Source: Arcobacter sp. FWKO B (GTDB lineage Bacteria > Campylobacterota > Campylobacteria > Campylobacterales > Arcobacteraceae). Taken from it: a DNA stretch of 64,000 nucleotides. A model generated the notes under the pieces. The model saw nothing but the letters and a program-made list of their open reading frames with translations, had not been told where the DNA came from and ran no database searches. The stretch is from NCBI RefSeq assembly GCF_014844135.1, contig NZ_CP041403.1:1364001-1428000 (forward strand). Direction: 5' to 3'. Positions 1 through 64,000 of the stretch are shown one piece after another. How positions within the stretch are numbered: the stretch's first letter is position 1; each line of letters starts with the position of its first letter. Both the position numbers and the translations under genes were made by a program.

Positions 1-78
1 CTAAAAAGTGGAGCACTTTGGGACGGTAACCAGTATGCATATGATGGTGCAGTAAACTTTGAAAAAGCAAGAAAGTAA
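1..78 (+). CDS. Molybdopterin oxidoreductase catalytic (alpha) subunit, 3' end only
   Basis: The first 25 codons of the window read in one open frame and end at TAA (76-78), 16 bases before the Fe-S subunit. The visible tail ends ...AVNFEKARK. No cofactor motif lies in this fragment, so the identity is inferred only from position: in type II DMSO-reductase-family operons the catalytic Mo-bis-MGD subunit immediately precedes the four-cluster Fe-S subunit. The substrate (perchlorate, chlorate, selenate, dimethylsulfide, hydrocarbon or other) cannot be told from this piece. Confidence 0.6.
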   Translation, partial: LKSGALWDGNQYAYDGAVNFEKARK

Positions 79-94
79 GGGGAGGAAATAACGA

Positions 95-1180
95 ATGTCA
101 AAAAGACAATTAGCAATGGTTATGGACCTAAATAAGTGTATTGGATGTCAAACTTGTACAGTTGCATGTAAGACACAATGGACTAATAGAAATGGTCGTG
201 AATATATGTATTGGAATAATGTTGAAACATATCCTGGAACTGGATATCCAAAAAACTGGATGGAACTAGGCGGTGGTTTTGATGCTGCTGGAGATTTACA
301 AGATGGTATTATTCCAAATATAGAAGCAGATTATGGTGTGCCTTGGGATTATAATTTTGATGCATTAGCAGATGGGAAACAACTTACTCCTAATGTTGAG
401 CCTACATGGGGACCAAACTGGGACGAAGATGAAGGTGCTGGAGATTTTCCTAATGATAACTACTTTTTCTATATCCCAAGAATTTGTAACCACTGTACAA
501 ATCCAGGATGTTTAAGTTCTTGCCCAAGAGATGCAATATTCAAAAGAGATATAGATGGTGTTGTACTTGTTGACCTTGACAGATGTCAAGGCTATAGATA
601 CTGTATAGCTGGGTGTCCATATAAAAAAGTATATTTTAACCCAAAACTTTCTAAAACAGAAAAATGTATATTCTGTTTCCCAAGAATAGAGCAAGGACTA
701 CCACCAGCATGTGCACAACAATGTGTTGGAAGAATTAGATTTGTAGGTTTCTTAGATGATGTAAATTCTCAAGTTCACCAACTTGTACATAAATACAAAG
801 TTGCATTACCTCTAAGAGCAGATCGAGGGACTAGTCCAAATGTATACTATATTCCACCAACTGAAGCACCACCAAAGTTTGATGCTGAGGGTAATGTAAT
901 AGAAGGAAGCAACAGAATTCCAACTGAAGAACTTGAAAAACTTTTTGGTAGTGAAGTAAATGGAGCAATTAAAACTCTAAAATCTGAGATGGCAAAAAGA
1001 AAAGAAACAGGTAAAAGTGAATTAATGGATTTATTAATCGCATATTCACATTCTGAGATGTTTAGACTTGATAATAACTATTACAAAAAAGAAGGAACTA
1101 ATAAACTAGCTCCTGTAGATAATAGATATTTAAGTGGTAAACACACTCAAAGAATTTCAAGATTTTCAAGGGGTAACTAA
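95..1180 (+). CDS. Type II DMSO-reductase-family Fe-S (beta) subunit
   Basis: A 361-residue electron-transfer subunit expected to carry electrons between a haem-b gamma subunit and the Mo catalytic subunit in the periplasm. Four Cys groups are visible: CIGCQTCTVACK near residue 15, CNHCTNPGCLSSCP near 132, CQGYRYCIAGCP near 164, and CIFC...CAQQC near 190-210. In the third group the second Cys position is Tyr (NarH has Trp here), the classic sign that one cluster is [3Fe-4S] and the others [4Fe-4S]. There is no signal peptide, as expected for a protein co-exported with a Tat-tagged alpha subunit. A strong ribosome site (AGGGGAGG) lies 8 bases before the ATG. It resembles the SerB/ClrB/PcrB/EbdB/DdhB group and is shorter than NarH. 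The exact substrate is unknown. Confidence 0.9.
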   Translation: MSKRQLAMVMDLNKCIGCQTCTVACKTQWTNRNGREYMYWNNVETYPGTGYPKNWMELGGGFDAAGDLQDGIIPNIEADYGVPWDYNFDALADGKQLTPNVEPTWGPNWDEDEGAGDFPNDNYFFYIPRICNHCTNPGCLSSCPRDAIFKRDIDGVVLVDLDRCQGYRYCIAGCPYKKVYFNPKLSKTEKCIFCFPRIEQGLPPACAQQCVGRIRFVGFLDDVNSQVHQLVHKYKVALPLRADRGTSPNVYYIPPTEAPPKFDAEGNVIEGSNRIPTEELEKLFGSEVNGAIKTLKSEMAKRKETGKSELMDLLIAYSHSEMFRLDNNYYKKEGTNKLAPVDNRYLSGKHTQRISRFSRGN

Positions 1181-2439
1181 TGATGCAAAATAGTACAAAT
1201 TCTGTTAAAAAACTTGTAATGAGTTCATTAACTGCAGGTGCAATATGTGCTACAAGTGCTTTTGCATCACCAGTTATAACTGCTTACAAAGTTGATGGTG
1301 ATATTAAAAATATTGGTGTTGAATCAAGTTTTTGGAGAAAAGCAAAAGAGACTGAAATAATAGCTTATCCACAAACTACTATTCATCTTAATGATAAAAA
1401 AGCAAATGAGTTAAATGATGGTAATAAAGCTAAAAAAATCAAAGTAAAAGCTTTAACTGATGGTCAAAATATAGCTTTTAAAATGGAGTGGGCTGATAAA
1501 ACAGAATCAATCCAATCTGGAAATGCTATAAAAAATACTGAATTTGCTGATGGTTTTGCTGTTCAATTTGCTGCAAAATATGATGATCCTTTAAAATTAC
1601 CATATATTGGAATGGGTAGTGAAGGAAGACCAGTAATGGTTTATCTACAAAAAGCAGTTGCAAAACTATTTGAACCAAACGGAAATGGTGATGTTGCAAA
1701 GCAAGTAAATCGTGCTAATTCACCTTATTTTCAAAAAGACTTAGAAAGATTTGATATAGATGTTGCTCATCTTGCAAGAAAAAGCTACCAAAAAGGATTT
1801 GTTGCTGAAGGTTTTGGTTCTATGACAGAAATCAAAGATAAAAGCAGTGAGTTTTTGATGGATATGAAATACAAAAAGAAAATCTTTGGAGCTAGTGGTT
1901 GGGAAGGGAGTGTTGTAAGACCTCTTAATGATAACTATGTAAAAATCTATAATGACCCAATTCCTGTAGCATTTGCTGTATGGGATGGTGATAAAATGCA
2001 TAGAGATGGTTTAAAACATCTATCTACTTGGATAATAGTTGAGTTTGATGGAGTACAAAGTGATGATAAACTAAAAAAAGAGTTTGACAAGCCACTTGAT
2101 AATGCAGACCTTAAAAATGGTGCAGAATTAACAAAAATGCATTGTGCAAGTTGCCATAACTATGGTAATGTAAATGATGCAGCATCAGCTTATATGGCTC
2201 CAAATTTATCTAATATTGGTGGATATTCAACAACTCCATATTTAATAGAGTCAATATTAGAGCCACATAATGTTATAGTACCTGGTTATAACCCAAATGC
2301 ACACTCAAATTTTGCATGGTATTATGGAGATAAAGAAAGTGGAAAAACTTCTGCTATGCCAGCATTTGATTATTTAAGTGAGCAAGAGGTTCTTGATATT
2401 GTTGGATATCTAAAAACTCTCAAAGCGGAGGTAGAATAA
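1180..2439 (+). CDS. Haem-b gamma subunit (ethylbenzene-dehydrogenase-like) fused to cytochrome c
   Basis: A 419-residue periplasmic electron-transfer protein. Residues 1-30 form a Sec signal peptide ending near ATSAFA. Residues 31-290 match the gamma-subunit family (EbdC, DdhC, SerC, ClrC), whose haem b is held by Met and Lys; the stretch GMGSEGRPVMVYLQKA and the later AVWDGDKM...HLSTW are typical. The C-terminal 110 residues are a class I cytochrome c: CASCH at 322-326 and a likely Met ligand in SAMPAF. Gamma subunits are usually about 230 residues with no c-type domain, so this is a fusion that would hand electrons directly between haem c and haem b. The start codon overlaps the upstream stop (TAATG); ATG at 1183 is an alternative start. 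Confidence 0.85.
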   Translation: MMQNSTNSVKKLVMSSLTAGAICATSAFASPVITAYKVDGDIKNIGVESSFWRKAKETEIIAYPQTTIHLNDKKANELNDGNKAKKIKVKALTDGQNIAFKMEWADKTESIQSGNAIKNTEFADGFAVQFAAKYDDPLKLPYIGMGSEGRPVMVYLQKAVAKLFEPNGNGDVAKQVNRANSPYFQKDLERFDIDVAHLARKSYQKGFVAEGFGSMTEIKDKSSEFLMDMKYKKKIFGASGWEGSVVRPLNDNYVKIYNDPIPVAFAVWDGDKMHRDGLKHLSTWIIVEFDGVQSDDKLKKEFDKPLDNADLKNGAELTKMHCASCHNYGNVNDAASAYMAPNLSNIGGYSTTPYLIESILEPHNVIVPGYNPNAHSNFAWYYGDKESGKTSAMPAFDYLSEQEVLDIVGYLKTLKAEVE

Positions 2440-2855
2440 TGAAAAGTTTAAAATTATTAACAGCAGCATTTTTTGCTGCTGCGGCTTTAACAACTACAGT
2501 AGTAGCTGAAGAAGTAGAAAAAGTTGGATTTTTGACAACAAAATGGTGTGCAGATAACGGTATGTTTACAAACTGTAGGCTAGAAACTGTTTTATGTGGT
2601 TATGAAGGCTGTTTAAAAGAGATGGATGAGTTCTCTACAGATGTAAATGGACAAATCGTACTTTATGTTCATAGTGATGGAAAAGCATACAATGTTAAGT
2701 TTCCTTCAACTATAAAACTTAGTACAATACTAAAAGAAGCTATCAATAAAAATGAAGTTACTTTAATTGGTGAACTTGCAAATGGCACTATATCGGTATC
2801 AGAGTTTGAAGCTCCACCACCACCTAAAAAAGAGTTTTTTAAAGGTTGTTTATAA
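2439..2855 (+). CDS. Small periplasmic Cys-containing protein of the molybdoenzyme operon
   Basis: A 138-residue protein with a clear Sec signal peptide (cleavage near VVAEE, residue 23) and five cysteines after it: C37, C46, C53, C58 and C137 next to the C-terminus. A proline run (PPPP) precedes the terminal Cys tail. No CxxCH haem motif and no known fold was recognised. Its start overlaps the stop of the gamma subunit (TAATG) and a strong hairpin follows its stop, so it is the last gene of this transcript apart from torD. Tight coupling suggests an accessory subunit or an assembly or redox partner of the molybdoenzyme; that role is inference only. Confidence 0.7.
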   Translation: MKSLKLLTAAFFAAAALTTTVVAEEVEKVGFLTTKWCADNGMFTNCRLETVLCGYEGCLKEMDEFSTDVNGQIVLYVHSDGKAYNVKFPSTIKLSTILKEAINKNEVTLIGELANGTISVSEFEAPPPPKKEFFKGCL

Positions 2856-2883
2856 TATAATCCGACTTCGGTCGGATTATATT
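2854..2883 (+). terminator. Perfect 13-bp hairpin with TTCG loop
   Basis: Arms AATATAATCCGAC (2854-2866) and GTCGGATTATATT (2871-2883) pair perfectly around a TTCG tetraloop. It starts within the stop codon of the preceding gene. No long T-run follows, so it may act as an mRNA 3'-end stabiliser or partial terminator that lowers torD expression. Confidence 0.75.
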
Positions 2884-2891
2884 GATAAGTA

Positions 2892-2949
2892 AAATCTAAA
2901 ATCTAAAAGGTAATGATATCTGTATTCTTACTTTTTAGATTTTAGATTT
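2892..2949. repeat. 17-bp A/T-rich inverted repeat before torD
   Basis: AAATCTAAAATCTAAAA (2892-2908) is complementary to TTTTAGATTTTAGATTT (2933-2949), with a 24-base loop. The arms are themselves made of a repeated TCTAAAA unit, and one more copy follows up to 2961. It sits between the hairpin after the 138-residue gene and the torD start. Confidence 0.6.
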
Positions 2950-2967
2950 CAGATTTTAGATAGGAAT

Positions 2968-3537
2968 ATGATGGATAATCAAAATAGAACTTACATATAT
3001 GCGTTTTTATCAAGAGTTTTTAGTGACAGTTTAGATGTGGATTATATAACTGAGTTAAAATCAAATCCAGAGTTATTAGAACTTATTGGAAATGATACAA
3101 AAAAATGGTTTGAAGAAAATGATATTGATACACTTCATAAAGAAACAAACATAGATTTTTCTACTATTTTTTTAATGAATGCAAAACCAATAGAGACATC
3201 TATAATAGATGCCAAAGATGAGATACTAATAGGGCTTTCAAATCCTGTGATGCAGTTTTATTTTACTCATGGATATGAGTTGAATTTAGGAGCAAGTCAC
3301 TTGCAAACTCCTGATCATATCTCATTAGAGTGTGCTTTTATGCAAAATCTAGTAAGTAGAAATGAGCTAAAAGCTCAAAAAGAGTTTTTGCAAACTCACC
3401 TTTTAAACTGGGCTGTACCATATTTTATAGGTATTAAAAATATGGCAAGTACCCCTTTATATAAGGATCTTTGTGAATTTAGTGTAGAATTTTTATCAAA
3501 TGACTACAATGAAGTATCACAAAAACTTGCTTCATAA
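2968..3537 (+). CDS. TorD/DmsD-type chaperone for the molybdoenzyme
   Basis: A 189-residue soluble, helical protein of the TorD superfamily (ClrD, SerD, PcrD, EbdD are operon-specific members). Such chaperones bind the Tat signal and apo form of the catalytic subunit and hold it for cofactor insertion. The N-terminus (RTYIYAFLSRVFSD) and the central LGASHLQTPDHISLECAFM region fit the family; length is normal. It is cytoplasmic with no signal peptide. It lies 112 bases after the operon's last subunit gene, behind two inverted repeats, so it may be read at a lower level. The ATG at 2971 is an equally possible start. Confidence 0.8.
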   Translation: MMDNQNRTYIYAFLSRVFSDSLDVDYITELKSNPELLELIGNDTKKWFEENDIDTLHKETNIDFSTIFLMNAKPIETSIIDAKDEILIGLSNPVMQFYFTHGYELNLGASHLQTPDHISLECAFMQNLVSRNELKAQKEFLQTHLLNWAVPYFIGIKNMASTPLYKDLCEFSVEFLSNDYNEVSQKLAS

Positions 3538-3610
3538 ATAAAAAGTAGTGCTATTAAGTTTATATTTGTTAAAATCAATGTTAAATAAATCTAACTAAAA
3601 GGGGCATAGT

Positions 3611-4162
3611 ATGTCAAAAATAGTAGTACCTGTTGCAAAAGGTTTTGAAGAAATTGAGGCTGTTAGCATAATTGATGTTTGTAGAAGAGCTGGTATTGAT
3701 GTAATTGTTGCAGGTGTATATGATGAGTATGTCACAGGTGCAAATGATATTATCATCAAAACTGATTGTTTATTTAGTAGTGTTGATTTTGACACAGTTG
3801 ATATGATAGTTCTTCCTGGTGGTTGGGGTGGTACTAATATACTTGCAGCTGATGATTTAGTGCAAAAAACATTAAAAGATTTCAAATCTAAAAGTAAATA
3901 TATCGCTGGAATTTGTGCAGCACCTTTTGCACTAAATAATGCAGGTGTTTTAAATGAAAACTATACTTGCTATCCTAGTGTAGAAGAACAAATAAGAACA
4001 AATGGATACCATAGTGATAAAAAAGTTGTAGTTGATGGGAAGGTTATTACTTCTAGAGGACCTGCAACGGCTATTTGTTTTGGTCTTGAAATTGTTAAGA
4101 TTTTAGAAGGTGAAGAGATGTACCAAAGTCTTAAAGGTGGCTTGTTAGCAGATTTTTGTTGA
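3611..4162 (+). CDS. DJ-1/PfpI family protein (YajL/ThiJ-like)
   Basis: A 183-residue class I glutamine-amidotransferase-like protein. The conserved Glu is in KGFEEIEAV (near residue 13-16), the reactive Cys in AGICAAPFAL (about residue 101), and TSRGPATAICFG is the typical helix contact. Members are proposed to act as glyoxalase or deglycase-like, redox-responsive proteins; the exact role is unsettled. It is a single gene with its own 73-base leader (AAAAGG ribosome site) and a hairpin right after the stop, converging with the mrp operon. Confidence 0.88.
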   Translation: MSKIVVPVAKGFEEIEAVSIIDVCRRAGIDVIVAGVYDEYVTGANDIIIKTDCLFSSVDFDTVDMIVLPGGWGGTNILAADDLVQKTLKDFKSKSKYIAGICAAPFALNNAGVLNENYTCYPSVEEQIRTNGYHSDKKVVVDGKVITSRGPATAICFGLEIVKILEGEEMYQSLKGGLLADFC

Positions 4163-4168
4163 TATCTT

Positions 4169-4194
4169 AAGTAGAAAACTTTCGTTTTCTACTT
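4169..4194. terminator. Shared terminator between DJ-1 gene and mrp operon
   Basis: Stem AAGTAGAAAAC (4169-4179) / GTTTTCTACTT (4184-4194) with loop TTTC. It lies 6 bases after the DJ-1 stop and overlaps the TAG stop of mrpG on the other strand, so one hairpin can serve both converging transcripts. Confidence 0.7.
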
Positions 4195-4503
4195 ATCATT
4201 AGATAACTTTTTATCCTCATTTTTCTTGATATGGATAGCAGCTTTTGCCATTAGGTGTGCACTTACTGGTGCAGTTATAAATAAAAATAGTGTTATTAAA
4301 ATCTCATGTAAACTTATTTCATCTTTAAATACAAAAAAATACAAGCTAGATGCAATTAAAATAGCACCAACTCCTAGTGTAGTTGCTTTTGTAGGACCAT
4401 GAAGTCTAGTAAAAAAATCTGGTAGTTTTGCTAGTCCAATTGAACCAACAAGTGTAAAAAATGCACCTATTAGTACAAGAATACTTATAATTATCTCAAA
4501 CAT
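4189..4503 (-). CDS. mrpG: Na+/H+ antiporter subunit G
   Basis: A 104-residue MnhG/PhaG membrane protein, last gene of the Mrp operon. Three hydrophobic segments are visible, with the family motif around LPDFFTRLHGPTKATTLGVG. MrpG is a small structural subunit required for the assembled antiporter. The gene follows mrpF by 23 bases. A short charged tail (KKNEDKKLSNDK) ends the protein. Confidence 0.92.
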   Translation of the reverse strand: MFEIIISILVLIGAFFTLVGSIGLAKLPDFFTRLHGPTKATTLGVGAILIASSLYFFVFKDEISLHEILITLFLFITAPVSAHLMAKAAIHIKKNEDKKLSNDK

Positions 4504-4526
4504 ATTAATTTCCTTTTATCCTTAAT

Positions 4527-4796
4527 TTACTCCATAATATCGCCACGAAGCAAATATTTGCTAAGTGCAACAGTTCCAACAAATCCCATTACAGCTATAA
4601 GAAGTGCTGCTTCAAAATATAATGTATTTCCAAGATATAAACTAAGCATTATTAATATTGCTATAGAGTTAATAGAGAGTGTATCAAGTGCTAATATTCT
4701 ATCAGCAACACTTGGACCAACTATAACTCTGTATAGGTTAAGAATAAGTGCTATGGCAACCATTGTAAATGCAACAGGTAATATAAACTCTAACAT
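4527..4796 (-). CDS. mrpF: Na+/H+ antiporter subunit F
   Basis: An 89-residue MnhF/PhaF protein with three transmembrane helices. The conserved stretch LYRVIVGPSVADRILALDTL (residues 21-40) is diagnostic. Its start overlaps the end of mrpE by 7 bases, consistent with translational coupling inside the operon. Confidence 0.92.
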   Translation of the reverse strand: MLEFILPVAFTMVAIALILNLYRVIVGPSVADRILALDTLSINSIAILIMLSLYLGNTLYFEAALLIAVMGFVGTVALSKYLLRGDIME

Positions 4797-5287
4797 TGTG
4801 TAAATACCTCCATTAGTGGCTTTTCATATCTTTGTTTTATTTCATTAATTACATCATCTTTATTGTCTATATGTAGAGCATGAATTATCAAAAATGTTTT
4901 ATCCTCACTTAAATCACAACTTACAGTACCTGGAGTTAAAGAAATAGTACTTGCTAAAGTACTGATTCCTAAAGGGTGTTTTATATCTAATGGGAGCTCA
5001 AAAAACTCTGGTTTTAGATTTTCATTTGGGCTTAGAACTTGTTTTGAAACTGTAATACTTGCAACAACAATATCATAAAGTACAACAAAAGCAAACTTAA
5101 AAAATACCATAGGGTTTTTAGCACAAACTCTCTCTTGCCAAAAAGCTGCTGTAAACCAAGGTATTAAGATTGCAAGAATTGCACCTAAGACTATATGCCC
5201 TGCAGCTACAGTATTATTTAAAAGCAACCATGTAATAAGTAATACTATACTTAAAATAGGATGTGGTATTAATGCATTTTTCTTCAT
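4790..5287 (-). CDS. mrpE: Na+/H+ antiporter subunit E
   Basis: A 165-residue MnhE/PhaE subunit with two or three N-terminal hydrophobic helices and a soluble C-terminal part. The motif SLTPGTVSCDLSEDKTFLIIHALH is characteristic. It starts 2 bases after the mrpD stop. Confidence 0.92.
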   Translation of the reverse strand: MKKNALIPHPILSIVLLITWLLLNNTVAAGHIVLGAILAILIPWFTAAFWQERVCAKNPMVFFKFAFVVLYDIVVASITVSKQVLSPNENLKPEFFELPLDIKHPLGISTLASTISLTPGTVSCDLSEDKTFLIIHALHIDNKDDVINEIKQRYEKPLMEVFTQC

Positions 5288-5289
5288 AA

Positions 5290-6804
5290 TTATGGTATCT
5301 CCATATAAATATCTATAACAGCTTTTACATAGCCGTTGATTTCAAATAAATCATTTGCAAGAATTTGTGTGAAGTCTGTAATAGGATTTGCAAATATCAC
5401 CAACAATGGACCAGTTGAAAATAAGAATATAACCGCAGCCATAGAACTTTTTGATAGTTTATATGCAGTTGGTTGTACATTTGGTGTAGTATCATAAAAA
5501 ATTGTTGAACCAGTTTTTGCTAAAGAGATAACTATAAGTAAACTACTTAATAAAACAGTTACTAAAATAGAACCACTTTGAGCATTATCTAATGAAGCAG
5601 ACAATATCATTATCTTTCCAAAAAAGCCTGATAGTGGAGGAAGTCCAGCTGCTGCGATAGCGAATACAAAAAATATACTACCTATTAAAATACCATTTTG
5701 AAAAATAGGCATTTGGCTATTCAAATCACCATTTCCTCTTGCTTTGATAATAATATCAGCAAGTAAGAAAAAACCACCTGCTATTAAAGTAGAGTGAATC
5801 ATATAGTAAATAGTACCACTAAGGGCATTTTGTGAGTTGATACCTACTGAAACTAATATAACTGCTACAGAGGCTAAAACTATGTATGCAATTTGTGTTC
5901 TTAACTCTTTTGCACTCATTACACCTAGTGTTGCAAGTATTAATGTAATCAAACCAATATTTAAAACCCATGGAATATGGTAATAAGCAAGTTCTCCAGC
6001 ACCATAACCAAAAAGAGTACCATGTACTCTTATAATAGCATATATTCCTACTTTTGTCATAATAGCAAAAAGTGCTGCTACTGGTGCACTTGTTCTTCCA
6101 TATGCACTAGGAAGCCATAAGTAGAGTGGGAACATCGCTGCTTTTAATCCAAATACAACTAAAAGTAAAAGTCCAGCTGCTGCAACTACACCCACATCTT
6201 CACTTGGAAGCATTGAAATTTTATTTGCAAGGTCTGCAATATTTAGTGTTCCTAGTACTCCATATAAAGTACCAACTGCAAATAAAAATAAAGTAGAACC
6301 AACTAGATTTATTACAACATAGTGAAGACCAGCTTTTGTTCTTCCTTCTCCTTGTCCATGAAGTAATAAACTATATGATGCAAGTAAAAGTATTTCAAAA
6401 AATACAAATAGGTTAAATAAATCTCCTGTTAAAAAAGCCCCATTTATACCAAAAAGTTGTAGTTGAAATAGCACATGAAAATGTGCACCTTTTGTATCTA
6501 TATCTTCACTTATTGAATACCATAGTGCACCAAAAGCAAGAATAGAAGTCATAAGAACCATAAGTATAGATAATTTATCTAAAACAAGTACTATTCCAAA
6601 AGGTGCTTCCCAGTTCCCCAAAAGGTATATAACATATTTTTCTTCTATTGCTAAACATAAGCCAAAAAAAGAAATTACAATTAAAGCCAAAGTAATAGCT
6701 AAAGCTATAGTTCTTTGGGTATTTATACCATATTTTTTTACAAATAAGAGTATAAAACCCCCAATAAGAGGGAGTATTACAGGTAAAATAGGCATATGTG
6801 TCAT
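5290..6804 (-). CDS. mrpD: Na+/H+ antiporter subunit D (NuoN/ND2-like)
   Basis: A 504-residue polytopic membrane protein of the proton-translocating NuoL/M/N fold. The central LLLASYSLLLHGQGEGRTKAGLHY and GLKAAMFPLYLWLPSAYGRTSAPV segments contain the Lys and Glu/His residues used for ion transfer in this family. With MrpA it forms the main ion-conducting part. The start ATG overlaps the mrpC stop by 4 bases. Confidence 0.93.
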   Translation of the reverse strand: MTHMPILPVILPLIGGFILLFVKKYGINTQRTIALAITLALIVISFFGLCLAIEEKYVIYLLGNWEAPFGIVLVLDKLSILMVLMTSILAFGALWYSISEDIDTKGAHFHVLFQLQLFGINGAFLTGDLFNLFVFFEILLLASYSLLLHGQGEGRTKAGLHYVVINLVGSTLFLFAVGTLYGVLGTLNIADLANKISMLPSEDVGVVAAAGLLLLVVFGLKAAMFPLYLWLPSAYGRTSAPVAALFAIMTKVGIYAIIRVHGTLFGYGAGELAYYHIPWVLNIGLITLILATLGVMSAKELRTQIAYIVLASVAVILVSVGINSQNALSGTIYYMIHSTLIAGGFFLLADIIIKARGNGDLNSQMPIFQNGILIGSIFFVFAIAAAGLPPLSGFFGKIMILSASLDNAQSGSILVTVLLSSLLIVISLAKTGSTIFYDTTPNVQPTAYKLSKSSMAAVIFLFSTGPLLVIFANPITDFTQILANDLFEINGYVKAVIDIYMEIP

Positions 6805-7139
6805 TTTTTATCCCCCGATTCTTTTCCATCTACATGGTCATTTCCAAGTTCACCTTTTGCTTTAAGTGATAGAACAATAACAAATGCAGTCATACCAAAA
6901 CTTATAACAATGGCTGTCAAAACAAGTGCTTGTGGAAGTGGATCAGAGTAATGTTCCACACCTTCTTGTAGTATTGCAGCCATATTTATATTTAGTCGTC
7001 CCATTGCAAATAAAAAAAGATTTACTGCATATGCTAACATTGTAAGACCCAAAACAACAGGATAAGTTCTAGCCCTTAGTGTTAAATATATTCCAGTTCC
7101 AGTTAAAACTGCTATAATTAAAGATAGAATTATTTCCAT
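6801..7139 (-). CDS. mrpC: Na+/H+ antiporter subunit C (NuoK-like)
   Basis: A 112-residue NuoK-type protein with three helices; the stretch GLTMLAYAVNLFLFAMGR and DPLPQALVLTAIVISFGMTAFVI are typical of MnhC. Its ATG overlaps the mrpAB stop (TAATG). The C-terminal tail is polar and acidic. Confidence 0.93.
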   Translation of the reverse strand: MEIILSLIIAVLTGTGIYLTLRARTYPVVLGLTMLAYAVNLFLFAMGRLNINMAAILQEGVEHYSDPLPQALVLTAIVISFGMTAFVIVLSLKAKGELGNDHVDGKESGDKK

Positions 7140-9967
7140 TAGTTATCACCTTTTAAATTGCCATTTTCATCAACTTGTGAGTGTGATTGTACACTTAATT
7201 TACCAAGCTGTACAAGTATCATTACAGTTGCCCCTACAACAACCAAAAATACTCCAAGATCAAATGCTATAGCACTTGCAATCTCAAACTCACCAACTAT
7301 TGGCCAGTGAAGATGTGTAAATGCTGATGTTAAAAATGGATATCCTATAAGCATAGAAACAAGTCCAGTTGCTGTACCTATTAATAGTCCATAAGCAATT
7401 ATTGTATCTTTTTCAAATCGTAATCTTTTCTTAGTCCAGTCAATTCCATTTGCAAGATATTGTACTATTAGAGCAACTGCAGCAATAAGTCCAGCAATAA
7501 AACCACCACCAGGGAGATTATGCCCTCTTAGGAAAATATAAACTGCAACCATCAGCATCAAAGGAAGTAATAATCTTGTAAGTGTTTGCATCATTGGTGG
7601 ATGCATATCTTTTGACCATGGATTGCCATTTATATCTGCTGTTGGTGCATATAGTTTTAGCCCTTGAAGCATTGCAAAAATACCAAGTCCTGCGATTGCA
7701 AGAACTGTTATTTCTCCTAGTGTATCAAATCCTCTAAAATCCACAAGTATAACATTTACTACATTTGTACCACCACCGCCAGTTAGAGAGTTTTCTAAGA
7801 AATATGTAGCAATTGTGCTATATTCTCTACTTAAAACAGCCATTGTAAGAATAAATACTCCAACACCACCAAGAACTGAGATAACAATATCCCTATTTAT
7901 TCTACTTTTGCTTGATTCTTTAGGTGTACTTTGTGGTAAATAATATAAAGCAAGTAATATAAGTACAATAGTAACTACTTCAACACTTAACTGAGTAAGA
8001 GCCAAATCTGGTGCAGAAAATTTTATAAATGTAAGTGAAACAATAAGCCCAACTACACTCAAACTAATAAGTGCAATAAGTCTTTTGTGATGTAAAAATG
8101 CAGTTGTAAAAGTTGCAATTACTAAAATAAGAGCTGCAACAATAGTAATCCAATCAACACTTAAAAATTCTCTATTACCAAATAATGGAGCACTACTATA
8201 GTTAAATCCTGCAATACCTACAAAAATAGAAGCACCTAAGAACCATATTACCATATTTTGCAATGAGCCACTATCAAATCTTGATGTTACACTTTGTGCA
8301 AAATTAAATACAGAATCTATAAGTTTATTATATGGTACTCTAGCATCAATGTGAGATAGGTTTTTTTCATACCATGCAAATACTTTTTCTCTTTTGTAAT
8401 AAATTAAACTACCACCAATAAATGCAACAATACTCATCATTAATGGGATATTAAAACCATGCCAAATAGCAAGTGAGTAATCTGGAAGTGGAGCTTGAAG
8501 TGAACCCATAACGGCAGTTGCAAGTATAGGAGCAACAGTAAACATAGGAAGAGTACCAACTGCAAAACAAGCAATTACAAGTAAATCAACTGGTATTTTC
8601 ATAAATCTTGGTGGTTCATGAGGTGTTTTTGGTAACTCTTTTGTCTCACCGTTGAAAAATACATCATGAATAAACCTAATAGAATAAGCAACAGAAAACA
8701 TACCAGCAACTGTAGCTAAAATAGGGATTATTAATGTATGAAGTGTAGCATCTTCTAACGCTCTTTCAAAAAACATCTCTTTACTTAAAAAGCCATTTAG
8801 AAGTGGAACACCAGCCATGGCTGAAGCTGCTACCATAGCTAAAGTGGCAGTATGAGGCATAAATGCCCAAAGTCCACTTAATCTTCTCATGTCTCTTGTA
8901 CCAGTTTCATGGTCAATAATACCAGCAACCATAAAAAGTGACGCTTTAAAAGTAGCATGGTTTATAATATGAAAAATAGCCGCTACAGCCGCAAGTGGTG
9001 TTGAAAAACCAAATAATAGTGTAATAAGCCCAAGATGACTTATTGTTGAGTATGCTAGAAGTCCTTTTAAGTCATGTTTGAACATAGCAGTAAATGCACC
9101 AATTAAAAGTGTAGCCATACCAGCAGTTGATACAAGAACTATCCATTCAGTTGTACCACTTAGAGCTGGAAAAAGTCTTGCTAGTAAGAAAATACCAGCT
9201 TTCACCATCGTAGCAGAGTGTAGATATGCTGACACTGGCGTTGGTGCTGCCATAGCATGTGGCAACCAAAAATGAAATGGAAACTGAGCTGACTTTGTAA
9301 ACACACCTAGAAGTATAAGGATAATAATAGGAGTATAGAGTGAATGACTTCTTATAAGATCACCACTAGCAAGAATATCAGTTAAATTGTAGCTTCCTAC
9401 AATATTACCAAGCATTAAAGCACCAGCTAACATAGCAAGTCCACCAGCACCAGTAATAGCTAATGCCATTTTTGCACCATCACGACCTTCAGCTTTATGT
9501 TGCCAGTAACTAATTAGTAAAAATGAACTAAGAGATGTAAGTTCCCAAAATACTACAAGCTGTAAAATATTTTCAGACAATACAATACCAAGCATAGATC
9601 CCATAAATAAAAGTAAATATGAGTAAAATCTACCCATACAATCATTTGAAGAAATATAGTATCTAGCGTAAATGATAACTAAAAGCCCTATAACTAGAAT
9701 TAATCCAGCAAACAATAACCCAAGCCCGTCAAGTCTAAAAGCAAATTCAAGCCCTATAGAACTGATCCATTGCCATGACTGTATAGTCGTAACACCTTCA
9801 AACGGAAGATGTGCATATGTATACAATATCCCAAAAGAGAGTATTGTTATAATACCTGCACTCCACGCACTTGCAATTCTATTTTGCTTGGCTACTAAAG
9901 CTGCTATTATAGCACCAAAAAAAGGCAATAGCACTATAATTGGCAAACCAAATGTTCCAAAAATCAT
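7139..9967 (-). CDS. mrpA: Na+/H+ antiporter subunit A fused to subunit B
   Basis: About 942 residues. The N-terminal 430 residues are NuoL/ND5-like (for example FPFHFWLPHAMAAPTPVSAYLHSATMVKAG), followed by the MrpA-specific helices and, at the C-terminus, a full MrpB domain (RGHNLPGGGFIAGLIAA, then IASAIAFDLGVFLVVVGAT). The fusion of A and B in one chain occurs in some Mrp operons, giving six genes in place of seven. I place the start at the ATG at 9967 (MIFGTF), preceded by GGTGG and GGTGA; an upstream ATG at 9979 is possible. The complex exports Na+ for H+ and suits a marine or alkaline habitat. Confidence 0.9.
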   Translation of the reverse strand: MIFGTFGLPIIVLLPFFGAIIAALVAKQNRIASAWSAGIITILSFGILYTYAHLPFEGVTTIQSWQWISSIGLEFAFRLDGLGLLFAGLILVIGLLVIIYARYYISSNDCMGRFYSYLLLFMGSMLGIVLSENILQLVVFWELTSLSSFLLISYWQHKAEGRDGAKMALAITGAGGLAMLAGALMLGNIVGSYNLTDILASGDLIRSHSLYTPIIILILLGVFTKSAQFPFHFWLPHAMAAPTPVSAYLHSATMVKAGIFLLARLFPALSGTTEWIVLVSTAGMATLLIGAFTAMFKHDLKGLLAYSTISHLGLITLLFGFSTPLAAVAAIFHIINHATFKASLFMVAGIIDHETGTRDMRRLSGLWAFMPHTATLAMVAASAMAGVPLLNGFLSKEMFFERALEDATLHTLIIPILATVAGMFSVAYSIRFIHDVFFNGETKELPKTPHEPPRFMKIPVDLLVIACFAVGTLPMFTVAPILATAVMGSLQAPLPDYSLAIWHGFNIPLMMSIVAFIGGSLIYYKREKVFAWYEKNLSHIDARVPYNKLIDSVFNFAQSVTSRFDSGSLQNMVIWFLGASIFVGIAGFNYSSAPLFGNREFLSVDWITIVAALILVIATFTTAFLHHKRLIALISLSVVGLIVSLTFIKFSAPDLALTQLSVEVVTIVLILLALYYLPQSTPKESSKSRINRDIVISVLGGVGVFILTMAVLSREYSTIATYFLENSLTGGGGTNVVNVILVDFRGFDTLGEITVLAIAGLGIFAMLQGLKLYAPTADINGNPWSKDMHPPMMQTLTRLLLPLMLMVAVYIFLRGHNLPGGGFIAGLIAAVALIVQYLANGIDWTKKRLRFEKDTIIAYGLLIGTATGLVSMLIGYPFLTSAFTHLHWPIVGEFEIASAIAFDLGVFLVVVGATVMILVQLGKLSVQSHSQVDENGNLKGDN

Positions 9968-9979
9968 ATTCACCACCAT

Positions 9980-10235
9980 TAGTAAACTTTTATAAAAGTT
10001 TATTTATATTCATTAAATGTTTACTATTTTATCTAAAAAAGTCTAAAAGTTTACACAGACGCCAAAAGTAATATTGATATTAAGAATTGCAAAGTATTGT
10101 TTGGAAAGCTTTTGATACACTAGATATTTCACTAAGATTAGTAGATACTTTTGGTTGTTTTAAGACAAGCCCGACATCTAGTGAAGTGGAATCTTGCAAT
10201 GCAATGAGAGGACACAAGTCGATATTCCAGATAGC
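9980..10235. other. Intergenic leader of the mrp operon
   Basis: 256 bases between the end of modC and mrpAB. The mrp promoter should lie here. On the minus strand about 50 codons directly after the modC stop remain open and in frame with modC (from 10235 down to about 10080); the sequence is less A/T-skewed than normal spacer. No RNA structure or known domain was recognised. Confidence 0.4.
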
Positions 10236-11108
10236 TTAACTCTTCACAATAATAGGATTAAACGCTTTGGATGAGATTATTACATTGTCACCTATTTTTA
10301 AAGTGGATACTTCATCCTCTGTGGCAACTATTTTGATGATGTTTTGTCCTACTAGTACAGATACTACATAAACTATATCACTTTTGCTAATATCTACTAT
10401 TTCACCGCTGAATTTGAACTTTCCGCTTATATTTTCTCCACCAAAAAGCTCCATAGGAGTGCCACTTTTTACTATTTTGCCCATTTGCAAATCTATTACA
10501 CTATGGGCTAGCTTAAATACTTCACTTTTATCGTGGCTTACTAGGAGAGTAGTGATACCAAGGAGTTTTTGAAGCCTTAAAAGCTCATCTTGAAGTTTGG
10601 TTCTCATCGCAAAATCAAGAGCAGATAGTGGCTCATCAAGTAGTAGTATTTCAGGCTCTCTTACTAGTGCTCTAGCTAGTGCAACTCGTTGTTTTTGTCC
10701 ACCAGATAAGGTTTCTGGTTTCAAATCAGATAGTTTGGTTAGTTCCATAAGTTCTAAGATTTCATCTACTTTGTGGATTCTTGATTTTGCTTCTAGTGCA
10801 TATACTAGGTTTTGTCTTACGCTCATATTTGGAAACAGTGCATAATCTTGAAAAACAAACCCAACTGCTCTTTTTTGAGGTGGAAGATTTATCCCCTTTG
10901 CTTTTGAATACCAAGTTTTACCATTGATGACTATCTCACCACTATCAGGCTCCACAAGCCCAGCTATTATTTTGAGTATGGTACTTTTCCCAGCTCCACT
11001 TTTGCCAAAAAGTACTGTTAGCTTGCTATTTTCTATCTCTTTATCAATATCAAGATATATAGCCCCATCACTTCCTAGGAGTTCTTTTTGTATGTTTAGG
11101 TGTGTCAT
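10236..11108 (-). CDS. modC: Molybdate ABC transporter ATP-binding protein
   Basis: About 290 residues. Walker A GKSGAGKS, Q-loop in VFQDYALFPNMSV, signature LSGGQKQRVALARAL, Walker B EILLLDEPLSALD and H-loop VSHDKSE are all present. The C-terminal 70 residues form a TOBE-type regulatory domain (SGKFKFSGEIVDI...NVIISSKAF). It energises molybdate import through ModB. I choose the ATG at 11108 (MTHLNIQ), which has GGAG 9 bases upstream, over the ATG at 11129. In the mod cluster it is separated from modB by an unrelated regulator-like gene. Confidence 0.93.
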   Translation of the reverse strand: MTHLNIQKELLGSDGAIYLDIDKEIENSKLTVLFGKSGAGKSTILKIIAGLVEPDSGEIVINGKTWYSKAKGINLPPQKRAVGFVFQDYALFPNMSVRQNLVYALEAKSRIHKVDEILELMELTKLSDLKPETLSGGQKQRVALARALVREPEILLLDEPLSALDFAMRTKLQDELLRLQKLLGITTLLVSHDKSEVFKLAHSVIDLQMGKIVKSGTPMELFGGENISGKFKFSGEIVDISKSDIVYVVSVLVGQNIIKIVATEDEVSTLKIGDNVIISSKAFNPIIVKS

Positions 11109-11138
11109 TTTAGTTTCTCCAAATCTCATTTAGCAAAT
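11106..11138 (-). repeat. Direct repeat copy 1 at the modC start
   Basis: On the plus strand cattttagtttctccaaat (11106-11124) includes the modC start codon and ribosome site; atttagcaaat follows at 11128-11138. The same two blocks recur at the start of the next gene upstream (12504-12549). Confidence 0.8.
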
Positions 11139-11162
11139 CTATTTCATAATTTGAGTTCAATC

Positions 11163-12506
11163 TCAAGATATTATCTCCCAGTATCCGCCCTTAGCACTGC
11201 CGTTTCGTTTAATAATATTTTCTTCTTTTAGCTTTTTGATATGTTTTTCTATTGCTGTTGTACTTATGTCAAGCTGGGTAGCAAGTGCCGTAATTGGGAT
11301 TTTTGGATTATTCTGCATAAGCTTTATAATACTTTGTTGTGTTTCACCCAACTTTTCACCCAACTTTTCACCCAACCGATTAGGTATACTGTTATCGGTA
11401 TTGAAATAAAACTCCACCCAAAGACCATTTAGCCATCTAAACTGTGGGATAATACCGTTGAACTTTTGTGATTCTTCTATTATCTTTTCTATTCCTCTTC
11501 CCCAAGACTCGATATAACCAGCCAAGAAAAAAGGATATGCAATAGCAGGGTTGTGAGGTTCTGAATTGTGTTTTTGCATCAGTGTATCTAGTGTCCAATG
11601 TGGTGGTAAATCTCCTGCATTCCACATAAGAAGTTTATCATCATATACACTTATTTGAATAGTTTGCTGTGAACCATAGTCTTTATGTACTACTGCATTA
11701 ATAAGGGCTTCCCTAAAGGCTAGTTCTGAGACTGGAAAACTTTCAACCCTTTGAACCCCTTCATAAGAGATGATAGCTTTTAGATACTTTGTAAATATAA
11801 GCTCCATAGTTTTATCTACTTGCTCAAAAAGATTACCTTCTATCATATCTTGATAAACCAAATCGCTATTTGATTTAAAATATCCTATTTTTATAGTGCT
11901 TCCTGTTACATATCTTTGAGGCTCTTTTGCAAATAAAAGTGTCGCTGCCCTTTTTAGATAATCACCCTCTTTAAGATGAAGTTTATTTATAAGAATCTCA
12001 TCACTCTCTTTCAAAAGTTCATTATCAATTCTTTGTTTTTTTTCAGCCTTTTGGCGAAAGAGCCTAAATGCAAAAGGGTCTAAATCATCAAAACCAAAAT
12101 AAGGCACAGGTACGCCATCCCATTTTTTACCTTGTCTTCCAAGTAAAAACTTATCAAGTGAAGCACCTTTTAGTTCTTGTGTACTGCTTCCGCTTCTATA
12201 GTAATATGAGCCTTTATAACTTATAGGGTATGGATATTTATCAGTGATAATTTCAAGATACTCTTTATTTTCATTTTGTTTGAGATTGACATCTACCATT
12301 ATGCCTAAAATATCTCTTACTTTGTTTGGTATATCTTCAAGAAGTTTTTTGGCATTATCTATTCCGATGATATTGCAATCATCATTTACCCCGATATATA
12401 GCTTACCACCATCGCTATTTGTAAATGCACTTAATGTTTTGATGTATTCATCTTTCCAGATTTGTTTGAATTCTATGTTTTGTGATTCGTTAAGATTTAG
12501 ATTCAT
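11163..12506 (-). CDS. AlbA_2/Schlafen-type ATP-binding transcriptional regulator-like protein
   Basis: 447 residues. The N-terminus (IEFKQIWKDEYIKTLSAFTNSDGGKLYIGVNDD) is the AlbA_2 (divergent Schlafen AAA) domain. The middle (LNAVVHKDYG..., YDDKLLMWNAGDLP, GYIESWGRGIEKI) is the GHKL-like HATPase_C_4 domain. The last 65 residues carry a winged helix (NPKIPITALATQLDISTTAIEKHIKKL). Just before the helix is a Gly-Glu-Lys-Leu repeat encoded by a 12-bp tandem repeat. Proteins of this class are poorly understood, often mobile, and sometimes tied to defence. It interrupts the mod operon and has its own 115-base leader with a palindrome. Confidence 0.85.
   Translation of the reverse strand: MNLNLNESQNIEFKQIWKDEYIKTLSAFTNSDGGKLYIGVNDDCNIIGIDNAKKLLEDIPNKVRDILGIMVDVNLKQNENKEYLEIITDKYPYPISYKGSYYYRSGSSTQELKGASLDKFLLGRQGKKWDGVPVPYFGFDDLDPFAFRLFRQKAEKKQRIDNELLKESDEILINKLHLKEGDYLKRAATLLFAKEPQRYVTGSTIKIGYFKSNSDLVYQDMIEGNLFEQVDKTMELIFTKYLKAIISYEGVQRVESFPVSELAFREALINAVVHKDYGSQQTIQISVYDDKLLMWNAGDLPPHWTLDTLMQKHNSEPHNPAIAYPFFLAGYIESWGRGIEKIIEESQKFNGIIPQFRWLNGLWVEFYFNTDNSIPNRLGEKLGEKLGETQQSIIKLMQNNPKIPITALATQLDISTTAIEKHIKKLKEENIIKRNGSAKGGYWEIIS
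11342..11376 (-). repeat. 12-bp tandem repeat inside the regulator gene
   Basis: Three consecutive units of ttttcacccaac (the first lacking one base) at 11342-11376 encode GEKLGEKLGE on the minus strand, as a linker between the ATPase-like part and the winged helix. Units are in frame, so copy-number change would only alter linker length. Confidence 0.8.
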
Positions 12507-12549
12507 TTTAGTTTCTCCAAATTTCTATATTTACCCATATTTAGCAAAT
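12504..12549 (-). repeat. Direct repeat copy 2 at the regulator gene start
   Basis: cattttagtttctccaaat (12504-12522) is identical to 11106-11124 over 19 bases, and atttagcaaat (12539-12549) repeats 11128-11138, with a 13-base longer spacer. Together the copies bracket the regulator gene. Confidence 0.8.
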
Positions 12550-12567
12550 TGTTCCAAAATGGAACAA
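12549..12567. promoter_or_regulatory. Palindromic candidate operator
   Basis: ttgttcca-aaa-tggaacaa: perfect 8-bp arms around three bases, 43 bases upstream of the regulator gene start. Its spacing suits an autoregulatory operator for the winged-helix protein; binding is inferred only. Confidence 0.45.
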
Positions 12568-12621
12568 GTTATATTTTCAGATTGTTCATTATCGTTATGA
12601 ATAACTTAGAATCCCATAAAC

Positions 12622-13302
12622 TTAAAACTTACTCCGTAACATCTGTTTATTCACCATATAAACAAAAAGCAATATCACAAATGATATGACAAAAAGGGTA
12701 AGTGCATATTGGTTTGCCAAAGAGTAATTTAAAGCTTCCACTTCGTCATATATAGCAATACTTGCCACCCTTGTCTCTCCTGCTATATTACCACCCATCA
12801 TCAAAACTACCCCAAACTCACCCACCGTATGGGCAAATGAGATAACAATACCTGTAAGAAGTGCAGGGCGGATGTTTGGTAGGAGGATATTTAGCAAAAT
12901 ATTTATTTTACTTTTTCCCAAAGTCAAAGCTGCATCTACTAGATTTCGTGGCAATGAACTAAATCCACTTTGCAATGGATGTACCATAAAAGGCAAGCTA
13001 AATATAATAGAAGCTATCACAAGCCCCTCAAATGTAAAGACAAGCCTAAGGTCAAACATCTCATCAAGCCATAGCCCAAACCCATCACGGGGTGAAAAAA
13101 ACACTAGCATATAAAACCCTAGCACAGAAGGAGGAAGCACCAAAGACATAGATACTATCGCCTCAATAGCAGGTTTAAATCTATTTTTGGTGTATGCAAG
13201 AAAATATGCCAGTGGAATACCAATAAAAAGCAAGATTACAGTGGTAATTCCTGCTAACTTAAAAGTCAGCAACATTGTTTGTATAAAACTTTCTTCTATC
13301 AT
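12622..13302 (-). CDS. modB: Molybdate ABC transporter permease
   Basis: 226 residues with five or six membrane helices. The inner-membrane signature for contact with ModC is visible in AALTLGKSKINILLNILLPNIRPALLTG, and SFAHTVGEFGVVLMMGGNIAGETRV is typical of ModB. The start overlaps the stop of the TOBE gene by 4 bases (13299-13302). Confidence 0.93.
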   Translation of the reverse strand: MIEESFIQTMLLTFKLAGITTVILLFIGIPLAYFLAYTKNRFKPAIEAIVSMSLVLPPSVLGFYMLVFFSPRDGFGLWLDEMFDLRLVFTFEGLVIASIIFSLPFMVHPLQSGFSSLPRNLVDAALTLGKSKINILLNILLPNIRPALLTGIVISFAHTVGEFGVVLMMGGNIAGETRVASIAIYDEVEALNYSLANQYALTLFVISFVILLFVYMVNKQMLRSKF

Positions 13303-13700
13303 GCTTGATTCCTAGTTCTTAAAGTAATTTCATTTGCTTTTACAAGCCATAAGAACTCCCCACCTATAGCTATATCTAGTGCTTGTACTGAATTGGTAGT
13401 GATTATAGATTTTATAAGAGTATTTTGAAAAGCAAAACTTATTTCACTCAAAATTTCTCCTTTTTTTATATCCTTAACTTCACCAAAGAATGAGTTTTTT
13501 GCACTTATTTTTGAAGTGATAGTGGCTACCAAAACTTCTGTTTCTTTAAACAAAATTTCGACATTATCCTTGATTTTTAAATCCATAGTATTTGCATCTA
13601 ATAAAATAGAAGAAAAAATCATTCCATTTACATCTATAAAAACTTGTGATATTTCGCCAGAGGTTTTTATGTCTATAATATTGCCTTGTAGTATATTCAT
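13299..13700 (-). CDS. Two-domain TOBE (Mop-like) molybdate-binding protein
   Basis: 133 residues made of two tandem Mop/TOBE units (about residues 1-65 and 66-133); SAKNSFFGEVKDIKKGEI in the second unit is the typical molybdate-binding strand-turn. It has no DNA-binding or transport domain, so it is probably a cytoplasmic molybdate store or sensor. It overlaps modD upstream and modB downstream by ATGA-type junctions. Confidence 0.8.
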   Translation of the reverse strand: MNILQGNIIDIKTSGEISQVFIDVNGMIFSSILLDANTMDLKIKDNVEILFKETEVLVATITSKISAKNSFFGEVKDIKKGEILSEISFAFQNTLIKSIITTNSVQALDIAIGGEFLWLVKANEITLRTRNQA

Positions 13701-14524
13701 GATAAAGCCTCCATCCTTACTTTGATGTCAGCAGGTTTTGCATGGTATGGTGAAGATGTCACAATAAAATCAACCCCTGTTTTTACATACTTTTCTATAT
13801 TGTCAAGATTTATTCCGCCAGTAGCAGACACCAAAAGGCTAGGGTAGAGTTTTTTTAATTCTACGCACATTCTTAGCTCATCAAAACTCATTTTCTCACA
13901 TTGAAGTATATCAGCTCCAAGGGAAGCAAAAAAGTTTGCTTGATTTAGGTCATCTACTTCTACAGCTATTTTTTTCTCGCCAAACTTATTTTTTAGACTT
14001 ATGAATTTAGTCTCAAGTTCGTTTTTTTCTTTTAAAAACTCCAGATGGTTACCAAATACCAAAATAGAATCATAAAGCCCAAGTCGATGGATAGTCCCAC
14101 CACCGCATACTACAGCTTTTGTCATAAGCTCTTTGGTATTTGGGAAGTTTTTTCTTGTAGTGGCTATTTCAATATTTGGGTTTATCTCTTTTGCTTTTTT
14201 TGTCATACTATATGTATAGGTGGAGATGCCACTAAGATATTCAAGCAAATTTTGTGATATTTTCCAAGCTTTATGAAGCTTGGAAGCGTCACTTTGACAA
14301 GATATCAATAATTCTTTTGCTTTCACACTTTGCCCATCTTTTACATAAATCTTATGCTCTATTGATAAATATTCCAAAATTTGTTTTACATATTCTATAC
14401 CACAGATGATACAATCATGTTTTGATGTAAAGCTCATAGAACCTTTTTTGTCACCTATTTCAAGTCCAAGTGTAGTTAGGTCAAATAAACCTATATCTTC
14501 TTGTATTAAATCTTGAATATTCAT
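13697..14524 (-). CDS. modD: ModD, quinolinate-phosphoribosyltransferase-like protein
   Basis: 275 residues of the NadC fold. The motifs ATTRKNFPNTKELMTKAVVCGG and DDLNQANFFASLGADILQCE with LLVSATGGINLDNIEKYVKTGVDFIVTSSPYHA follow the family. In proteobacteria modD is found inside molybdate clusters and is thought to use a pyridine or related substrate; its exact reaction is not established. Both edges are tightly coupled to neighbouring mod genes. Confidence 0.85.
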   Translation of the reverse strand: MNIQDLIQEDIGLFDLTTLGLEIGDKKGSMSFTSKHDCIICGIEYVKQILEYLSIEHKIYVKDGQSVKAKELLISCQSDASKLHKAWKISQNLLEYLSGISTYTYSMTKKAKEINPNIEIATTRKNFPNTKELMTKAVVCGGGTIHRLGLYDSILVFGNHLEFLKEKNELETKFISLKNKFGEKKIAVEVDDLNQANFFASLGADILQCEKMSFDELRMCVELKKLYPSLLVSATGGINLDNIEKYVKTGVDFIVTSSPYHAKPADIKVRMEALS

Positions 14525-14561
14525 TTTACAACCTTATTTAAATTCATTGTATCAAAAAGCT

Positions 14562-15296
14562 TTATGGTACATTATAGCCATGACTTTTAATAATCTCTTT
14601 ACCCTTAGCTGATATTACAAATTCTGCAAATTCTTTGGCTAATGTTTTGTTCTCACCAAGTTTTGTTATCACAAAGCAGTGTTCAAGTGGCGTATATAAA
14701 GAGTCATCAAGAAGTACATAAACTCCTTTTGAGTTTGTATTATTTTTTAATAAAGCATAAGGAACCATTCCAATTTCAACTGTACCAGTATCAACAAAAT
14801 GGGCAGCTTGCGCAACATTATCTCCTAAAACCAATTTTGACTTTGCAATATCTGCAAAAGATGTTTTTTCTATTATTTCAATAGCTGCCTTACCATATGG
14901 GGCAAGTTTAGGATTTGCTATGGCAATTTTTTTTACACTTTTTTCATTCATAGAAGATAAATCGCTAGTCAATAATTTTTCATTTAGACTATAAAGTGTA
15001 AGTAGTCCATAAGCATATGTAATTGGCTTTGTTGATCCTTTTTTATCATCATAAATAGCTTGTGCATATGTTCTATCAGCTGAAAAAAACATATCAAATT
15101 CCATTCCATTTGTAAGTTGAGCATAACCTCTACCTGCTGAACCTATAAATAAAGTGATATCTGAATCTTTTTTATCTTTTAAAAATTCATTTTTTAAATC
15201 TTCAAGTGCAAGCTTCATAGCTGTTGCACCATATATTTGGATATTTTGAGCATTAAGTGATAATGCCAATAAGATAAATAAAATTATTTTTTTCAT
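14562..15296 (-). CDS. modA: Molybdate-binding periplasmic protein, copy 1
   Basis: 244 residues with a Sec signal peptide (about 16 residues, ending ALSLNA). The ligand-binding fold is shown by IYGATAMKLALEDL, FIGSAGRGYAQLTNG, FFSADRTYAQAI and the later IANPKLAPYGKAA, VLGDNVAQAAHFVDTG. It starts right after the stop of a second modA-like gene. Copy 1 and copy 2 are clearly diverged, so they may differ in oxyanion preference (molybdate versus tungstate). Confidence 0.88.
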   Translation of the reverse strand: MKKIILFILLALSLNAQNIQIYGATAMKLALEDLKNEFLKDKKDSDITLFIGSAGRGYAQLTNGMEFDMFFSADRTYAQAIYDDKKGSTKPITYAYGLLTLYSLNEKLLTSDLSSMNEKSVKKIAIANPKLAPYGKAAIEIIEKTSFADIAKSKLVLGDNVAQAAHFVDTGTVEIGMVPYALLKNNTNSKGVYVLLDDSLYTPLEHCFVITKLGENKTLAKEFAEFVISAKGKEIIKSHGYNVP

Positions 15297-16055
15297 TTAG
15301 TTATCCTTTGGTGTCTCAAAACCATATTTTTTCATGATTTTCATCGCATCATCTGTCAATGTAAAATCATAAAACTCAAAAGCCAGTTTAGAATCTTTTG
15401 CATATTTTGTGATTCCATATCCTTGCAAAAGTGGCTCATGAAGTTTGTCATCTATTAGATAATAGCTAGAAGTTTTTGAATCTGCTATGGTTGGAGCAAG
15501 AGCAAGGGAAAGTGCTATAATACCAATATCAGCTGCACCACTTTGGACAAACTGTGCAGTGTGTGAGATATTTTCACCAAGGACTAGTTTTGTTTCAACA
15601 TTTTTATATAGATTCAAAGACTCCAAAGCTTGTTTTGCTTTTTCACCATAAGGAGCGTGAGCAGGAGATGCTATAGCAATTTTCTTTACCCAAGATTCAT
15701 TTAGGTTATCAAATCCCTTATTAGCATCAAACTTTGGATGAGTACTCCAAATCACAACTCTTCCAAGAGCATATAATCTTGGTTTTGTGATAATGTCTCC
15801 TTGAGAGTAAAGTTTTTCTACAAATGCTTCATTTGCACTATAATACAAATGATAAGGAGCACCATTTTCTACTTGATGAAGTCCTTTACCTGAACTTCCA
15901 TAAATCATCTCCATTTCATGACTTGGATTTTGTTTTAAAAAAGCCTCTTTAACTTCATCCAAAGCAAACCTAAGATCAGCCGCCGCAAAAACAGTAATCT
16001 TATCACCAAAAACCACACTAACCAATAAACCAATTGTAAATATTAATCTCAACAT
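15297..16055 (-). CDS. modA: Molybdate-binding periplasmic protein, copy 2
   Basis: About 252 residues, first transporter gene after modE. The signal peptide is MLRLIFTIGLLVSVVFG. Ligand-site stretches AAADLRFALDEV, YGSSGKGLHQVENG, IASPAHAPYGEKA and LGENISHTAQFVQSG are clear. I choose the ATG at 16055, which has GGAG 6 bases upstream; upstream ATGs at 16061, 16067 and 16103 would add residues before the signal peptide. Its ATG-to-stop end abuts copy 1 with no gap. Confidence 0.88.
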   Translation of the reverse strand: MLRLIFTIGLLVSVVFGDKITVFAAADLRFALDEVKEAFLKQNPSHEMEMIYGSSGKGLHQVENGAPYHLYYSANEAFVEKLYSQGDIITKPRLYALGRVVIWSTHPKFDANKGFDNLNESWVKKIAIASPAHAPYGEKAKQALESLNLYKNVETKLVLGENISHTAQFVQSGAADIGIIALSLALAPTIADSKTSSYYLIDDKLHEPLLQGYGITKYAKDSKLAFEFYDFTLTDDAMKIMKKYGFETPKDN

Positions 16056-16089
16056 AATCATCTCCATTTTATTTAATGAATAATTAACC

Positions 16090-16104
16090 AGTGGCAAAGC
16101 CACT
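16090..16104. other. Hairpin between modE and modA
   Basis: AGTGGC-AAA-GCCACT, a GC-rich 6-bp stem in an otherwise A/T spacer, followed on the modE side by two copies of a TTATTAGTTATT unit (about 16111-16136). No T-run follows in the direction of transcription, so it could be a partial attenuator or processing point, not a full terminator. Confidence 0.45.
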
Positions 16105-16141
16105 CAACAATTATTAGTTATTCATTATTAGTTATTAATTT

Positions 16142-16927
16142 CTAAACCCCAATCATTATAGAACTAGCCTTGACTATAGCCATTACTTTATCACCATATT
16201 TCATATCAAGTTCTCTAAATGACTCCAAAGTGATGTTTGACACTATTCTATCATCACCAATAGCTACTACTATTTCACTATTTACTTTGCCCTCTGTTAG
16301 ATGTATTATCTCACCTACAAATTTATTTCTAGCACTTATTTTAAGCTCTAAATCTTTGGATATAAGCACTGCATTTGCTTTGAATATTGCTATTGCTTTT
16401 GTCCCGATATTTAGACCCATATTTTCTATACTATCACTTGTGATTGTTGCAGTAATTTCATTATTACTTTTTGTTTGAAGATAAACTTCGCTGTTTACTG
16501 CACCTCTTTTTATCTGGGTAATCACACCACTTATTTGATTTCTTGCACTAAGAGTCATACTTATCCTCTCTATAGTTTGTAGATTTTGAACACCGCCTTG
16601 TCCTAAGGCATCATTTAAAGTGTCCAAAAATTGTGTATATTTAGATTGAAGTATTTTGTAAGTTTGTAGCACTTCTTTGCCATAATCGCTCAAAGCACTC
16701 CCTCCACCGCTTGCTCCACCAGTAGATGATATTACCAAAGGTTTATCGCTTAAGTTGTTCATGGTATCTATTGCATCCCACGCTGCTTTGTAGCTGATTG
16801 GCACTTCTTTTGCCGCTTTGGATAGTGAGCCGTGAATATCTATAAGTTCAAGGAGTCGGATTCTTTTTTCGATAAGAAAAGTTTTGTCACCGCTATTTAA
16901 ACTGAACCCAGATTTTTCAATTTTCAC
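16142..16927 (-). CDS. modE: Molybdate-responsive regulator ModE
   Basis: About 261 residues: an N-terminal winged helix (KRIRLLELIDIHGSLSKAAKEVPISYKAAWDAID) with the ModE hallmark GGASGGGSALSDYG, followed by two Mop/TOBE domains (SARNQISGVITQI... and SARNKFVGEIIHL...) that bind molybdate. It represses transport genes when molybdate is bound. The best start is GTG at 16927, eight bases after GGGAG; a TTG at 16942 would overlap that ribosome site. It is the first gene of the mod cluster, with a candidate ModE box upstream. Confidence 0.92.
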   Translation of the reverse strand: MKIEKSGFSLNSGDKTFLIEKRIRLLELIDIHGSLSKAAKEVPISYKAAWDAIDTMNNLSDKPLVISSTGGASGGGSALSDYGKEVLQTYKILQSKYTQFLDTLNDALGQGGVQNLQTIERISMTLSARNQISGVITQIKRGAVNSEVYLQTKSNNEITATITSDSIENMGLNIGTKAIAIFKANAVLISKDLELKISARNKFVGEIIHLTEGKVNSEIVVAIGDDRIVSNITLESFRELDMKYGDKVMAIVKASSIMIGV

Positions 16928-16963
16928 ACTATCATCTCCCAAAATCGATTTAGAAAATTATAG

Positions 16964-16988
16964 CGTTATATACCTTAAGTTTATAGCG
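16964..16988 (-). promoter_or_regulatory. Candidate ModE-binding site
   Basis: CGTTATATA (16964-16972) then seven bases including the palindrome CTTAAG, then TTTATAGCG (16980-16988). The left half matches the E. coli ModE half-site CGNTATATA exactly; the right half matches its complement at 7 of 9 bases, with spacing seven where six is usual. It is 37-61 bases upstream of the modE start, so it points to autoregulation. Confidence 0.5.
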
Positions 16989-17053
16989 GTTTTATTGTAT
17001 AAAAAATATACAGTTTGAAGAAAAAGTTAATTAGACGCAAGTTTGAGAGCGTG

Positions 17054-17815
17054 CTAAACTTTTATATGCCAAGGTTCAAAAAATACACCATCACGGTTGC
17101 CTACATCATATCTAAGTTCTACATATCCAAGCGTTACCATTCTTTTAAATTCATCAGTATTTGCAAACTCTTCAGTAAAATTTTTAAGCCCTAGTCCTTT
17201 TTTACCCACATCAAAGTCGGATATTGAGTGGTATGAGTACGCAGGTGGTGCTATGGTTTTTGAAGCTAGTGAAATATTATAATCAACTGATTCTATTTTA
17301 TTTAGGTAAAGACTAAGTTGCTTTACTACACTTCTGACACCTGAAGTAAGTATCACACTATCACCTATATCTTTGATGATTTTTTCATAGTGATTAAGTG
17401 GTGTACCTTTAAAGATATAATGCCCTGATTGTGGGACTTTATATACATCACTCTCTTTTATGACATCTGTTAGATTTGCACAAGTTTTATTTCCAAAAAA
17501 ACCATATGGAGTAGGGTCATCATAAAAAAACTTCTCTATCAAATCAAATTCAGAAGTTGTAAACTCACCAATTGATGATACTCTTCTTGCAATATTGACA
17601 GTATTATCAAAAGTTATGATATTAAAATTACCAAATCCAACTTGGCGTAAAATAGCATTTAACTTATCTTTTACACTTAAAAATGTTTGCATTTCTTCAA
17701 CACTTACAAATATATCAGATGATACAGACTGTGTATCAGCAAACAATGGTATATTACTAGATGCAACCACAGTTGCACCAAGACTAAGGGTTTTTAAAAA
17801 ATCTCTTCTTTGCAT
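17054..17815 (-). CDS. M15-family D-Ala-D-Ala carboxypeptidase-like protein
   Basis: 253 residues with a twin-arginine-like leader (MQRRDFLKTLSLGATVVAS). The C-terminal half carries the M15 (VanY/DacY) pattern: SGVRSVVKQLSLYLNK, then YSYHSISDFDVGK (Zn ligands His and Asp) and FEPWHIKV (third ligand His, with the preceding Glu as catalytic base). It should trim peptidoglycan stem peptides outside the cytoplasm. It follows the DUF493 gene by two bases in a moaC-led operon. Confidence 0.85.
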   Translation of the reverse strand: MQRRDFLKTLSLGATVVASSNIPLFADTQSVSSDIFVSVEEMQTFLSVKDKLNAILRQVGFGNFNIITFDNTVNIARRVSSIGEFTTSEFDLIEKFFYDDPTPYGFFGNKTCANLTDVIKESDVYKVPQSGHYIFKGTPLNHYEKIIKDIGDSVILTSGVRSVVKQLSLYLNKIESVDYNISLASKTIAPPAYSYHSISDFDVGKKGLGLKNFTEEFANTDEFKRMVTLGYVELRYDVGNRDGVFFEPWHIKV

Positions 17816-17817
17816 TT

Positions 17818-18081
17818 TTATAATACCATCTTTATATTTTGATGTGATTTTAACATATGAAATAATTCAACTCTTTCATCTTCATTATGTACAAGTAACT
17901 CAAGGGTATAACTTTCATATTTACCACCTTTACTTGTCTTTGAAGGTGTTAGTTTATATTCTTTTTTGATGCACTCTTTTATAGCTACCATTACATCATC
18001 TTTTGTATAGGAAATTAGTTTGTATTCCCAGCTACAAGGGTATTGTAACTCAAGTTTTTTATCTGCTAAGATATCACTCAT
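17818..18081 (-). CDS. DUF493 (YbeD-like) protein
   Basis: 87 residues with the family pattern [12 protein letters not shown] near the start and [30 protein letters not shown] in the middle, an ACT-like ferredoxin fold. YbeD of E. coli is linked to lipoate metabolism by context only. Start overlaps the moaC stop by 4 bases (ATGA). Confidence 0.8.
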
Positions 18082-18548
18082 CTATTGAAATCTCCACTTT
18101 TCCCTCCACTTTTGTGTAGAAGTTTAACATCACTAATAATCATCCCTTTATCTATAGCCTTTGCCATATCATAAATTGTAAGAAGTCCTATAGATACCCC
18201 AGTAAGTGCTTCCATTTCTACACCTGTTTGCCCATCTAGTTTTACAGTTACGCTTAACTCAAATCCTGGTAGTTCGTCTAATTGTTTTACATCACAGTTT
18301 ATTCCACTTAGTAGTAATGGATGACACATTGGTATTAGTTCACTTGTTTTTTTTACACCCATAATGGCTGCTACTACTGCTGTTTGTATTACTGGACCTT
18401 TTTTTGTGGTTTGTGATATTATTGCATTATAAGCATCTTTGCTCATGGTAATAGTTCCACTAGCTACTGCAACTCTTGAAGTTGCATTTTTACCACTTAC
18501 ATCTACCATAGTTGGTCTGTTATTTTTATCAAGATGAGTTAGTTCCAC
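18078..18548 (-). CDS. moaC: Cyclic pyranopterin monophosphate synthase
   Basis: 156 residues. MoaC converts the MoaA product to cyclic pyranopterin phosphate, early in molybdopterin synthesis. Motifs: [47 protein letters not shown] and the catalytic Lys region [14 protein letters not shown] place the start at GTG 18548, which aligns with the usual family N-terminus and has GAGG upstream; a GTG at 18572 would put the promoter -10 box right against the start codon. It shares the molybdenum theme of this window. Confidence 0.92.
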
Positions 18549-18573
18549 AGGCTTTACCTCACAATTTTTCACA

Positions 18574-18579
18574 ATTATA
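18574..18579 (-). promoter_or_regulatory. moaC promoter -10 box
   Basis: TATAAT on the minus strand, 26 bases upstream of the chosen moaC start; it supports the shorter moaC start. Confidence 0.55.
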
Positions 18580-18623
18580 TCATAAAATATTTTAAGTTAA
18601 ACTATTCTTTAGAAAAACTTTTG

Positions 18624-18629
18624 TATAAT
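18624..18629 (+). promoter_or_regulatory. rpsU promoter -10 box
   Basis: TATAAT preceded by TTTTG, a form common in Campylobacterota sigma-70 promoters, 37 bases before the rpsU start and divergent from the moaC promoter. Confidence 0.6.
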
Positions 18630-18666
18630 ACTCTCCAATTTATAAAAAGAAAGCGGGTGATTTGAT

Positions 18667-18879
18667 ATGCCAGGTACTAGAGTTAAAGAATCAGAATCTT
18701 TTGATGAAGCGTACAGAAGGTTTAAAAAGCAATGTGATAGAAGTTTAATCGTTACAGAAACAAGAGCTAGAAGATATTTCGAGCCTATGACTGAAATCAG
18801 AAAAAAACAAAAAATCAATGCTAGAAAGAAACTTCTTAAAAAGCTTTATATGCTTAGAAGATACGAATCAAGACTGTAA
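18667..18879 (+). CDS. rpsU: 30S ribosomal protein S21
   Basis: 70 residues, basic, matching bS21 ([17 protein letters not shown], then REKK-like [15 protein letters not shown]). S21 contacts the anti-Shine-Dalgarno end of 16S rRNA. It is a single-gene unit with its own promoter and a strong terminator. Confidence 0.95.
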
Positions 18880-18895
18880 GTTTTGCATATTATCC

Positions 18896-18929
18896 AAAAA
18901 AGGGGAGGACAAAAGTCTTCCCCTTTTTT
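18896..18929 (+). terminator. Intrinsic terminator of rpsU
   Basis: A-run plus GGGGAGGAC (18902-18910), loop AAAA, GTCTTCCCC (18915-18923) and TTTTTT. One G-T wobble in the stem. The flanking A and T runs make it work in both directions, so it may also end the leftward 55-residue gene. Confidence 0.9.
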
Positions 18930-18948
18930 CATTGACATTTTGAGTTAG

Positions 18949-19116
18949 TTAGCTTATCGCAAAAATTATTGTAGAAAAAAATCCCATATAAAATGTAAAT
19001 TTAAGAATCTTTACCCTTAATGATGGTTCACGACTTTTAATAAAACTCCAGTTTTCACACTTTTTGCTTTCATTTCTTAAGAAGTAATTATTATTTTTAT
19101 AAAAAAGCTTTTGCAT
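18949..19116 (-). CDS. 55-residue single-helix membrane protein under a c-di-GMP riboswitch
   Basis: The short protein begins MQKLFYKNNNYFLRNE, is basic and Asn/Lys-rich in its first 35 residues, and ends in one hydrophobic helix (LKFTFYMGFFSTIIFAIS). The topology suggests a tail-anchored peptide with a cytoplasmic basic part. The start at 19116 is fixed by a very strong ribosome site, a G7 run 4 bases upstream; a longer frame from 19167 would run through the riboswitch platform. Nothing similar is recognised. A c-di-GMP aptamer lies 63 bases upstream on the same strand, so its synthesis probably tracks c-di-GMP. A role in attachment or motility is only inferred. Confidence 0.6.
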   Translation of the reverse strand: MQKLFYKNNNYFLRNESKKCENWSFIKSREPSLRVKILKFTFYMGFFSTIIFAIS

Positions 19117-19178
19117 ACACCCCCCCTGTATTGAGTCGGTGATCGCATAAATAGATAAGTTGAGCAATCTTTTCTTTT

Positions 19179-19246
19179 GGCAACTCGGCTATCTTACAAT
19201 CAAGACCCGTGGCTTTCCGTCCTTACCTCACGATAAGTTTGGCTTT
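19179..19246 (-). ncRNA. Cyclic di-GMP-I (GEMM-I) riboswitch aptamer
   Basis: On the minus strand the core reads AAAGCCAAAC, a hairpin TTATC-GTGA-GGTAA with a GNRA loop, GGACGGAAAGCCACGGGTCT, a short loop, and AAGATAGCCGAGTTGCC. This matches the GEMM-I consensus (CAAAC, GNRA-capped P1b, GGACGCAAAGCCACGGGTCT, AGATAGCCGGGTTGCC) almost base for base. A -10 box (TATAAT) lies 33 bases upstream. Bases AGTTG at the aptamer's 3' edge can pair with CAACT downstream (near 19157-19163), a possible switching helix; no terminator stem was found, so control of translation is more likely. Confidence 0.9.
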
Positions 19247-19278
19247 AACATTGTTATTGTTAGAGTATTTTAATACTT

Positions 19279-19284
19279 ATTATA
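19279..19284 (-). promoter_or_regulatory. Promoter -10 box of the riboswitch transcript
   Basis: TATAAT on the minus strand (plus strand attata), 33 bases before the aptamer. A nearby AGTATTTTAATACT palindrome (19264-19277) lies at the expected transcript start. Confidence 0.5.
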
Positions 19285-19333
19285 TAAATATAACCTTAAA
19301 ATTTCACCAAAAAGCCTTAATTACTTCATGTAA

Positions 19334-20005
19334 CTAAATTAGTTTGATTTCATCCAGTGATATATTAGATTGATAAATAAGTATTTCAACTCCTTTGGAG
19401 GTAGCTTCTAAAAACTTTTCATTGTACTTTTTATCTATTTCATCAGCTATTCTAAAAGGAAGTTTATCAGTTCTTTGTATTATATATAGCATGACTGCTC
19501 TATGTCCAAGCTTTACCATTGACATTAGCTCTTCAAGATGTTTTGTACCCCTTGAAGTTACAGCATCGGGAAAGGCAAGGTGGTCACCTAGTTTTAAAGT
19601 AACACTTTTTACCTCTACAAAACATTTTTTATCACCTTTTTCAAGAAGTATATCAATTCTACTATTTTGTCCATATTTTTGCTCTGGCTTAATAGCATCG
19701 TAGCCTTGGAGTTCTTTTATGGTACCATTTTGAATAGCCTCTATGGCAATTTTATTTGCATAGGATGTATTTGTACAGATAAGTTTATCATCTATTTTTG
19801 TCAGTTCCAAAGTATAAGCAAGCTTTCTTTTTTCGTTGTCACTTTTACTTACCCATACATCACATTCTGGAGCTATAGTAGAAGTCATTGCACCACTATT
19901 TGGAACATGAGCAGTTATAATCTCGCTATTATCTAAAGTGATATCAGCAAGAAACCTCTTATATCTTTTGATTAATTTTCCGTGTATTAATTTGGGTAGT
20001 TTCAT
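19334..20005 (-). CDS. sfsA: SfsA family DNA-binding/nuclease-like protein
   Basis: 223 residues. The N-terminal OB-like part (KLIKRYKRFLADITLDN...ITAHVPNSGAM) and the C-terminal PD-(D/E)XK-like core (SRIDILLEKGDKKCFVEVKSVTL, FPDAVTSRGTKHLEELM, VMLYIIQR) are all there. Once named a sugar-fermentation stimulator, its real role is uncertain. It is divergent from truC with only 41 bases between the two starts. Confidence 0.92.
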   Translation of the reverse strand: MKLPKLIHGKLIKRYKRFLADITLDNSEIITAHVPNSGAMTSTIAPECDVWVSKSDNEKRKLAYTLELTKIDDKLICTNTSYANKIAIEAIQNGTIKELQGYDAIKPEQKYGQNSRIDILLEKGDKKCFVEVKSVTLKLGDHLAFPDAVTSRGTKHLEELMSMVKLGHRAVMLYIIQRTDKLPFRIADEIDKKYNEKFLEATSKGVEILIYQSNISLDEIKLI

Positions 20006-20046
20006 AGTTTATTATAACATATGTATATTTATGATAATATTGCAAA

Positions 20047-20802
20047 ATGTTTAAAGATTATAAATTAGAAATCCTTTTTCAAGATGATTATATAGTAGCT
20101 ATCAATAAACCAAGTGGGTTGTTGGTTCATAGGTCTATGATTGATCCAAGTGAGATATATTTTGCTGTGAATATATTAAGAGATCAAATAGGTAAATATG
20201 TATATCCAGTACATAGGATAGACAAGCCAACATCTGGGGTATTGCTTTTTGCACTTGATAGCCAAAGTGCAAAAATACTTAGCGAACAGTTTTTAGCAAA
20301 TCAAATAGAAAAAAGATATTTAGCAGTAGTTAGAGGATATACACAGCCTCAAGGGGTAATAGACTATCCATTAAGTAGAAAATTGGATAAAATAGCTGAT
20401 TGTGATGCTTCACAAAACAAAGAACCCCAAGAAGCAATCAGTACATATACAAGGCTAGCAACCGTTGAAGTCCCATATGAAGTGGGTAAATATGCCCAAA
20501 CAAGATATTCATTAGTGGAAGTTGTCCCTAAAACAGGAAGAAAACACCAAATAAGAAGACATATGAAACATCTCTCACATCATCTTGTAGGAGATACAAA
20601 ATACGGCAGGGGTGAACATAATAAATTTATAAGAGAGCAATATGATTGTCATAGAATGCTGTTACACTCTTATAGTTTGAGTATATTTCACCCTTATGAT
20701 AACAATAGGCTTACCTTTAAAGCCCCTTTAGATGAGAGTTTTAAATCAATTTTTACATCTTTTGGCTGGGAAGAGTTAATGCAAACTATAGGATTAAATT
20801 AA
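20047..20802 (+). CDS. truC: tRNA pseudouridine synthase (TruC-like, RluA family)
   Basis: 251 residues of the RluA family. The catalytic motif is HRIDKPTSGVLLFALD (about residues 57-72) with Asp as nucleophile; KPSGLLVHRS and GRKHQIRRHMKHL...HLVGDTKYG complete it. No S4 domain is present, as for TruC, which modifies tRNA U65. The next gene starts one base after the stop. Confidence 0.85.
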   Translation: MFKDYKLEILFQDDYIVAINKPSGLLVHRSMIDPSEIYFAVNILRDQIGKYVYPVHRIDKPTSGVLLFALDSQSAKILSEQFLANQIEKRYLAVVRGYTQPQGVIDYPLSRKLDKIADCDASQNKEPQEAISTYTRLATVEVPYEVGKYAQTRYSLVEVVPKTGRKHQIRRHMKHLSHHLVGDTKYGRGEHNKFIREQYDCHRMLLHSYSLSIFHPYDNNRLTFKAPLDESFKSIFTSFGWEELMQTIGLN

Positions 20803-20803
20803 A

Positions 20804-22183
20804 ATGAATACAACACAAACAATAACAAATCTAAAACTATCTCCTCAAATGGTGGAGAACTTACAAAGTATTGGGTACGCAACCCTGACTCAAATCCAAG
20901 AAAAATCGCTCCCATATACTCTTGATGGGCAAGACTTGATAGCAAAAGCAAAGACAGGTAGTGGTAAAACCGCAGCATTTGGAATAGCACTATTAAATAA
21001 GCTTGATATCAAACTTTTTCGTATCCAGACATTGGTTCTTTGTCCTACTAGAGAGCTAGCCGACCAAGTGGCAAGTGAGCTACGAAAACTAGCTAAATTT
21101 GCACACAATATAAAGATAACTACACTTTGTGGCGGTATGCCATATCGTCCTCAAGTTCACTCACTATCACATCAAGCTCACATAATAGTAGGAACACCTG
21201 GGAGGGTATTAAAACATCTCCAAGAAGAGTCATTTAGTGCTGAAAATATCAACACATTGGTACTTGATGAAGCTGATAAAATGCTTGATATGGGATTTAG
21301 TGAGGATATTCACACTATTATCAACTTCTTACCCAAAAATCGCCAAACAATGCTTTTTAGTGCTACTTATCCAGATAATATAAAAAAACTAGCCCAATCT
21401 ATCATGACAAATCCAGCTGTAGTAGAAGTGGATACCACACATCAAGCTCAAGTGATAGAACAGGTCTTTTATGAAGCAAATTCAACTTCAGATAAATTAT
21501 ATAGTGTAATGAAATTATTACAAGATAACAACCCCTCATCATGCGTGATTTTTTGCAACACAAAGATAGCTTGTGATGAGCTAGCAGATGATTTGGAGCG
21601 AAACTCAGTCCCAGTACTTGTACTTCATAGCGACTTTGAACAAAGAGATAGAAACGAGATACTAGCAATATTTTCAAACAAAAGCTATCCAGTACTAATA
21701 GCGACAGATGTAGCAGCAAGGGGTCTTGATATAGATGATATAGAGCTAGTGATAAACTATGACTTACCATACGATATGCAAAACTACACCCACAGGATAG
21801 GGCGAACTGCTAGAGCTGGCAAAAGTGGAAAAGCCGTCTCTTTGGTGGACAATATCAAGCTTTTCGATGAGGTCAAAGAGTACGCAAACCTATCAAACCA
21901 AATAGAAACAATGAAAAAAGAGCCATTAGATAAAAACTTTAGACTAGAGCCTATATGGAGATCTATCTACATAAACGCAGGCAAAAAAACCAAACTAAGA
22001 GCTGGTGATGTAGTAGGTGTCTTGACCGCAAGCATAGGACTAGCCAAAGATGATGTAGGCAAAATCAACACACTAGAGATGTGTACCTATGTAGCCGTAA
22101 AAGAAAATGTGGCTACCAAAGCAGTAGAAGGGCTAAATACTCATAAGATTAAAGGGAAGTTTTTTCGGGCGTTTTTGAAGTAG
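20804..22183 (+). CDS. dbpA: DEAD-box RNA helicase, DbpA type
   Basis: 459 residues. Motifs: Q motif near residue 30, AKTGSGKTA, PTRELA, GTPGR, LDEADKMLDMGF, SAT, VLIATDVAARGLD, HRIGRTARAGKSG. The last 75 residues (KTKLRAGDVVGVLTASIGLAKDDVGKI) are the DbpA RNA-binding domain, which targets hairpin 92 of 23S rRNA in ribosome assembly. Length is standard. It is coupled with truC, so both act on RNA. Confidence 0.9.
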   Translation: MNTTQTITNLKLSPQMVENLQSIGYATLTQIQEKSLPYTLDGQDLIAKAKTGSGKTAAFGIALLNKLDIKLFRIQTLVLCPTRELADQVASELRKLAKFAHNIKITTLCGGMPYRPQVHSLSHQAHIIVGTPGRVLKHLQEESFSAENINTLVLDEADKMLDMGFSEDIHTIINFLPKNRQTMLFSATYPDNIKKLAQSIMTNPAVVEVDTTHQAQVIEQVFYEANSTSDKLYSVMKLLQDNNPSSCVIFCNTKIACDELADDLERNSVPVLVLHSDFEQRDRNEILAIFSNKSYPVLIATDVAARGLDIDDIELVINYDLPYDMQNYTHRIGRTARAGKSGKAVSLVDNIKLFDEVKEYANLSNQIETMKKEPLDKNFRLEPIWRSIYINAGKKTKLRAGDVVGVLTASIGLAKDDVGKINTLEMCTYVAVKENVATKAVEGLNTHKIKGKFFRAFLK

Positions 22184-22317
22184 GGATTGGTGGTTTAATA
22201 GATGATGTTTTTAATGTATGTTATATGTTTTAAGGTTGTTTTGTATAAAATTTGAAGTCAAATGTAACTAACATACAAATGAAAAAGACAATTTTTAAAC
22301 CTTGAGGAGATGGAGCA

Positions 22318-22614
22318 ATGCAAAAGCAAGATATATTAAACTATTTAAAATCAAATCAAGAATACTATCATAATCAATTTGGAATAAAATTTATCGGTTT
22401 GTTTGGCTCTTTTGCAAGAGATGAAGCAACTGATAGTAGCGATATAGACATTTTATATAAAATTGAAAAAGATAAAAAACTATCAATGTTCAAGTATCTT
22501 AAAATCACCAAACAACTTGAGGATTTGTTCAATAAAAAAATCGACTTAGTAAGAGATGAGACATTAAAGCCCCAAATAAAAAGCTATATTCAAAAGGATA
22601 TTAGCTATGTTTAA
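22318..22614 (+). CDS. mntA: MntA-type minimal nucleotidyltransferase antitoxin
   Basis: 98 residues. The polymerase-beta nucleotidyltransferase motif GLFGSFARDEATDSSDIDILYKI (GSF...DID) is intact. In MntA-HepT pairs this enzyme adds AMP to the toxin and disables it. Its end overlaps hepT by 8 bases. A TATAAA box lies near 22244 after TTTTG, and GGAGATGGAG precedes the ATG. Confidence 0.85.
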   Translation: MQKQDILNYLKSNQEYYHNQFGIKFIGLFGSFARDEATDSSDIDILYKIEKDKKLSMFKYLKITKQLEDLFNKKIDLVRDETLKPQIKSYIQKDISYV

Positions 22615-22966
22615 GAGTAATAGAGACTATAAACTATATATTCAAGATGTAGCTAATGAGTGTAAAAATATTAAAAAATTTGTTGAAAATATAACTTATG
22701 AAGAATTCACGGAAAATATTGAAAAGGTTTATGCTGTTGCAAAAGCATTCGAGAATATCGGAGAAGCAGTAAAGAATATACCAAAAGAGCTTACATCAGA
22801 GTATCCAGAAATTCCATGGAGTGAAATAGCCAAAATGAGAGATGTTTTAACTCATCATTATTTTGGAGTAGATGATAAAGTTTTATGGGATACATTGGGT
22901 GAAGATTTTGAAGAATTTGAAAAAGTTATAAACAAAATGATAAATAAGTCAGATAATAAATCTTAG
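22607..22966 (+). CDS. hepT: HepT-like (DUF86) toxin
   Basis: 119 residues, all-helical, with the HEPN signature RDVLTHHY (R-x4-H-x-Y, near residues 92-99). HepT toxins are RNases in the HEPN superfamily; the Tyr of this motif is the site modified by MntA. The pair is intact and overlapping, so it is a full type VII toxin-antitoxin module. It sits at the left border of the accessory region and a decayed second copy lies 1.3 kb downstream. Confidence 0.88.
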   Translation: MFKSNRDYKLYIQDVANECKNIKKFVENITYEEFTENIEKVYAVAKAFENIGEAVKNIPKELTSEYPEIPWSEIAKMRDVLTHHYFGVDDKVLWDTLGEDFEEFEKVINKMINKSDNKS

Positions 22967-23046
22967 TATTGAAGAAGAATATCCGTAAGAAAAGTCAGAA
23001 ATAAAGTGCCATAAAGAGGAAGTGGTATCGCTAAAGCGATAAAAAG

Positions 23047-23070
23047 GAACGCCGACTTTAGTCGGTATTC
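23047..23070. repeat. REP-like palindrome
   Basis: Arms GAACGCCGAC and GTCGGTATTC pair at 8 of 10 positions around TTTA. Similar in style to the palindrome at 23982-24007; both are the kind of sequence mobilised by RAYT transposases. Confidence 0.45.
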
Positions 23071-23130
23071 TTGAGAATCTAGAAATGGGTCAAACCCCAA
23101 AATATATAAATATCAACATTAAACATACAT

Positions 23131-23155
23131 ACTTATGCCTGCATTCTCTTTGAGA
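23131..23155. repeat. Diverged inverted repeat, left copy
   Basis: ACTTATGCCTGCATTCTCTTTGAGA pattern (25 bases; key core CTCTTTGAGA). The reverse complement of 24126-24150 agrees at 21 of 25 positions, and all four differences are transitions. Confidence 0.55.
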
Positions 23156-23401
23156 AAATCATATCATAAACTTGAAATTTATTTCAAAAATATGATAGAT
23201 TCAAGGCAAGTTTGCTAAAGCAACCGCTATTCGCTACTTTTGCAATCTTTTTTATAGTGAAATGTTTAAGAACACCTTATTTAAGGTATTTGTTGTTGTT
23301 TTGATATACGACATTTTATATATGTTATTTATTGATTTTTTATGGTGTTTTATATATAATGTAGGTTCAATAAATAGTTATATTAAGAATAAAGGACAAA
23401 A

Positions 23402-23858
23402 ATGAAATATATAATGTTAAGTATAATACTTATGTTAATGTTTACTACAAATGTTACGGGAGGAATTAACTAAAAAAACTGTACAAGCATTAATCACTAC
23501 AGTTGAATCAATAGTAAAAACTCATAATATAGATCAATTAGCTAAACTGTTAAGTGAAGATATTAATATTAAAATAAATATTAAAAATAATGGAAATAAC
23601 CAAACTATGAAAATTACAAAATCACAATATTTGTCAATGCTGAAGCAAGGATGGGAAATGTGTGAAAATTATACATATAAAATATCTGATATTAATATTA
23701 CAATAAAAAATGGACTAGCTTATGTAACTTCCAAGCTCGAAGAAACAATGATTTGTAATAATCAACAAATCAATAGTACGAGTTATGAAAAGTCAATTAT
23801 TAAATTAATTGATAATAAATTAAAAGTAACTGAGATAACAGCTAGTATGAAGCTGTAA
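23402..23858 (+). pseudogene. Secreted NTF2-like protein split by a frameshift
   Basis: ATG at 23402 begins a good signal peptide (MKYIMLSIILMLMFTTNVTG) that stops at 23473. A second frame from 23451 encodes the mature part (KKTVQALITTVESIVKTHNI ... KLKVTEITASMKL, to 23858), about 130 residues with the alternating helix-then-strand pattern of NTF2/SnoaL-like domains. Overlap of the two frames at 23451-23473 suggests a single-base shift. It may be dead, or the mature domain may now be made as a cytoplasmic protein. It has the size of a typical integron cassette gene and is followed within three bases by an attC-like structure. Confidence 0.55.
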
Positions 23859-23860
23859 AA

Positions 23861-23928
23861 TATAACAAATCAGTGGAGCCAATAAATTATCCTGTGGGCA
23901 ATTTATTGGCTCATTTTAAACGTTATGT
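23861..23928 (+). other. attC-like recombination site (or terminator hairpin)
   Basis: TATAAC (23861-23866) and GTTATG (23922-23927) can pair as R-type ends. Between them a 13-bp perfect stem GAGCCAATAAATT (23876-23888) / AATTTATTGGCTC (23900-23912) has an 11-base loop. The unpaired stretches between the ends and the stem are 9 and 9 bases, as in the classic aadA1 attC (14 bases from AAC to the end of its AGCC, 10 from GGCT to GTT, the same as here). It begins 2 bases after the stop of the cassette-sized gene. A simple terminator remains possible. Confidence 0.4.
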
Positions 23929-23981
23929 TCATTTACTTATATAAAAGGAATTAAAGATGGGACGAGCTAAAGAATATTTCT

Positions 23982-24007
23982 CGTTCCCAATGTCCTCGTT
24001 GGGAACG
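23982..24007. repeat. REP-like palindrome
   Basis: CGTTCCCAA (23982-23990) / TTGGGAACG (23999-24007) with loop TGTCCTCG. This form of GTTCCCA palindrome is widespread near RAYT transposase genes. Confidence 0.6.
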
Positions 24008-24125
24008 CATATAAAAGCATGAATGTAGGGAGTGTATAATGATAATTAGGAAAAAGGGGACAGGTATAATTTTAGAAAACAAATTCTTTTAAAGTCTTTA
24101 AAACAATATAAAGGAAAACTAGATG

Positions 24126-24150
24126 TCTCAAAGAGAGTGCAAGCACAAGC
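24126..24150. repeat. Diverged inverted repeat, right copy
   Basis: TCTCAAAGAGAGTGCAAGC core; inverted partner of 23131-23155 (21 of 25 identical). The pair brackets the NTF2-like gene and attC-like site within about 1 kb. Confidence 0.55.
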
Positions 24151-24260
24151 ATCTGGTTTATTCATAAGACAATCCCAGTCATAGACTGGGGTTCCATTAT
24201 CCAAAAAAAGTAAGACCCCAAAATGAGACTTTTCTTAAATTTTTTTAAACTTCTCCTTTT

Positions 24261-24395
24261 TTAATCTACTTGCTTATCAAGAATATTATTACATATACTT
24301 AATAGCTCTGGCAATCCATATCTGATAGCTGTTTCTATGATAGATAAATTTACACCATCATAATCATGGGCTATGAATGTTATATCTTTAGACAT
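24261..24395 (-). pseudogene. HepT toxin remnant
   Basis: A 44-codon frame MSKDITFIAHDYDGVNLSII...KQVD. The IAHDYDGVN piece corresponds to the HEPN R-x4-H-x-Y region plus the following helix, but the N-terminal two thirds and the catalytic Arg are missing. An internal deletion seems to have joined the start region to the C-terminal third, since the ATG still overlaps the end of the upstream MntA frame. Confidence 0.6.
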
Positions 24396-24522
24396 ATATA
24401 GCCTTTGAGGCAATATCATCTTTTATTTTTGGATTAAGTCCTGATGGAGATGTCAAATCCACTCCAAATATAAAACATATTTCTTTTTCCGATAAAATAT
24501 ATATAATTGCAATATTATTACT
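24388..24522 (-). pseudogene. MntA antitoxin remnant cut by the IS
   Basis: Open frame ending GVDLTSPSGLNPKIKDDIASK, then AIYV and stop. It aligns with the end of the intact MntA at 22.6 kb (IDLVRDETLKPQIKSYIQKD, then ISYV). Upstream it runs through ILSEKE to the edge of the IS, and no N-terminal half is found on the other side, so the gene is truncated. Confidence 0.6.
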
Positions 24523-24527
24523 AAATA

Positions 24528-26010
24528 ACTCAACTTTCGCAGATAAAACCTAACTGTTTTTTAGTGTAAACCCTGAGCATTAGGATAATCTGTTCCAAAT
24601 CTTTATTTCTCTTGACAATTTCTTGGGCTTGAACTAGTTGTTCTAATATTTTTATAAATAGTTCCATCGAAATTGCAAGGGTTTCAAGCTGACACTCTAA
24701 ATTTCTGAAAAGTTCTCCTAATGTTTGTGGTTCATTATTGATACGATTGATATAGCTTGTAAGGTTATAAGCAAGGAAAGATAGAGTAATCCTAGCAATG
24801 AGTGCTTCGTAAATTCTATTTTCTTCTTTACCAAATTGGAAATACTCTCGCAAATCTTTATATCCTTGTTCAATATTCCATCGTTTTTTATAGGTATTGA
24901 TAATTTCAATATCTGATAAATTTGTATTTGTTGAAATAATTGAAATAAGATTATCTTTTGTTTTTATAAAAACTATTTTAATTCTACCAAGTGTTTTATG
25001 TGTAGTTGTAGTTGAGGCATAAGAGTATTTAATAGAATTATAGTTACCTAGTTTAGAAGATTTATGACTTTTTACTCGAGTGTACAGTCTTTCAAGTGTT
25101 TTATATTTTCCTGTAAATTGCCAAATTCTATTTGATTTTGATAATCTTGCAATTACATCAAGACCTTTTTCTTTTATTTCATAAATAAAATTTGGTTTGG
25201 CATACCAACTATCAACAAGTAAATAATCTGCATATATTCCAGATTTTAATACTCTATTTACCATTTGAAGAGCTAAATTATTTTTACTATTATTACCTTC
25301 AACTCTTCGTTTATAAGCATTACTTTTATGATGAAAATAGTTTTCATTAACATTTACAATTTGATTTTTGTTGTAGTTAATAGAAAAATCTAACATCATA
25401 TCAGTATAACAATCACTATAATTTAGTGATACAATATTCAAACCTTTTACAGTTCTATGTTCCTTATTATTCCAAAGATTTCTACAGCTTCCTTCTATAA
25501 ATTTTCCTCTTTTAATTTCAACTGTGTCATCAATAATTAATACTCTAGTATCAGCAGCCTTTTGAAGTATATGAAGTTTTGAGATTAATTTTACAGAACT
25601 TAATAGTAATAGTTTTCTCCAATTATATTTACTGTTTTTCAAAAGTCTATAATATACATCCTTTTTATAGCTATCAGAGCTTTGTTTCATAAATGTAGAG
25701 ATTCTTTTATTAATGATAAACATATATAAAAAATGTAAAATTATTAAGTATGGTGATTTTCCAATGTCTCTTTTTATAAAATTACTCTGTTTTAAAATAG
25801 AACTAAAATTTATATCTCTTAAAACAGATAATACTGGATTTTTTAATACGTTGTTCATAGCAGTTTGGATAAAATTATCAAGTCTCATAAAAAAGCCCTT
25901 TATATAGTTGATTGTCGTGATGAAATTATATCAAAAAGTACTTATTTATGGGCTTTATTGTAGCTTTTACATATAAGAAATTAATGATTTTTTATGTGCG
26001 AAAGTTGAGT
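24528..26010 (-). mobile_element. IS4-family insertion sequence, 1483 bp
   Basis: Ends: ACTCAACTTTCGCAGATAAAA (24528 inward) and ACTCAACTTTCGCACATAAAA (26010 inward, minus strand), agreeing at 20 of 21 positions. One transposase gene fills the element and its stop codon lies inside the left inverted repeat. With an intact transposase, intact ends and a clean 5-bp duplication, it appears complete and recent. It separates the toxin-antitoxin debris from the CDI locus. Confidence 0.88.
24530..25888 (-). CDS. IS4-family DDE transposase
   Basis: 452 residues. DDE core: first Asp in RVLIIDDTVEIKRGKFIEG (about residue 121), second in YADYLLVDSWYAKPNF (about 227), Glu in YKKRWNIEQGYKDLREYFQFGK (about 340). 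The insertion domain between the second Asp and the Glu is mostly beta strand, as in IS4. It is full length and unbroken, with a leader of 122 bases to the right end of the element. Confidence 0.9.
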   Translation of the reverse strand: MRLDNFIQTAMNNVLKNPVLSVLRDINFSSILKQSNFIKRDIGKSPYLIILHFLYMFIINKRISTFMKQSSDSYKKDVYYRLLKNSKYNWRKLLLLSSVKLISKLHILQKAADTRVLIIDDTVEIKRGKFIEGSCRNLWNNKEHRTVKGLNIVSLNYSDCYTDMMLDFSINYNKNQIVNVNENYFHHKSNAYKRRVEGNNSKNNLALQMVNRVLKSGIYADYLLVDSWYAKPNFIYEIKEKGLDVIARLSKSNRIWQFTGKYKTLERLYTRVKSHKSSKLGNYNSIKYSYASTTTTHKTLGRIKIVFIKTKDNLISIISTNTNLSDIEIINTYKKRWNIEQGYKDLREYFQFGKEENRIYEALIARITLSFLAYNLTSYINRINNEPQTLGELFRNLECQLETLAISMELFIKILEQLVQAQEIVKRNKDLEQIILMLRVYTKKQLGFICES

Positions 26011-26089
26011 AAATAATTTAATATTTATCTTTATTTAAGTGTAAAATAATTAAAATGCCAATTTATTATTTATGATTAAAAGGTATTGA

Positions 26090-27712
26090 ATGAGTTTTTA
26101 TATAAAAGTTTTGTTGATTTTGTGTTTTAGTCACATTTTATATGCATCAACGAATGTTGTTGAATTGATTGATAAAAAAGAACATTTTGAAAAACAAAAA
26201 GAGATATTTGAAAACTTAGAGCAAAAGCAAGATACATATATCCAACGATACGATATACAAAAGCCTGAATTGCTCGAAGTTAAAGATGAAGAGTGTTTTG
26301 TTGTAAAAAGCATAAAAGATGAAGGGATTACATTACTTTCTAATAAAAAAGAGTCTTTATACAAAGAGTATATCGGAAAATGTACTACTGTGACTGAACT
26401 TAACAATTTGACTCGTAAACTGACTGCTCTTTATATGGAAAAAGGTTATATTACTTCACAAGTATATCTTAAACCTCAAAACATATCACATGGAGATGTA
26501 ATACTATTTGCCATAGAAGGAAAAATAAAAAATATAATGCCAAATCAGAGGTATATAAATAGTGCTTTTGTAGGACAAAAAGGGGAATACCTTAATATTA
26601 GAAATCTTGAAAATGCTATAGAAACAATCAACCGCTTGGAAAGTAATCATGCGAAAATGGATTTGGTACCGAGTGATGAAGTGGGTTATACTGATATAAA
26701 TATTGAAAATAATACTACATCAAGAATAAATGGGGTATTTGGTATTAATAATTTTGGGACAAAGAAAACAGGAGATAAACAAGGCTTTATTGTCTTAAAT
26801 ATTGATAATCCTTTCGGGATAAATGATAAATTTACAGTTAGTATAAATAGTACAGACAAACACTATAAAGATGAAAACTCAATAGGTAATGGTTATGAGT
26901 ATACTATCCCTTTTGAAAGACTACTTACAACATTTAGCTATAGAGAAAGTAAATATAAACAATTTGTAAGTGGAGGTATCAATAAGTATGTATCAAGAGG
27001 TAATACCAAGACATATTCATTTGGACTTAATTATAACCTATTTCACAATCAATCACATAAAGTTACAATAGGTTCAAATATATCTCAATATCGAGCAAGA
27101 AACTTTTTGAGTGATGTACTTATTGAAACCTCAAGTTATGATTTATCTAAGATAAATACAATGATTGACTATTTGTATCAAAATACGGGCTTTTATTCTT
27201 ATATAGGTTTTGGCTATACAAAAGGGACGGATTGGTTTAATGCACATAATCCAACAGAATTAAATGAAAAATACTCTTTATATACTATAGATTTATCTGC
27301 GATGAAACGGTTTGAGTCTTTTGCATATTCTTTGAGCGGACATTATCAACACGGTAACAATCAGCTTTTTAGTACGAACCAAATAAGTATAGGTGGACAC
27401 TATAGTGTAAGAGGTTACCAAAAAGAAGGGCTTAGCGGTAATAGTGGTTTTTATGTGCGAAACGAACTTTCTTTGAACCCAACGGTGAAGTTGTTTGATA
27501 GTGTGGAACAGAGCTATTTCGTGGGATTTGATTATGGAAAAATTCAAAAAGAAAAAGATACAAACGGCGGTAAACTCTATAGTAATGTAGTAGGAATGAA
27601 ATTTAAAAAAGACAAGTTAGATATGTCGGTTTATTATGCTACGCCTCTGGCAAAGAAAGATGTATCTAAAACTGAAAAATTTTGTGGTTTTTCTGTGTCT
27701 TATAGGTTTTAA
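26090..27712 (+). CDS. Two-partner secretion outer-membrane transporter (FhaC/CdiB/ShlB family)
   Basis: 540 residues. Signal peptide to about residue 19; a helix-rich plug region with predicted coil (KKEHFEKQKEIFENLEQKQ); POTRA 1 (CFVVKSIKDEGITLLS...KCTTVTELNNLTRKLTALYMEKGYITSQVYLKPQNI) and POTRA 2; then a 16-strand barrel. Barrel motifs VRGYQKEGLSG (residues about 446-456) and FVGFDYGKI are the TpsB signatures. The protein ends in an aromatic residue (SYRF), as needed for Bam insertion. It exports the giant exoprotein two genes downstream. It is separated from the anchored mini-Rhs gene by only 3 bases. Confidence 0.93.
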   Translation: MSFYIKVLLILCFSHILYASTNVVELIDKKEHFEKQKEIFENLEQKQDTYIQRYDIQKPELLEVKDEECFVVKSIKDEGITLLSNKKESLYKEYIGKCTTVTELNNLTRKLTALYMEKGYITSQVYLKPQNISHGDVILFAIEGKIKNIMPNQRYINSAFVGQKGEYLNIRNLENAIETINRLESNHAKMDLVPSDEVGYTDINIENNTTSRINGVFGINNFGTKKTGDKQGFIVLNIDNPFGINDKFTVSINSTDKHYKDENSIGNGYEYTIPFERLLTTFSYRESKYKQFVSGGINKYVSRGNTKTYSFGLNYNLFHNQSHKVTIGSNISQYRARNFLSDVLIETSSYDLSKINTMIDYLYQNTGFYSYIGFGYTKGTDWFNAHNPTELNEKYSLYTIDLSAMKRFESFAYSLSGHYQHGNNQLFSTNQISIGGHYSVRGYQKEGLSGNSGFYVRNELSLNPTVKLFDSVEQSYFVGFDYGKIQKEKDTNGGKLYSNVVGMKFKKDKLDMSVYYATPLAKKDVSKTEKFCGFSVSYRF

Positions 27713-27715
27713 AAG

Positions 27716-28672
27716 ATGAGAAAGATTGTAATTTTATCATTTGCATTGATTTTGATTGCAAGTATTTATTATTTTTCTCAAGATAAAACAGCACTGTATA
27801 TAGTAAATAATAGTGATAGATATACATTTACAAAAACAAATCATATAAAAAGTATCGGAAATATAGAGTATATATATGATGATAACGGGTACAAAATAGC
27901 AAAAAAAGTAGATTTTCATGTAAAAGAACGGTATGTTTGGTTGGGAGAAGGTCAGTTAAAAGCAGTACTTGATGATAAAGGTAATGTATTAAGAGAATAT
28001 ATTTATGAAAATAAGTATTCTATACTCCCTAAAGGAATGACCATCAACGGTGAGAGATACGGTTTTATCTATAATCCTATGAAAAGTCTTCGTTTGGTTG
28101 TAAAGGAAAAGCAAATAGTAAAAATTATTGATTATGACCATAAAGGTTTGATTTTACAAGATACAAATAAAGAGTTAAAAGTCGATTTTGGCTATGCAGG
28201 TGGGATATGGGATGAAGATAGCAGGTTGTTGTTTTATACCCAAGGTGTATATGAGCCTATAAAAAGCCAATGGATTACAAAAGTCAAAGATATTGATATT
28301 ATAGAAAATTTAAAACAATTAAATGCCACAAAAGAAGATGAAGTTTATAAATGCAATGCAACTTTAGATGTTTATTATCATGCGTATTTATGTACAAGCA
28401 ATCAATGTGGAGGATTATATGCCACAGATTATTTAAACTACTTCAATGGCAATGGAGCAATGATAGATAATTCGTATTATTTCAATCATAATTATTGTAA
28501 GTCTTTGGATTTATCCGATGAATATGACAAAAAACTTTTTTCATCTTGTGTAAAAGAAAATATCAAACCAAAAAACAATCTTGTTTTTGACGCATTTAGG
28601 CATAACTGCCATCATGCGATGGATGAAATCATAGAACAATGTAAACAAACTTCTTTAAAAGGTAAATCATGA
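27716..28672 (+). CDS. Anchored mini-Rhs protein with Cys/His C-terminal domain
   Basis: 318 residues between the transporter and exoprotein genes. Residues 4-20 form a membrane anchor or signal. Residues 50-190 follow the Rhs repeat-associated core: RYVWLGEGQLKAVLDDKGNV, LREYIY, YGFIYNPMKSLRLV, DYDHKGLILQDT, FGYAGGIWDEDSRLLF and VYEPIKSQWITKVKDID are degenerate counterparts of the classic YxWxxxGLxRAxxD...PGRWTxxDPI pattern. Residues 210-318 are a separate domain with seven Cys and the cluster FRHNCHHAMDEII near 294-306, resembling a papain/NlpC-like or toxin-type active region. A full Rhs shell needs far more repeats, so this is a relic or a small specialised form. It overlaps the exoprotein start by 4 bases. 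Function unknown; a second effector or a maturation factor is possible. Confidence 0.6.
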   Translation: MRKIVILSFALILIASIYYFSQDKTALYIVNNSDRYTFTKTNHIKSIGNIEYIYDDNGYKIAKKVDFHVKERYVWLGEGQLKAVLDDKGNVLREYIYENKYSILPKGMTINGERYGFIYNPMKSLRLVVKEKQIVKIIDYDHKGLILQDTNKELKVDFGYAGGIWDEDSRLLFYTQGVYEPIKSQWITKVKDIDIIENLKQLNATKEDEVYKCNATLDVYYHAYLCTSNQCGGLYATDYLNYFNGNGAMIDNSYYFNHNYCKSLDLSDEYDKKLFSSCVKENIKPKNNLVFDAFRHNCHHAMDEIIEQCKQTSLKGKS

Positions 28673-31600
28673 AATTTAAACAAAGTATAGCTATTTTTGT
28701 AAGTTTTATATTGGTTGCCGAACAAACTGCTTTGTATGCTGGTGGTATAGAAGTGGATACCCAAGCACCAAGTGCAAATAAAGCAACACTACTAAATGCA
28801 CCAAATAATGTCCCTATAGTAAATATAGTAACCCCAAATTCAAGTGGACTTTCACATAATAAATTTACCAATTTCAATGTGGATAATAAAGGGCTTATTC
28901 TAAATAACTCAAAAGTAATAACAGATACTCAACTAGCAGGATATATATCATATAATCCAAATCTAACAGGCAATGAAGCAAAACTAATCTTAAATGAAGT
29001 AACAAGTACAAATAAAACATTGCTTCAAGGGTATACGGAAGTAGCAGGAAAAAGTGCAGATGTTATAATAGCAAATCCAAACGGTATCAGTGTAAACGGC
29101 GGTGGGTTTATAAATACTCCAAATGCAACTTTAACTACGGGTACACCTATGCTAAACGGTGGTGTTCTTCAAGGATTTGATGTAAGTAAAGGCAATATCA
29201 TAATAGAAGGAAGCGGATTTAACGGTAACAATATAGATAAAGTAAATCTTTACGCTAAAGCCTTGGAAATAAATTCCAAAATTTATGCTAATGAGCTAAA
29301 TGTAGTAACAGGTGAAAACAATATTTTACAAGATGGCACCGTAACATCTAAAAATCAAAGCGGAAGCGGTATATCAATAGATTCTACTTTGCTAGGAGGT
29401 ATATACGCAAATACTATCACTTTAAAAAGTACGGATAAGGGTATAGGGGTAAATCTTCCTCCTGAGGTTTTTGCACAAAACTCACTGTATTTAAGTAGTG
29501 ATGGAAATATAGTAGTATCAAAAGTATTAGCCGATAATCAAATAAATATAACTTCCAAAAGTGAAAAGATAAAATTAACAGGTGATATAACAGCAGATAA
29601 TATAACTTTAAACGCAGGAGATGAAATGTCAATATGTGAAGATAAAATTATCAAAGGGTTTAAAAATATTGATATAGCATCAAAAAGTTTATCAAACAAA
29701 GGGGAGATAAATGCACTTGATGGTATCCAAACTTCTGTAGATATTGAAGAGAGTATTGATAATCAAGGTCTAATAGGCGGTTATGATTTGGATATCAAAG
29801 CAAAAAATATAGACAATAGTGGAGCATTGTATTCCAAAAATAATATGAAAGTTACCGCACAAAATCTTGATAACTCTGGGCTAATATTGAGTAATAAAGA
29901 TATAGAACTTCTTATTCAAAATACCCTTACAAACCAAAAAGATGGTACAATATACAGTGAAGGAAATCTATCTATAGCATCTGATTCTACAAAGGATAAG
30001 ATAAATACAATCAACAACTACGGACTTATCCAATCGGATAAAAATATAGATATATCGGCAAATACTCTTAATAATACTGCACCCACACCGTCATTTAATA
30101 ATACTACTACAAGTCAAACAAAAACAGTATCAAGGGGTGGCTCAAATGACTATGATATAGTAACTACAACTATTCAAATACAAAGTATGGATATACCTAC
30201 TGATCCTGCTTTGATTTTGGCAATGGGTGATATAAATATAGATGTAAATACTTTAAATAACAACTATTCGCTTATTTCTTCCAATGAAGATATAGTGCTT
30301 AATGCAAATACGGTTAATAATATAGGAAAGGTACTAGTTTCTACCACAACAACCGTCACAAAACAATATCGTGATGAGAGATATTGTTCATCTTCTGGAC
30401 CATCTGGTACTTGTTTCAATCACAAACACAGAGCTGCGTACAGAGGTACATTAACATCTACAAAAACAGAGCGAGTACCTATGGTAAACTACGGTATTCA
30501 GGCAAAAAAGAGTATTACAGGTAATGTAGTAACATTAAATAATATCAGTGACCAGCTTAGTGGTTCTTTGAGTGATCAACAAATACTTAATAAACTAAAT
30601 ACGATAGATACTATCGAAAATGGAGTGTTCGGCTTACAAAAACTAATATTAGTTTTACAGACAAATGATGATGATATTATAACTAGTCTAAATAATGATG
30701 ATATAGAGACTTTAATATCTCAAATTAGTACACAAGATGATGTAATAGCGTTCAAAGATAATTTGGTTACTTTGAAACAAAGCGTTCAAACTGCTATTGA
30801 TGAAGATACGGCTACTCTTGATATATTGGAAAGTATCGTAAGTTCTATTAAATCACTTGGAAGTGTAGGCGGTATATCTCATGATACAAGTGAGGTTGAA
30901 AACACTATTAGTTTACTAAAAAACAATATTATCCAAGCACAAAGCTATATCACTAGTTTTGAGGCACTAAATGATACTTTGGTAACCATTACCGATGTGA
31001 CTAATAATAAGCAAGAATTACTAGATATAAATAGTGCTATGAATAATATCTTTACACAAAATTCACAGTTATTAGCCTCTCTTGATATAAGTGGATTAAA
31101 TAGCGGTTTGGAAAATGCAAGTAATACTTTGAGAAATGAAGTGAATACTGCACTTGATTTGAATGAAAATATAGAGTATAAAATCATTACCAACGATGAA
31201 GGATTGTATAAAACTAATACTAACAATTCACTTTCATCTGTAAGTGGTGTGAATTATAGCTCAAACAGTAGTGCAATAGTGGATGATATAGTATTACCAA
31301 AGGGGAAATATGGGTTGTTTTTGGTAAATAAGGCAACCACACACCCTTATTTGATAGAATCAAATCCACTATTTACAAACTATAATACCTTTATAAGCTC
31401 TGATTATATGCTAGATAAGCTTGATTTCCGACCAGAAAAGACACTCAAACGCTTAGGTGATGGAATGTATGAGACACAATTTGTAAATAATAGCATTATC
31501 CGCTTAAGTGGAGGTAGATACTTAGATGGGTATAGTTCAGATATGGAGCAATTTCAAGGACTTATGGATAACGCACTGAGTCTTCAAAGTTCTCTTGGAT

Positions 31601-34257
31601 TGAGGTTTGGTATAACTCTTAGTAAAGAACAAATAGCACAACTAAATAAAAATATAGTGTGGATGGAAGAAAGAGTAATAGATGGACAAAGTGTACTTGT
31701 CCCTGTAGTATATCTTGCTTCAAATAATATCTCAACCGATGGAGCAAAAATACTAGCAAATGGAGATATCAATCTTAAGGTAGAAGATAGACTTTTGAAT
31801 GATGGATTGATAGTGTCAAGAGGAAATATTGTAGTTAAATCAGGTAGCCTTACCAATGAAAACGGTGTAATAGTAGCAAATGATAATATGAATATAGAAG
31901 TAAATAACTCATTAAAAAATTTAAGTGGAAATATAGTATCATCAGGTGATATGAATATAAAAGCAAATAATATCCAAAGTAAGGCTCTAAGTGAGGATAA
32001 AACATATAAATACCAACGAGGAAAACAAACCAGCACCTTGCAAGGTAAATCTTCAAATTTTATCTCAGGTGGTAATATAACTATGCAAACACAAGATAAT
32101 ATGACATTTGAAAATACCAATATAAAATCAAACGAGAATATAACTCTTACTTCCAATAACGGTAATGTAACCATATCCTCCCAAGAGAAAAAAGAGGATT
32201 ATAACTTCAACCTAAAAAATGGATATAATAAAGGGAGTTCTATAGCAAATATAGCTTCAAATGTAGATGGTAAAAATGTAACTATAAACGCAAACCGAAT
32301 AAATGTAATATCATCCAACTTAACCTCCAAAGAAAACCTAACCCTCCAAGCACAAGAAGGGATAAATATAGAAGCTTTAAATGATATGGAATATAAAGAT
32401 ACAAAAATAAAAACCTCAAAAGGTTTCATAGGTAAAGAAACAAAAAAAGATGAGACTTCCAAAAGTACAGTAATATCCTCAACCCTAAATGGGAAGAGTA
32501 TAAACATAGATGCCCAAACACTATCTATACAAGGATCAACCCTCACAGCAGAACAAGCAGTAATAATAAGTGAAATAATGGAATTAGTATCTTTGAAAAA
32601 TAGTGAATATGAAAACCACTTTAGAGATAAGTCAGGAGTATTCACCCGTACAATAGCATCTAAAGGTAGTGTTAGTGAAGAGATAGTTCCAGCATTGATA
32701 CAAGTACAAGAACAGCTTAAATTTAATAAAAAAGATATAACAGACCAACTAACAACCGATAATATCATAAAAACACTTTCCTCAGAATATAACCTAACCC
32801 ATGAACAAATCAACCTAGTAAAAGCAACACTCAATAACCAACAATGGGATGATAAGACAACATCCCTTTCTGGACTTGGAGCAATTATCGTAGCTATTGT
32901 TGTGACAGTTATTACAGCAGGAGCAGGAGCTGCAGTAGTAGGAGCTGCAACAACCACCGCAACAACCGCTGCAACCACAGCCACACTTACCACCACCATA
33001 CAAACAGCAGTAGCCCAATCTCTAGTAACAGGAGTAACAACCCAACTAGCAACTTCAGCAATCACAGGCAATAGCTTCAAACTAGATACAGATTCACTTA
33101 TCAAAGGAGCTGTAAGTGCAGGAGTACTAACTTATGCTAATACATTGGCATATAACCAGTTTGATATAAATACAACCCCACAACTAACTAATACACAACT
33201 AGCTCAAAAGACCCTAATAGATACCACAACCCAAACAGCAATCTATGGAGGAAGTTTTACAGATAATCTTCTTTTTAATGCAGGAAATACCGTACAAGGT
33301 AAGCTTTCAAATCTAATTGGAGATAATTATATAAACGGAGAGTTAAATTATGCTACCCATAAATTAGCTCACTTAGGTTCAGGAGCAATAGGTTCAGCTA
33401 TAAGAGGAGAGGATTTGAAAAGTGGAGCACTAGGTGCTATTACAGGAGAAGTGATAGGGGAAGCTGTAGGGACTAGACTTACAAATGAAAATTATTATAC
33501 TGAAAAAGAAAAAGATATAATAAGACTTAGTTCACAACTAGGAACAGTGATGACAGCAAGTGCATTAGGTAAAGATGCAAAGGCTGCTTTGAATAGTTCT
33601 ATAATATCTGTTGAAAATAATATAATATTACATGCCCCAGGGACATTTTCAAATGCTAGTGATGTTGATGAAAGTTTTAAAGAAGCAGTTAAAAAATTCT
33701 ATAATGATGATGAGTTAGAAGTGATAGATAATGACGGAAAAAAACTAGAAAATAATGATGTAGCTAGACAACAACTAGCTGATAAAATTGTAGATAGGAT
33801 AATTGAGATTAAAAAAATAAACCCAAATGAACCTATATACTTAACAGGACATTCTCATGGTGGGAATGTACAAAAAATAGTTACTCAAAAGCTAGTAGAA
33901 CAAGGTCACACTGGTATAGTTGATTCGATAATGTATTTGGGTACACCAGTTCGCAATGACTATGTGACTAATAATTTGGCATTAACACAAAATGCAAGTG
34001 TTTTGAATGTTTATGATAAGGACGATATGGTTCAAAGTCTATTTGGAGGAATTGATAATTATGGTTTAAAGTTATCTGATTATAAAAACTTTCCATCGAA
34101 GCAATTAATTATCAATAATTCAAAAGTACAAAATATTCAAGTTGAATCTCCTAAAACAAGTTTTAATGAAAGTTTTTATTATAAATTTTATGGAGATCAT
34201 ATTCAAATTGATAATCCTGAAGTTATTCAGCAAATAGAAAGGGTTGTTAATGAATAA
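28669..34257 (+). CDS. FhaB/CdiA-type exoprotein with alpha/beta-hydrolase toxin tip
   Basis: 1862 residues. Signal peptide 1-24; TPS (haemagglutination) domain about 25-280 with IIANPNGISVNGGGFINT; beta-helix repeats; a conserved mid-region RLGDGMYETQFVNNSIIRLSGGRYLDGYSSDM near 930-960; more repeats; a hydrophobic pre-toxin stretch (GLGAIIVAIVVTVITAGAGAAVVGA); and the VENN motif at residues 1648-1651 (33610-33621). After VENN, 211 residues form the toxin tip: GHSHGG with Ser1729, Asp1785 or 1786 (YDKDDMV) and His1844 (GDHIQI) make a lipase-like Ser-Asp-His triad. CdiA-type proteins deliver such tips into neighbouring cells on contact. It is followed by its immunity gene with an 8-base overlap. 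Confidence 0.92.
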   Translation: MKFKQSIAIFVSFILVAEQTALYAGGIEVDTQAPSANKATLLNAPNNVPIVNIVTPNSSGLSHNKFTNFNVDNKGLILNNSKVITDTQLAGYISYNPNLTGNEAKLILNEVTSTNKTLLQGYTEVAGKSADVIIANPNGISVNGGGFINTPNATLTTGTPMLNGGVLQGFDVSKGNIIIEGSGFNGNNIDKVNLYAKALEINSKIYANELNVVTGENNILQDGTVTSKNQSGSGISIDSTLLGGIYANTITLKSTDKGIGVNLPPEVFAQNSLYLSSDGNIVVSKVLADNQINITSKSEKIKLTGDITADNITLNAGDEMSICEDKIIKGFKNIDIASKSLSNKGEINALDGIQTSVDIEESIDNQGLIGGYDLDIKAKNIDNSGALYSKNNMKVTAQNLDNSGLILSNKDIELLIQNTLTNQKDGTIYSEGNLSIASDSTKDKINTINNYGLIQSDKNIDISANTLNNTAPTPSFNNTTTSQTKTVSRGGSNDYDIVTTTIQIQSMDIPTDPALILAMGDINIDVNTLNNNYSLISSNEDIVLNANTVNNIGKVLVSTTTTVTKQYRDERYCSSSGPSGTCFNHKHRAAYRGTLTSTKTERVPMVNYGIQAKKSITGNVVTLNNISDQLSGSLSDQQILNKLNTIDTIENGVFGLQKLILVLQTNDDDIITSLNNDDIETLISQISTQDDVIAFKDNLVTLKQSVQTAIDEDTATLDILESIVSSIKSLGSVGGISHDTSEVENTISLLKNNIIQAQSYITSFEALNDTLVTITDVTNNKQELLDINSAMNNIFTQNSQLLASLDISGLNSGLENASNTLRNEVNTALDLNENIEYKIITNDEGLYKTNTNNSLSSVSGVNYSSNSSAIVDDIVLPKGKYGLFLVNKATTHPYLIESNPLFTNYNTFISSDYMLDKLDFRPEKTLKRLGDGMYETQFVNNSIIRLSGGRYLDGYSSDMEQFQGLMDNALSLQSSLGLRFGITLSKEQIAQLNKNIVWMEERVIDGQSVLVPVVYLASNNISTDGAKILANGDINLKVEDRLLNDGLIVSRGNIVVKSGSLTNENGVIVANDNMNIEVNNSLKNLSGNIVSSGDMNIKANNIQSKALSEDKTYKYQRGKQTSTLQGKSSNFISGGNITMQTQDNMTFENTNIKSNENITLTSNNGNVTISSQEKKEDYNFNLKNGYNKGSSIANIASNVDGKNVTINANRINVISSNLTSKENLTLQAQEGINIEALNDMEYKDTKIKTSKGFIGKETKKDETSKSTVISSTLNGKSINIDAQTLSIQGSTLTAEQAVIISEIMELVSLKNSEYENHFRDKSGVFTRTIASKGSVSEEIVPALIQVQEQLKFNKKDITDQLTTDNIIKTLSSEYNLTHEQINLVKATLNNQQWDDKTTSLSGLGAIIVAIVVTVITAGAGAAVVGAATTTATTAATTATLTTTIQTAVAQSLVTGVTTQLATSAITGNSFKLDTDSLIKGAVSAGVLTYANTLAYNQFDINTTPQLTNTQLAQKTLIDTTTQTAIYGGSFTDNLLFNAGNTVQGKLSNLIGDNYINGELNYATHKLAHLGSGAIGSAIRGEDLKSGALGAITGEVIGEAVGTRLTNENYYTEKEKDIIRLSSQLGTVMTASALGKDAKAALNSSIISVENNIILHAPGTFSNASDVDESFKEAVKKFYNDDELEVIDNDGKKLENNDVARQQLADKIVDRIIEIKKINPNEPIYLTGHSHGGNVQKIVTQKLVEQGHTGIVDSIMYLGTPVRNDYVTNNLALTQNASVLNVYDKDDMVQSLFGGIDNYGLKLSDYKNFPSKQLIINNSKVQNIQVESPKTSFNESFYYKFYGDHIQIDNPEVIQQIERVVNE
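32402..32457 (+). repeat. Recombination anchor A in the main exoprotein
   Basis: 56 bases (encoding KIKTSKGFIGKETKKDET) that recur at 36615-36670 near the start of orphan module 2 with one mismatch. It lies about 1.2 kb before the VENN motif. Confidence 0.85.
32496..33135 (+). repeat. Long duplicated pre-toxin block in the main exoprotein
   Basis: About 640 bases (from GAGTATAAACATAGATGCCC) nearly identical to 34896-35543 in orphan module 1, with a few substitution clusters and one 12-base length difference in the Ala/Thr-rich part. Homology ends abruptly at TGTAAGTGCAGGAGTA. Confidence 0.9.
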
Positions 34258-34897
34258 AATTTTTCTATTCTATTTATTTAAAATTATATCTTTATTTAAA
34301 TTTCTATTTATAGGTTTATTATTATGTACTTTATTAATCTTATGGAATGAAATAATGTGGAGCTATGATTTAGTAAATGAAAATAGAGGCTATTTCCATC
34401 TCTTTGTTTCTATCTTTGTTGGAACAATAGTTTTTCCAATCTTATTGTTAACGAATATCATTAAAATATTAAAAAGAATAAAACAAAAAAGACCTCATGA
34501 TTTTTTATTTTTTGCTTTTTATTTTTTATTTTTTGCTTTTTATTTCATTAATTTATATATTATGTATATTTCATTAATTTATAGTTTATTTGGTTTAGCA
34601 TTAGGTATAATAGGTCTTATGGTAAGTATTAAAAGATATTTTTTCTTTAAAAGATATTTATTCATTATTTTAACAGCTATAAGTGATGTGTTTTTAAAAT
34701 ATGCACTTTCAAATGATTTATTAGCAGTTTTTACAACCTCTAATAAACAATTTTATGAACTAAAATTATATCTTATTCCCCTAACCTTTGCATTAATTCA
34801 ACTATCTATAGAAGCCTATTATTTCTACCAAAAAGAAAAACCAAAATGGGAACGATATGAGAGAATGCAAAAATATAAAGAAAGCAAAAACCAATGA
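34250..34897 (+). CDS. Membrane immunity protein for the main toxin tip
   Basis: About 215 residues with five or six hydrophobic segments and a charged tail (KEKPKWERYERMQKYKESKNQ). The ATG at 34250 is preceded by AAAGGG and overlaps the exoprotein stop. Position directly after the toxin tip, unique sequence and membrane topology fit an immunity protein against a toxin that attacks membrane lipids. Its TGA overlaps the ATG of the next toxin module (ATGA). No family recognised. Confidence 0.7.
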   Translation: MNKIFLFYLFKIISLFKFLFIGLLLCTLLILWNEIMWSYDLVNENRGYFHLFVSIFVGTIVFPILLLTNIIKILKRIKQKRPHDFLFFAFYFLFFAFYFINLYIMYISLIYSLFGLALGIIGLMVSIKRYFFFKRYLFIILTAISDVFLKYALSNDLLAVFTTSNKQFYELKLYLIPLTFALIQLSIEAYYFYQKEKPKWERYERMQKYKESKNQ

Positions 34898-36255
34898 GTA
34901 TAAACATAGATGCCCAAACACTATCTATACAAGGTTCAACCCTCACAGCAGAACAAGCAGTAATAATAAGTGAAATAATGGAATTAGTATCTTTGAAAAA
35001 TAGTGAATATGAAAACCACTTTAGAGATAAGTCAGGAGTAATCACCCGTACAATAGCATCTAAAGGTAGTGTTAGTGAAGAGATAGTTCCAGCATTGATA
35101 CAAGTACAAGAACAACTTATAGTCAATAATCAAGATATAACAGACCAACTAACAACCGATAATATCATAAAAACACTCTCCTCCCAAAGTGACCTTTCCA
35201 TAGAACAAATCAACCTAATAAAAGCAACACTCAATAACCAACAATGGGATGATAAGACAACATCCCTTTCAGGACTTGGAGCAATTATCGTAGCTATCGT
35301 AGTGACAGTTATTACAGCAGGAGCAGGAGCTGCAGTAGTAGGAGCAGCAGGAGGAGCAGCCGCAGGTACAGCAACTGCAGCCGCAACCACAGCCACACTT
35401 ACCACCACCATACAAACAGCAGTAGCCCAATCTCTAGTAACAGGAGTAACAACCCAACTAGCAACTTCAGCAATCACAGGCAATAGCTTCAAACTAGATA
35501 CAGATTCACTTATTAAAGGAGCTGTAAGTGCAGGAGTAATGAGTTATGCTTCTTCTTTTACAACAAATACCTTAGTAGCAGATAGTAGTGTATATGATTA
35601 CGCAAAAAATGCAGTAGTAAGAGGAACAGCACAAGGGATAAGCTCTGAATTAATGGGTGGAGAGTTTAAAGATGGATTTGCAACAGGAGCAACACTTTCA
35701 GTAGTAAATGATGGAGCGTTACAAATGAGGAAATATGTAAAAGATAACTTTGATTATGCAGGGAAAAACGGAGAGCCTATTCCTGATAATGTGAGAAGTA
35801 TTGGTGTTAATGGGGATGGGGTGAAGCTTGAGGGGAGTCACCCTGAGAAAGTAATAGAAAATGGTGTAATAATTGGAAAAAATGAAATAAAAGCACCATT
35901 TGGTGGAGAACAAATGGGAGAAAGACTAATCTTTGGAATACCTTATAGTGAAAATGGTATCATTGCACATACACTATCAGCTTTTGCTGGACCACATGAT
36001 TATTTATCTAGTTGGAACTACGAGAATATAGATATAAATGGTCAAACGAATACAGTTTTAAAAGATAACGGTACTTTAGTTAATGTAGCTAGTGGACTAT
36101 TACTGATGCCTTCAGTACCATTTGCCACAGCACCTTTTATACAAAATAATATCAATGAGTTAAATACAATAAACTATATACGAAAGCAGGAAGAGAAGAA
36201 ATCTCAAGATTTCATAAAACAACAAACACAAGGAGGGCTATATGAAAATAATTAA
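34894..36255 (+). CDS. Orphan toxin module 1 (pre-toxin plus unique tip)
   Basis: 453 residues with no signal peptide. The first 215 residues duplicate the main exoprotein (SINIDAQTLSIQGSTLTAEQ onward). The tip differs: SFTTNTLVADSSVYDYAKNAVVRGTAQG, then MRKYVKDNFDYAGK and an AFAGPHDYLSSWNYENID segment seen at the ends of many haemagglutinin and Rhs proteins. It ends in a hydrophobic, Gln-rich tail. The start ATG overlaps the immunity stop upstream, so it could be translated by coupling, but without a TPS domain it cannot be exported. Best read as a stored alternative tip. Confidence 0.8.
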   Translation: MSINIDAQTLSIQGSTLTAEQAVIISEIMELVSLKNSEYENHFRDKSGVITRTIASKGSVSEEIVPALIQVQEQLIVNNQDITDQLTTDNIIKTLSSQSDLSIEQINLIKATLNNQQWDDKTTSLSGLGAIIVAIVVTVITAGAGAAVVGAAGGAAAGTATAAATTATLTTTIQTAVAQSLVTGVTTQLATSAITGNSFKLDTDSLIKGAVSAGVMSYASSFTTNTLVADSSVYDYAKNAVVRGTAQGISSELMGGEFKDGFATGATLSVVNDGALQMRKYVKDNFDYAGKNGEPIPDNVRSIGVNGDGVKLEGSHPEKVIENGVIIGKNEIKAPFGGEQMGERLIFGIPYSENGIIAHTLSAFAGPHDYLSSWNYENIDINGQTNTVLKDNGTLVNVASGLLLMPSVPFATAPFIQNNINELNTINYIRKQEEKKSQDFIKQQTQGGLYENN

Positions 36256-36552
36256 TATATTTTTGCTTGTAGGATTGTTTATGTTTTCAGGTTGCCGTAT
36301 GGGACCAAACACATATGAAGTTTTTAAAAAAATAGAGATTTAAGTATAGGAGATAAGCTATATCATGGTATGAAAGATAGGCAAAAAATCTATGATGAAG
36401 AATATGATATATATCCTGCAGAGTATCCAAAAGGATGTATTTGGGGTTACTTAGTGAAGAGGAATGATGAAAAGAAAACCATTGTTGGCTGGAAAATTAT
36501 TTCAGGAGAAGAATATTGTAAACAGCAACAAGGATATATTTTATCCTTTTAA
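36242..36552 (+). pseudogene. Lipoprotein immunity gene broken by a frameshift
   Basis: ATG at 36242 opens a lipoprotein signal (MKIINIFLLVGLFMFSGC, Cys18) that stops at 36343. Shifting frame at the A7 run (36326-36332) gives an unbroken continuation NRDLSIGDKLYHGMKDRQKI... to 36552, about 100 residues in total. The start overlaps the end of module 1, as other immunity genes here do. Either it is dead, or slippage at the homopolymer restores it. Confidence 0.6.
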
Positions 36553-36559
36553 GTGAAGT

Positions 36560-39500
36560 ATGGAAATCATGAGAGAAAATTTTATAAAATCCAATGCTAA
36601 TGTAACCTTTGCTTCAAAAATAAAAACCTCAAAAGGTTTCATAGGTAAAGAAACCAAAAAAGATGAGACTTATAAAGAAAGTGTAGTGCAAAGTAATCTA
36701 AAAGGGGAAAATATCATTATATCATCTGATGCGGGAAGTGTAACACTCGAATCAGGTAATTTAAAAGCGGATAAAAATATAATAGTTGATGCAAAAGAAG
36801 ATATTAATATAGTAGCAAAACAATATAAAGAAGGAGAACTTCATCAAACTTCTAAGTCTTCTTGGGGAGGTTTGAAGAAAAGTGTTTCTATAGACAAATT
36901 TGATAACTTAAATCTAAAAGAAGCACAACTCCAAACAGAAGCTTTAAATGTGATTTTGAAATCAGGTAAAGATATAAATATCATAGCTTCTGATATAAAT
37001 AGTGCAGCAGATATTCAACTCGAAGCTTTTAATAAACTACTTATTGCAGCAGGTGAAGAGATGCAACAAAAAGAGAGTTTGCGTCAAAAAACAAGCTTTA
37101 ATCCTCTAGGATTGTTAAATTTAGTAGGCGTTGATGCAGGTTCTATCTATACCCAAGAAATTAATCAAAACAAAAACTATGATACAAAAATAAAAGAGTC
37201 AAATATCACAGCTGGAAATAGTTTCACGGCAGATACGGGAAGTACACAAGTTATAGGCTCTAATATAAAAGCCAATAAAGATATAAGTATCACAAGTGAT
37301 ATAAATTCCATAGAAATAGTCTCGGCTCAAGAATTGAGTCAAGCCTCAAAACTAAATAAAAAAACAGAAGTCAAAGTTTCTAATATATTTGATATGACAA
37401 AAAGTCTTGTGACACAAGATATTAATATGCTAAAAACAGTTACAAATCCTAGCTCAGAAGGAAGTGCAAAAATCAAAATCAATGTTGCAAAAGCAACCTA
37501 TGATAAAGACGAAATAAGCTCAACTTCTACAAAAAATATCTCTTCAAATATTGTATCAACTAACGGTAATATAAATATAAATTCAAGTGAAGATGTACAA
37601 GTAAAAGGTTCAAATTTAGCTGCAAAAGAAGATATAAACTTAATAGCCCAAACAGGAAATGTAACTATAGAAGAAGCAGTAGATACAAAAAGTGTTGATG
37701 AAAAAAATAAACATGCAAGTGCAGATGTCAATGTAACTATTCAAAATGAATATGTGGAAATTGCAAGTGCCGTAAAAGCAGCAGAGGAATCTGCAAAACA
37801 ACTAAAACAAATAAAAGAAGATTATAGTAACTATAAAAAACAAGTAAAAGAGCTTGAAAATAATTTGAATCAACTAAAACAAGATTTGAGAGAAAAGAAA
37901 ATAGGAGTAGATGCCCAAGATATAGAAGATATTCAAGAGATAGTTGATGATGCAAAAGATGATGAGAGATATTATTTGGCAGCAGTTGCTGCAGCTACGG
38001 CTGACTTGGCAAGTAAAACGGTAGCAATTGCTACTCAAGTAGCAGCCGCCGCGGCAAGTAGTGGAACATGGGGATTTAGTGCAGGGGTGTCTCTTGATGT
38101 AAAAGGTTCAAAAACAACCTCAAATGCCCAAGACACAAAATCTGTAGCTTCAAATCTAAACGCAAATAATATAACAATAAAAACAAATAAGGACTTAGAT
38201 ACAAATGTAACAGTAAGTGGTTCAACCCTCTTAGCACAAGATGAGATAAATATAGATACAAAAGATTTAACCATCAAAGCAAGTAGCGATACAACAAATT
38301 CCAAATCAGATACCAAAGATATATCAGGGAGTGTTTCTATGACTATGTATAATGTGTCACCACAAGTAAGTTTGGGATATGGAGAACAACATTATGATGA
38401 AGATAGCGTAACATATAATAACTCACAACTACAAGCAAATAATGTAAATCTAACTGCAAGTAATGATGCAAACTTTGTAGGAGCAAATGTAAATGCCAAT
38501 GACACGCTAACCCTAAATGTAGGGAATAACCTAAATATAGAATCACAAAGAAACTCCAATAACTCAAACTCAAATGGATTTAATTTAAGTGGAGGATTCG
38601 GAACCAGTGGGGGAAGTGTAACAAGTGCCAACGCTTCCGTCGGAGCAAATACGGGAAGAACAAAAATAAAACAAACAGTACTTTCAAGCGTAACAGGAGA
38701 TAAAGTGAATGTAAATACTGGAAATAACACCAACCTAAAAGGCTCACTACTTGCCTCAGGACAATATGATAAAAACAATAACTTTGTAGATAACAATAAC
38801 CTAAACCTAAAAACAAAAACCCTAACATACTCTAACTTAACAGATTCTAGCTACACATCAGGAAATAGCTTTAGCGTAGGAACAAATATAGGATTTAGTA
38901 AAGAGGTAAAAGACCCACAACCAAAAGATGATTCTAGCACAAAAATAAACTCAACAAACCTAGCATTCTCAAACTCATTAGGATACCAAAGGAATAAAAC
39001 CTTAGCAACATTAGGGAAAGGAAATATAGATATACAAGATAAAGAAAGCTCTGATGATATAACATCTTTAAATAGAGATACAAACAATATAAGTAAAACA
39101 ATGATAAATATGAACTATGGAGTTGATGTAGATGCTACTCTTGATCATAGATTGCTTACTGAAGAGGGGAGAGAAGAGATAAAACAAGAGTATAAAGATA
39201 TGGATAAGAATATGAAAACAATAGCAGATACTTTACCAAGTGCAACTAGTGATAATCCTATAGAATCAACAATAGGAACTATTTGGGATTGGATGGCACA
39301 CGGAACATTAGATATTCTACCTTCAAATAAAAATAATGGAGGAGTTTTAAGAAATGTACCTATTTTGTTTGGAGAAGAAGATAGTTTATTTGAAATTAAT
39401 GGAGAAGGTAATAAGTTATATATTAATGGTATATTAAACTTTTTACCAAAAGATGCTAGAGTTGGTGGAAGAAATTTAATAGGAGATGATAAATTCCAAA

Positions 39501-39895
39501 ATGCCTTTAATCCATCTAGTGGGATTTTAGGTGATTTAATAGAAGCAGGGATAGATGTATTACCTCTATGGCAAACAGGGATTAGTAAACAAATAGATAA
39601 AGTCCAAAATCAAGAGAATTGGACAGATATATATTTACATTCACAAGCTCATTTAATATCACAATATAATCCAAATCCCAATGTAAATTATTATAGCTAT
39701 GGTGCTCCAATGTTTAATAGTAAAATTAAAAAAATATTTAATATTCAAGAAGATAGTGATATACAAAAAAACAATGGAGACTCTGTAGCAAAACCTTGGA
39801 TTATATTTACACCTTGGAAATTTATTGCAGAAGATGGGCATGGAACAGAAAATTATGGTGCTTCAAAACAAGCCAAAGAGGAAGGAATTAAATAA
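36560..39895 (+). CDS. Orphan toxin module 2 (long FHA segment plus hydrolase tip)
   Basis: 1111 residues, no signal or TPS domain. It begins at anchor A and runs through FHA-type repeats, a coiled coil (KQLKQIKEDYSNYKKQVKELE, about 415-455), an Ala-rich helix and WGFSAGVSLDVKG, into block B (SGQYDKNNNF...YQRNKTLATLGKG). The tip has an alpha/beta-hydrolase layout: YLHSQAHL with Ser1028, GAPMF, Asp1074 (GDSVAKP) and His1094 (EDGHGT). The tip is similar in plan to module 3 (NPSSGILGDLIEAG matches NPSYGFLPDLLESF). Its lipoprotein partner starts at the stop codon. Confidence 0.8.
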   Translation: MEIMRENFIKSNANVTFASKIKTSKGFIGKETKKDETYKESVVQSNLKGENIIISSDAGSVTLESGNLKADKNIIVDAKEDINIVAKQYKEGELHQTSKSSWGGLKKSVSIDKFDNLNLKEAQLQTEALNVILKSGKDINIIASDINSAADIQLEAFNKLLIAAGEEMQQKESLRQKTSFNPLGLLNLVGVDAGSIYTQEINQNKNYDTKIKESNITAGNSFTADTGSTQVIGSNIKANKDISITSDINSIEIVSAQELSQASKLNKKTEVKVSNIFDMTKSLVTQDINMLKTVTNPSSEGSAKIKINVAKATYDKDEISSTSTKNISSNIVSTNGNININSSEDVQVKGSNLAAKEDINLIAQTGNVTIEEAVDTKSVDEKNKHASADVNVTIQNEYVEIASAVKAAEESAKQLKQIKEDYSNYKKQVKELENNLNQLKQDLREKKIGVDAQDIEDIQEIVDDAKDDERYYLAAVAAATADLASKTVAIATQVAAAAASSGTWGFSAGVSLDVKGSKTTSNAQDTKSVASNLNANNITIKTNKDLDTNVTVSGSTLLAQDEINIDTKDLTIKASSDTTNSKSDTKDISGSVSMTMYNVSPQVSLGYGEQHYDEDSVTYNNSQLQANNVNLTASNDANFVGANVNANDTLTLNVGNNLNIESQRNSNNSNSNGFNLSGGFGTSGGSVTSANASVGANTGRTKIKQTVLSSVTGDKVNVNTGNNTNLKGSLLASGQYDKNNNFVDNNNLNLKTKTLTYSNLTDSSYTSGNSFSVGTNIGFSKEVKDPQPKDDSSTKINSTNLAFSNSLGYQRNKTLATLGKGNIDIQDKESSDDITSLNRDTNNISKTMINMNYGVDVDATLDHRLLTEEGREEIKQEYKDMDKNMKTIADTLPSATSDNPIESTIGTIWDWMAHGTLDILPSNKNNGGVLRNVPILFGEEDSLFEINGEGNKLYINGILNFLPKDARVGGRNLIGDDKFQNAFNPSSGILGDLIEAGIDVLPLWQTGISKQIDKVQNQENWTDIYLHSQAHLISQYNPNPNVNYYSYGAPMFNSKIKKIFNIQEDSDIQKNNGDSVAKPWIIFTPWKFIAEDGHGTENYGASKQAKEEGIK
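36671..36868 (+). repeat. Anchor C copy in module 2
   Basis: About 200 bases (YKESVVQSNLKGENIIISSD ... GELHQTSKSS) nearly identical to 46491-46690 in module 6. Confidence 0.85.
38528..39173 (+). repeat. Block B copy in module 2
   Basis: The segment from LNIESQRNSNNSNS through ASGQYDKN... to DATLDHRLL is shared with module 4 (43264-43945) over its full length and with module 3 (40841-41262) over its second half. Confidence 0.85.
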
Positions 39896-40635
39896 TGAAG
39901 TATTTTATAAGTCTTGTAATGGTTTTTGTATTATCTGGTTGCATAGATAAAGATTTTTTAATAGAACCAAATTTAACTAGAAAAGCTGGTGGAACTATAA
40001 TCGCTCTTGAATGGTGGTATAGAAATCCAAATATTAAAGATAGTAAATCATTCGGTGATAGTACAAAGGATTATGGAGCATCAGCTGAAAAAAGAAAAGA
40101 CAATTATATTATCAAATGGATTTCACAATTTACAAAAGAAGAGATACCAGCTAATGATTTATATAAAGTAAAAAGAAGTGGTAAGTTTTGGAGAAGAGGC
40201 TGGACTAAAGAAAAATACATAGAAAACAAAAAAAAAGGTATCGAAGTCAGTATTGAAAAGACTCTTTGTATAGATGACCCAAGATATGATGAATTTACTC
40301 TTTGGGATATTAATGGTAAATTAGTTCAGAAGGGTAGATTATCACTTGCAGAAGAAGACTATTGGAGACATACTAATGAAACTAGACATGAATTTGAAAA
40401 AAGAATGAGAAATATAGAAATTGTAGATGATTGGGAGGATGACCCAAATCAATTCTACTATGAAAAAGATGAAAAAGGTAATTTTATTGTATATGACCAT
40501 ATAAGTAACATTCCAAGCTATAAAGAATACGCAGTAGTTCCTATTAAACAATGTTTTCCTGATGATTGGTGTTTAACTTATAAAGATTATCAAGGGAAAG
40601 ACCTTTATGTAAAAAAAGAAGCTTTATATAGATAA
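39895..40635 (+). CDS. Lipoprotein, likely immunity for module 2
   Basis: 246 residues. Lipobox VLSGC with Cys16. The rest is polar and basic with three further Cys pairs near the end (LCIDDP, KQCFPDDWCLTY). The ATG overlaps the module 2 stop (TAATG). A periplasmic lipoprotein facing a hydrolase tip is the same arrangement as lipase effectors and their lipoprotein immunities in type VI secretion; that parallel is inference. No family recognised. Confidence 0.65.
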   Translation: MKYFISLVMVFVLSGCIDKDFLIEPNLTRKAGGTIIALEWWYRNPNIKDSKSFGDSTKDYGASAEKRKDNYIIKWISQFTKEEIPANDLYKVKRSGKFWRRGWTKEKYIENKKKGIEVSIEKTLCIDDPRYDEFTLWDINGKLVQKGRLSLAEEDYWRHTNETRHEFEKRMRNIEIVDDWEDDPNQFYYEKDEKGNFIVYDHISNIPSYKEYAVVPIKQCFPDDWCLTYKDYQGKDLYVKKEALYR

Positions 40636-40660
40636 GAATCATGATTAAAGGCAATAATAA

Positions 40661-42325
40661 TTGAGTATAAGAAATACAATAATAAATAAAAATCTATTAT
40701 CAAATACTACCTATACAAATTCAAATGTAATAGGTAATAACACCAACCTAAAAGGTGAGAATCGTTTAGAAAAAGTAAACTGCTTTACTTTTTTAGATTC
40801 GGAATCGAAAGCTATATGCTTTAGTATAGCTGGAGGAATAGCCTCAGGACAATATGATGAAAACGGAAACTTCGTAGATAATGAAAACCTAAACCTAAAA
40901 ACAAAAACCCTAACATTCTCTAACTCAACAGATTCTAGCTATAGCTCAAATAATAGCTTTAATGTAGGGACAAATATAGGATTTAGTAAAGAGGTAAAAG
41001 ACCCACAACCAAAAGATGATTCTAGCACAAAAGTAAACTCAACAAACCTAGCATTCTCAAACTCCTTAGGATACCAAAGGAATAAAACCCTAGCAACTTT
41101 AGGACAAGGAAATGTAAATATTACTGATACACAAAACTCAGATGATATAACATCTTTAAATAGAGATACAAAGAATATTTCTAAGACTATGATAAATACA
41201 AGTTATGGTGTAAAAGTAGATGCTACGCTTGATCATAGATTTCTTAGTGAAGAGGGGAGAAATCAGATAAAACAGGAATACGAAGAAATGAATAAGAATA
41301 TGAATATAATAGCTGGAACATTACCAGATGCAAATAGTGATAATCTTGTTGAAGCAGTTGCAGGGGAAGTGTGGAATAAATTAACTAAATATCTATCTTT
41401 AGGACTCATTCCATCTAATGAAAACAATGGAGGAGTTTTGGCTCAAATACCAATTTTAACTGGGATGGAGGACTCTAAGCACATGGTGCTACAAGTTGTT
41501 AATCAGCACTCTGGAAAATACAATGCGTCCGATTACATCAAAATGGAAGAAAGTAGCTATTTTAAATCCTTAAGTTTGGAAGATAAAGCTTTTTACGAAG
41601 GAAAAGGACTTTATGTATCTAAAATACCAGTAGAGGTAAATCCTAGTACTGCCACCTATCAAAACTCGATAAACGGTATAATGACAAATATCGGCGAAGC
41701 CATTAAAAATGGTCTTCAGCAGACAGGGCAACTTGATGTGAGTAAGCCAGTAGAGCTAACAGTAGGTTATAATCCATCTTATGGATTTCTCCCTGATTTA
41801 CTTGAATCATTTGTAGATAAAAGTGGTATAGGCACCACAGGTATCGCAAAACAAACAGGGCAATTTGTAAATGAAGTAACAACAGCAAGAGGAGATATAG
41901 GTTCAAACTTTGCAATGCACTCACAAGCTAATGCTATTGTTTACAATGGCATCGCTTATGTGCAAACCACAACAGGATTTCAGCCTGTGGGGTATTATAT
42001 AAATGATAAAGAAAATAAAGACGGAACACCAACTTTTGTTTCTTTTGGCTCACCTATGAATAGGGATGGTATGAAAGATTTAATTGCTAAACCTATAGAA
42101 GAAGGTGGAAAATTGGGATATAAATATTCAGGAGCATATACTAAACCAAATGATTTTGTAGGGGAAGTTTTAGGAGGCAATAGTGGAAATAACGAACAAG
42201 CCACACTACTGCAACAGGCAAATATTATAAATGCATATAAACTATTTACTTCTGATTCACCGCATAGTTCGTATATTTGCGAGGATTACGCCGACCAAGG
42301 TGTACAGTGTGGGTATAGAAAATGA
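40661..42325 (+). CDS. Orphan toxin module 3 (block B plus hydrolase tip)
   Basis: 554 residues from a TTG at 40661. After a short lead (NNTNLKGE) about 90 bases of foreign sequence (RLEKVNCFTFLDSESKAICF) interrupt the FHA repeat, then block B resumes at IASGQYDENG. The tip is hydrolase-like: FAMHSQANAI with Ser421, FVSFGSPMN, Asp498 (PNDFVGEVLGG) and His535 (DSPHSSY), a convincing Ser-Asp-His set. No signal peptide. Followed by a lipoprotein gene with an ATGA overlap. Confidence 0.8.
   Translation: MSIRNTIINKNLLSNTTYTNSNVIGNNTNLKGENRLEKVNCFTFLDSESKAICFSIAGGIASGQYDENGNFVDNENLNLKTKTLTFSNSTDSSYSSNNSFNVGTNIGFSKEVKDPQPKDDSSTKVNSTNLAFSNSLGYQRNKTLATLGQGNVNITDTQNSDDITSLNRDTKNISKTMINTSYGVKVDATLDHRFLSEEGRNQIKQEYEEMNKNMNIIAGTLPDANSDNLVEAVAGEVWNKLTKYLSLGLIPSNENNGGVLAQIPILTGMEDSKHMVLQVVNQHSGKYNASDYIKMEESSYFKSLSLEDKAFYEGKGLYVSKIPVEVNPSTATYQNSINGIMTNIGEAIKNGLQQTGQLDVSKPVELTVGYNPSYGFLPDLLESFVDKSGIGTTGIAKQTGQFVNEVTTARGDIGSNFAMHSQANAIVYNGIAYVQTTTGFQPVGYYINDKENKDGTPTFVSFGSPMNRDGMKDLIAKPIEEGGKLGYKYSGAYTKPNDFVGEVLGGNSGNNEQATLLQQANIINAYKLFTSDSPHSSYICEDYADQGVQCGYRK
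40841..41262 (+). repeat. Block B copy in module 3
   Basis: Near-identical to 38752-39173 and 43528-43945; encodes ASGQYDENGNF...YQRNKTLATLGQG...DATLDHRFL. Confidence 0.85.
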
Positions 42326-43191
42326 AAACCTTTGTACTAGCACTCATCATAGTCATTGGCTTATCTGGTTGCATGAGAAGAAGTAGCTACATCTCCTTGC
42401 AACCCCATACAAAGATAGCCTCTCCATCCGTAGGCATACTAACGCCAAGTTCGTATCCAAAAACACCTTTTGAAACATGGAACATACATCCAAATGCCGT
42501 CATCCATTTGGATAGAACCATCCCCAATATGATGAGACAAAATATTAGGATTAGTGTAGAACTTTTAGAATCAGGACCTTCAACACTAGATAGTCTTTTG
42601 GATAAAAAGTTTAATGATACATTTGAAAAATATAATGAGGTATTGCCACTAACCAATTGGCAGATGTACAACACATTTGAAAGAGGAGTGAATTATTATA
42701 AAGATTATGTGGATTTTGTAGCAGGATTAAAATGCGGCACACGTGTTGAATCTCAAAATATTGCTGAGGGTATTGGTAGCAAAGCGTATTGGACATTGTG
42801 CCCTTACTATGACAAACAAGGAAATAAAAAATATATAAGAACAAACTACCGCTTTTACTTCACCTTTGACCGCACCAAATTTCAAGGAAGCGACAACCCA
42901 AGCTTGGTGAGGCATCGGTTTGAAGAGATACAATTACAATTTAAAAAAGACATGAAAGTAATTTTTGATTCTATGGAAATTTACGATATGGATAGAGAAC
43001 GAATGGAAAAAGAAGGTCTTTTATATAACAAAAAATATATGTTGGAGACTGAATCAAAGGCAAAAGACAAAAGTCTAAAATGTACTTATATCAAAGAAAT
43101 AGACTCTTTTGAGTGCATAGGAAGAGAAACAGGTAGACAATGTACGCGAAAAAGAACAGAGAAATATATTTGGGATTGTAAAGACAAATAA
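42322..43191 (+). CDS. Lipoprotein, likely immunity for module 3
   Basis: 289 residues with lipobox GLSGC (Cys17). A mixed alpha/beta middle and a Cys-containing basic tail (LKCTYIKEIDSFECIG). It starts inside the module 3 stop (ATGA). Sequence is unlike the other lipoproteins here, as expected of matched toxin-immunity pairs. No family recognised. Confidence 0.65.
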   Translation: MKTFVLALIIVIGLSGCMRRSSYISLQPHTKIASPSVGILTPSSYPKTPFETWNIHPNAVIHLDRTIPNMMRQNIRISVELLESGPSTLDSLLDKKFNDTFEKYNEVLPLTNWQMYNTFERGVNYYKDYVDFVAGLKCGTRVESQNIAEGIGSKAYWTLCPYYDKQGNKKYIRTNYRFYFTFDRTKFQGSDNPSLVRHRFEEIQLQFKKDMKVIFDSMEIYDMDRERMEKEGLLYNKKYMLETESKAKDKSLKCTYIKEIDSFECIGRETGRQCTRKRTEKYIWDCKDK

Positions 43192-43263
43192 AACTAAAGT
43201 AATCCTATAAAGAATAGCTTAAACGAAAGGTGGATTTTTAAAATAAAATACATAGATATACTA

Positions 43264-43479
43264 AACCTAAATATAGAATCACAAAGAAACTCCAATAACT
43301 CCAACTCAAAGGGATTTAACCTAAGTGCTGGGTTTGGATTTGGTTCAGATAAAGGAACAGAGAAAAACTTTCTTCAAACAGGAAATGGAAAAGTAAATAG
43401 TGCCAACGCTTCTGTAGGAGCAAATATAGGAAGAACAAAAATAAAACAAACAGTACTTTCAAGCATAACAGGAGATAAA
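43264..43479 (+). other. In-frame FHA segment with no start codon, upstream part of module 4
   Basis: Reading continues in the module 4 frame back to 43198 with no ATG, GTG or TTG start. From 43264 it encodes LNIESQRNSNNSNSKGFNLS... and matches module 2 from 38528. It shows that module 4 was copied from a longer gene. Confidence 0.7.
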
Positions 43480-45048
43480 GTGAATGTAACAACAGCCAAT
43501 AATACAAACCTAAAAGGCTCACTTCTTGCCTCAGGACAATATGATAAAAACGGAAACTTTATAGATAATGAAAACCTAAACCTAAAAACAAAAACCCTAA
43601 CATTCTCTAACTCAACAGATTCTAGCTATAGCTCAAATAATAGCTTTAATGTAGGAACAAATATAGGATTTAGTAAAGGGGCAAAAGATTCAAAACCAAA
43701 TAATACAGATACAAAAATAAACTCAACAAACCTAGCATTCTCAAACTCATTAGGATACCAAAGGAATAAAACCTTAGCAACATTAGGGAAAGGAAATATA
43801 GATATACAAGATAAAGAAAGCTCTGATGATATAACATCTTTAAATAGAGATACAAACAATATAAGTAAAACAATGATAAATATGAACTATGGAGTTGATG
43901 TAGATGCTACTCTTGATCATAGATTGTTGACAAAAGAGGGGCAAAAACAAATAGCTGAGGATTTTGTAAAAACACAAATGATAACTAATACCATAGGACA
44001 AATTGTTACAAATGCAACGGTTGGAGTTAAAGATTTCTTTAATGAAGTAGAAAAATTAAATACAACTTATGAAACTATAAAATCAAAAATAGCACAAGAT
44101 GAAACATTATCAAAATTGCTCAATTCACCAACTTATACAGATGAACAAAAAAATGCCATTTTAAATAATTTAACACAAGAAGTTATGATACAATTGGGTT
44201 ATAACCCAGTTACTACAAAACTAATAGCTACAACAGAAACTGGAAGAGATGGGGAACAAGTGAAAGGATACTATTCCTTAAAAACAAACTCTTCATTTGT
44301 CAATGACCTGTATAATTCAAATAACTATGAACTTATAACTACTTCTGCAACAGAAGCCCAAAGAGCAATGGATGCACAAGATGGTTCAACTTTTAATCAG
44401 AGTCAAGAGTATAGAGATGATAGAGCAAAATACTCTCAAGACTTTGGTACTAATGTAGCAGACTATACAAACTTTGCACTTGGCTATACAGGACAAGGTT
44501 TACTTTCAACAGCAACTAATTCATTAACAAATACAAATCAAGTAACATCAACTCCTTCTGTGTTTAATAGTAAAACTGCTAACAATAATATTGAGTTTGC
44601 TTGGTTGAGTAAGGAAGAAGGTGATAATTGGGGAGTTCAAGGTGCTGTTATAGGAGGAGGAATAGAATTTCTTGCTCAAACGGTACCTGCAATAGCTAAA
44701 CAATATTATCAGAATGGAGCTAGCCTTACTAATATAGACTATTGGCAAATACTAAAAGATGTAGATTATACTGATGTCGGAGCTATGGCTACAGTTGGTG
44801 CGGCTACTCCTGTTGAATTAGGAGCTATAAATTCAGCCAAAAATATAAAAAAATCTTGGGATAGTTATAAAAAATATGATAACCTTGCAGATAAAACAAC
44901 TAAAAATCTTAATAAAAAGGCAAGGTTTGAAAATAAGGCTAACGATAATAGAAATACGATTGTTAAAGAAGTTGGAATACAAGGTTCAATCTTTTATGGT
45001 AAACAAAAATTACAAGAAATAAATGATGTAAATAAAGGAAATGAATAA
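43480..45048 (+). CDS. Orphan toxin module 4
   Basis: 522 residues from a GTG at 43480, though the homologous frame extends further upstream without a start. Block B covers the first 155 residues. The tip (FVKTQMITNTIGQIVTNATVG ... NKGNE) contains a Gly-rich hydrophobic part (NWGVQGAVIGGGIEFLAQ) and a basic Lys/Asn-rich end. No catalytic motif was recognised. Its middle (FGTNVADYTNFALGYT...VFNSKTANNNIEF) is related to module 5. Three bases separate it from a small membrane protein gene. Confidence 0.7.
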   Translation: MNVTTANNTNLKGSLLASGQYDKNGNFIDNENLNLKTKTLTFSNSTDSSYSSNNSFNVGTNIGFSKGAKDSKPNNTDTKINSTNLAFSNSLGYQRNKTLATLGKGNIDIQDKESSDDITSLNRDTNNISKTMINMNYGVDVDATLDHRLLTKEGQKQIAEDFVKTQMITNTIGQIVTNATVGVKDFFNEVEKLNTTYETIKSKIAQDETLSKLLNSPTYTDEQKNAILNNLTQEVMIQLGYNPVTTKLIATTETGRDGEQVKGYYSLKTNSSFVNDLYNSNNYELITTSATEAQRAMDAQDGSTFNQSQEYRDDRAKYSQDFGTNVADYTNFALGYTGQGLLSTATNSLTNTNQVTSTPSVFNSKTANNNIEFAWLSKEEGDNWGVQGAVIGGGIEFLAQTVPAIAKQYYQNGASLTNIDYWQILKDVDYTDVGAMATVGAATPVELGAINSAKNIKKSWDSYKKYDNLADKTTKNLNKKARFENKANDNRNTIVKEVGIQGSIFYGKQKLQEINDVNKGNE

Positions 45049-45050
45049 TT

Positions 45051-45341
45051 ATGAATTACTTAGATATTTTTGGATTGTTGTGTTTTATTTTAATGCTTTA
45101 TTATTTTGGATTAAAAAAAGGGATAATTTTTTCTATTCTTTTAGTTTCCATTGGAGTTATTATTGGATTAGTACAAAGTGGTTATTTTTTTGGAGAAATA
45201 GGAGAATATATTTTTTTATGTTTGATAATCTTGTATGGTGTATTTTTATACTTTAGATGTCCTAAAGAATTGTCTAAATCATTAGAAGGACAGGGAGTGT
45301 GTATCAAAGATGCATTTCAAAAGTTTATTGCTAAATTATAG
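45051..45341 (+). CDS. Small membrane protein, likely immunity for module 4
   Basis: 96 residues, three hydrophobic segments and a short polar tail ending KFIAKL. ATG two bases after the module 4 stop, with GGAAATG-type site. An overlapping frame at 45041-45256 is its shadow. No family recognised. Confidence 0.6.
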   Translation: MNYLDIFGLLCFILMLYYFGLKKGIIFSILLVSIGVIIGLVQSGYFFGEIGEYIFLCLIILYGVFLYFRCPKELSKSLEGQGVCIKDAFQKFIAKL

Positions 45342-45942
45342 CTTTAAATTATATGCAACAAACTTTGGGAATAATTTAGCATTTTATACAGACTTAGCAT
45401 TAGATATAATAAAAGGTGGAAGCTTGGCAGATACAAATAATCATAACCAAGGAGTAGTAACAGAGTATCAATCAGTGTTTAACACAAGCAATATTTTAAT
45501 TGGAAATAATAAAGAGTTTGTTAATATTAATAAAAGTGCTGGGGATGATTTGACTTATAATGAAGCACAAAAAATGATAAAAAATATTAATGGAATGGTT
45601 ATATATAAGAAACCTGATGAAATAGGTGGATATATGGTTGGTACACCTCAAGAATCTATGGATTATTTAATGACAGGAAAAAGTGAAGAAGAAAAAAACA
45701 AGCTATTTATAAATAGAGTTCAAAGAGATATTTCAAAAGGATTTCAAGGTTTAAGTAATAGTTTAGATAAATTATATAATTTAGATACATCAAAAATGAC
45801 ACCTGAAGGAAAATTAATGTTTGATTATTTGAATTTAAAAATTAATACAGTTCCTTCATATGGAGGAAGTGAAATAAATCAAATAGATAAATCTCAAGAT
45901 AGATTATTAGATGAAATAAAAAAAGATATTGAAGGAAGGTAA
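45310..45942 (+). CDS. Orphan toxin module 5 (fragment)
   Basis: 210 residues. After about 14 codons that overlap the immunity gene, LYATNFGNNLAFYTDLALDI...SVFNTSNILIGNNKEF aligns with the middle of module 4 (FGTNVADYTNFALGYT...SVFNSKTANNNIEF), and then a different C-terminus follows (GDDLTYNEAQKMIKNINGMV...DEIKKDIEGR). It lacks every FHA anchor, so it is a truncated module. The stop overlaps the next small gene (TAATG). Confidence 0.6.
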   Translation: MHFKSLLLNYSFKLYATNFGNNLAFYTDLALDIIKGGSLADTNNHNQGVVTEYQSVFNTSNILIGNNKEFVNINKSAGDDLTYNEAQKMIKNINGMVIYKKPDEIGGYMVGTPQESMDYLMTGKSEEEKNKLFINRVQRDISKGFQGLSNSLDKLYNLDTSKMTPEGKLMFDYLNLKINTVPSYGGSEINQIDKSQDRLLDEIKKDIEGR

Positions 45943-46079
45943 TGAAAACAAGTTTAACAGGTATGTCAGGCAGTGGGATGGATTTCTTATTGAGTAATTT
46001 AGAATGGATATTACCAATTTCAACAGCAGTAGTTCTATTGATATATTATTTTGATAAAAAGAATAAGGAAAAAGAGTGA
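45942..46079 (+). CDS. 45-residue single-helix protein, likely immunity for module 5
   Basis: Residues 20-38 form one membrane helix (EWILPISTAVVLLIYYF) followed by a Lys-rich end. ATG overlaps the module 5 stop. Too short for an alternative assignment; position suggests immunity. Confidence 0.5.
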   Translation: MKTSLTGMSGSGMDFLLSNLEWILPISTAVVLLIYYFDKKNKEKE

Positions 46080-46112
46080 AACTCCTCAAATAAATTTCAT
46101 TAAGGTTAATCC

Positions 46113-46205
46113 ATGATAAAAAAGATTTGGAATAGCTATATTGAATGGTTTTTAAATTATTTAGATACTGATAATGGAGTTAGTCAATGGAAAATGAAAA
46201 TATAA
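46113..46205 (+). CDS. 30-residue hypothetical peptide
   Basis: MIKKIWNSYIEWFLNYLDTD... then stop at 46203-46205. It overlaps the next FHA fragment in another frame. It may be only a remnant of an immunity gene. Low support. Confidence 0.3.
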   Translation: MIKKIWNSYIEWFLNYLDTDNGVSQWKMKI

Positions 46206-46309
46206 ACATAAATGCACTAGAATTAGAAGATGTACATAATATCTACTATAGTGGAGGGTTTGATAAAGCTTTAAATATAAAACACCAAACATCAGATAAA
46301 AGCTGGTAA
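46187..46309 (+). pseudogene. FHA fragment frameshifted from module 6
   Basis: Encodes MENENININALELEDVHNIY...IKHQTSDK, then a stop after KSW. A one-base shift near 46296-46300 joins it to KAGNIIMQSGNDINLEAS, which is the module 6 frame. Thus module 6 originally began here or further upstream. Confidence 0.6.
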
Positions 46310-46316
46310 TATTATT

Positions 46317-48518
46317 ATGCAAAGCGGGAATGATATAAATTTGGAAGCAAGTAACCTAACTGCAAATAATCAAATAAACCTAAATGCACAAAACGATGTA
46401 AATATAGAAGCTGTAAATGATGTGTATTATACAGATGTACAAAGTACAAAAAAAGGAAGATTTAGTAAAAAGACTCAAAGAGATATGACATATAAAGAGA
46501 GTGTAGTGCAAAGTAATTTAAAAGGGGAAAATATCATTATATCATCCGATACTGGAAGTGTAACACTAGAATCAGGTAATTTAAAAGCGGATAAAAATAT
46601 AATAGTTGATGCAAAAGGAGATATTAATATAGTAGCAAAAGAGTATAAAGAAGGAGAACTTCATCAAACTTCTAAGTCTTCTTTTGGAGGGTTAATAAAA
46701 AGTGAATATAAATATGATAAAGATAACTTAAAAATAAAATCTACAGAAATAACAGCTGATAATATGATATTAGATGCAAAAGAGATTAATGTACAAGCAT
46801 CAAGAATTAAAGCAAATGAAGTAGAAATATCAACTGAGATTTTAAATATGATTTCTAGTAAAGAAAGACTTTATGAAAATGAGTATTCAAATAAAGGTGG
46901 TATTATAACAGCTACAATAGAAAATAAGGGACAAATAAAAGAAATAGTTATACCTGCTACTATAGAAGTAAATGATAGACTAATTTTTAATAAAAAAGAT
47001 ATAACAGACCAACTAGAAACCGATAATCTAATAAAAGTTTTGTCTAGTCAAGGAAACTTAAGTGAAGAACAGATAAATCTAGTAAAACAAATAGCAAATG
47101 ATAATGATTGGCATACAAAAACAACAACGCTTAGTGCAACAGGGGCACTAATAGTGCAAGCTATAGTTACATACTTTACTGCAAGTGCAGGCTCAGGCTT
47201 GACTTCAAGTATCTCTAATGTAGCACTAAAAGCAGCAACAAATGCTGCAATACAATCAGTAATCAGCCAAATAACAGTACAACTAGCAACTTCAGCAATC
47301 ACAGGAAATAGCCTACAACTAGATGTGAATTCGATAGCTAAAGGTGCAGTTAGTGCAGGAGTACTAACTTATGCTAATGCATTGGCATACAATCAGTTTG
47401 ATATAAATACCACTCAACAACTAAGTAATCTACAACTAGCACAAAAGACCCTAATAGATACCACAACCCAAACAGCAGTCTATGGTAGAAGCTTTACAGA
47501 TAATCTTCTTTTTAATGCAGGAAATACAATACAAAGTAAGCTTTCAAATATAATAGGGGATAATTATATAAATGAAGAGCTAAACTATACTACCCATAAA
47601 CTAGCACATTTAACTTCTGGGGCTATAGGGGCAACTATAAGAAAAGAAGATTTGGTAAGTGGAGCATTAGGAGCAGTAAGTGGAGAAGTTATAGGAGAAG
47701 CTGTAGGAATAAATCTTATAAAAGATGGAGATTTCACACAAAGTGATGAGAAAATAGTAAAATTAACATCATCTTTAGGTACAATCTTTACAGCAGGAGC
47801 ACTAGGGAAAGATGCAAAGGTTGCTTTAAATAGTTCTAATGTTGCAGTTGATAATAATATTGTACCTTTGTTGGCAATATTAGCAGGAGTGACAGCAACA
47901 CAAAGTTACCTTAATTCACCAGAAGATGAAGATGATATAAAAACTGGGATAACAGGAAGTGAGAATTTGCTTTTGGGAATAGGAACAGTTTTAAAAGCAA
48001 GAGAAATATATCAAGGTGGGAAAACAGCAGTGACATCGGTAATGAAATATGACCCCTCTCTTAGCCTTACAGGAGCAGGTGTAGCTACAGGAATATCAGC
48101 ACATTCAAACTATGATAAATATAACGGAGCAGAGTACGCAACCCATGTAGCCACAGATGGAACTATTTCTTATCTAGTAGGGAAATACATCCCAGCAGGA
48201 CAAAACATTGCAAGCAGCTTGGGTTATGGTGCTTTGGGTGGGAGTTTGAGCGGGGCTTCAACACAATTACTGCATCAAGCTTCAGATATTTACTACGGAA
48301 ATCAAACAACCATGAACTACCAGAGTATCTTCTTTAACAGTATCATCGAAGGAACCGCAGGAGCAACAGGGAAGTTTTACAACAATATGGGCGACATGAT
48401 AAATGGTGGTCACATCATTAATGATGTGATAGACTTGGGTATCTCCCAAAGCTTTAAACCTGCAGTAGAATGGCACATGAGCACACCACGCGATCAAGCC
48501 AAACAAGAGAGTGAATAG
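46317..48518 (+). CDS. Orphan toxin module 6 (FHA, pre-toxin, VDNN, glycine-rich tip)
   Basis: 733 residues, no signal peptide. Anchor C lies at about 58-125; then a pre-toxin block parallel to the main gene (FNKKDITDQLETDNLIKVLSSQ; LTYANALAYNQFDINTT ... LGAVSGEVIGEAVG). VDNN at residues 511-514 (47847-47858) replaces VENN. The 219-residue tip has several hydrophobic or Gly-rich helices (LLAILAGVTATQSYL; SSLGYGALGGSLSGAS) and a His-containing end, suggesting a membrane-active toxin, but no known family. The immunity gene begins at the next base. Confidence 0.75.
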   Translation: MQSGNDINLEASNLTANNQINLNAQNDVNIEAVNDVYYTDVQSTKKGRFSKKTQRDMTYKESVVQSNLKGENIIISSDTGSVTLESGNLKADKNIIVDAKGDINIVAKEYKEGELHQTSKSSFGGLIKSEYKYDKDNLKIKSTEITADNMILDAKEINVQASRIKANEVEISTEILNMISSKERLYENEYSNKGGIITATIENKGQIKEIVIPATIEVNDRLIFNKKDITDQLETDNLIKVLSSQGNLSEEQINLVKQIANDNDWHTKTTTLSATGALIVQAIVTYFTASAGSGLTSSISNVALKAATNAAIQSVISQITVQLATSAITGNSLQLDVNSIAKGAVSAGVLTYANALAYNQFDINTTQQLSNLQLAQKTLIDTTTQTAVYGRSFTDNLLFNAGNTIQSKLSNIIGDNYINEELNYTTHKLAHLTSGAIGATIRKEDLVSGALGAVSGEVIGEAVGINLIKDGDFTQSDEKIVKLTSSLGTIFTAGALGKDAKVALNSSNVAVDNNIVPLLAILAGVTATQSYLNSPEDEDDIKTGITGSENLLLGIGTVLKAREIYQGGKTAVTSVMKYDPSLSLTGAGVATGISAHSNYDKYNGAEYATHVATDGTISYLVGKYIPAGQNIASSLGYGALGGSLSGASTQLLHQASDIYYGNQTTMNYQSIFFNSIIEGTAGATGKFYNNMGDMINGGHIINDVIDLGISQSFKPAVEWHMSTPRDQAKQESE
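46491..46690 (+). repeat. Anchor C copy in module 6
   Basis: Near-identical to 36671-36868 in module 2. Confidence 0.85.
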
Positions 48519-49334
48519 ATGGTAACATTAATAGCATATATGCTGGTACCTATGTTTACTTGGGGCTCCTTCAGAAAAGGATTTTACGATGGGATACTTT
48601 ATGGATTGATTCATAAAAAAGCAGGAAGAAAAATAGGGGCAGTAAAGTTTCAGCCCTACCTCTATGGCAAACAAGCCATCTGTAGAGGATGGGGGCTGAT
48701 AGGAAGCCCTGGTATTGTTTTTTTATTTGGTGCATACATTGCAATGGTATCAGATTTCATATATGATCAACCAAAAGCATATCTCCACTCCATAGGTCAC
48801 TACTACATCATCTACATCATAGGCTATAGCATCATCCTTGGGTATCTCTACTTTGGCTACCGATGGATAAAAGAGGGATATATAGATGGAATCAAAAACA
48901 AAAAAACAAAAACCTACTACCATTTACAAAATGGTGAAAAGTACTATCTTCATAGTGCCAAAGAAAAAGAGAGAACTATCTCTAAGCACAAATATTTCAG
49001 AGGTCAAAAGGCAGTAAAAACAGGGATTGTTAGAGTGGGTCTTGGAAGTGCGTATGTCTTAGTGGCATTGTTGCTTTTTTTAGATAGGGATTACTATATG
49101 GGAGATGCCACCAAGTCTATGTATCCCAATGCCTTTGAGATAGCCAAAGAGTACTATCAAACACATTACCCAAAACAAGAGAAGAAAGAGCAAAGTAAAC
49201 AAGAGTTAAAAAAAGATACAACTCAAATAAAAGAAGAAGCAATAGAAACACTAAGACTCAAAGATTCAAATGAAAAGTTTTATAAATCATTTGAAGAGTT
49301 TATGTTAAATAAAGAAGAAGAGAATCTAAGATGA
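48519..49334 (+). CDS. Polytopic membrane protein, likely immunity for module 6
   Basis: 271 residues. Hydrophobic segments near residues 3-20, 60-78, 92-115 and 178-195; C-terminal 80 residues are a charged helix (QEKKEQSKQELKKDTTQIKEEAIE). The ATG follows the module 6 stop directly and its own TGA overlaps the next module's ATG. No family recognised. Confidence 0.65.
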   Translation: MVTLIAYMLVPMFTWGSFRKGFYDGILYGLIHKKAGRKIGAVKFQPYLYGKQAICRGWGLIGSPGIVFLFGAYIAMVSDFIYDQPKAYLHSIGHYYIIYIIGYSIILGYLYFGYRWIKEGYIDGIKNKKTKTYYHLQNGEKYYLHSAKEKERTISKHKYFRGQKAVKTGIVRVGLGSAYVLVALLLFLDRDYYMGDATKSMYPNAFEIAKEYYQTHYPKQEKKEQSKQELKKDTTQIKEEAIETLRLKDSNEKFYKSFEEFMLNKEEENLR

Positions 49335-50365
49335 GCTACTCACAACAACTTCAACAAGGAGATACATCAGCAAAACTTCAAGGAGAAGATTTCAAAACAG
49401 GAGCAGTAGCAGCAGGTACAAGAGAACTCATCTCTCCACTTACAGCAAACTCATCTGAAAAAATACAACTAGCTACATCCCAACTTGCAGGAGTAATAGC
49501 AGGAGGACTTAGCGGTGGAGATAGTGGAGCAAGTGTAGGATATAATATAGCAACAAGTGCAGAGATTTATAATAGACAACTTCATAAAGATGAGATAGCA
49601 TTACAAAAAACAAAGAATGCTTTAAAGTTAAAAGAAGTTTTAGCTGAAATTAGTCCAAATCTCTCACGGGAAAATGTAAACTATCTCTATGAACAAACAC
49701 AAAAAGCAATGGTAGATGAAAATGGACAAAAAATATTAGATAGAATTGTAGAAAAAGCAAGAATACAAGGTATGGAACAAGAAGTATTAACTGTAATTAA
49801 TGAGGCAAAACAACAGATATTATCAGATGCAAAAGGAAATGTATATGTGGATTTACAAGGAAAACCAACATTAGTTCCAATGATGGATACAAATAATTAT
49901 TATGACCCAAGATATTATCCTTCAAGTACAGTACAACAAAATCTTAATATTTTTACATCTGCAACATTAACCACAGCAGGATTAGTACCTAATCCAATAG
50001 TGTCAGGTACAGCTTGGGGTGTTGATACTGTAAGAAATATTTATAATGAACCTCATGATGATGTTTATGATGCAGCTAAAAATACTTATCTTCCTTCAGC
50101 TTTAGGATTTCCTGCAAATAAATCTTATATTCAAAAAGCAGGAGCAGGACTAAGCTACTATAATTTAGTAGAGAGCATCAGTAATTATAATAATCAACGA
50201 AAAGTATTAGAATGGCAAAAGGATCAAACAAATAATCAGGAGCTAGTTAATATATATTCTAATCCATCGCAATTTACAGAAAATATAGATAAAAACATTT
50301 ATAACAAAGCTAATACAATTTCTATAAAACCAACTTGGTTGGAGGATACTCAAGATGCTAATTGA
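49331..50365 (+). CDS. Orphan toxin module 7
   Basis: 344 residues beginning MSYSQQLQQGDTSAKLQG. The first 90 residues are a different pre-toxin type (LTANSSEKIQLATSQLAGVIAGGLSGGDSGASVGYNIATSAEIYNRQLHKDEI), typical of other haemagglutinin C-ends, where a YNIATSAEIYNRQLH boundary takes the place of VENN. The tip runs from about residue 95 (LRENVNYLYEQTQ-like helix) through LVPNPIVSGTAWGVDTVRN to the end; no catalytic motif recognised. It overlaps its neighbours on both sides. Confidence 0.7.
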   Translation: MSYSQQLQQGDTSAKLQGEDFKTGAVAAGTRELISPLTANSSEKIQLATSQLAGVIAGGLSGGDSGASVGYNIATSAEIYNRQLHKDEIALQKTKNALKLKEVLAEISPNLSRENVNYLYEQTQKAMVDENGQKILDRIVEKARIQGMEQEVLTVINEAKQQILSDAKGNVYVDLQGKPTLVPMMDTNNYYDPRYYPSSTVQQNLNIFTSATLTTAGLVPNPIVSGTAWGVDTVRNIYNEPHDDVYDAAKNTYLPSALGFPANKSYIQKAGAGLSYYNLVESISNYNNQRKVLEWQKDQTNNQELVNIYSNPSQFTENIDKNIYNKANTISIKPTWLEDTQDAN

Positions 50366-50801
50366 GCTATGGGGGAGATATGAAAAATATATTTTAAAAT
50401 ATTCTGATACACAATTAAAATCATGGTATGCTTTACTTGTGTCTATGGTACCTTTCCTAATATTAAACTATATCATTTTTTATTTTATGTTAAATTATAA
50501 TGTATCTTATAATCATATGATGATAATAGGATTATCAATTCCAATGGGAAGATTATTATATGCATATATTATATATAAAAATAATCTTTATTTTGGAGAT
50601 GGGTATAATTGGTTTACTTTGGTACTGTTTATTTTTGGAATGCTTGTGGCAATAATAGGTTTAACATATTTAATTATCAAAGATATAAACGGAGGATTTG
50701 AAGATAAGCAACAAGAAGAGCATACTTATAGGAAAATTCAAATAGATACAAATATAAGTAATAAGTATGACTATTTATTACAGAATAATAAGAGTGAGTA
50801 G
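50355..50801 (+). CDS. Membrane protein, likely immunity for module 7
   Basis: 148 residues with four hydrophobic segments (about 24-48, 56-75, 86-110) and a polar C-terminus. Overlaps the module 7 end by 11 bases. No family recognised. Confidence 0.6.
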   Translation: MLIELWGRYEKYILKYSDTQLKSWYALLVSMVPFLILNYIIFYFMLNYNVSYNHMMIIGLSIPMGRLLYAYIIYKNNLYFGDGYNWFTLVLFIFGMLVAIIGLTYLIIKDINGGFEDKQQEEHTYRKIQIDTNISNKYDYLLQNNKSE

Positions 50802-50806
50802 TATAT

Positions 50807-51223
50807 ATGATGAATGATATTATAAGATTACAAAAGTTTACATCAACCCAAGAACAATATAATCACTCCAACTATAACCCAAATAGTACAATAGGATTAG
50901 TGGATAGTTCAGCCACATTTGTACCAACAGTAAAAGTAGGAGAAACTTTTTACAACACAGGGAAAGTAGTAACACCTTATGTAGTAAGGCAAACTGGACA
51001 GGTTTATGATGATGTGACATTGGGGATTATTAGTCAAGGTAATAAGGTGGCTCCTAATTTGACTAATAAATATTTAGTCAATAATGTTAAGGTAAATGAA
51101 TCGTTAATAGATGCTACTACAGATTATTTTTTATTAGGTATTCCTTCCCCAAGTAAGATAGGCTATGGAGTAGGAGGATATGGCTTATTAACAGACTTTT
51201 TAGAAAGAAATAAGGATAAATAA
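50807..51223 (+). CDS. Orphan toxin module 8 (short tip)
   Basis: 138 residues with Asn/Thr/Val-rich sequence (YNPNSTIGLVDSSATFVPTV...LTNKYLVNNVKVNESLIDATTDY). No pre-toxin anchor remains; it seems to be only the tip. ATG at 50807 or 50810. Stop abuts the next gene. Confidence 0.5.
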   Translation: MMNDIIRLQKFTSTQEQYNHSNYNPNSTIGLVDSSATFVPTVKVGETFYNTGKVVTPYVVRQTGQVYDDVTLGIISQGNKVAPNLTNKYLVNNVKVNESLIDATTDYFLLGIPSPSKIGYGVGGYGLLTDFLERNKDK

Positions 51224-51565
51224 ATGAAGTTTCTCTCTGTTTTTTTTATTTTCTTGGGACTATTAAGTTTAGTATTTAATATATCCCATCCTTTTGGTTT
51301 ATCAGGTAAAAGTATCCAATATTATAATAATTTTGAAGACAGATTATTCTTTGGCTGTGTCCAACTTTTGGTAGGAATTATATTGTTTTACATAGGCTAT
51401 AAAAGACAAGAAGACAAAGAAAAAATTAGCAAATGCCCCACCTGCAAAGAAATATTCAACCATCACGAACTAGAAAATGGTAAGTGTCCTTATTGTAAAG
51501 ATGTAGATATGGTAGATATTGAAGAGTATTATAAACAATATCCTAAAGAAAGAGATGATAAATGA
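51224..51565 (+). CDS. Membrane protein with zinc-ribbon tail, likely immunity for module 8
   Basis: 113 residues: two hydrophobic helices (1-18, 44-62) followed by a cytoplasmic zinc ribbon CPTCKEIF...CPYCKDVDM (CxxC, 14 residues, CxxC). The zinc-binding tail is unusual for an immunity protein. The TGA overlaps the ATG of a relic (ATGA), as after other immunity genes here. Confidence 0.6.
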   Translation: MKFLSVFFIFLGLLSLVFNISHPFGLSGKSIQYYNNFEDRLFFGCVQLLVGIILFYIGYKRQEDKEKISKCPTCKEIFNHHELENGKCPYCKDVDMVDIEEYYKQYPKERDDK

Positions 51566-51711
51566 GTGTAAATTTAATCTTAAATAAAACCCTAACCCAA
51601 ACGACAACCCAACTAGCACCTAAAGTGATAACAGCAAATAGTCAAACAAGATACAGATTTACTTATCAAAGGAGATGTAAGTGCAGTAACAATACTGTTT
51701 ATAGTAAATGA
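51562..51711 (+). pseudogene. Decayed pre-toxin relic closing the array
   Basis: ATGAGTGTAAATTTAATC begins a frame (NKTLTQTTTQLAPKVITANS) that drifts out of frame. The DNA caaacaagatacagatttac followed by ttatcaaaggagatgtaagt matches the pre-toxin DNA of the main gene (caaactagatacagattcac, ttatcaaaggagctgtaagt). This is a ninth, broken module copy and marks the right end of the array. Confidence 0.7.
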
Positions 51712-51867
51712 TAAAGATTTGATAAGATTGATATTAATTATTAAGTATATAACCTCATAAATTATATATTATCTTCTTTTAATTATAAATTTAGTAAAAT
51801 GTTATATCATTATTTTAGTTATAATTTGACCAAAATGATGGATACACACAAAATGGAGTTTAATTTT
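51712..51867. other. Spacer with promoter of the Sel1 gene
   Basis: A/T-rich. A TATAAT box at 51820-51825, 43 bases before the chosen start and preceded by TTTTAG, fits a sigma-70 promoter. Nothing else recognised. Confidence 0.4.
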
Positions 51868-52608
51868 ATGAAGCAGAGAATTGTAGTAATGTTGGTTATG
51901 TTATTTAGTATAATAAATGCAAGTGGTGTTGATCAAGGTATAGAAGCAATAAATCAAAAAGATTATGAAAAAGCTTTTAATTATTTTGAAGAGGCTTGTA
52001 ATGATGGTTATCATCAAGGATGTTATAATTTGGGAATTATGTATGAAAAAGGTGAGGGCATAAAACAAGACTTATCAAAAGCTTTAAAATTGTATACAAA
52101 TTCTTGTGAAGCTGGAGCATCAAATGCATGTAATAACTTAGGAGTTTTTTATTCAAAAGGTATAATTGTCAAAAAAAATTTGTTAAAAGCTGTAGACCTT
52201 TATCAAAAGTCTTGTAGTTTTGGTTATATGCAAGGTTGTTTTAATCTTGCGATTGCTTATGAAGGTGGTTTAGGAGTAAAGCAAGATTTATTAAAAGCTA
52301 TTGAACTCTATTCAGAAGGATGTTCTAAGAATAATGCATATAGTTGTCATAATCTAGGGGTAATTTATACATATGGAAAAGGTGTAGAACAAGATTATAC
52401 TAAAGCTTCTAAATTTTATTTGAAAGCTTGTGAGGGAGGAGATCCTACTGGATGTAATAATTTAGGTGTTTTATACAAACAAGGACTTGGAGTCAGTCAA
52501 AGTGATGAAAAAGCAATAGAATATTATGTTAAAGCTTGTAATCTTGGATATGAGGATGGTTGTTATAATTTAGGATTCTTGTATGCTAAAAAGCATATTT
52601 CTAAATAA
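51868..52608 (+). CDS. Secreted Sel1-repeat, Cys-rich (Hcp-like) protein
   Basis: 246 residues with signal peptide MKQRIVVMLVMLFSIINASG; I choose the ATG at 51868 because residues upstream do not fit a signal. Six or seven Sel1 repeats of 36 residues follow, each with a pair of Cys eight apart (for example ACNDGYHQGCYNLGIMYEKGEGIKQD), which form one disulfide per repeat in Helicobacter cysteine-rich proteins. These are periplasmic or secreted adaptor-like proteins. It directly follows the toxin array and may be an unrelated cargo gene or an immunity-like partner. Confidence 0.85.
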   Translation: MKQRIVVMLVMLFSIINASGVDQGIEAINQKDYEKAFNYFEEACNDGYHQGCYNLGIMYEKGEGIKQDLSKALKLYTNSCEAGASNACNNLGVFYSKGIIVKKNLLKAVDLYQKSCSFGYMQGCFNLAIAYEGGLGVKQDLLKAIELYSEGCSKNNAYSCHNLGVIYTYGKGVEQDYTKASKFYLKACEGGDPTGCNNLGVLYKQGLGVSQSDEKAIEYYVKACNLGYEDGCYNLGFLYAKKHISK

Positions 52609-52625
52609 TCATTGGTTATATCATA

Positions 52626-53768
52626 ATGAGTAAATATATCAAATTATTAAGTTTCATATTTATAGTGTTTTTACTTAATGGTTGTGTTATTAATGGTAAA
52701 TATGGGATTCCAAATGGTGGTGCAGCTGTTAGATTTGATAAGCCGATATGGTTGTCAGGTATTCAAGATGATGAATTAGGGTATACACAAAATTTTCCTG
52801 TATCTGTAGAAAATGATTTTATGAAAATTATACAAGGTGGGTATTGGCTTGCAAATACTAACGGAAAGAATTCACAGTTAGTTTATTCTTTTCAAATCAA
52901 TATCAAGCAACCATTTTCAAAGAATAGAGTTTGGACAAAGACTATATTAGAAAATCCATCTGATAAAATGAACCCTATAGAATATACTCATTATTTAGAT
53001 GAACAAGATAAAAATACTCAAGTAACACATGCTGTTGTAAATAATGTAAAATTACATGAGAAATATCATTTTACAATAGAGGTTTATGAAGATGAACAAA
53101 GAACTAAACTTATTTCTTCATTAAAACAAATTTTTATATCCCCAGTTGATAACACTACAGGATGTATACAATTAGATAAAAATTTAAAGAAAGCACTATT
53201 AGGTTATATGGTAGATGGTAAAAAAGTATTATCTTTAGATCATTTAATTGTTTGGTGCGATGTGGACGCAACGAAATATATTTCAGAATTTGGAGTTGAT
53301 TATTTAAAAGATAAACCATTTCCTACAGTATTTTTTCAAGATGCTATGATATTTGATAAAAATCAGTCTTGGGAACTTTCCCAAAAAATTGCTAAGATGA
53401 TTAATAGTCCAGTTGGAAGGATAAATATTGCCACAGGTGATTATCTTGCAAGTGAAAGTTTAACAACAGAAGATGTTTTGCTTAATAGAACTTATGAATA
53501 TATAAATCAGAAATTGCAACAAGAGGATAAAAAAGGTGTTTTAATTTTATTTATGACTGCAAATAATCAATTTGTTAGGGCTTTAAAAGTAGCAAAACTA
53601 AATAATGTAAAATATGAAAACTTAAAGATCATGTATTTTGCCAATGATTGGTCTATAGAGCAAAGAATAGGCTCTTTTGAGCAAAGTCAGCAAAGTGGAA
53701 TTCATCCTGCCGAAGTTTTTTTCGACAATCAAGATTTAATAGAAGAAATAAAAAACGCAATCCAATAA
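52626..53768 (+). CDS. Large lipoprotein of unknown function
   Basis: 380 residues. Lipobox LLNGC (Cys20). Residues 60-180 look like a beta-rich domain (VYSFQINIKQPF..., YHFTIEVYEDE); residues 200-380 alternate helix and strand (VLILFMTANNQFVRALKVAKLN, KIMYFANDWSIEQRIGSF), like a Rossmann-type fold. No family recognised. It starts 17 bases after the Sel1 gene, so they probably share a transcript. Confidence 0.6.
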   Translation: MSKYIKLLSFIFIVFLLNGCVINGKYGIPNGGAAVRFDKPIWLSGIQDDELGYTQNFPVSVENDFMKIIQGGYWLANTNGKNSQLVYSFQINIKQPFSKNRVWTKTILENPSDKMNPIEYTHYLDEQDKNTQVTHAVVNNVKLHEKYHFTIEVYEDEQRTKLISSLKQIFISPVDNTTGCIQLDKNLKKALLGYMVDGKKVLSLDHLIVWCDVDATKYISEFGVDYLKDKPFPTVFFQDAMIFDKNQSWELSQKIAKMINSPVGRINIATGDYLASESLTTEDVLLNRTYEYINQKLQQEDKKGVLILFMTANNQFVRALKVAKLNNVKYENLKIMYFANDWSIEQRIGSFEQSQQSGIHPAEVFFDNQDLIEEIKNAIQ

Positions 53769-53908
53769 ATTAATGATAGAAACTATGAAATATTGACAAT
53801 TATAATAAAATCGTGATTTTTGTGCTATTTTGTTATATATTTTTATATATTATTTAATAATCTTTAAGGTTTCTTTTCATAAAATATGTTTTGAATAAAT
53901 AGTTGTCT

Positions 53909-53914
53909 TATACT
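53909..53914 (+). promoter_or_regulatory. Candidate -10 box
   Basis: TATACT after TTGTCT, 22 bases before the start of the next small gene. Confidence 0.35.
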
Positions 53915-53935
53915 ATATATGATGAAAGGATTAAT

Positions 53936-54277
53936 ATGAAAAAGTTTACATCTATCATAATACTAATGGTATTGATGTCAGTAAGTTTAAATGCACAAAA
54001 CGGAGGTAAGAGACTAACTCTTGTTGAAGAAAATCACGCTGAGTTGTATTTCAATGGGGTGAAATATATATTAGACAGCTATATAGTAATGTTTGAAAAT
54101 CCTTATTATATTATTATTGAACGAGAAGATAAATCCCCTATTGAATATCAAGAGGCAATTGATATATCAATTGATTATATTAAACCAAGAGGATGTACTT
54201 CACCATTGGAACGACTTCCAAATTTAGATAGACATAATGAAGATAAAACGAAATGGATGATAGGTATTTCCTGCTAG
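53936..54277 (+). CDS. Small secreted protein
   Basis: 113 residues with a signal peptide (MKKFTSIIILMVLMSVSLNA). The start at 53936 has AAGGA 7 bases upstream; an upstream ATG at 53903 would spoil the signal. Mature part about 93 residues with two Cys (GCTSPLE and the C-terminal ISC). No family recognised. Followed by a clear terminator. Confidence 0.6.
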   Translation: MKKFTSIIILMVLMSVSLNAQNGGKRLTLVEENHAELYFNGVKYILDSYIVMFENPYYIIIEREDKSPIEYQEAIDISIDYIKPRGCTSPLERLPNLDRHNEDKTKWMIGISC

Positions 54278-54299
54278 AGCAAGATAATAAATGATCATC

Positions 54300-54324
54300 A
54301 CTAGCAAATAAAAAATTTGCTAGT
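54300..54324 (+). terminator. Intrinsic terminator
   Basis: ACTAGCAAAT (54300-54309) / ATTTGCTAGT (54315-54324), loop AAAAA, followed by TGTATTTT. It ends the accessory region transcript. Confidence 0.75.
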
Positions 54325-54377
54325 TGTATTTTGACTGTTAATTTTAAATGTTATGTGTTTGACAATTGGTCACATAC

Positions 54378-54779
54378 TTAAGTAGCAACATCTCTCATAA
54401 CCTCACTCCAAGAGTATGAAAAGTGTTTTTTGATATAAGTTTCACTATGTGGTACGGTGCATTTTGAGCAGTCTTGGTGTGTGATGCCATTGTATTGCAT
54501 TTGTTTGCCATTTTTTGAGTCTATGGAGCAGAAGCTTTTGATTTTGGGTGCGTTGTCATCAAATCTGAAGTGTGGGCAGCCGCAAAAGTAGCAGTTTAGT
54601 TCTTTCATATCGTGGCATTTAGTACCTTTTTCAAAAAGAGGGCAGAAATCTTTTTCGTGTATTACCATATTTTCAAATCTAAAATATTCTATTGTCTCAT
54701 CTATGCTTTTGTCTGATAGTTTGTTTATAATATCTCTGTGTTTTTCGGCGTGGTTATCAAACCAGTTTTTGTAGCTCAT
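54378..54779 (-). CDS. Cys-rich small-domain protein (PF04071-like)
   Basis: 133 residues. The cluster FCPLFEKGTKCHDMKELNCYFCGCPHF, then FCSIDSKNG and QDCSKCTVPHSE, fits the Cys-rich small domain family that is often fused to or beside cobalamin genes. Metal or Fe-S binding is likely. It is the last gene of a leftward four-gene set and lies 3.7 kb from the cobalamin operon, which agrees with that link. Start overlaps the upstream stop (ATGA). Confidence 0.65.
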   Translation of the reverse strand: MSYKNWFDNHAEKHRDIINKLSDKSIDETIEYFRFENMVIHEKDFCPLFEKGTKCHDMKELNCYFCGCPHFRFDDNAPKIKSFCSIDSKNGKQMQYNGITHQDCSKCTVPHSETYIKKHFSYSWSEVMRDVAT

Positions 54780-55384
54780 AGTTTATATTCCATTGAATTT
54801 ATTTTTAGTTTTTTATTGATAAAAGGGTCTATGACGGCACTTATATCATCTAGCTTGTATTTGAGTTCAAAGCCTACTTTTGAGCCTTTTGCCGTACTTT
54901 CTAGTATATAATATTTCTCGCCGTTTATATATAGCCCTTTTGTGTTTTTTAGCCTTGAATCTTGAAGTTTGACTATTACAAATATATGTTTTGGGACTGT
55001 GACGAAATAGCTTTCATATCCGCTTACTTTTAGCATAGAAATCAAAAGGTTGCTTTTATCATCACAATCACCGAAGTTTTGTTCTACTGTGTTTTTTGGG
55101 CTTCTTGCTACGAAGTGGTTTTCTTTATATGGTATGGCTGTCACGAAATCTAGCATCTTTTGAACTTTGCACAGGTCATCTTGGCAGTTTTTGGATAAAT
55201 GAAGAGCTAAATTTTTGGTAAAATCATCAGTTCTTACTTGATTTACATAAGTAGCTCCATCTATATCTATAAATTGGTTTTTGGCTATAAAAAATGCACT
55301 AAACCCAATATATGCAAAAACTATTATTGAAACTAAGCTTACAAATAAAGAGATGTAATAAGCTAGTTTACTTTGAAAAATCAT
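54776..55384 (-). CDS. Membrane-anchored transglutaminase-like protein
   Basis: 202 residues: N-terminal membrane helix (about 8-33), then a papain-like transglutaminase core with Cys in FGDCDDKSNLLISML, His in VPKHIFVIVKL and an acidic residue in YYILESTAKG. Such proteins often act as cysteine peptidases outside the membrane. Overlaps neighbours at both ends by ATGA-type junctions. Confidence 0.75.
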   Translation of the reverse strand: MIFQSKLAYYISLFVSLVSIIVFAYIGFSAFFIAKNQFIDIDGATYVNQVRTDDFTKNLALHLSKNCQDDLCKVQKMLDFVTAIPYKENHFVARSPKNTVEQNFGDCDDKSNLLISMLKVSGYESYFVTVPKHIFVIVKLQDSRLKNTKGLYINGEKYYILESTAKGSKVGFELKYKLDDISAVIDPFINKKLKINSMEYKL

Positions 55385-55677
55385 AATACATTAGTTATGC
55401 TAGCTTTGTTGTTTGTGACTTTGATATAAACACTAAATTCATAAGCGTTTTCATGGTCTATCCCTACATTAAGTACATATTCACCATCACTATCAATACA
55501 TTCCCATTTCTCACAAAATTTAATTTCATCAATTCCATCATAGTGATAAGTTCCAAAAGCATTTTCTACTTCTTCTTTTAAATCTTTTATCGATACATTT
55601 TCTATTTCTTCAAGATTTTGTATCACTTTTTTGAGTGTTGTTCTAAATTTTGTCAAATCTAATTCTTCTTCAAACAT
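55381..55677 (-). CDS. Hypothetical acidic protein
   Basis: 98 residues, acidic, no signal peptide. A helix (LKKVIQNLEEIENVSIKDLKEEVEN) is followed by four or five strands (ECIDSDGEYVLNVGIDHENAYEFSVYIKV). No family recognised. Coupled to the transglutaminase-like gene by a 4-base overlap, so a joint function is possible. Confidence 0.6.
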   Translation of the reverse strand: MFEEELDLTKFRTTLKKVIQNLEEIENVSIKDLKEEVENAFGTYHYDGIDEIKFCEKWECIDSDGEYVLNVGIDHENAYEFSVYIKVTNNKASITNVL

Positions 55678-55686
55678 GTCTTATCC

Positions 55687-56052
55687 TTATATTTTATCTT
55701 CCACATCAATATCCCATACTACACTAATCCCATATTCCCTATCAAGTGAGATATATTTGTAATACTCTTTTTTAGCGGTGAAACTATAAAGTTGGACTAT
55801 CACATCTTCACCATTTAAAAGCTTTTTTACTTCTGCAACTCCAATACCTCTTTTGCCCCATCGAAGCAAAGAATTGCCCCAAATCCTAAAACTACAAGAT
55901 GCATCTGGTGATAGCTCAAACATCTCACCATCTTCAGTTTTCCATGAAGCATTGTTACAAGTATAAACTTTTGTGTTTTTGCCACGAACTAGTTTTTTTT
56001 CGTAGCTTACAATACCATCTTTACAATATGGACATTTACCTATTATTGACAT
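55687..56052 (-). CDS. Zinc-ribbon protein, topoisomerase-tail-like
   Basis: 121 residues. GKCPYCKDGIVSYEKK with a later CNNASW and CSFRIWG resembles the topoisomerase I/III C-terminal zinc ribbon (CPxCxxG...CxxxxCxFxIW). The second half (GVAEVKKLLNGEDVIVQLYSFTAKKEY) is also typical of such DNA-binding tails. No catalytic part exists. First gene of the leftward set; divergent from the GGDEF-EAL gene. Confidence 0.7.
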   Translation of the reverse strand: MSIIGKCPYCKDGIVSYEKKLVRGKNTKVYTCNNASWKTEDGEMFELSPDASCSFRIWGNSLLRWGKRGIGVAEVKKLLNGEDVIVQLYSFTAKKEYYKYISLDREYGISVVWDIDVEDKI

Positions 56053-56149
56053 TTGTTTTTCCTCTTGAAATTATAGCTTAAAGTGCTTTTATTTTGTATT
56101 TAAGGGTAGTTGTTATAAAATGACCATCTAAAGTCTTGAAGGGATGATA

Positions 56150-58102
56150 ATGGAAGTTAAAGATTCTCAAAGTTATAAAAATGCTTTTTATATTGCTGTG
56201 ATATATTTTGTTTTTGGTGTAGCGTGGATAGTGGTTTCTGACACTATTGTTGCTAGCAGTGCTGGAAATTTAGATCAAATAACTATTATGCAGACATATA
56301 AGGGGTGGTTTTTTGTTTTTATAACGACAGTTCTTTTGTATATGATAACATATCGTTTTTTTAAAAATAGTTTTTTTCAATATCAAAAACAAATCAAAAT
56401 TCAAGAAGAACACCAAAAAGAGATATCCAAAAGTGATGCACTTGTTAGAACTATAGTAAATTCTTCTCCTGATGCAATATTTGCAAAAGATTTAGAGGGA
56501 AAGTATATTTTATTTAATGAAAGTGCATCAAATATAGTAGGTATTGAGAAAGATAAAGTTATTGGAAATACAGATTTTATGATTTTCCAAAATGATGTAG
56601 CTGTAAGAGTACATGAAAATGATAAAGAGATTATTGCTACAAAATCAATTCGTACTAAAGAGGAAGAACTAACTACAAATTTTGGTTTAACAAAAGATTT
56701 TTTAGTTACAAAAGGTCCTTTGTTTACAGATAATGGAGAATTATTTGGTATTTTTGGTATTTCAAGAGATATTACAGCACAAAAACAACATGAAGAATAT
56801 CTTATTAAATCTAAACAAAAACTTTATGATTTGGCTCATCACGATATTCTTACAAAACTGCCAAATAGACTTCATATATCTGAAGTATTGGGAGTTAAGT
56901 GCCAAAAAGAAGAGCCATTTTCTTTGATTTTACTGGATTTGGATGGATTTAAGATAATAAATGACTCTTATGGACATAGATTTGGAGATAAGTTGATAAT
57001 TGGTGTTTCTAATTTACTTAAAGAAGTTTTTAATAAAGATGCAACAATTTATCGAATGGGTGGAGATGAGTTTGCCATTATTTTAGATTTTGACAATATT
57101 GATAATATTATTATATTGATGGAAAGGTTGAAAAGTAAGCTTAATAATTCATTTTTAGTAGATGAAGTTGAAGTTTATGTTACAGCTAGTATGGGTATTG
57201 CTATTCATAAGTATCGTACAAATTCTATAGAAGATCTTTTGCAAGAAGCAGATGCAGCTATGTATAATGCCAAAAAAATAGGAAAAAATACATACAGTTT
57301 TTATGATTCAAAATTCACACAAGATGCATTAATCCATACACAAATTGCAACAAATCTCAAAAAAGCTATGGACAATGATGATTTAGAATTGTACTATCAA
57401 TCCCAAAATGATGCATATAATGGTGATGTTATTGGCGTAGAAGCATTATTGAGATGGCGTACATCTGATGGAATGATACCACCGTCCGTATTTATCCCTA
57501 TAGCAGAAGAGACAGGGCTTATAATAGAAATTGGCAATATTGTATTGGCACAAGGGTGTAAAACTGCAATACAATGGCAGAATATGGGTATCTTAAATGG
57601 TAAAGTAGCTATTAATATATCCCCAAAACAATTAAATCACTTGGATTTTATTAAAAATATTGATAAAATCCTCAAAGAGACTCAATGTGACCCATCGTGG
57701 ATAGAACTAGAAATTACTGAAAGTTCTATTTTAGACAATCCAATACAAGCAATCGAACTTTTACAAAAATTAAAAAATAGGGGTTTTTATATCTCAATGG
57801 ATGACTTTGGTACTGGTTACTCATTTTTGTCATACTTGAAAAAGTTACCAATAGATAAATTAAAAATAGATCAATCATTTATAAGAAATATCACAAATGA
57901 CCATAAAAATCAAACTATTGTAAAAACTATTATTTCCTTAGCAAAAGGGCTATCTATACAAGTTTTAGCTGAGGGAGTGGAGAGTGAAGATGAGCTTGAA
58001 TTTTTGAAAGAATATGGTATTGATTTTATACAAGGTTATTATTATGCAAAGCCTTTGCCTTTTGCAGATGTTGAGGAAATATTGTGTAGATGTAAAGTAT
58101 AG
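56150..58102 (+). CDS. Membrane PAS-GGDEF-EAL protein
   Basis: About 650 residues. Two membrane helices (about 12-33 and 60-82) flank a very short periplasmic loop; a PAS domain (about 95-215); a GGDEF domain with intact GGDEF at 304-308; an EAL domain with EALLRW from 431 and DDFGTGYSFLSYLKKLPID. Both catalytic signatures look complete, so it could make and degrade c-di-GMP; there is no RxxD inhibitory site before GGDEF. The ATG at 56150 has GAAGGG 6 bases before it and is preferred to 56144. The gene's last 61 bases overlap the converging cobC gene. It is a possible source of ligand for the riboswitch at 19.2 kb. Confidence 0.9.
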   Translation: MEVKDSQSYKNAFYIAVIYFVFGVAWIVVSDTIVASSAGNLDQITIMQTYKGWFFVFITTVLLYMITYRFFKNSFFQYQKQIKIQEEHQKEISKSDALVRTIVNSSPDAIFAKDLEGKYILFNESASNIVGIEKDKVIGNTDFMIFQNDVAVRVHENDKEIIATKSIRTKEEELTTNFGLTKDFLVTKGPLFTDNGELFGIFGISRDITAQKQHEEYLIKSKQKLYDLAHHDILTKLPNRLHISEVLGVKCQKEEPFSLILLDLDGFKIINDSYGHRFGDKLIIGVSNLLKEVFNKDATIYRMGGDEFAIILDFDNIDNIIILMERLKSKLNNSFLVDEVEVYVTASMGIAIHKYRTNSIEDLLQEADAAMYNAKKIGKNTYSFYDSKFTQDALIHTQIATNLKKAMDNDDLELYYQSQNDAYNGDVIGVEALLRWRTSDGMIPPSVFIPIAEETGLIIEIGNIVLAQGCKTAIQWQNMGILNGKVAINISPKQLNHLDFIKNIDKILKETQCDPSWIELEITESSILDNPIQAIELLQKLKNRGFYISMDDFGTGYSFLSYLKKLPIDKLKIDQSFIRNITNDHKNQTIVKTIISLAKGLSIQVLAEGVESEDELEFLKEYGIDFIQGYYYAKPLPFADVEEILCRCKV

Positions 58103-58593
58103 CTTTGAAGATAATCAAATTCTATTTTTGCTTCTCCATAAATCTCAAGTATCATATTTAAAGTCCCTTTGTGTGAACATAGTAAGATATTTTTGGTGGT
58201 ATCAAGTTCATCCAAAAATGACTTTATCCTATTTTCAAACTCATAGTAGTCTTCATCACTTATATAATCAAACCAAGAGATTTCACTATTTAGATACTCT
58301 TGCTTAAAGCATGGCAGTTTTTCTATCTCATCAAATGATTTAAGTTCAATTTTTTCTTTGAATCTAAGCTCTTTTAGTCTTTTGTCTTTTGTATAGTTTA
58401 GGTTTAGTTTATCTAGAGTTTGTGTACATCTTTTTAAATCAGAAGAATATATAAAATCAAAGTTTTGTTGGGATATATCTTTGACTTTTGCAAAACTAAA
58501 TAAATCAGTGTCTATTTCTATATCACTCCAACCAAGATATCTTTTGTGATAGATTAGTGATGGAGCAGAGTGTCTAAGTAGTGTTAAAGCCAT
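58042..58593 (-). CDS. cobC: Histidine phosphatase, probable alpha-ribazole phosphatase
   Basis: 183 residues. N-terminal LTLLRHSAPS is the phosphoglycerate-mutase-type RH motif; YSSDLKRCTQT and the second His in LLCSHKGTLNMIL follow the fold. As last gene of the cob operon it probably removes the phosphate from alpha-ribazole 5'-phosphate or adenosylcobalamin phosphate. It overlaps cobS by 10 bases and converges into the GGDEF-EAL gene. Confidence 0.8.
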   Translation of the reverse strand: MALTLLRHSAPSLIYHKRYLGWSDIEIDTDLFSFAKVKDISQQNFDFIYSSDLKRCTQTLDKLNLNYTKDKRLKELRFKEKIELKSFDEIEKLPCFKQEYLNSEISWFDYISDEDYYEFENRIKSFLDELDTTKNILLCSHKGTLNMILEIYGEAKIEFDYLQSYTLHLHNISSTSAKGKGFA

Positions 58594-59330
58594 AGAGCAA
58601 TACTTATAAATAGTAGTGTTTCGGTCAGTTCAAGAGAAGTTCCAAGGACATCACCGTTTAAAAATCCAAGACTATCTTGTAGTACTTTGGTTATCAAAAT
58701 AGCACTTATTATACCTATAAAAAAGAGTGCAAAAAATATATTTCCAATAAGTAAAATCCCAATAATACAACTTGCTATTAAACTTATCACCATAGTAGTA
58801 TTTGACAAAGAGTTTTTTAGAGTATTTACAAAAGTTGATTTAAATTCATTGATTTTTATAAGTACCAAAAGTGAAAATCTTGAAATAAGAGCTATAATGA
58901 TAAATTCAAAGAACATAGAATTTATAAGTAAAAAGCTAACAATAGAAACTTTTATAAGAAAAAATGCTATCACATAAAGTAATCCCATAGCACCAATAGT
59001 AGGCTCTTTTATGACCATATAAGGGTCTTTGCCAGAGTGTTTTGCATAGAGTGCATCAGTAACATCTACAATGGCTTCCGTGTGGATAAATCCGTAAAAT
59101 ACCATATAAAGTACAGCACTTATAACGGCTCCTGCCATGCCTAAAGATTGGAAAATAAAAATATATGCTAAAATGGTTACTGAACCCAAAAATATACCTA
59201 CAATCGGAAAGAAAAAAAGCATTGACGAAAGTACACTTTTTTGTGATAAATTATCTGTTTGTTTGAAGTTTATAGGTAGTATGGTAAAGTAGCTAAATGC
59301 AAATTTGAATCCTAAATATATATCTTTCAT
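58584..59330 (-). CDS. cobS: Adenosylcobinamide-GDP ribazoletransferase
   Basis: About 248 residues, polytopic. FAFSYFTILPINFK near the start, GFIHTEAIVDVTDALYAKHSGKDPYMVIKEPTIGAMG in the middle and LNGDVLGTSLELTETLLF at the end are diagnostic. It joins alpha-ribazole to activated cobinamide. The ATG at 59330 has GGAG upstream and overlaps the cbiB stop by 4 bases, so it is preferred to 59342. Confidence 0.9.
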   Translation of the reverse strand: MKDIYLGFKFAFSYFTILPINFKQTDNLSQKSVLSSMLFFFPIVGIFLGSVTILAYIFIFQSLGMAGAVISAVLYMVFYGFIHTEAIVDVTDALYAKHSGKDPYMVIKEPTIGAMGLLYVIAFFLIKVSIVSFLLINSMFFEFIIIALISRFSLLVLIKINEFKSTFVNTLKNSLSNTTMVISLIASCIIGILLIGNIFFALFFIGIISAILITKVLQDSLGFLNGDVLGTSLELTETLLFISIALWL

Positions 59331-60214
59331 AACAATCTCCAAATAAAAAACCCTAAAATTAAAAACACTATTATAAACAAATCAAGCCTAATTTGCAAAC
59401 TAAGAGCTTTTGATAAGTCATCTTTGGTTATCTCTTTTTTGCCGTCACCGAAATAGGGTTTGTGTTTGATTTTGCCGAAATATGAAGTATCACCGCCCAA
59501 AGATATATCAAGGCTTAGAGCCATAGCTGATATTGGGTGTCCTGCATTTGGGCTTTCGTGGAGTTTTCCGAAGCTATAGAATTTTAAGAGAGCTTTTTTA
59601 CTCCAGAACAATAACCCTATCAAAATTGCCGTAATTCTTGAGGGGATAAAGTTTGCTATATCATCGAGTTTTGCACTAAATTTACCGAATTTTTCGTATT
59701 TATCGTTTTTGTACCCCACCATAGAATCAAGGGTATTTATCCCTTTATAGACAAAAAGCCCGTAAAGTCCAAATAAAAGAAGATAAAACAAAGGGGCTAT
59801 TACGCCGTCACTTAGGTTTTCTGCATATGTTTCGATAGAGGCTTTGTTTATATCGCTTTGGCTGAGGTTATCCGTATCTCTGCTTACTAGGTATTTGATA
59901 TTTTGTGGATTATTTAATATCTCTTTGACGCTGTCATATAGGGATTTTGATGCAAGTCCGCTAGAAGCGATAAGTGCTAGAACAAAAATATTGTCCACAA
60001 AAAAATCTATAAAAAACACTACCGCAAAAATCAAAGATAAAAGAGATAGATTGAGCATAGCACCCCTTGAGATACTATCTTTGTAAAAATTTTTTTCAAA
60101 CCAAGATATAAAATCCCCCATAAAAACAACAGGGTGTTTATATGATTTGATAAATCTAAATTCACCGAAGATTTTATCTATGATGTAAGCTATTAGTGAT
60201 ATTTCAAAGTGCAT
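59327..60214 (-). CDS. cbiB: Cobinamide-phosphate synthase CbiB
   Basis: 295 residues with four or five membrane helices. The segments KASIETYAENLSDGVIAPLFYLLLFG and RITAILIGLLFW, then HESPNAGHPISAMALSLDISLGGDTSYFG are family hallmarks. It attaches the aminopropanol arm to cobyric acid. Overlaps cobQ by 11 bases. Confidence 0.93.
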   Translation of the reverse strand: MHFEISLIAYIIDKIFGEFRFIKSYKHPVVFMGDFISWFEKNFYKDSISRGAMLNLSLLSLIFAVVFFIDFFVDNIFVLALIASSGLASKSLYDSVKEILNNPQNIKYLVSRDTDNLSQSDINKASIETYAENLSDGVIAPLFYLLLFGLYGLFVYKGINTLDSMVGYKNDKYEKFGKFSAKLDDIANFIPSRITAILIGLLFWSKKALLKFYSFGKLHESPNAGHPISAMALSLDISLGGDTSYFGKIKHKPYFGDGKKEITKDDLSKALSLQIRLDLFIIVFLILGFFIWRLL

Positions 60215-61553
60215 TTAGTATCTTTTTGACATCTAATTGAGTTTTGACTATATTTACAAATTCGTTGACGGTTTTTTGTTTGTGTATTTCAAACTTTTCA
60301 TCATCAAAAATACCGTGGACAAATGTCCCTTTGATATTGTTTTTTTCATAAAATAGTGGATACTTAGTACTTTGCCCGTGGCGGATTTGAAATCCTTTTA
60401 CTTTTTTGCCAAATATTTCAAATTCACCTTTTAGTAGTGTTTTTTCTTTGTGAAATATTATATTATCATCTATAAATCCAAGCCCTTCTTCACTTGTAGG
60501 GGTCTCGTTTTCTATGCTCAGGTCATCTATTATTTTCTCAAACATCATCTCATATCCACCGCAAATACCTAAAATCTCTTTTTTGTAGGTTTGAATTTGA
60601 GCAAAAAGTCCTGTGGATTTGAGCCATTTTAAATCTTTGATTACTAGTTTTGACCCTGGCAGGATTACCAAATCAAACTGCACAAGGCTGATATTGGAAG
60701 TGACAAATTCTACTAAAATATCATCATCTGCTATTAAAGGTTCAAAGTCGTTGTAGTTGCTCATAGTAGGGTAGTTTATGATGGCTACCTTTTTGGTATA
60801 GCTTGGTTTGATTTGTACAAAATTTTTTAGACTTGCACTATCTTCAAAGCCAAGATTAAAAGGGGTATAGGGCAATACTCCAAGAACAGGTATTTTAAAC
60901 TCGTTTTCTATGATTTTGACCCCTTCATCAAACAAGCTCATATCCCCTCTGAATTTATTGACTATTACCCCAATGACATTTTGTCTCATTTGTATAGGCA
61001 GTAGGTTGTAAACTCCCCAAATAGAAGCAAATACACCGCCCCTTTCTATATCTGCAACTAGTATGATTTTTGTATCAAATTCACAAGCTATAAATACATT
61101 TGATAGGTCTTTGTCCATAAGATTTAGCTCCACAGGACTCCCAGCTCCCTCACATACGACACAATCGTATTTGGTATCAAGATATGAAAAAGCATTTTTT
61201 ACGGCTGGTTTTAGTGTATCTATATCACGGTAATATTCTCTTACATCTTTATTGGTTACCACTTTACCTTCTACTATCAAAGATGCACTGTTTTTTGTCC
61301 CTGATTTTAGAAGTACGGGATTGATATGGTAGCTTGTGGGTATCCCCAAAACACTAGCTTGAAAGTGCTGAGCTACTGCTATTTCACTTCCGTCATCAGC
61401 CACATGGGAGTTGTTGGATACATTTTGAGCTTTAAAAGGAGCTACCTTGTATCCCAAATCTTGCAATATCTTAGCAATGGCAAAGGTTAGCGTACTTTTT
61501 CCTGCATCGCTTGAAGTTCCTAGTATTGATATGTTTTTTAGTTTTTTGGGCAT
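60204..61553 (-). CDS. cobQ: Cobyric acid synthase
   Basis: 449 residues. N-terminal ATPase part with the P-loop-like ILGTSSDAGKSTL (about 9-21) and GGVFASIWGVYNLLP; C-terminal glutamine amidotransferase with nucleophile Cys in EILGICGGYEMM (about residue 325) and the catalytic His in FVHGIFDD. It amidates four side chains of the corrin ring. It is 30-60 residues shorter than most CobQ proteins, but no key motif is missing. Confidence 0.92.
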   Translation of the reverse strand: MPKKLKNISILGTSSDAGKSTLTFAIAKILQDLGYKVAPFKAQNVSNNSHVADDGSEIAVAQHFQASVLGIPTSYHINPVLLKSGTKNSASLIVEGKVVTNKDVREYYRDIDTLKPAVKNAFSYLDTKYDCVVCEGAGSPVELNLMDKDLSNVFIACEFDTKIILVADIERGGVFASIWGVYNLLPIQMRQNVIGVIVNKFRGDMSLFDEGVKIIENEFKIPVLGVLPYTPFNLGFEDSASLKNFVQIKPSYTKKVAIINYPTMSNYNDFEPLIADDDILVEFVTSNISLVQFDLVILPGSKLVIKDLKWLKSTGLFAQIQTYKKEILGICGGYEMMFEKIIDDLSIENETPTSEEGLGFIDDNIIFHKEKTLLKGEFEIFGKKVKGFQIRHGQSTKYPLFYEKNNIKGTFVHGIFDDEKFEIHKQKTVNEFVNIVKTQLDVKKILNAL

Positions 61554-62548
61554 TTTAGACCTTTTTTCAAAACTTTTAAATCTTTTTTGCTTTTTACAGC
61601 AATCCGTACATAGCTATTATCCAAAAAGTCAAAATTAGAACAATCCCTAACCATTATTTTGTGACAGATAAGTTTTTGTGCAAATTCTTGTGCCGATATA
61701 TTGGAAAGTTTGACCAAAAAAAAGTTTGCATCACTTTCAAAAACCTTATCAATAAGTGGTGATTTTTCTAATATTTTTTTGAGATACTCTTTGGCTTTTT
61801 GGTTTTTGTGGAGTGTTTTTTGTTTGAATTTCTTATTTTGCAAAATATGTGATATAAATTCGCTATCAAATGCAGAGATCTTCCAAAGAGGTTCAAGTGA
61901 TTTGAGGTTTTTGATATTTTCTTCACTTGAGATTACAACACCTAGCCTCACCCCTGCACATGAGTAAAACTTCGTGAGGGATTTTAGGATGTATAGTTTG
62001 TCATAGTTTTTGAGATATTTTATCGTACTTTCTTTTTGGCTAAACTCCAAAAAAGACTCATCTATGATGATAGTTGCATTTTTTCGTGTCCACATTTCAA
62101 AAAGTTTTTCAATATCATAATACCTACCATCAGGCGTGGATGGATTTACAAAAACTACTAAAGAGTCTTTTTCTATCACGGTATCCATATTTTTAAATCT
62201 ATCTATCAAAATCAACTCTTTACTATGAAGTATGGCTGACTTTTTGTACTCCAAATATGCAGGTGAATATATATAACACCGTTTTGTTTTGATATTTCTC
62301 ATCAAAGAAAATATAGCACTACTTCCGCCATTATAGACTTCTAGTTTTTCCTTATCCACCGAAAAATGTTTTGAGAGTACACAATATAGGTTGTCATAGT
62401 TGGGATATGTTGAAATATCGGTTTGATTTAACTTGAATTTTGGCTTTATGAAATTGATATTTGATGATAAATCTATGATTTGTTTTTCTTCACAGTTTAT
62501 AGCTTTTGCAAATGCCTTTATATCTCCGCCGTGGGCAAATTCTATCAT
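61538..62548 (-). CDS. cobD: PLP-dependent aminotransferase-like, probable threonine-phosphate decarboxylase
   Basis: 336 residues of aminotransferase class I/II (HisC-like). PLP-binding Lys lies in LKSLTKFYSCAGVRLG (about residue 190); IIIDESFLEFSQ holds the PLP-facing Asp. In cobalamin operons this protein makes aminopropanol phosphate. Name follows Salmonella usage. It overlaps cobU upstream by ATGA and cobQ downstream by 16 bases. Confidence 0.88.
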   Translation of the reverse strand: MIEFAHGGDIKAFAKAINCEEKQIIDLSSNINFIKPKFKLNQTDISTYPNYDNLYCVLSKHFSVDKEKLEVYNGGSSAIFSLMRNIKTKRCYIYSPAYLEYKKSAILHSKELILIDRFKNMDTVIEKDSLVVFVNPSTPDGRYYDIEKLFEMWTRKNATIIIDESFLEFSQKESTIKYLKNYDKLYILKSLTKFYSCAGVRLGVVISSEENIKNLKSLEPLWKISAFDSEFISHILQNKKFKQKTLHKNQKAKEYLKKILEKSPLIDKVFESDANFFLVKLSNISAQEFAQKLICHKIMVRDCSNFDFLDNSYVRIAVKSKKDLKVLKKGLKCPKN

Positions 62549-63036
62549 TTGAGTCTTACTCCGATACCTAGTTTTACTTCATACACTTCATCGCAAAAAG
62601 ATGCCGTAACTTGCCCGATAATACCGCTTAAATCAACATATTTTCTTGATACTTTATCCATAGGTATTACGCCGTTTGTCACATCGTTTAGTACAAAAAC
62701 TATATTTGCATCTATTTTGTTCAACTCTTTTAGCTCTTGTATAAGCTCATCTTCGCTTTTATCAATATTATTTAGTAACCACATGGAAAGACAATCTATA
62801 AGATATGTATTGTGAGGCTTGATTATGCTTGGTAAATCATAGGGAGATTCTATAGTGATGAAGTTTTCTCCCCTTTTTTGGATATGTTTGTTTATTCTCT
62901 CTCTCATATCACTATCCCCAAAACTATTGTCATAGGTAGCAATATAATAAGGCTTATTTATAGACAAAGCAAGTGCCTTTTGCTCTGCAAGGTTGCTTTT
63001 GCCAGATTTTTGTCCGCCGAAATATAGAATCTTCAT
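62545..63036 (-). CDS. cobU: Adenosylcobinamide kinase / guanylyltransferase
   Basis: 163 residues. P-loop FGGQKSGKS at residues 5-13, YYIATYDNSFGDSDMRERI (site with the guanylylated His replaced by other residues here; the nearby KHIQKRG supplies His), LIDCLSMWLLN and VFVLNDVTNGVIPMDKVSRKYVDLSG. I place the start at ATG 63036, since MKILYFGG is the standard N-terminus and it overlaps the cobT stop (ATGA); a frame to 63108 would add 24 unlikely residues. Confidence 0.88.
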   Translation of the reverse strand: MKILYFGGQKSGKSNLAEQKALALSINKPYYIATYDNSFGDSDMRERINKHIQKRGENFITIESPYDLPSIIKPHNTYLIDCLSMWLLNNIDKSEDELIQELKELNKIDANIVFVLNDVTNGVIPMDKVSRKYVDLSGIIGQVTASFCDEVYEVKLGIGVRLK

Positions 63037-64000
63037 TGTAAAAACTCTTCCACTTTTGAAGTAATTTGTTCTTTGCTCAAGCCGTTTAAAAACCCATATG
63101 CAAGACATCCTCCAGCTCCAACTCCCTCTTTTGCTTCACCTTGGTCATATAGCTTAAGGGCGGGGTGGCTACTCAAAGCAAAATCAAAGTCTGCATAATA
63201 AGAATTTAATTTGAAATCTAGCATATCAAGTAGTGCTAATATATCGCTGTTTTTATCTTCATAAACCCATTTGGTTGTCACAAGTGCTATTTTAGAGTGG
63301 TCGATGGCTCCTTGCATGGTTTGTAAAATAGAGTTTATTACCAAAAGAACACAAGCCATTTGAGTACCGCCTGCAAGGATGATTCGGTAATCCTTATTGT
63401 TAGCACCCAAAATATAACCAGCATTGAATATCAGCATATTATCTGCTACTTTGCCCAATATTTCAAATATATCATCATTTGGTGATATATGCTTAAGTGC
63501 TTTGGTAACCACCTCTACTTTTAAATTTGAGGGATTAGAAGCAAATGAACTGCTAAATTTATCCTTAGCATCATATCCAAGAGCCAAAGCAGTAGTAAGA
63601 GCTGTAGTAGTTCCGCTAGGGACAGACTCAGCAAGTATTACATAATCACTTTTTGGCTCATACTTTTGCCCAAATTCTATCCCTTTTTGGAAAACTTCCA
63701 TAGCATCTATATTTGCACCCATATCTATAGAACCGCTTGGATTTATATTAAAGTTATGTTGTTTAAAATACTCTATTTTTGGGTTTACTTCAAGTCCAAG
63801 ATTCAAAAGCTCTATTTGAGAAAATGGGTGTAATAAATGCACTGCTCTACTTATAAGTGCTGGAGTTGGTACACCTTTTGGAGTTTGTGCAATTTGAGGT
63901 AGGCTTCTTACTTCTCCTGTACATACAAACTCACTATCAAGTGTGGGTGTGAGGTGTATCATACCTGGTATTCCTGCTTGCGTTATCCCTTCTATTTCAG
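63033..64000 (-). CDS. cobT: Nicotinate-nucleotide:dimethylbenzimidazole phosphoribosyltransferase-like protein, 5' end missing
   Basis: The frame stays open to the window edge (EIEGITQAGIPG precedes MIHLTPTLDSEF), and the ITQAG-PG-IHLTPTLD pattern is internal in the family, so the true start lies outside. The visible 320 residues include GVPTPALISRAVHLLHPF, GSIDMGANIDAMEVFQKG, AESVPSGTTTALTTALALGY and AGGTQMACVLLV. This is the CobT-like branch common in Campylobacterota and archaea. It activates the lower base for attachment by CobS and is the first visible gene of the cob operon. Confidence 0.88.
   Translation of the reverse strand, partial: EIEGITQAGIPGMIHLTPTLDSEFVCTGEVRSLPQIAQTPKGVPTPALISRAVHLLHPFSQIELLNLGLEVNPKIEYFKQHNFNINPSGSIDMGANIDAMEVFQKGIEFGQKYEPKSDYVILAESVPSGTTTALTTALALGYDAKDKFSSSFASNPSNLKVEVVTKALKHISPNDDIFEILGKVADNMLIFNAGYILGANNKDYRIILAGGTQMACVLLVINSILQTMQGAIDHSKIALVTTKWVYEDKNSDILALLDMLDFKLNSYYADFDFALSSHPALKLYDQGEAKEGVGAGGCLAYGFLNGLSKEQITSKVEEFLQ

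What the first reader, a model, noticed from the sequence alone, without database searches (positions are those of the whole stretch)
23402..23928. Lone integron-like cassette: small secreted gene ending in an attC-like site
The structure at 23861-23928 has complementary TATAAC/GTTATG ends, a 13-bp stem, an 11-base loop and the same spacer lengths as the classic aadA1 attC. It begins 2 bases after the stop of a cassette-sized gene. Integrons are rare in this phylum, and no integrase is visible here.
Basis: partly seen in the sequence, partly recalled or inferred. Interest (0 to 1): 0.5.

Follow-up and report, generated by a model that had tools for sequence, protein, structure and literature searches.

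The report
Integron cassette on integrase-less landing site
A short gene in this bacterium sits in a genuine integron gene cassette, plugged into a leftover integron docking site with its own promoter-like sequence; the genome holds several such docking sites scattered around but no integron integrase, which suggests that gene-capture platforms can be scattered and outlive the enzyme that fills them.

Summary
The attC-like structure is real and is an attC. A covariance model built only from attC sites of other genomes' integrons scores window 23860-23928 at 80 bits, E 3.5e-14 over the whole genome. The cassette (23378-23922) is joined, exactly at AATAG^TT, to a leader with a promoter-like TTGATT-17-TATAAT. 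This leader is homologous to the sequence between intI and the first cassette in relatives (probably Arcobacteraceae): it is Pc plus attI. The first 7 bases from the crossover (GTTATAT) are the exact reverse complement of the cassette's own R'' (ATATAAC), as in a true circularised cassette.

It is not alone: five leader copies with cassettes or cassette remnants are scattered over this 2.24-Mb single-contig genome (two in this window), and no intI was found. In relatives and here, 27 of 39 inspected leader copies lack a complete adjacent intI. One orthologous platform carries different cassettes in two species of the genus. Best reading: an intI-less remnant of a chromosomal integron, one of several orphan Pc-attI platforms. 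intI was probably mostly lost in place; servicing in trans is possible but unproven. The gene's frame is broken after the signal-peptide-like start.

The parts
23240..23377 (+). Leader = Pc + attI remnant. Continuous homology to the intI-attI spacer of relatives; a weaker stretch continues upstream to about 23107 after an insertion at about 23190-23239. About 215 reference positions upstream are covered, so homology stops short of where intI would start.
23332..23360 (+). Promoter-like Pc: TTGATT (23332-23337), 17 bp, TATAAT (23355-23360); the -10 box is among the best conserved positions in 27 orphan leaders, the -35 is not
   Evidence: consensus match only; the region has as many promoter-like matches as shuffles; activity not tested
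23368..23379 (+). attI core CAATAAATAG^TT; crossover G23377|T23378; homology between leader copies ends here
23378..23922 (+). Integrated gene cassette, 545 bp, begins TTATATT and ends at the G of the attC R' box
   Evidence: sequence; rule R'' = reverse complement of G + cassette start, 7 of 7
23402..23473 (+). Start codon preceded by AAAGGA and 23 signal-peptide-like codons, then stop; out of frame with the body
23451..23858 (+). Body ORF (135 aa), weak DUF4440 match, E 2e-4, 22.2 bits, below the 25.2-bit cut-off
23860..23928 (+). attC site: R'' ATATAAC 23860-23866, 13-bp core stem, 11-base loop, R' GTTATGT 23922-23928
53819..53902 (+). Second, more diverged Pc-attI leader in the window (71% identity), ends AATAAATAG^TT at G53902|T53903
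53903..54350 (+). Second cassette: small ORF with signal-peptide-like N-terminus (53936-54277, no family match) and a decayed attC-like end at about 54282-54356 (AAGATAAT...GTTATGT); attC model score only 8.7 bits, not significant

Best explanation
This is a one-cassette remnant of a chromosomal integron: a cassette promoter (Pc) and attI site with one gene cassette that ends in an attC, without the integrase gene. Mechanism: an IntI tyrosine recombinase, once present in the lineage, joined the folded attC of a circular cassette to attI at G^TT, placing the DUF4440-like gene behind Pc. No IntI is found in the genome now, so the cassette should be fixed. It is one of five such orphan Pc-attI platforms in this genome. 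Shown: attC, attI homology, exact junction, cassette self-complementarity, no intI over cut-off in the single-contig genome, other platforms. Inferred: past IntI action, Pc activity, loss of intI mainly by deletion in place.
For: attC: model R1 from 37 attCs of 9 intI-linked loci of other genomes scores 80.0 bits here, E 3.5e-14; close look-alikes in those arrays. attI: leader 82.6-82.8% identical to the intI-attI spacers of G202 and G291, where intI starts about 330 bp upstream of the crossover. Junction: of 39 leader copies in 19 genomes, 37 read AG^TT at the crossover (exceptions L109, L111) and then lead into different sequences. Cassette rule: 28 attC hits in 14 loci, mean 6.07 of 7 matching bases against 4.93 for permuted pairs, 0 of 10,000 permutations as high; 19 of 28 match at 6 or 7. 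No IntI: best TIGR02249 hit 49.5 bits against a 265-bit cut-off, and that search rings below cut-off in all 14 controls, so these look like other tyrosine recombinases. In-place loss elsewhere: in G122 and G206 the last 50 and 42 IntI codons abut a truncated leader; broken intI pieces in G309 and G410.
Against: No intI fragment was found within 1,500 bp upstream of any of the five own-genome leaders, so loss in place is not shown here. Left ends of orphan leaders vary (69-404 bp), but four copies in the congener G397 share nearly the same left end, reference position -146/-147, which simple independent decay does not explain. 9 of the 28 attC hits match the cassette rule at only 3-5 of 7. IntegronFinder/HattCI were not available; R1 is trained within the phylum and has only 11 base pairs, so part of its power is sequence likeness. 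A plasmid-borne IntI outside the assembly is not excluded.
Confidence: 0.88

Rival explanations
1. Distributed multi-platform integron: Pc-attI copies were spread without intI, and an IntI encoded elsewhere (now lost, or arriving on mobile DNA) loads cassettes into them in trans.
For: Genomes with an intI over the cut-off also carry leaders without a complete intI at other places (G202: five leader matches, one next to intI; G291: three matches, one next to intI). The G291:C4 platform (only the first 26 IntI codons left) carries four attC hits. The own platform at 93.9 kb and the orthologous one in G397 share both flanks (96.5% and 84.8%) and the leader, but the DNA between differs: three ORFs with attCs or remnants against one ORF with another type of attC. 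The fourth cassette of the own 1.568-Mb array matches the first cassette of intI-bearing G390 over 603 bp at 85.6%, starting exactly at the crossover in both.
Against: The present genome has no IntI over cut-off. Each of these observations also fits exchange that happened before intI was lost. IntI fragments beside 4 of 27 orphan leaders point to decay in place.
Confidence: 0.35
2. Off-target insertion: a cassette inserted by IntI into an ordinary genomic (attG-like) site.
For: Single cassette, no integrase nearby; attG insertions are reported (Loot 2024, seen only as a cited reference in PMC12901181).
Against: The left neighbour is not arbitrary DNA: about 138 bp are homologous to the intI-linked attI spacer of relatives and recur at four other own loci.
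Confidence: 0.03
3. The leader is moved as part of DeltaattI-type cassettes (gene followed by an attI in place of attC).
For: Leaders in direct repeat around ORFs: G397 L102 at 1456 and 2934, G206 L117 at 5857 (weak, 73.6% over 72) and 4986. DeltaattI cassettes are known and recombine in class 1/2 integrons (PMC12901181, abstract and section 5).
Against: At the shared G397 left ends the base before TTGCAAT is A, A, A and T, so there is no G^TT junction there; in this window the leader is followed by an ordinary attC cassette.
Confidence: 0.1
4. Plain transcription terminator with chance resemblance to attC.
For: It is a hairpin just behind a stop codon.
Against: No T-run and no terminator call there; 80-bit attC score; cassette self-complementarity; attI partner.
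Confidence: 0.01

Closest known systems
Chromosomal integrons of the same family and order (intI over the TIGR02249 cut-off in at least 34 of 397 phylum genomes)
   Same: Same kind of attI/Pc leader, near-identical attC sites, same cassette architecture
   Different: No intI here; single cassette; several platforms per genome
CALIN / single attC lacking integrase
   Same: attC-bearing cassette without integrase; CALIN origins proposed as intI loss, off-target insertion or rearrangement (PMC8618304 passages)
   Different: IntegronFinder 2 requires two attCs for a CALIN and does not detect attI outside class 1 (PMC9024848 passages); here the attI and promoter-like sequence are still attached
DeltaattI-type unusual cassettes of class 1/2 integrons (PMC12901181)
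   Same: Extra attI copies within arrays; direct-repeat leaders in G397 and G206 look like this
   Different: There mostly 14-18 nt attI fragments (one of 244 nt, one complete attI1) inside an array; here about 70-400 bp Pc-attI leaders scattered over the chromosome

Membership tests
Integron gene cassette | attC with R''/R' boxes and an imperfect inverted repeat | tested here: met
Integron gene cassette | R'' complementary to G plus the first bases of the same cassette (circular form) | tested here: met
   7 of 7 here; set of 28 against permutations
Integron gene cassette | Compact unit with one intact ORF | tested here: inconclusive
   545-bp unit; ORF body intact but signal-peptide start out of frame
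Integron gene cassette | Excision and insertion by IntI | not testable with these tools
   needs a recombination assay
Integron attI/Pc | Homology to the intI-adjacent attI of relatives and junction at G^TT | tested here: met
Integron attI/Pc | Promoter drives the first cassette | tested here: inconclusive
   consensus match and conserved -10 only
Complete integron | intI gene | tested here: not met
   best 49.5 bits against cut-off 265 in a 1-contig, 99.99%-complete genome
CALIN (IntegronFinder 2 definition) | At least two attC sites without integrase | tested here: not met
   One attC at this locus; the 1.568-Mb and 93.9-kb loci of the same genome have three and two R1 hits

The most novel reading that the evidence does not exclude
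In Arcobacteraceae the integron works as a dispersed system: several chromosomal Pc-attI landing sites without their own integrase, kept because each drives an expressed cassette slot, and refilled in trans by an IntI that is present only at one locus or only intermittently in the lineage.
Probability: 0.3. Interest if true: 0.68.

Novelty: new variant of a known kind. Interest (0 to 1): 0.5.

Why it matters
Integrons are usually described as one intI-attI platform with an array, and intI-less arrays as bare attC clusters. Here a whole promoter-plus-attI slot recurs at several chromosomal places without intI, each with its own cassette or remnant. attI outside class 1 is poorly described (PMC9024848, passage seen), and this group gives an attI defined by 39 natural copies with the crossover readable to the base. 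It makes testable whether IntI serves remote attI sites in trans. Some cassette genes on the other own platforms look defence-related (TIR, Mrr-type nuclease, NERD).

Tried and rejected
Rfam scan of the window at gathering threshold: only a c-di-GMP riboswitch. Terminator reading rejected. attG reading rejected because the neighbour is attI. The five own TIGR02249 hits lie in three tyrosine recombinase genes; I read these as XerH-like or phage-like by length and score (labels from recall, not searched). One search listed 14 leader-like places at E <= 0.1: five count as leaders; the ones at 146 kb and 1.294 Mb were read and dropped (no AATAG^TT with a cassette); the other seven (E 0.02-0.08) were not read. 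Relatives of the window cassette protein: none in 396 other phylum genomes at E <= 1e-4 (at most 10 candidates scored per genome), none on plasmids at E <= 0.01. A fixed left end of the leader (a discrete mobile unit) was sought: left ends vary from 69 to 404 bp, with a cluster only in G397. The second window cassette's attC is not supported by the model (8.7 bits, and a nearby unrelated stretch scores 10.5). Exact reverse-complement 7-mers downstream of leaders were first listed without requiring an attC; that list is weak by itself, and one search is the test with a control.

Selection to note: 37 of the 56 sites given by my attC finder in 12 intI-linked loci went into model R1 (length 68-73, AACAA near the start; the other 19, among them visible false positives and long attCs, were dropped before modelling). 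One of the 9 loci used (L058) has its intI in two pieces. The 39 leader copies are those in loci I chose to fetch, not all hits; three weaker BLAST rows (two in L049, one at L117:5857) were left out. The permutation test used 28 of 37 rows: three opposite-strand rows and six with E above 0.01 were dropped. Searches over genomes score only part of their first-look candidates (150 of 1,517; at most 5 per genome), so weak matches can be missing.

Full report
Observation. As single-stranded DNA it folds with z about -5 on both strands, 0 of 200 shuffles as good. The gene is less clean: the ATG at 23402 reads 23 signal-peptide-like codons and stops, while the body is open in another frame, 23451-23858, with a weak DUF4440 match below the curated cut-off.

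It is an attC. I collected attC sites from arrays next to intI in other genomes of the phylum and built model R1 from 37 sites of 9 loci, none from this genome. In the whole genome R1 gives 8 rows at E <= 1: the window site at 80.0 bits, E 3.5e-14 (and once on its opposite strand at 31.9 bits), three sites at 1.5647-1.5662 Mb, two at 92.5-93.4 kb, and one weak site at 1.2702 Mb, E 0.67 (150 of 1,517 first-look candidates scored). All lie in loci that also carry the leader described next. Among 60 genomes (this one and 59 relatives), 24 have an R1 match at E <= 0.001. Limits: R1 has 11 base pairs and is trained within the phylum, so it is not IntegronFinder's general model; it misses other attC types, such as the one in G397 L101 that I read by eye.

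The other half is attI with Pc. Comparing the window with the 1.568-Mb array showed a shared leader that ends exactly where the first cassette begins. In the own genome the leader recurs at 1568343-1568486 (89%), 93880-93999 (91%), 1270518-1270628 (79%) and 1417819-1417910 (71%; window 53819-53910). Of 60 genomes (own included), 31 have at least one match at E <= 0.001, many of them short and weak. In G202, G291, G355 and G358 a copy lies next to an intI, with intI starting about 330 bp upstream of the crossover. In 37 of 39 leader copies laid side by side the crossover reads AG^TT; beyond it the sequences differ (exceptions L109 and L111). In the 27 orphan copies the TATAAT box and the AATAAATAGTT core are highly conserved (1.88 and 1.82 of 2 bits against 1.29 overall); the -35 hexamer is not (1.13), and an unexplained TTATTT about 50 bp before the crossover is.

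The cassette closes on itself. From the crossover the window reads GTTATAT; its attC R'' reads ATATAAC, the exact reverse complement. Over 28 attC hits in 14 loci the mean match is 6.07 of 7 against 4.93 for permuted pairs, 0 of 10,000 permutations as high; nine of the 28 match at 5 or less. The second site of the 93.9-kb array matches only 5 of 7 and its attC looks truncated.

No integrase. TIGR02249 finds nothing over its cut-off in the one-contig genome; its best hit is 49.5 bits, and the same search rings below cut-off in all 14 control genomes. Phylum-wide at least 34 of 397 genomes exceed the cut-off.

How the platforms came to be orphan. Of the 39 leaders, 12 have intI at full length beside them (one of these, L058, in two pieces) and 27 do not; 4 of these 27 have intI fragments within 1,500 bp and 23 have none that tblastn finds, though some loci have less than 1,500 bp upstream. 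In G122 and G206 the IntI C-terminus abuts a truncated leader, and G309 and G410 hold broken intI pieces: deletion in place happens in this family. G406 has five intI matches, three over the cut-off, all five with stop codons inside, and leader matches near four of them, so whole integrons also occur in several copies. Of the 27 orphan leaders, 14 have an R1 attC hit at E <= 0.01 downstream on the same strand within about 2.8 kb.

Did orphan sites exchange cassettes? The own 93.9-kb platform and G397's share both flanks and the leader; between them the own genome has a 153-aa ORF, a TIR protein and a 194-aa ORF with attC sites or remnants, and G397 has one other ORF ending in GGCTAACAA..., the reverse complement of its own start. 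The fourth cassette of the 1.568-Mb array (a 159-aa ORF) matches the first cassette of intI-bearing G390 at 85.6% over 603 bp, beginning at the crossover in both. These show cassette movement between lineages with exact ends; they do not tell whether IntI acted in trans or before its loss.

Organism. G397 is called same genus and the others same family as the window, so Arcobacteraceae is my inference; the own record was not shown.

Literature. Searches of the held library with integron + attI + Arcobacter (11 listed of 11), attG + integron + cassette (20 of 60), integron/attC/CALIN/Epsilonproteobacteria (20 of 42), integron + Sulfurimonas + integrase (7 of 7), orphan or secondary attI terms (3 of 3), integron + Campylobacterota + gene cassette + attC (3 of 3) and integron + Arcobacteraceae (10 of 10) listed no title describing scattered intI-less attI platforms. 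I read PMC12901181 (abstract, section 5, passages) and passages of PMC9024848, PMC8618304 and PMC10295459 only, so the claim of novelty rests on these searches. PMC10295459 reports CALINs in Sulfurovum and Sulfurimonas (table passage), so intI-less attC clusters in this phylum are already in print.

Verdict. A true cassette with a true attC, on an intI-less attI/Pc platform, one of five in this genome. New variant of a known kind; interest moderate.

Noticed in passing
window 53819-54356: A second, more decayed Pc-attI leader with a small signal-peptide-bearing ORF and a degenerate attC-like end.
   Followed up: yes
window 23923-24010: After the attC the sequence TTATGTT...AAAAGGAATTAAAGATG looks like the start of a further cassette cut short by a repeat (23969-24071, 92% copy in G397 L102:6858-6959).
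   Followed up: partly
window 23008-23110: Dispersed repeat (core ...GACTTTAGTCGG...) upstream of the leader, 7 matches in the genome at E <= 0.001, itself included; a similar stretch precedes a G397 leader (L102, about 1330-1360).
   Followed up: partly
L101, L102 (two copies), L106: Four leader copies in G397 share nearly the same left end, reference position -146/-147 before the crossover, with three different flanks; unexplained.
   Followed up: partly
L014:6690-10350 (minus): Array of five units without intI: one unit without ORF (by eye), then Mrr-type nuclease, Hjc/Shedu-like (weak), 159-aa unknown, NERD plus zinc ribbon. The ORF-less unit resembles the first cassettes of G393 and G129 by eye.
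   Followed up: partly
L047:5818-8187 (minus): Type IIG restriction-modification-like protein (PADLOC E 3.6e-184) directly behind the decayed platform at 1.27 Mb.
   Followed up: no
window 19175-19252 (-): c-di-GMP-I-GGC riboswitch, 69.2 bits.
   Followed up: no
window 22318-22966: Adjacent small genes that look like a MntA/HepT-type toxin-antitoxin pair (by motif, recalled, not searched).
   Followed up: no
window 24530-34257: Transposase-like ORF (24530-25888, minus) followed by two-partner-secretion-like genes (26090-27712 and 28669-34257); identity by eye only.
   Followed up: no
L134 (CAMCYD010000012.1): A record labelled Helicobacter pylori PMSS1 MAG carries the exact attI core searched for; the label may be wrong.
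   Followed up: no
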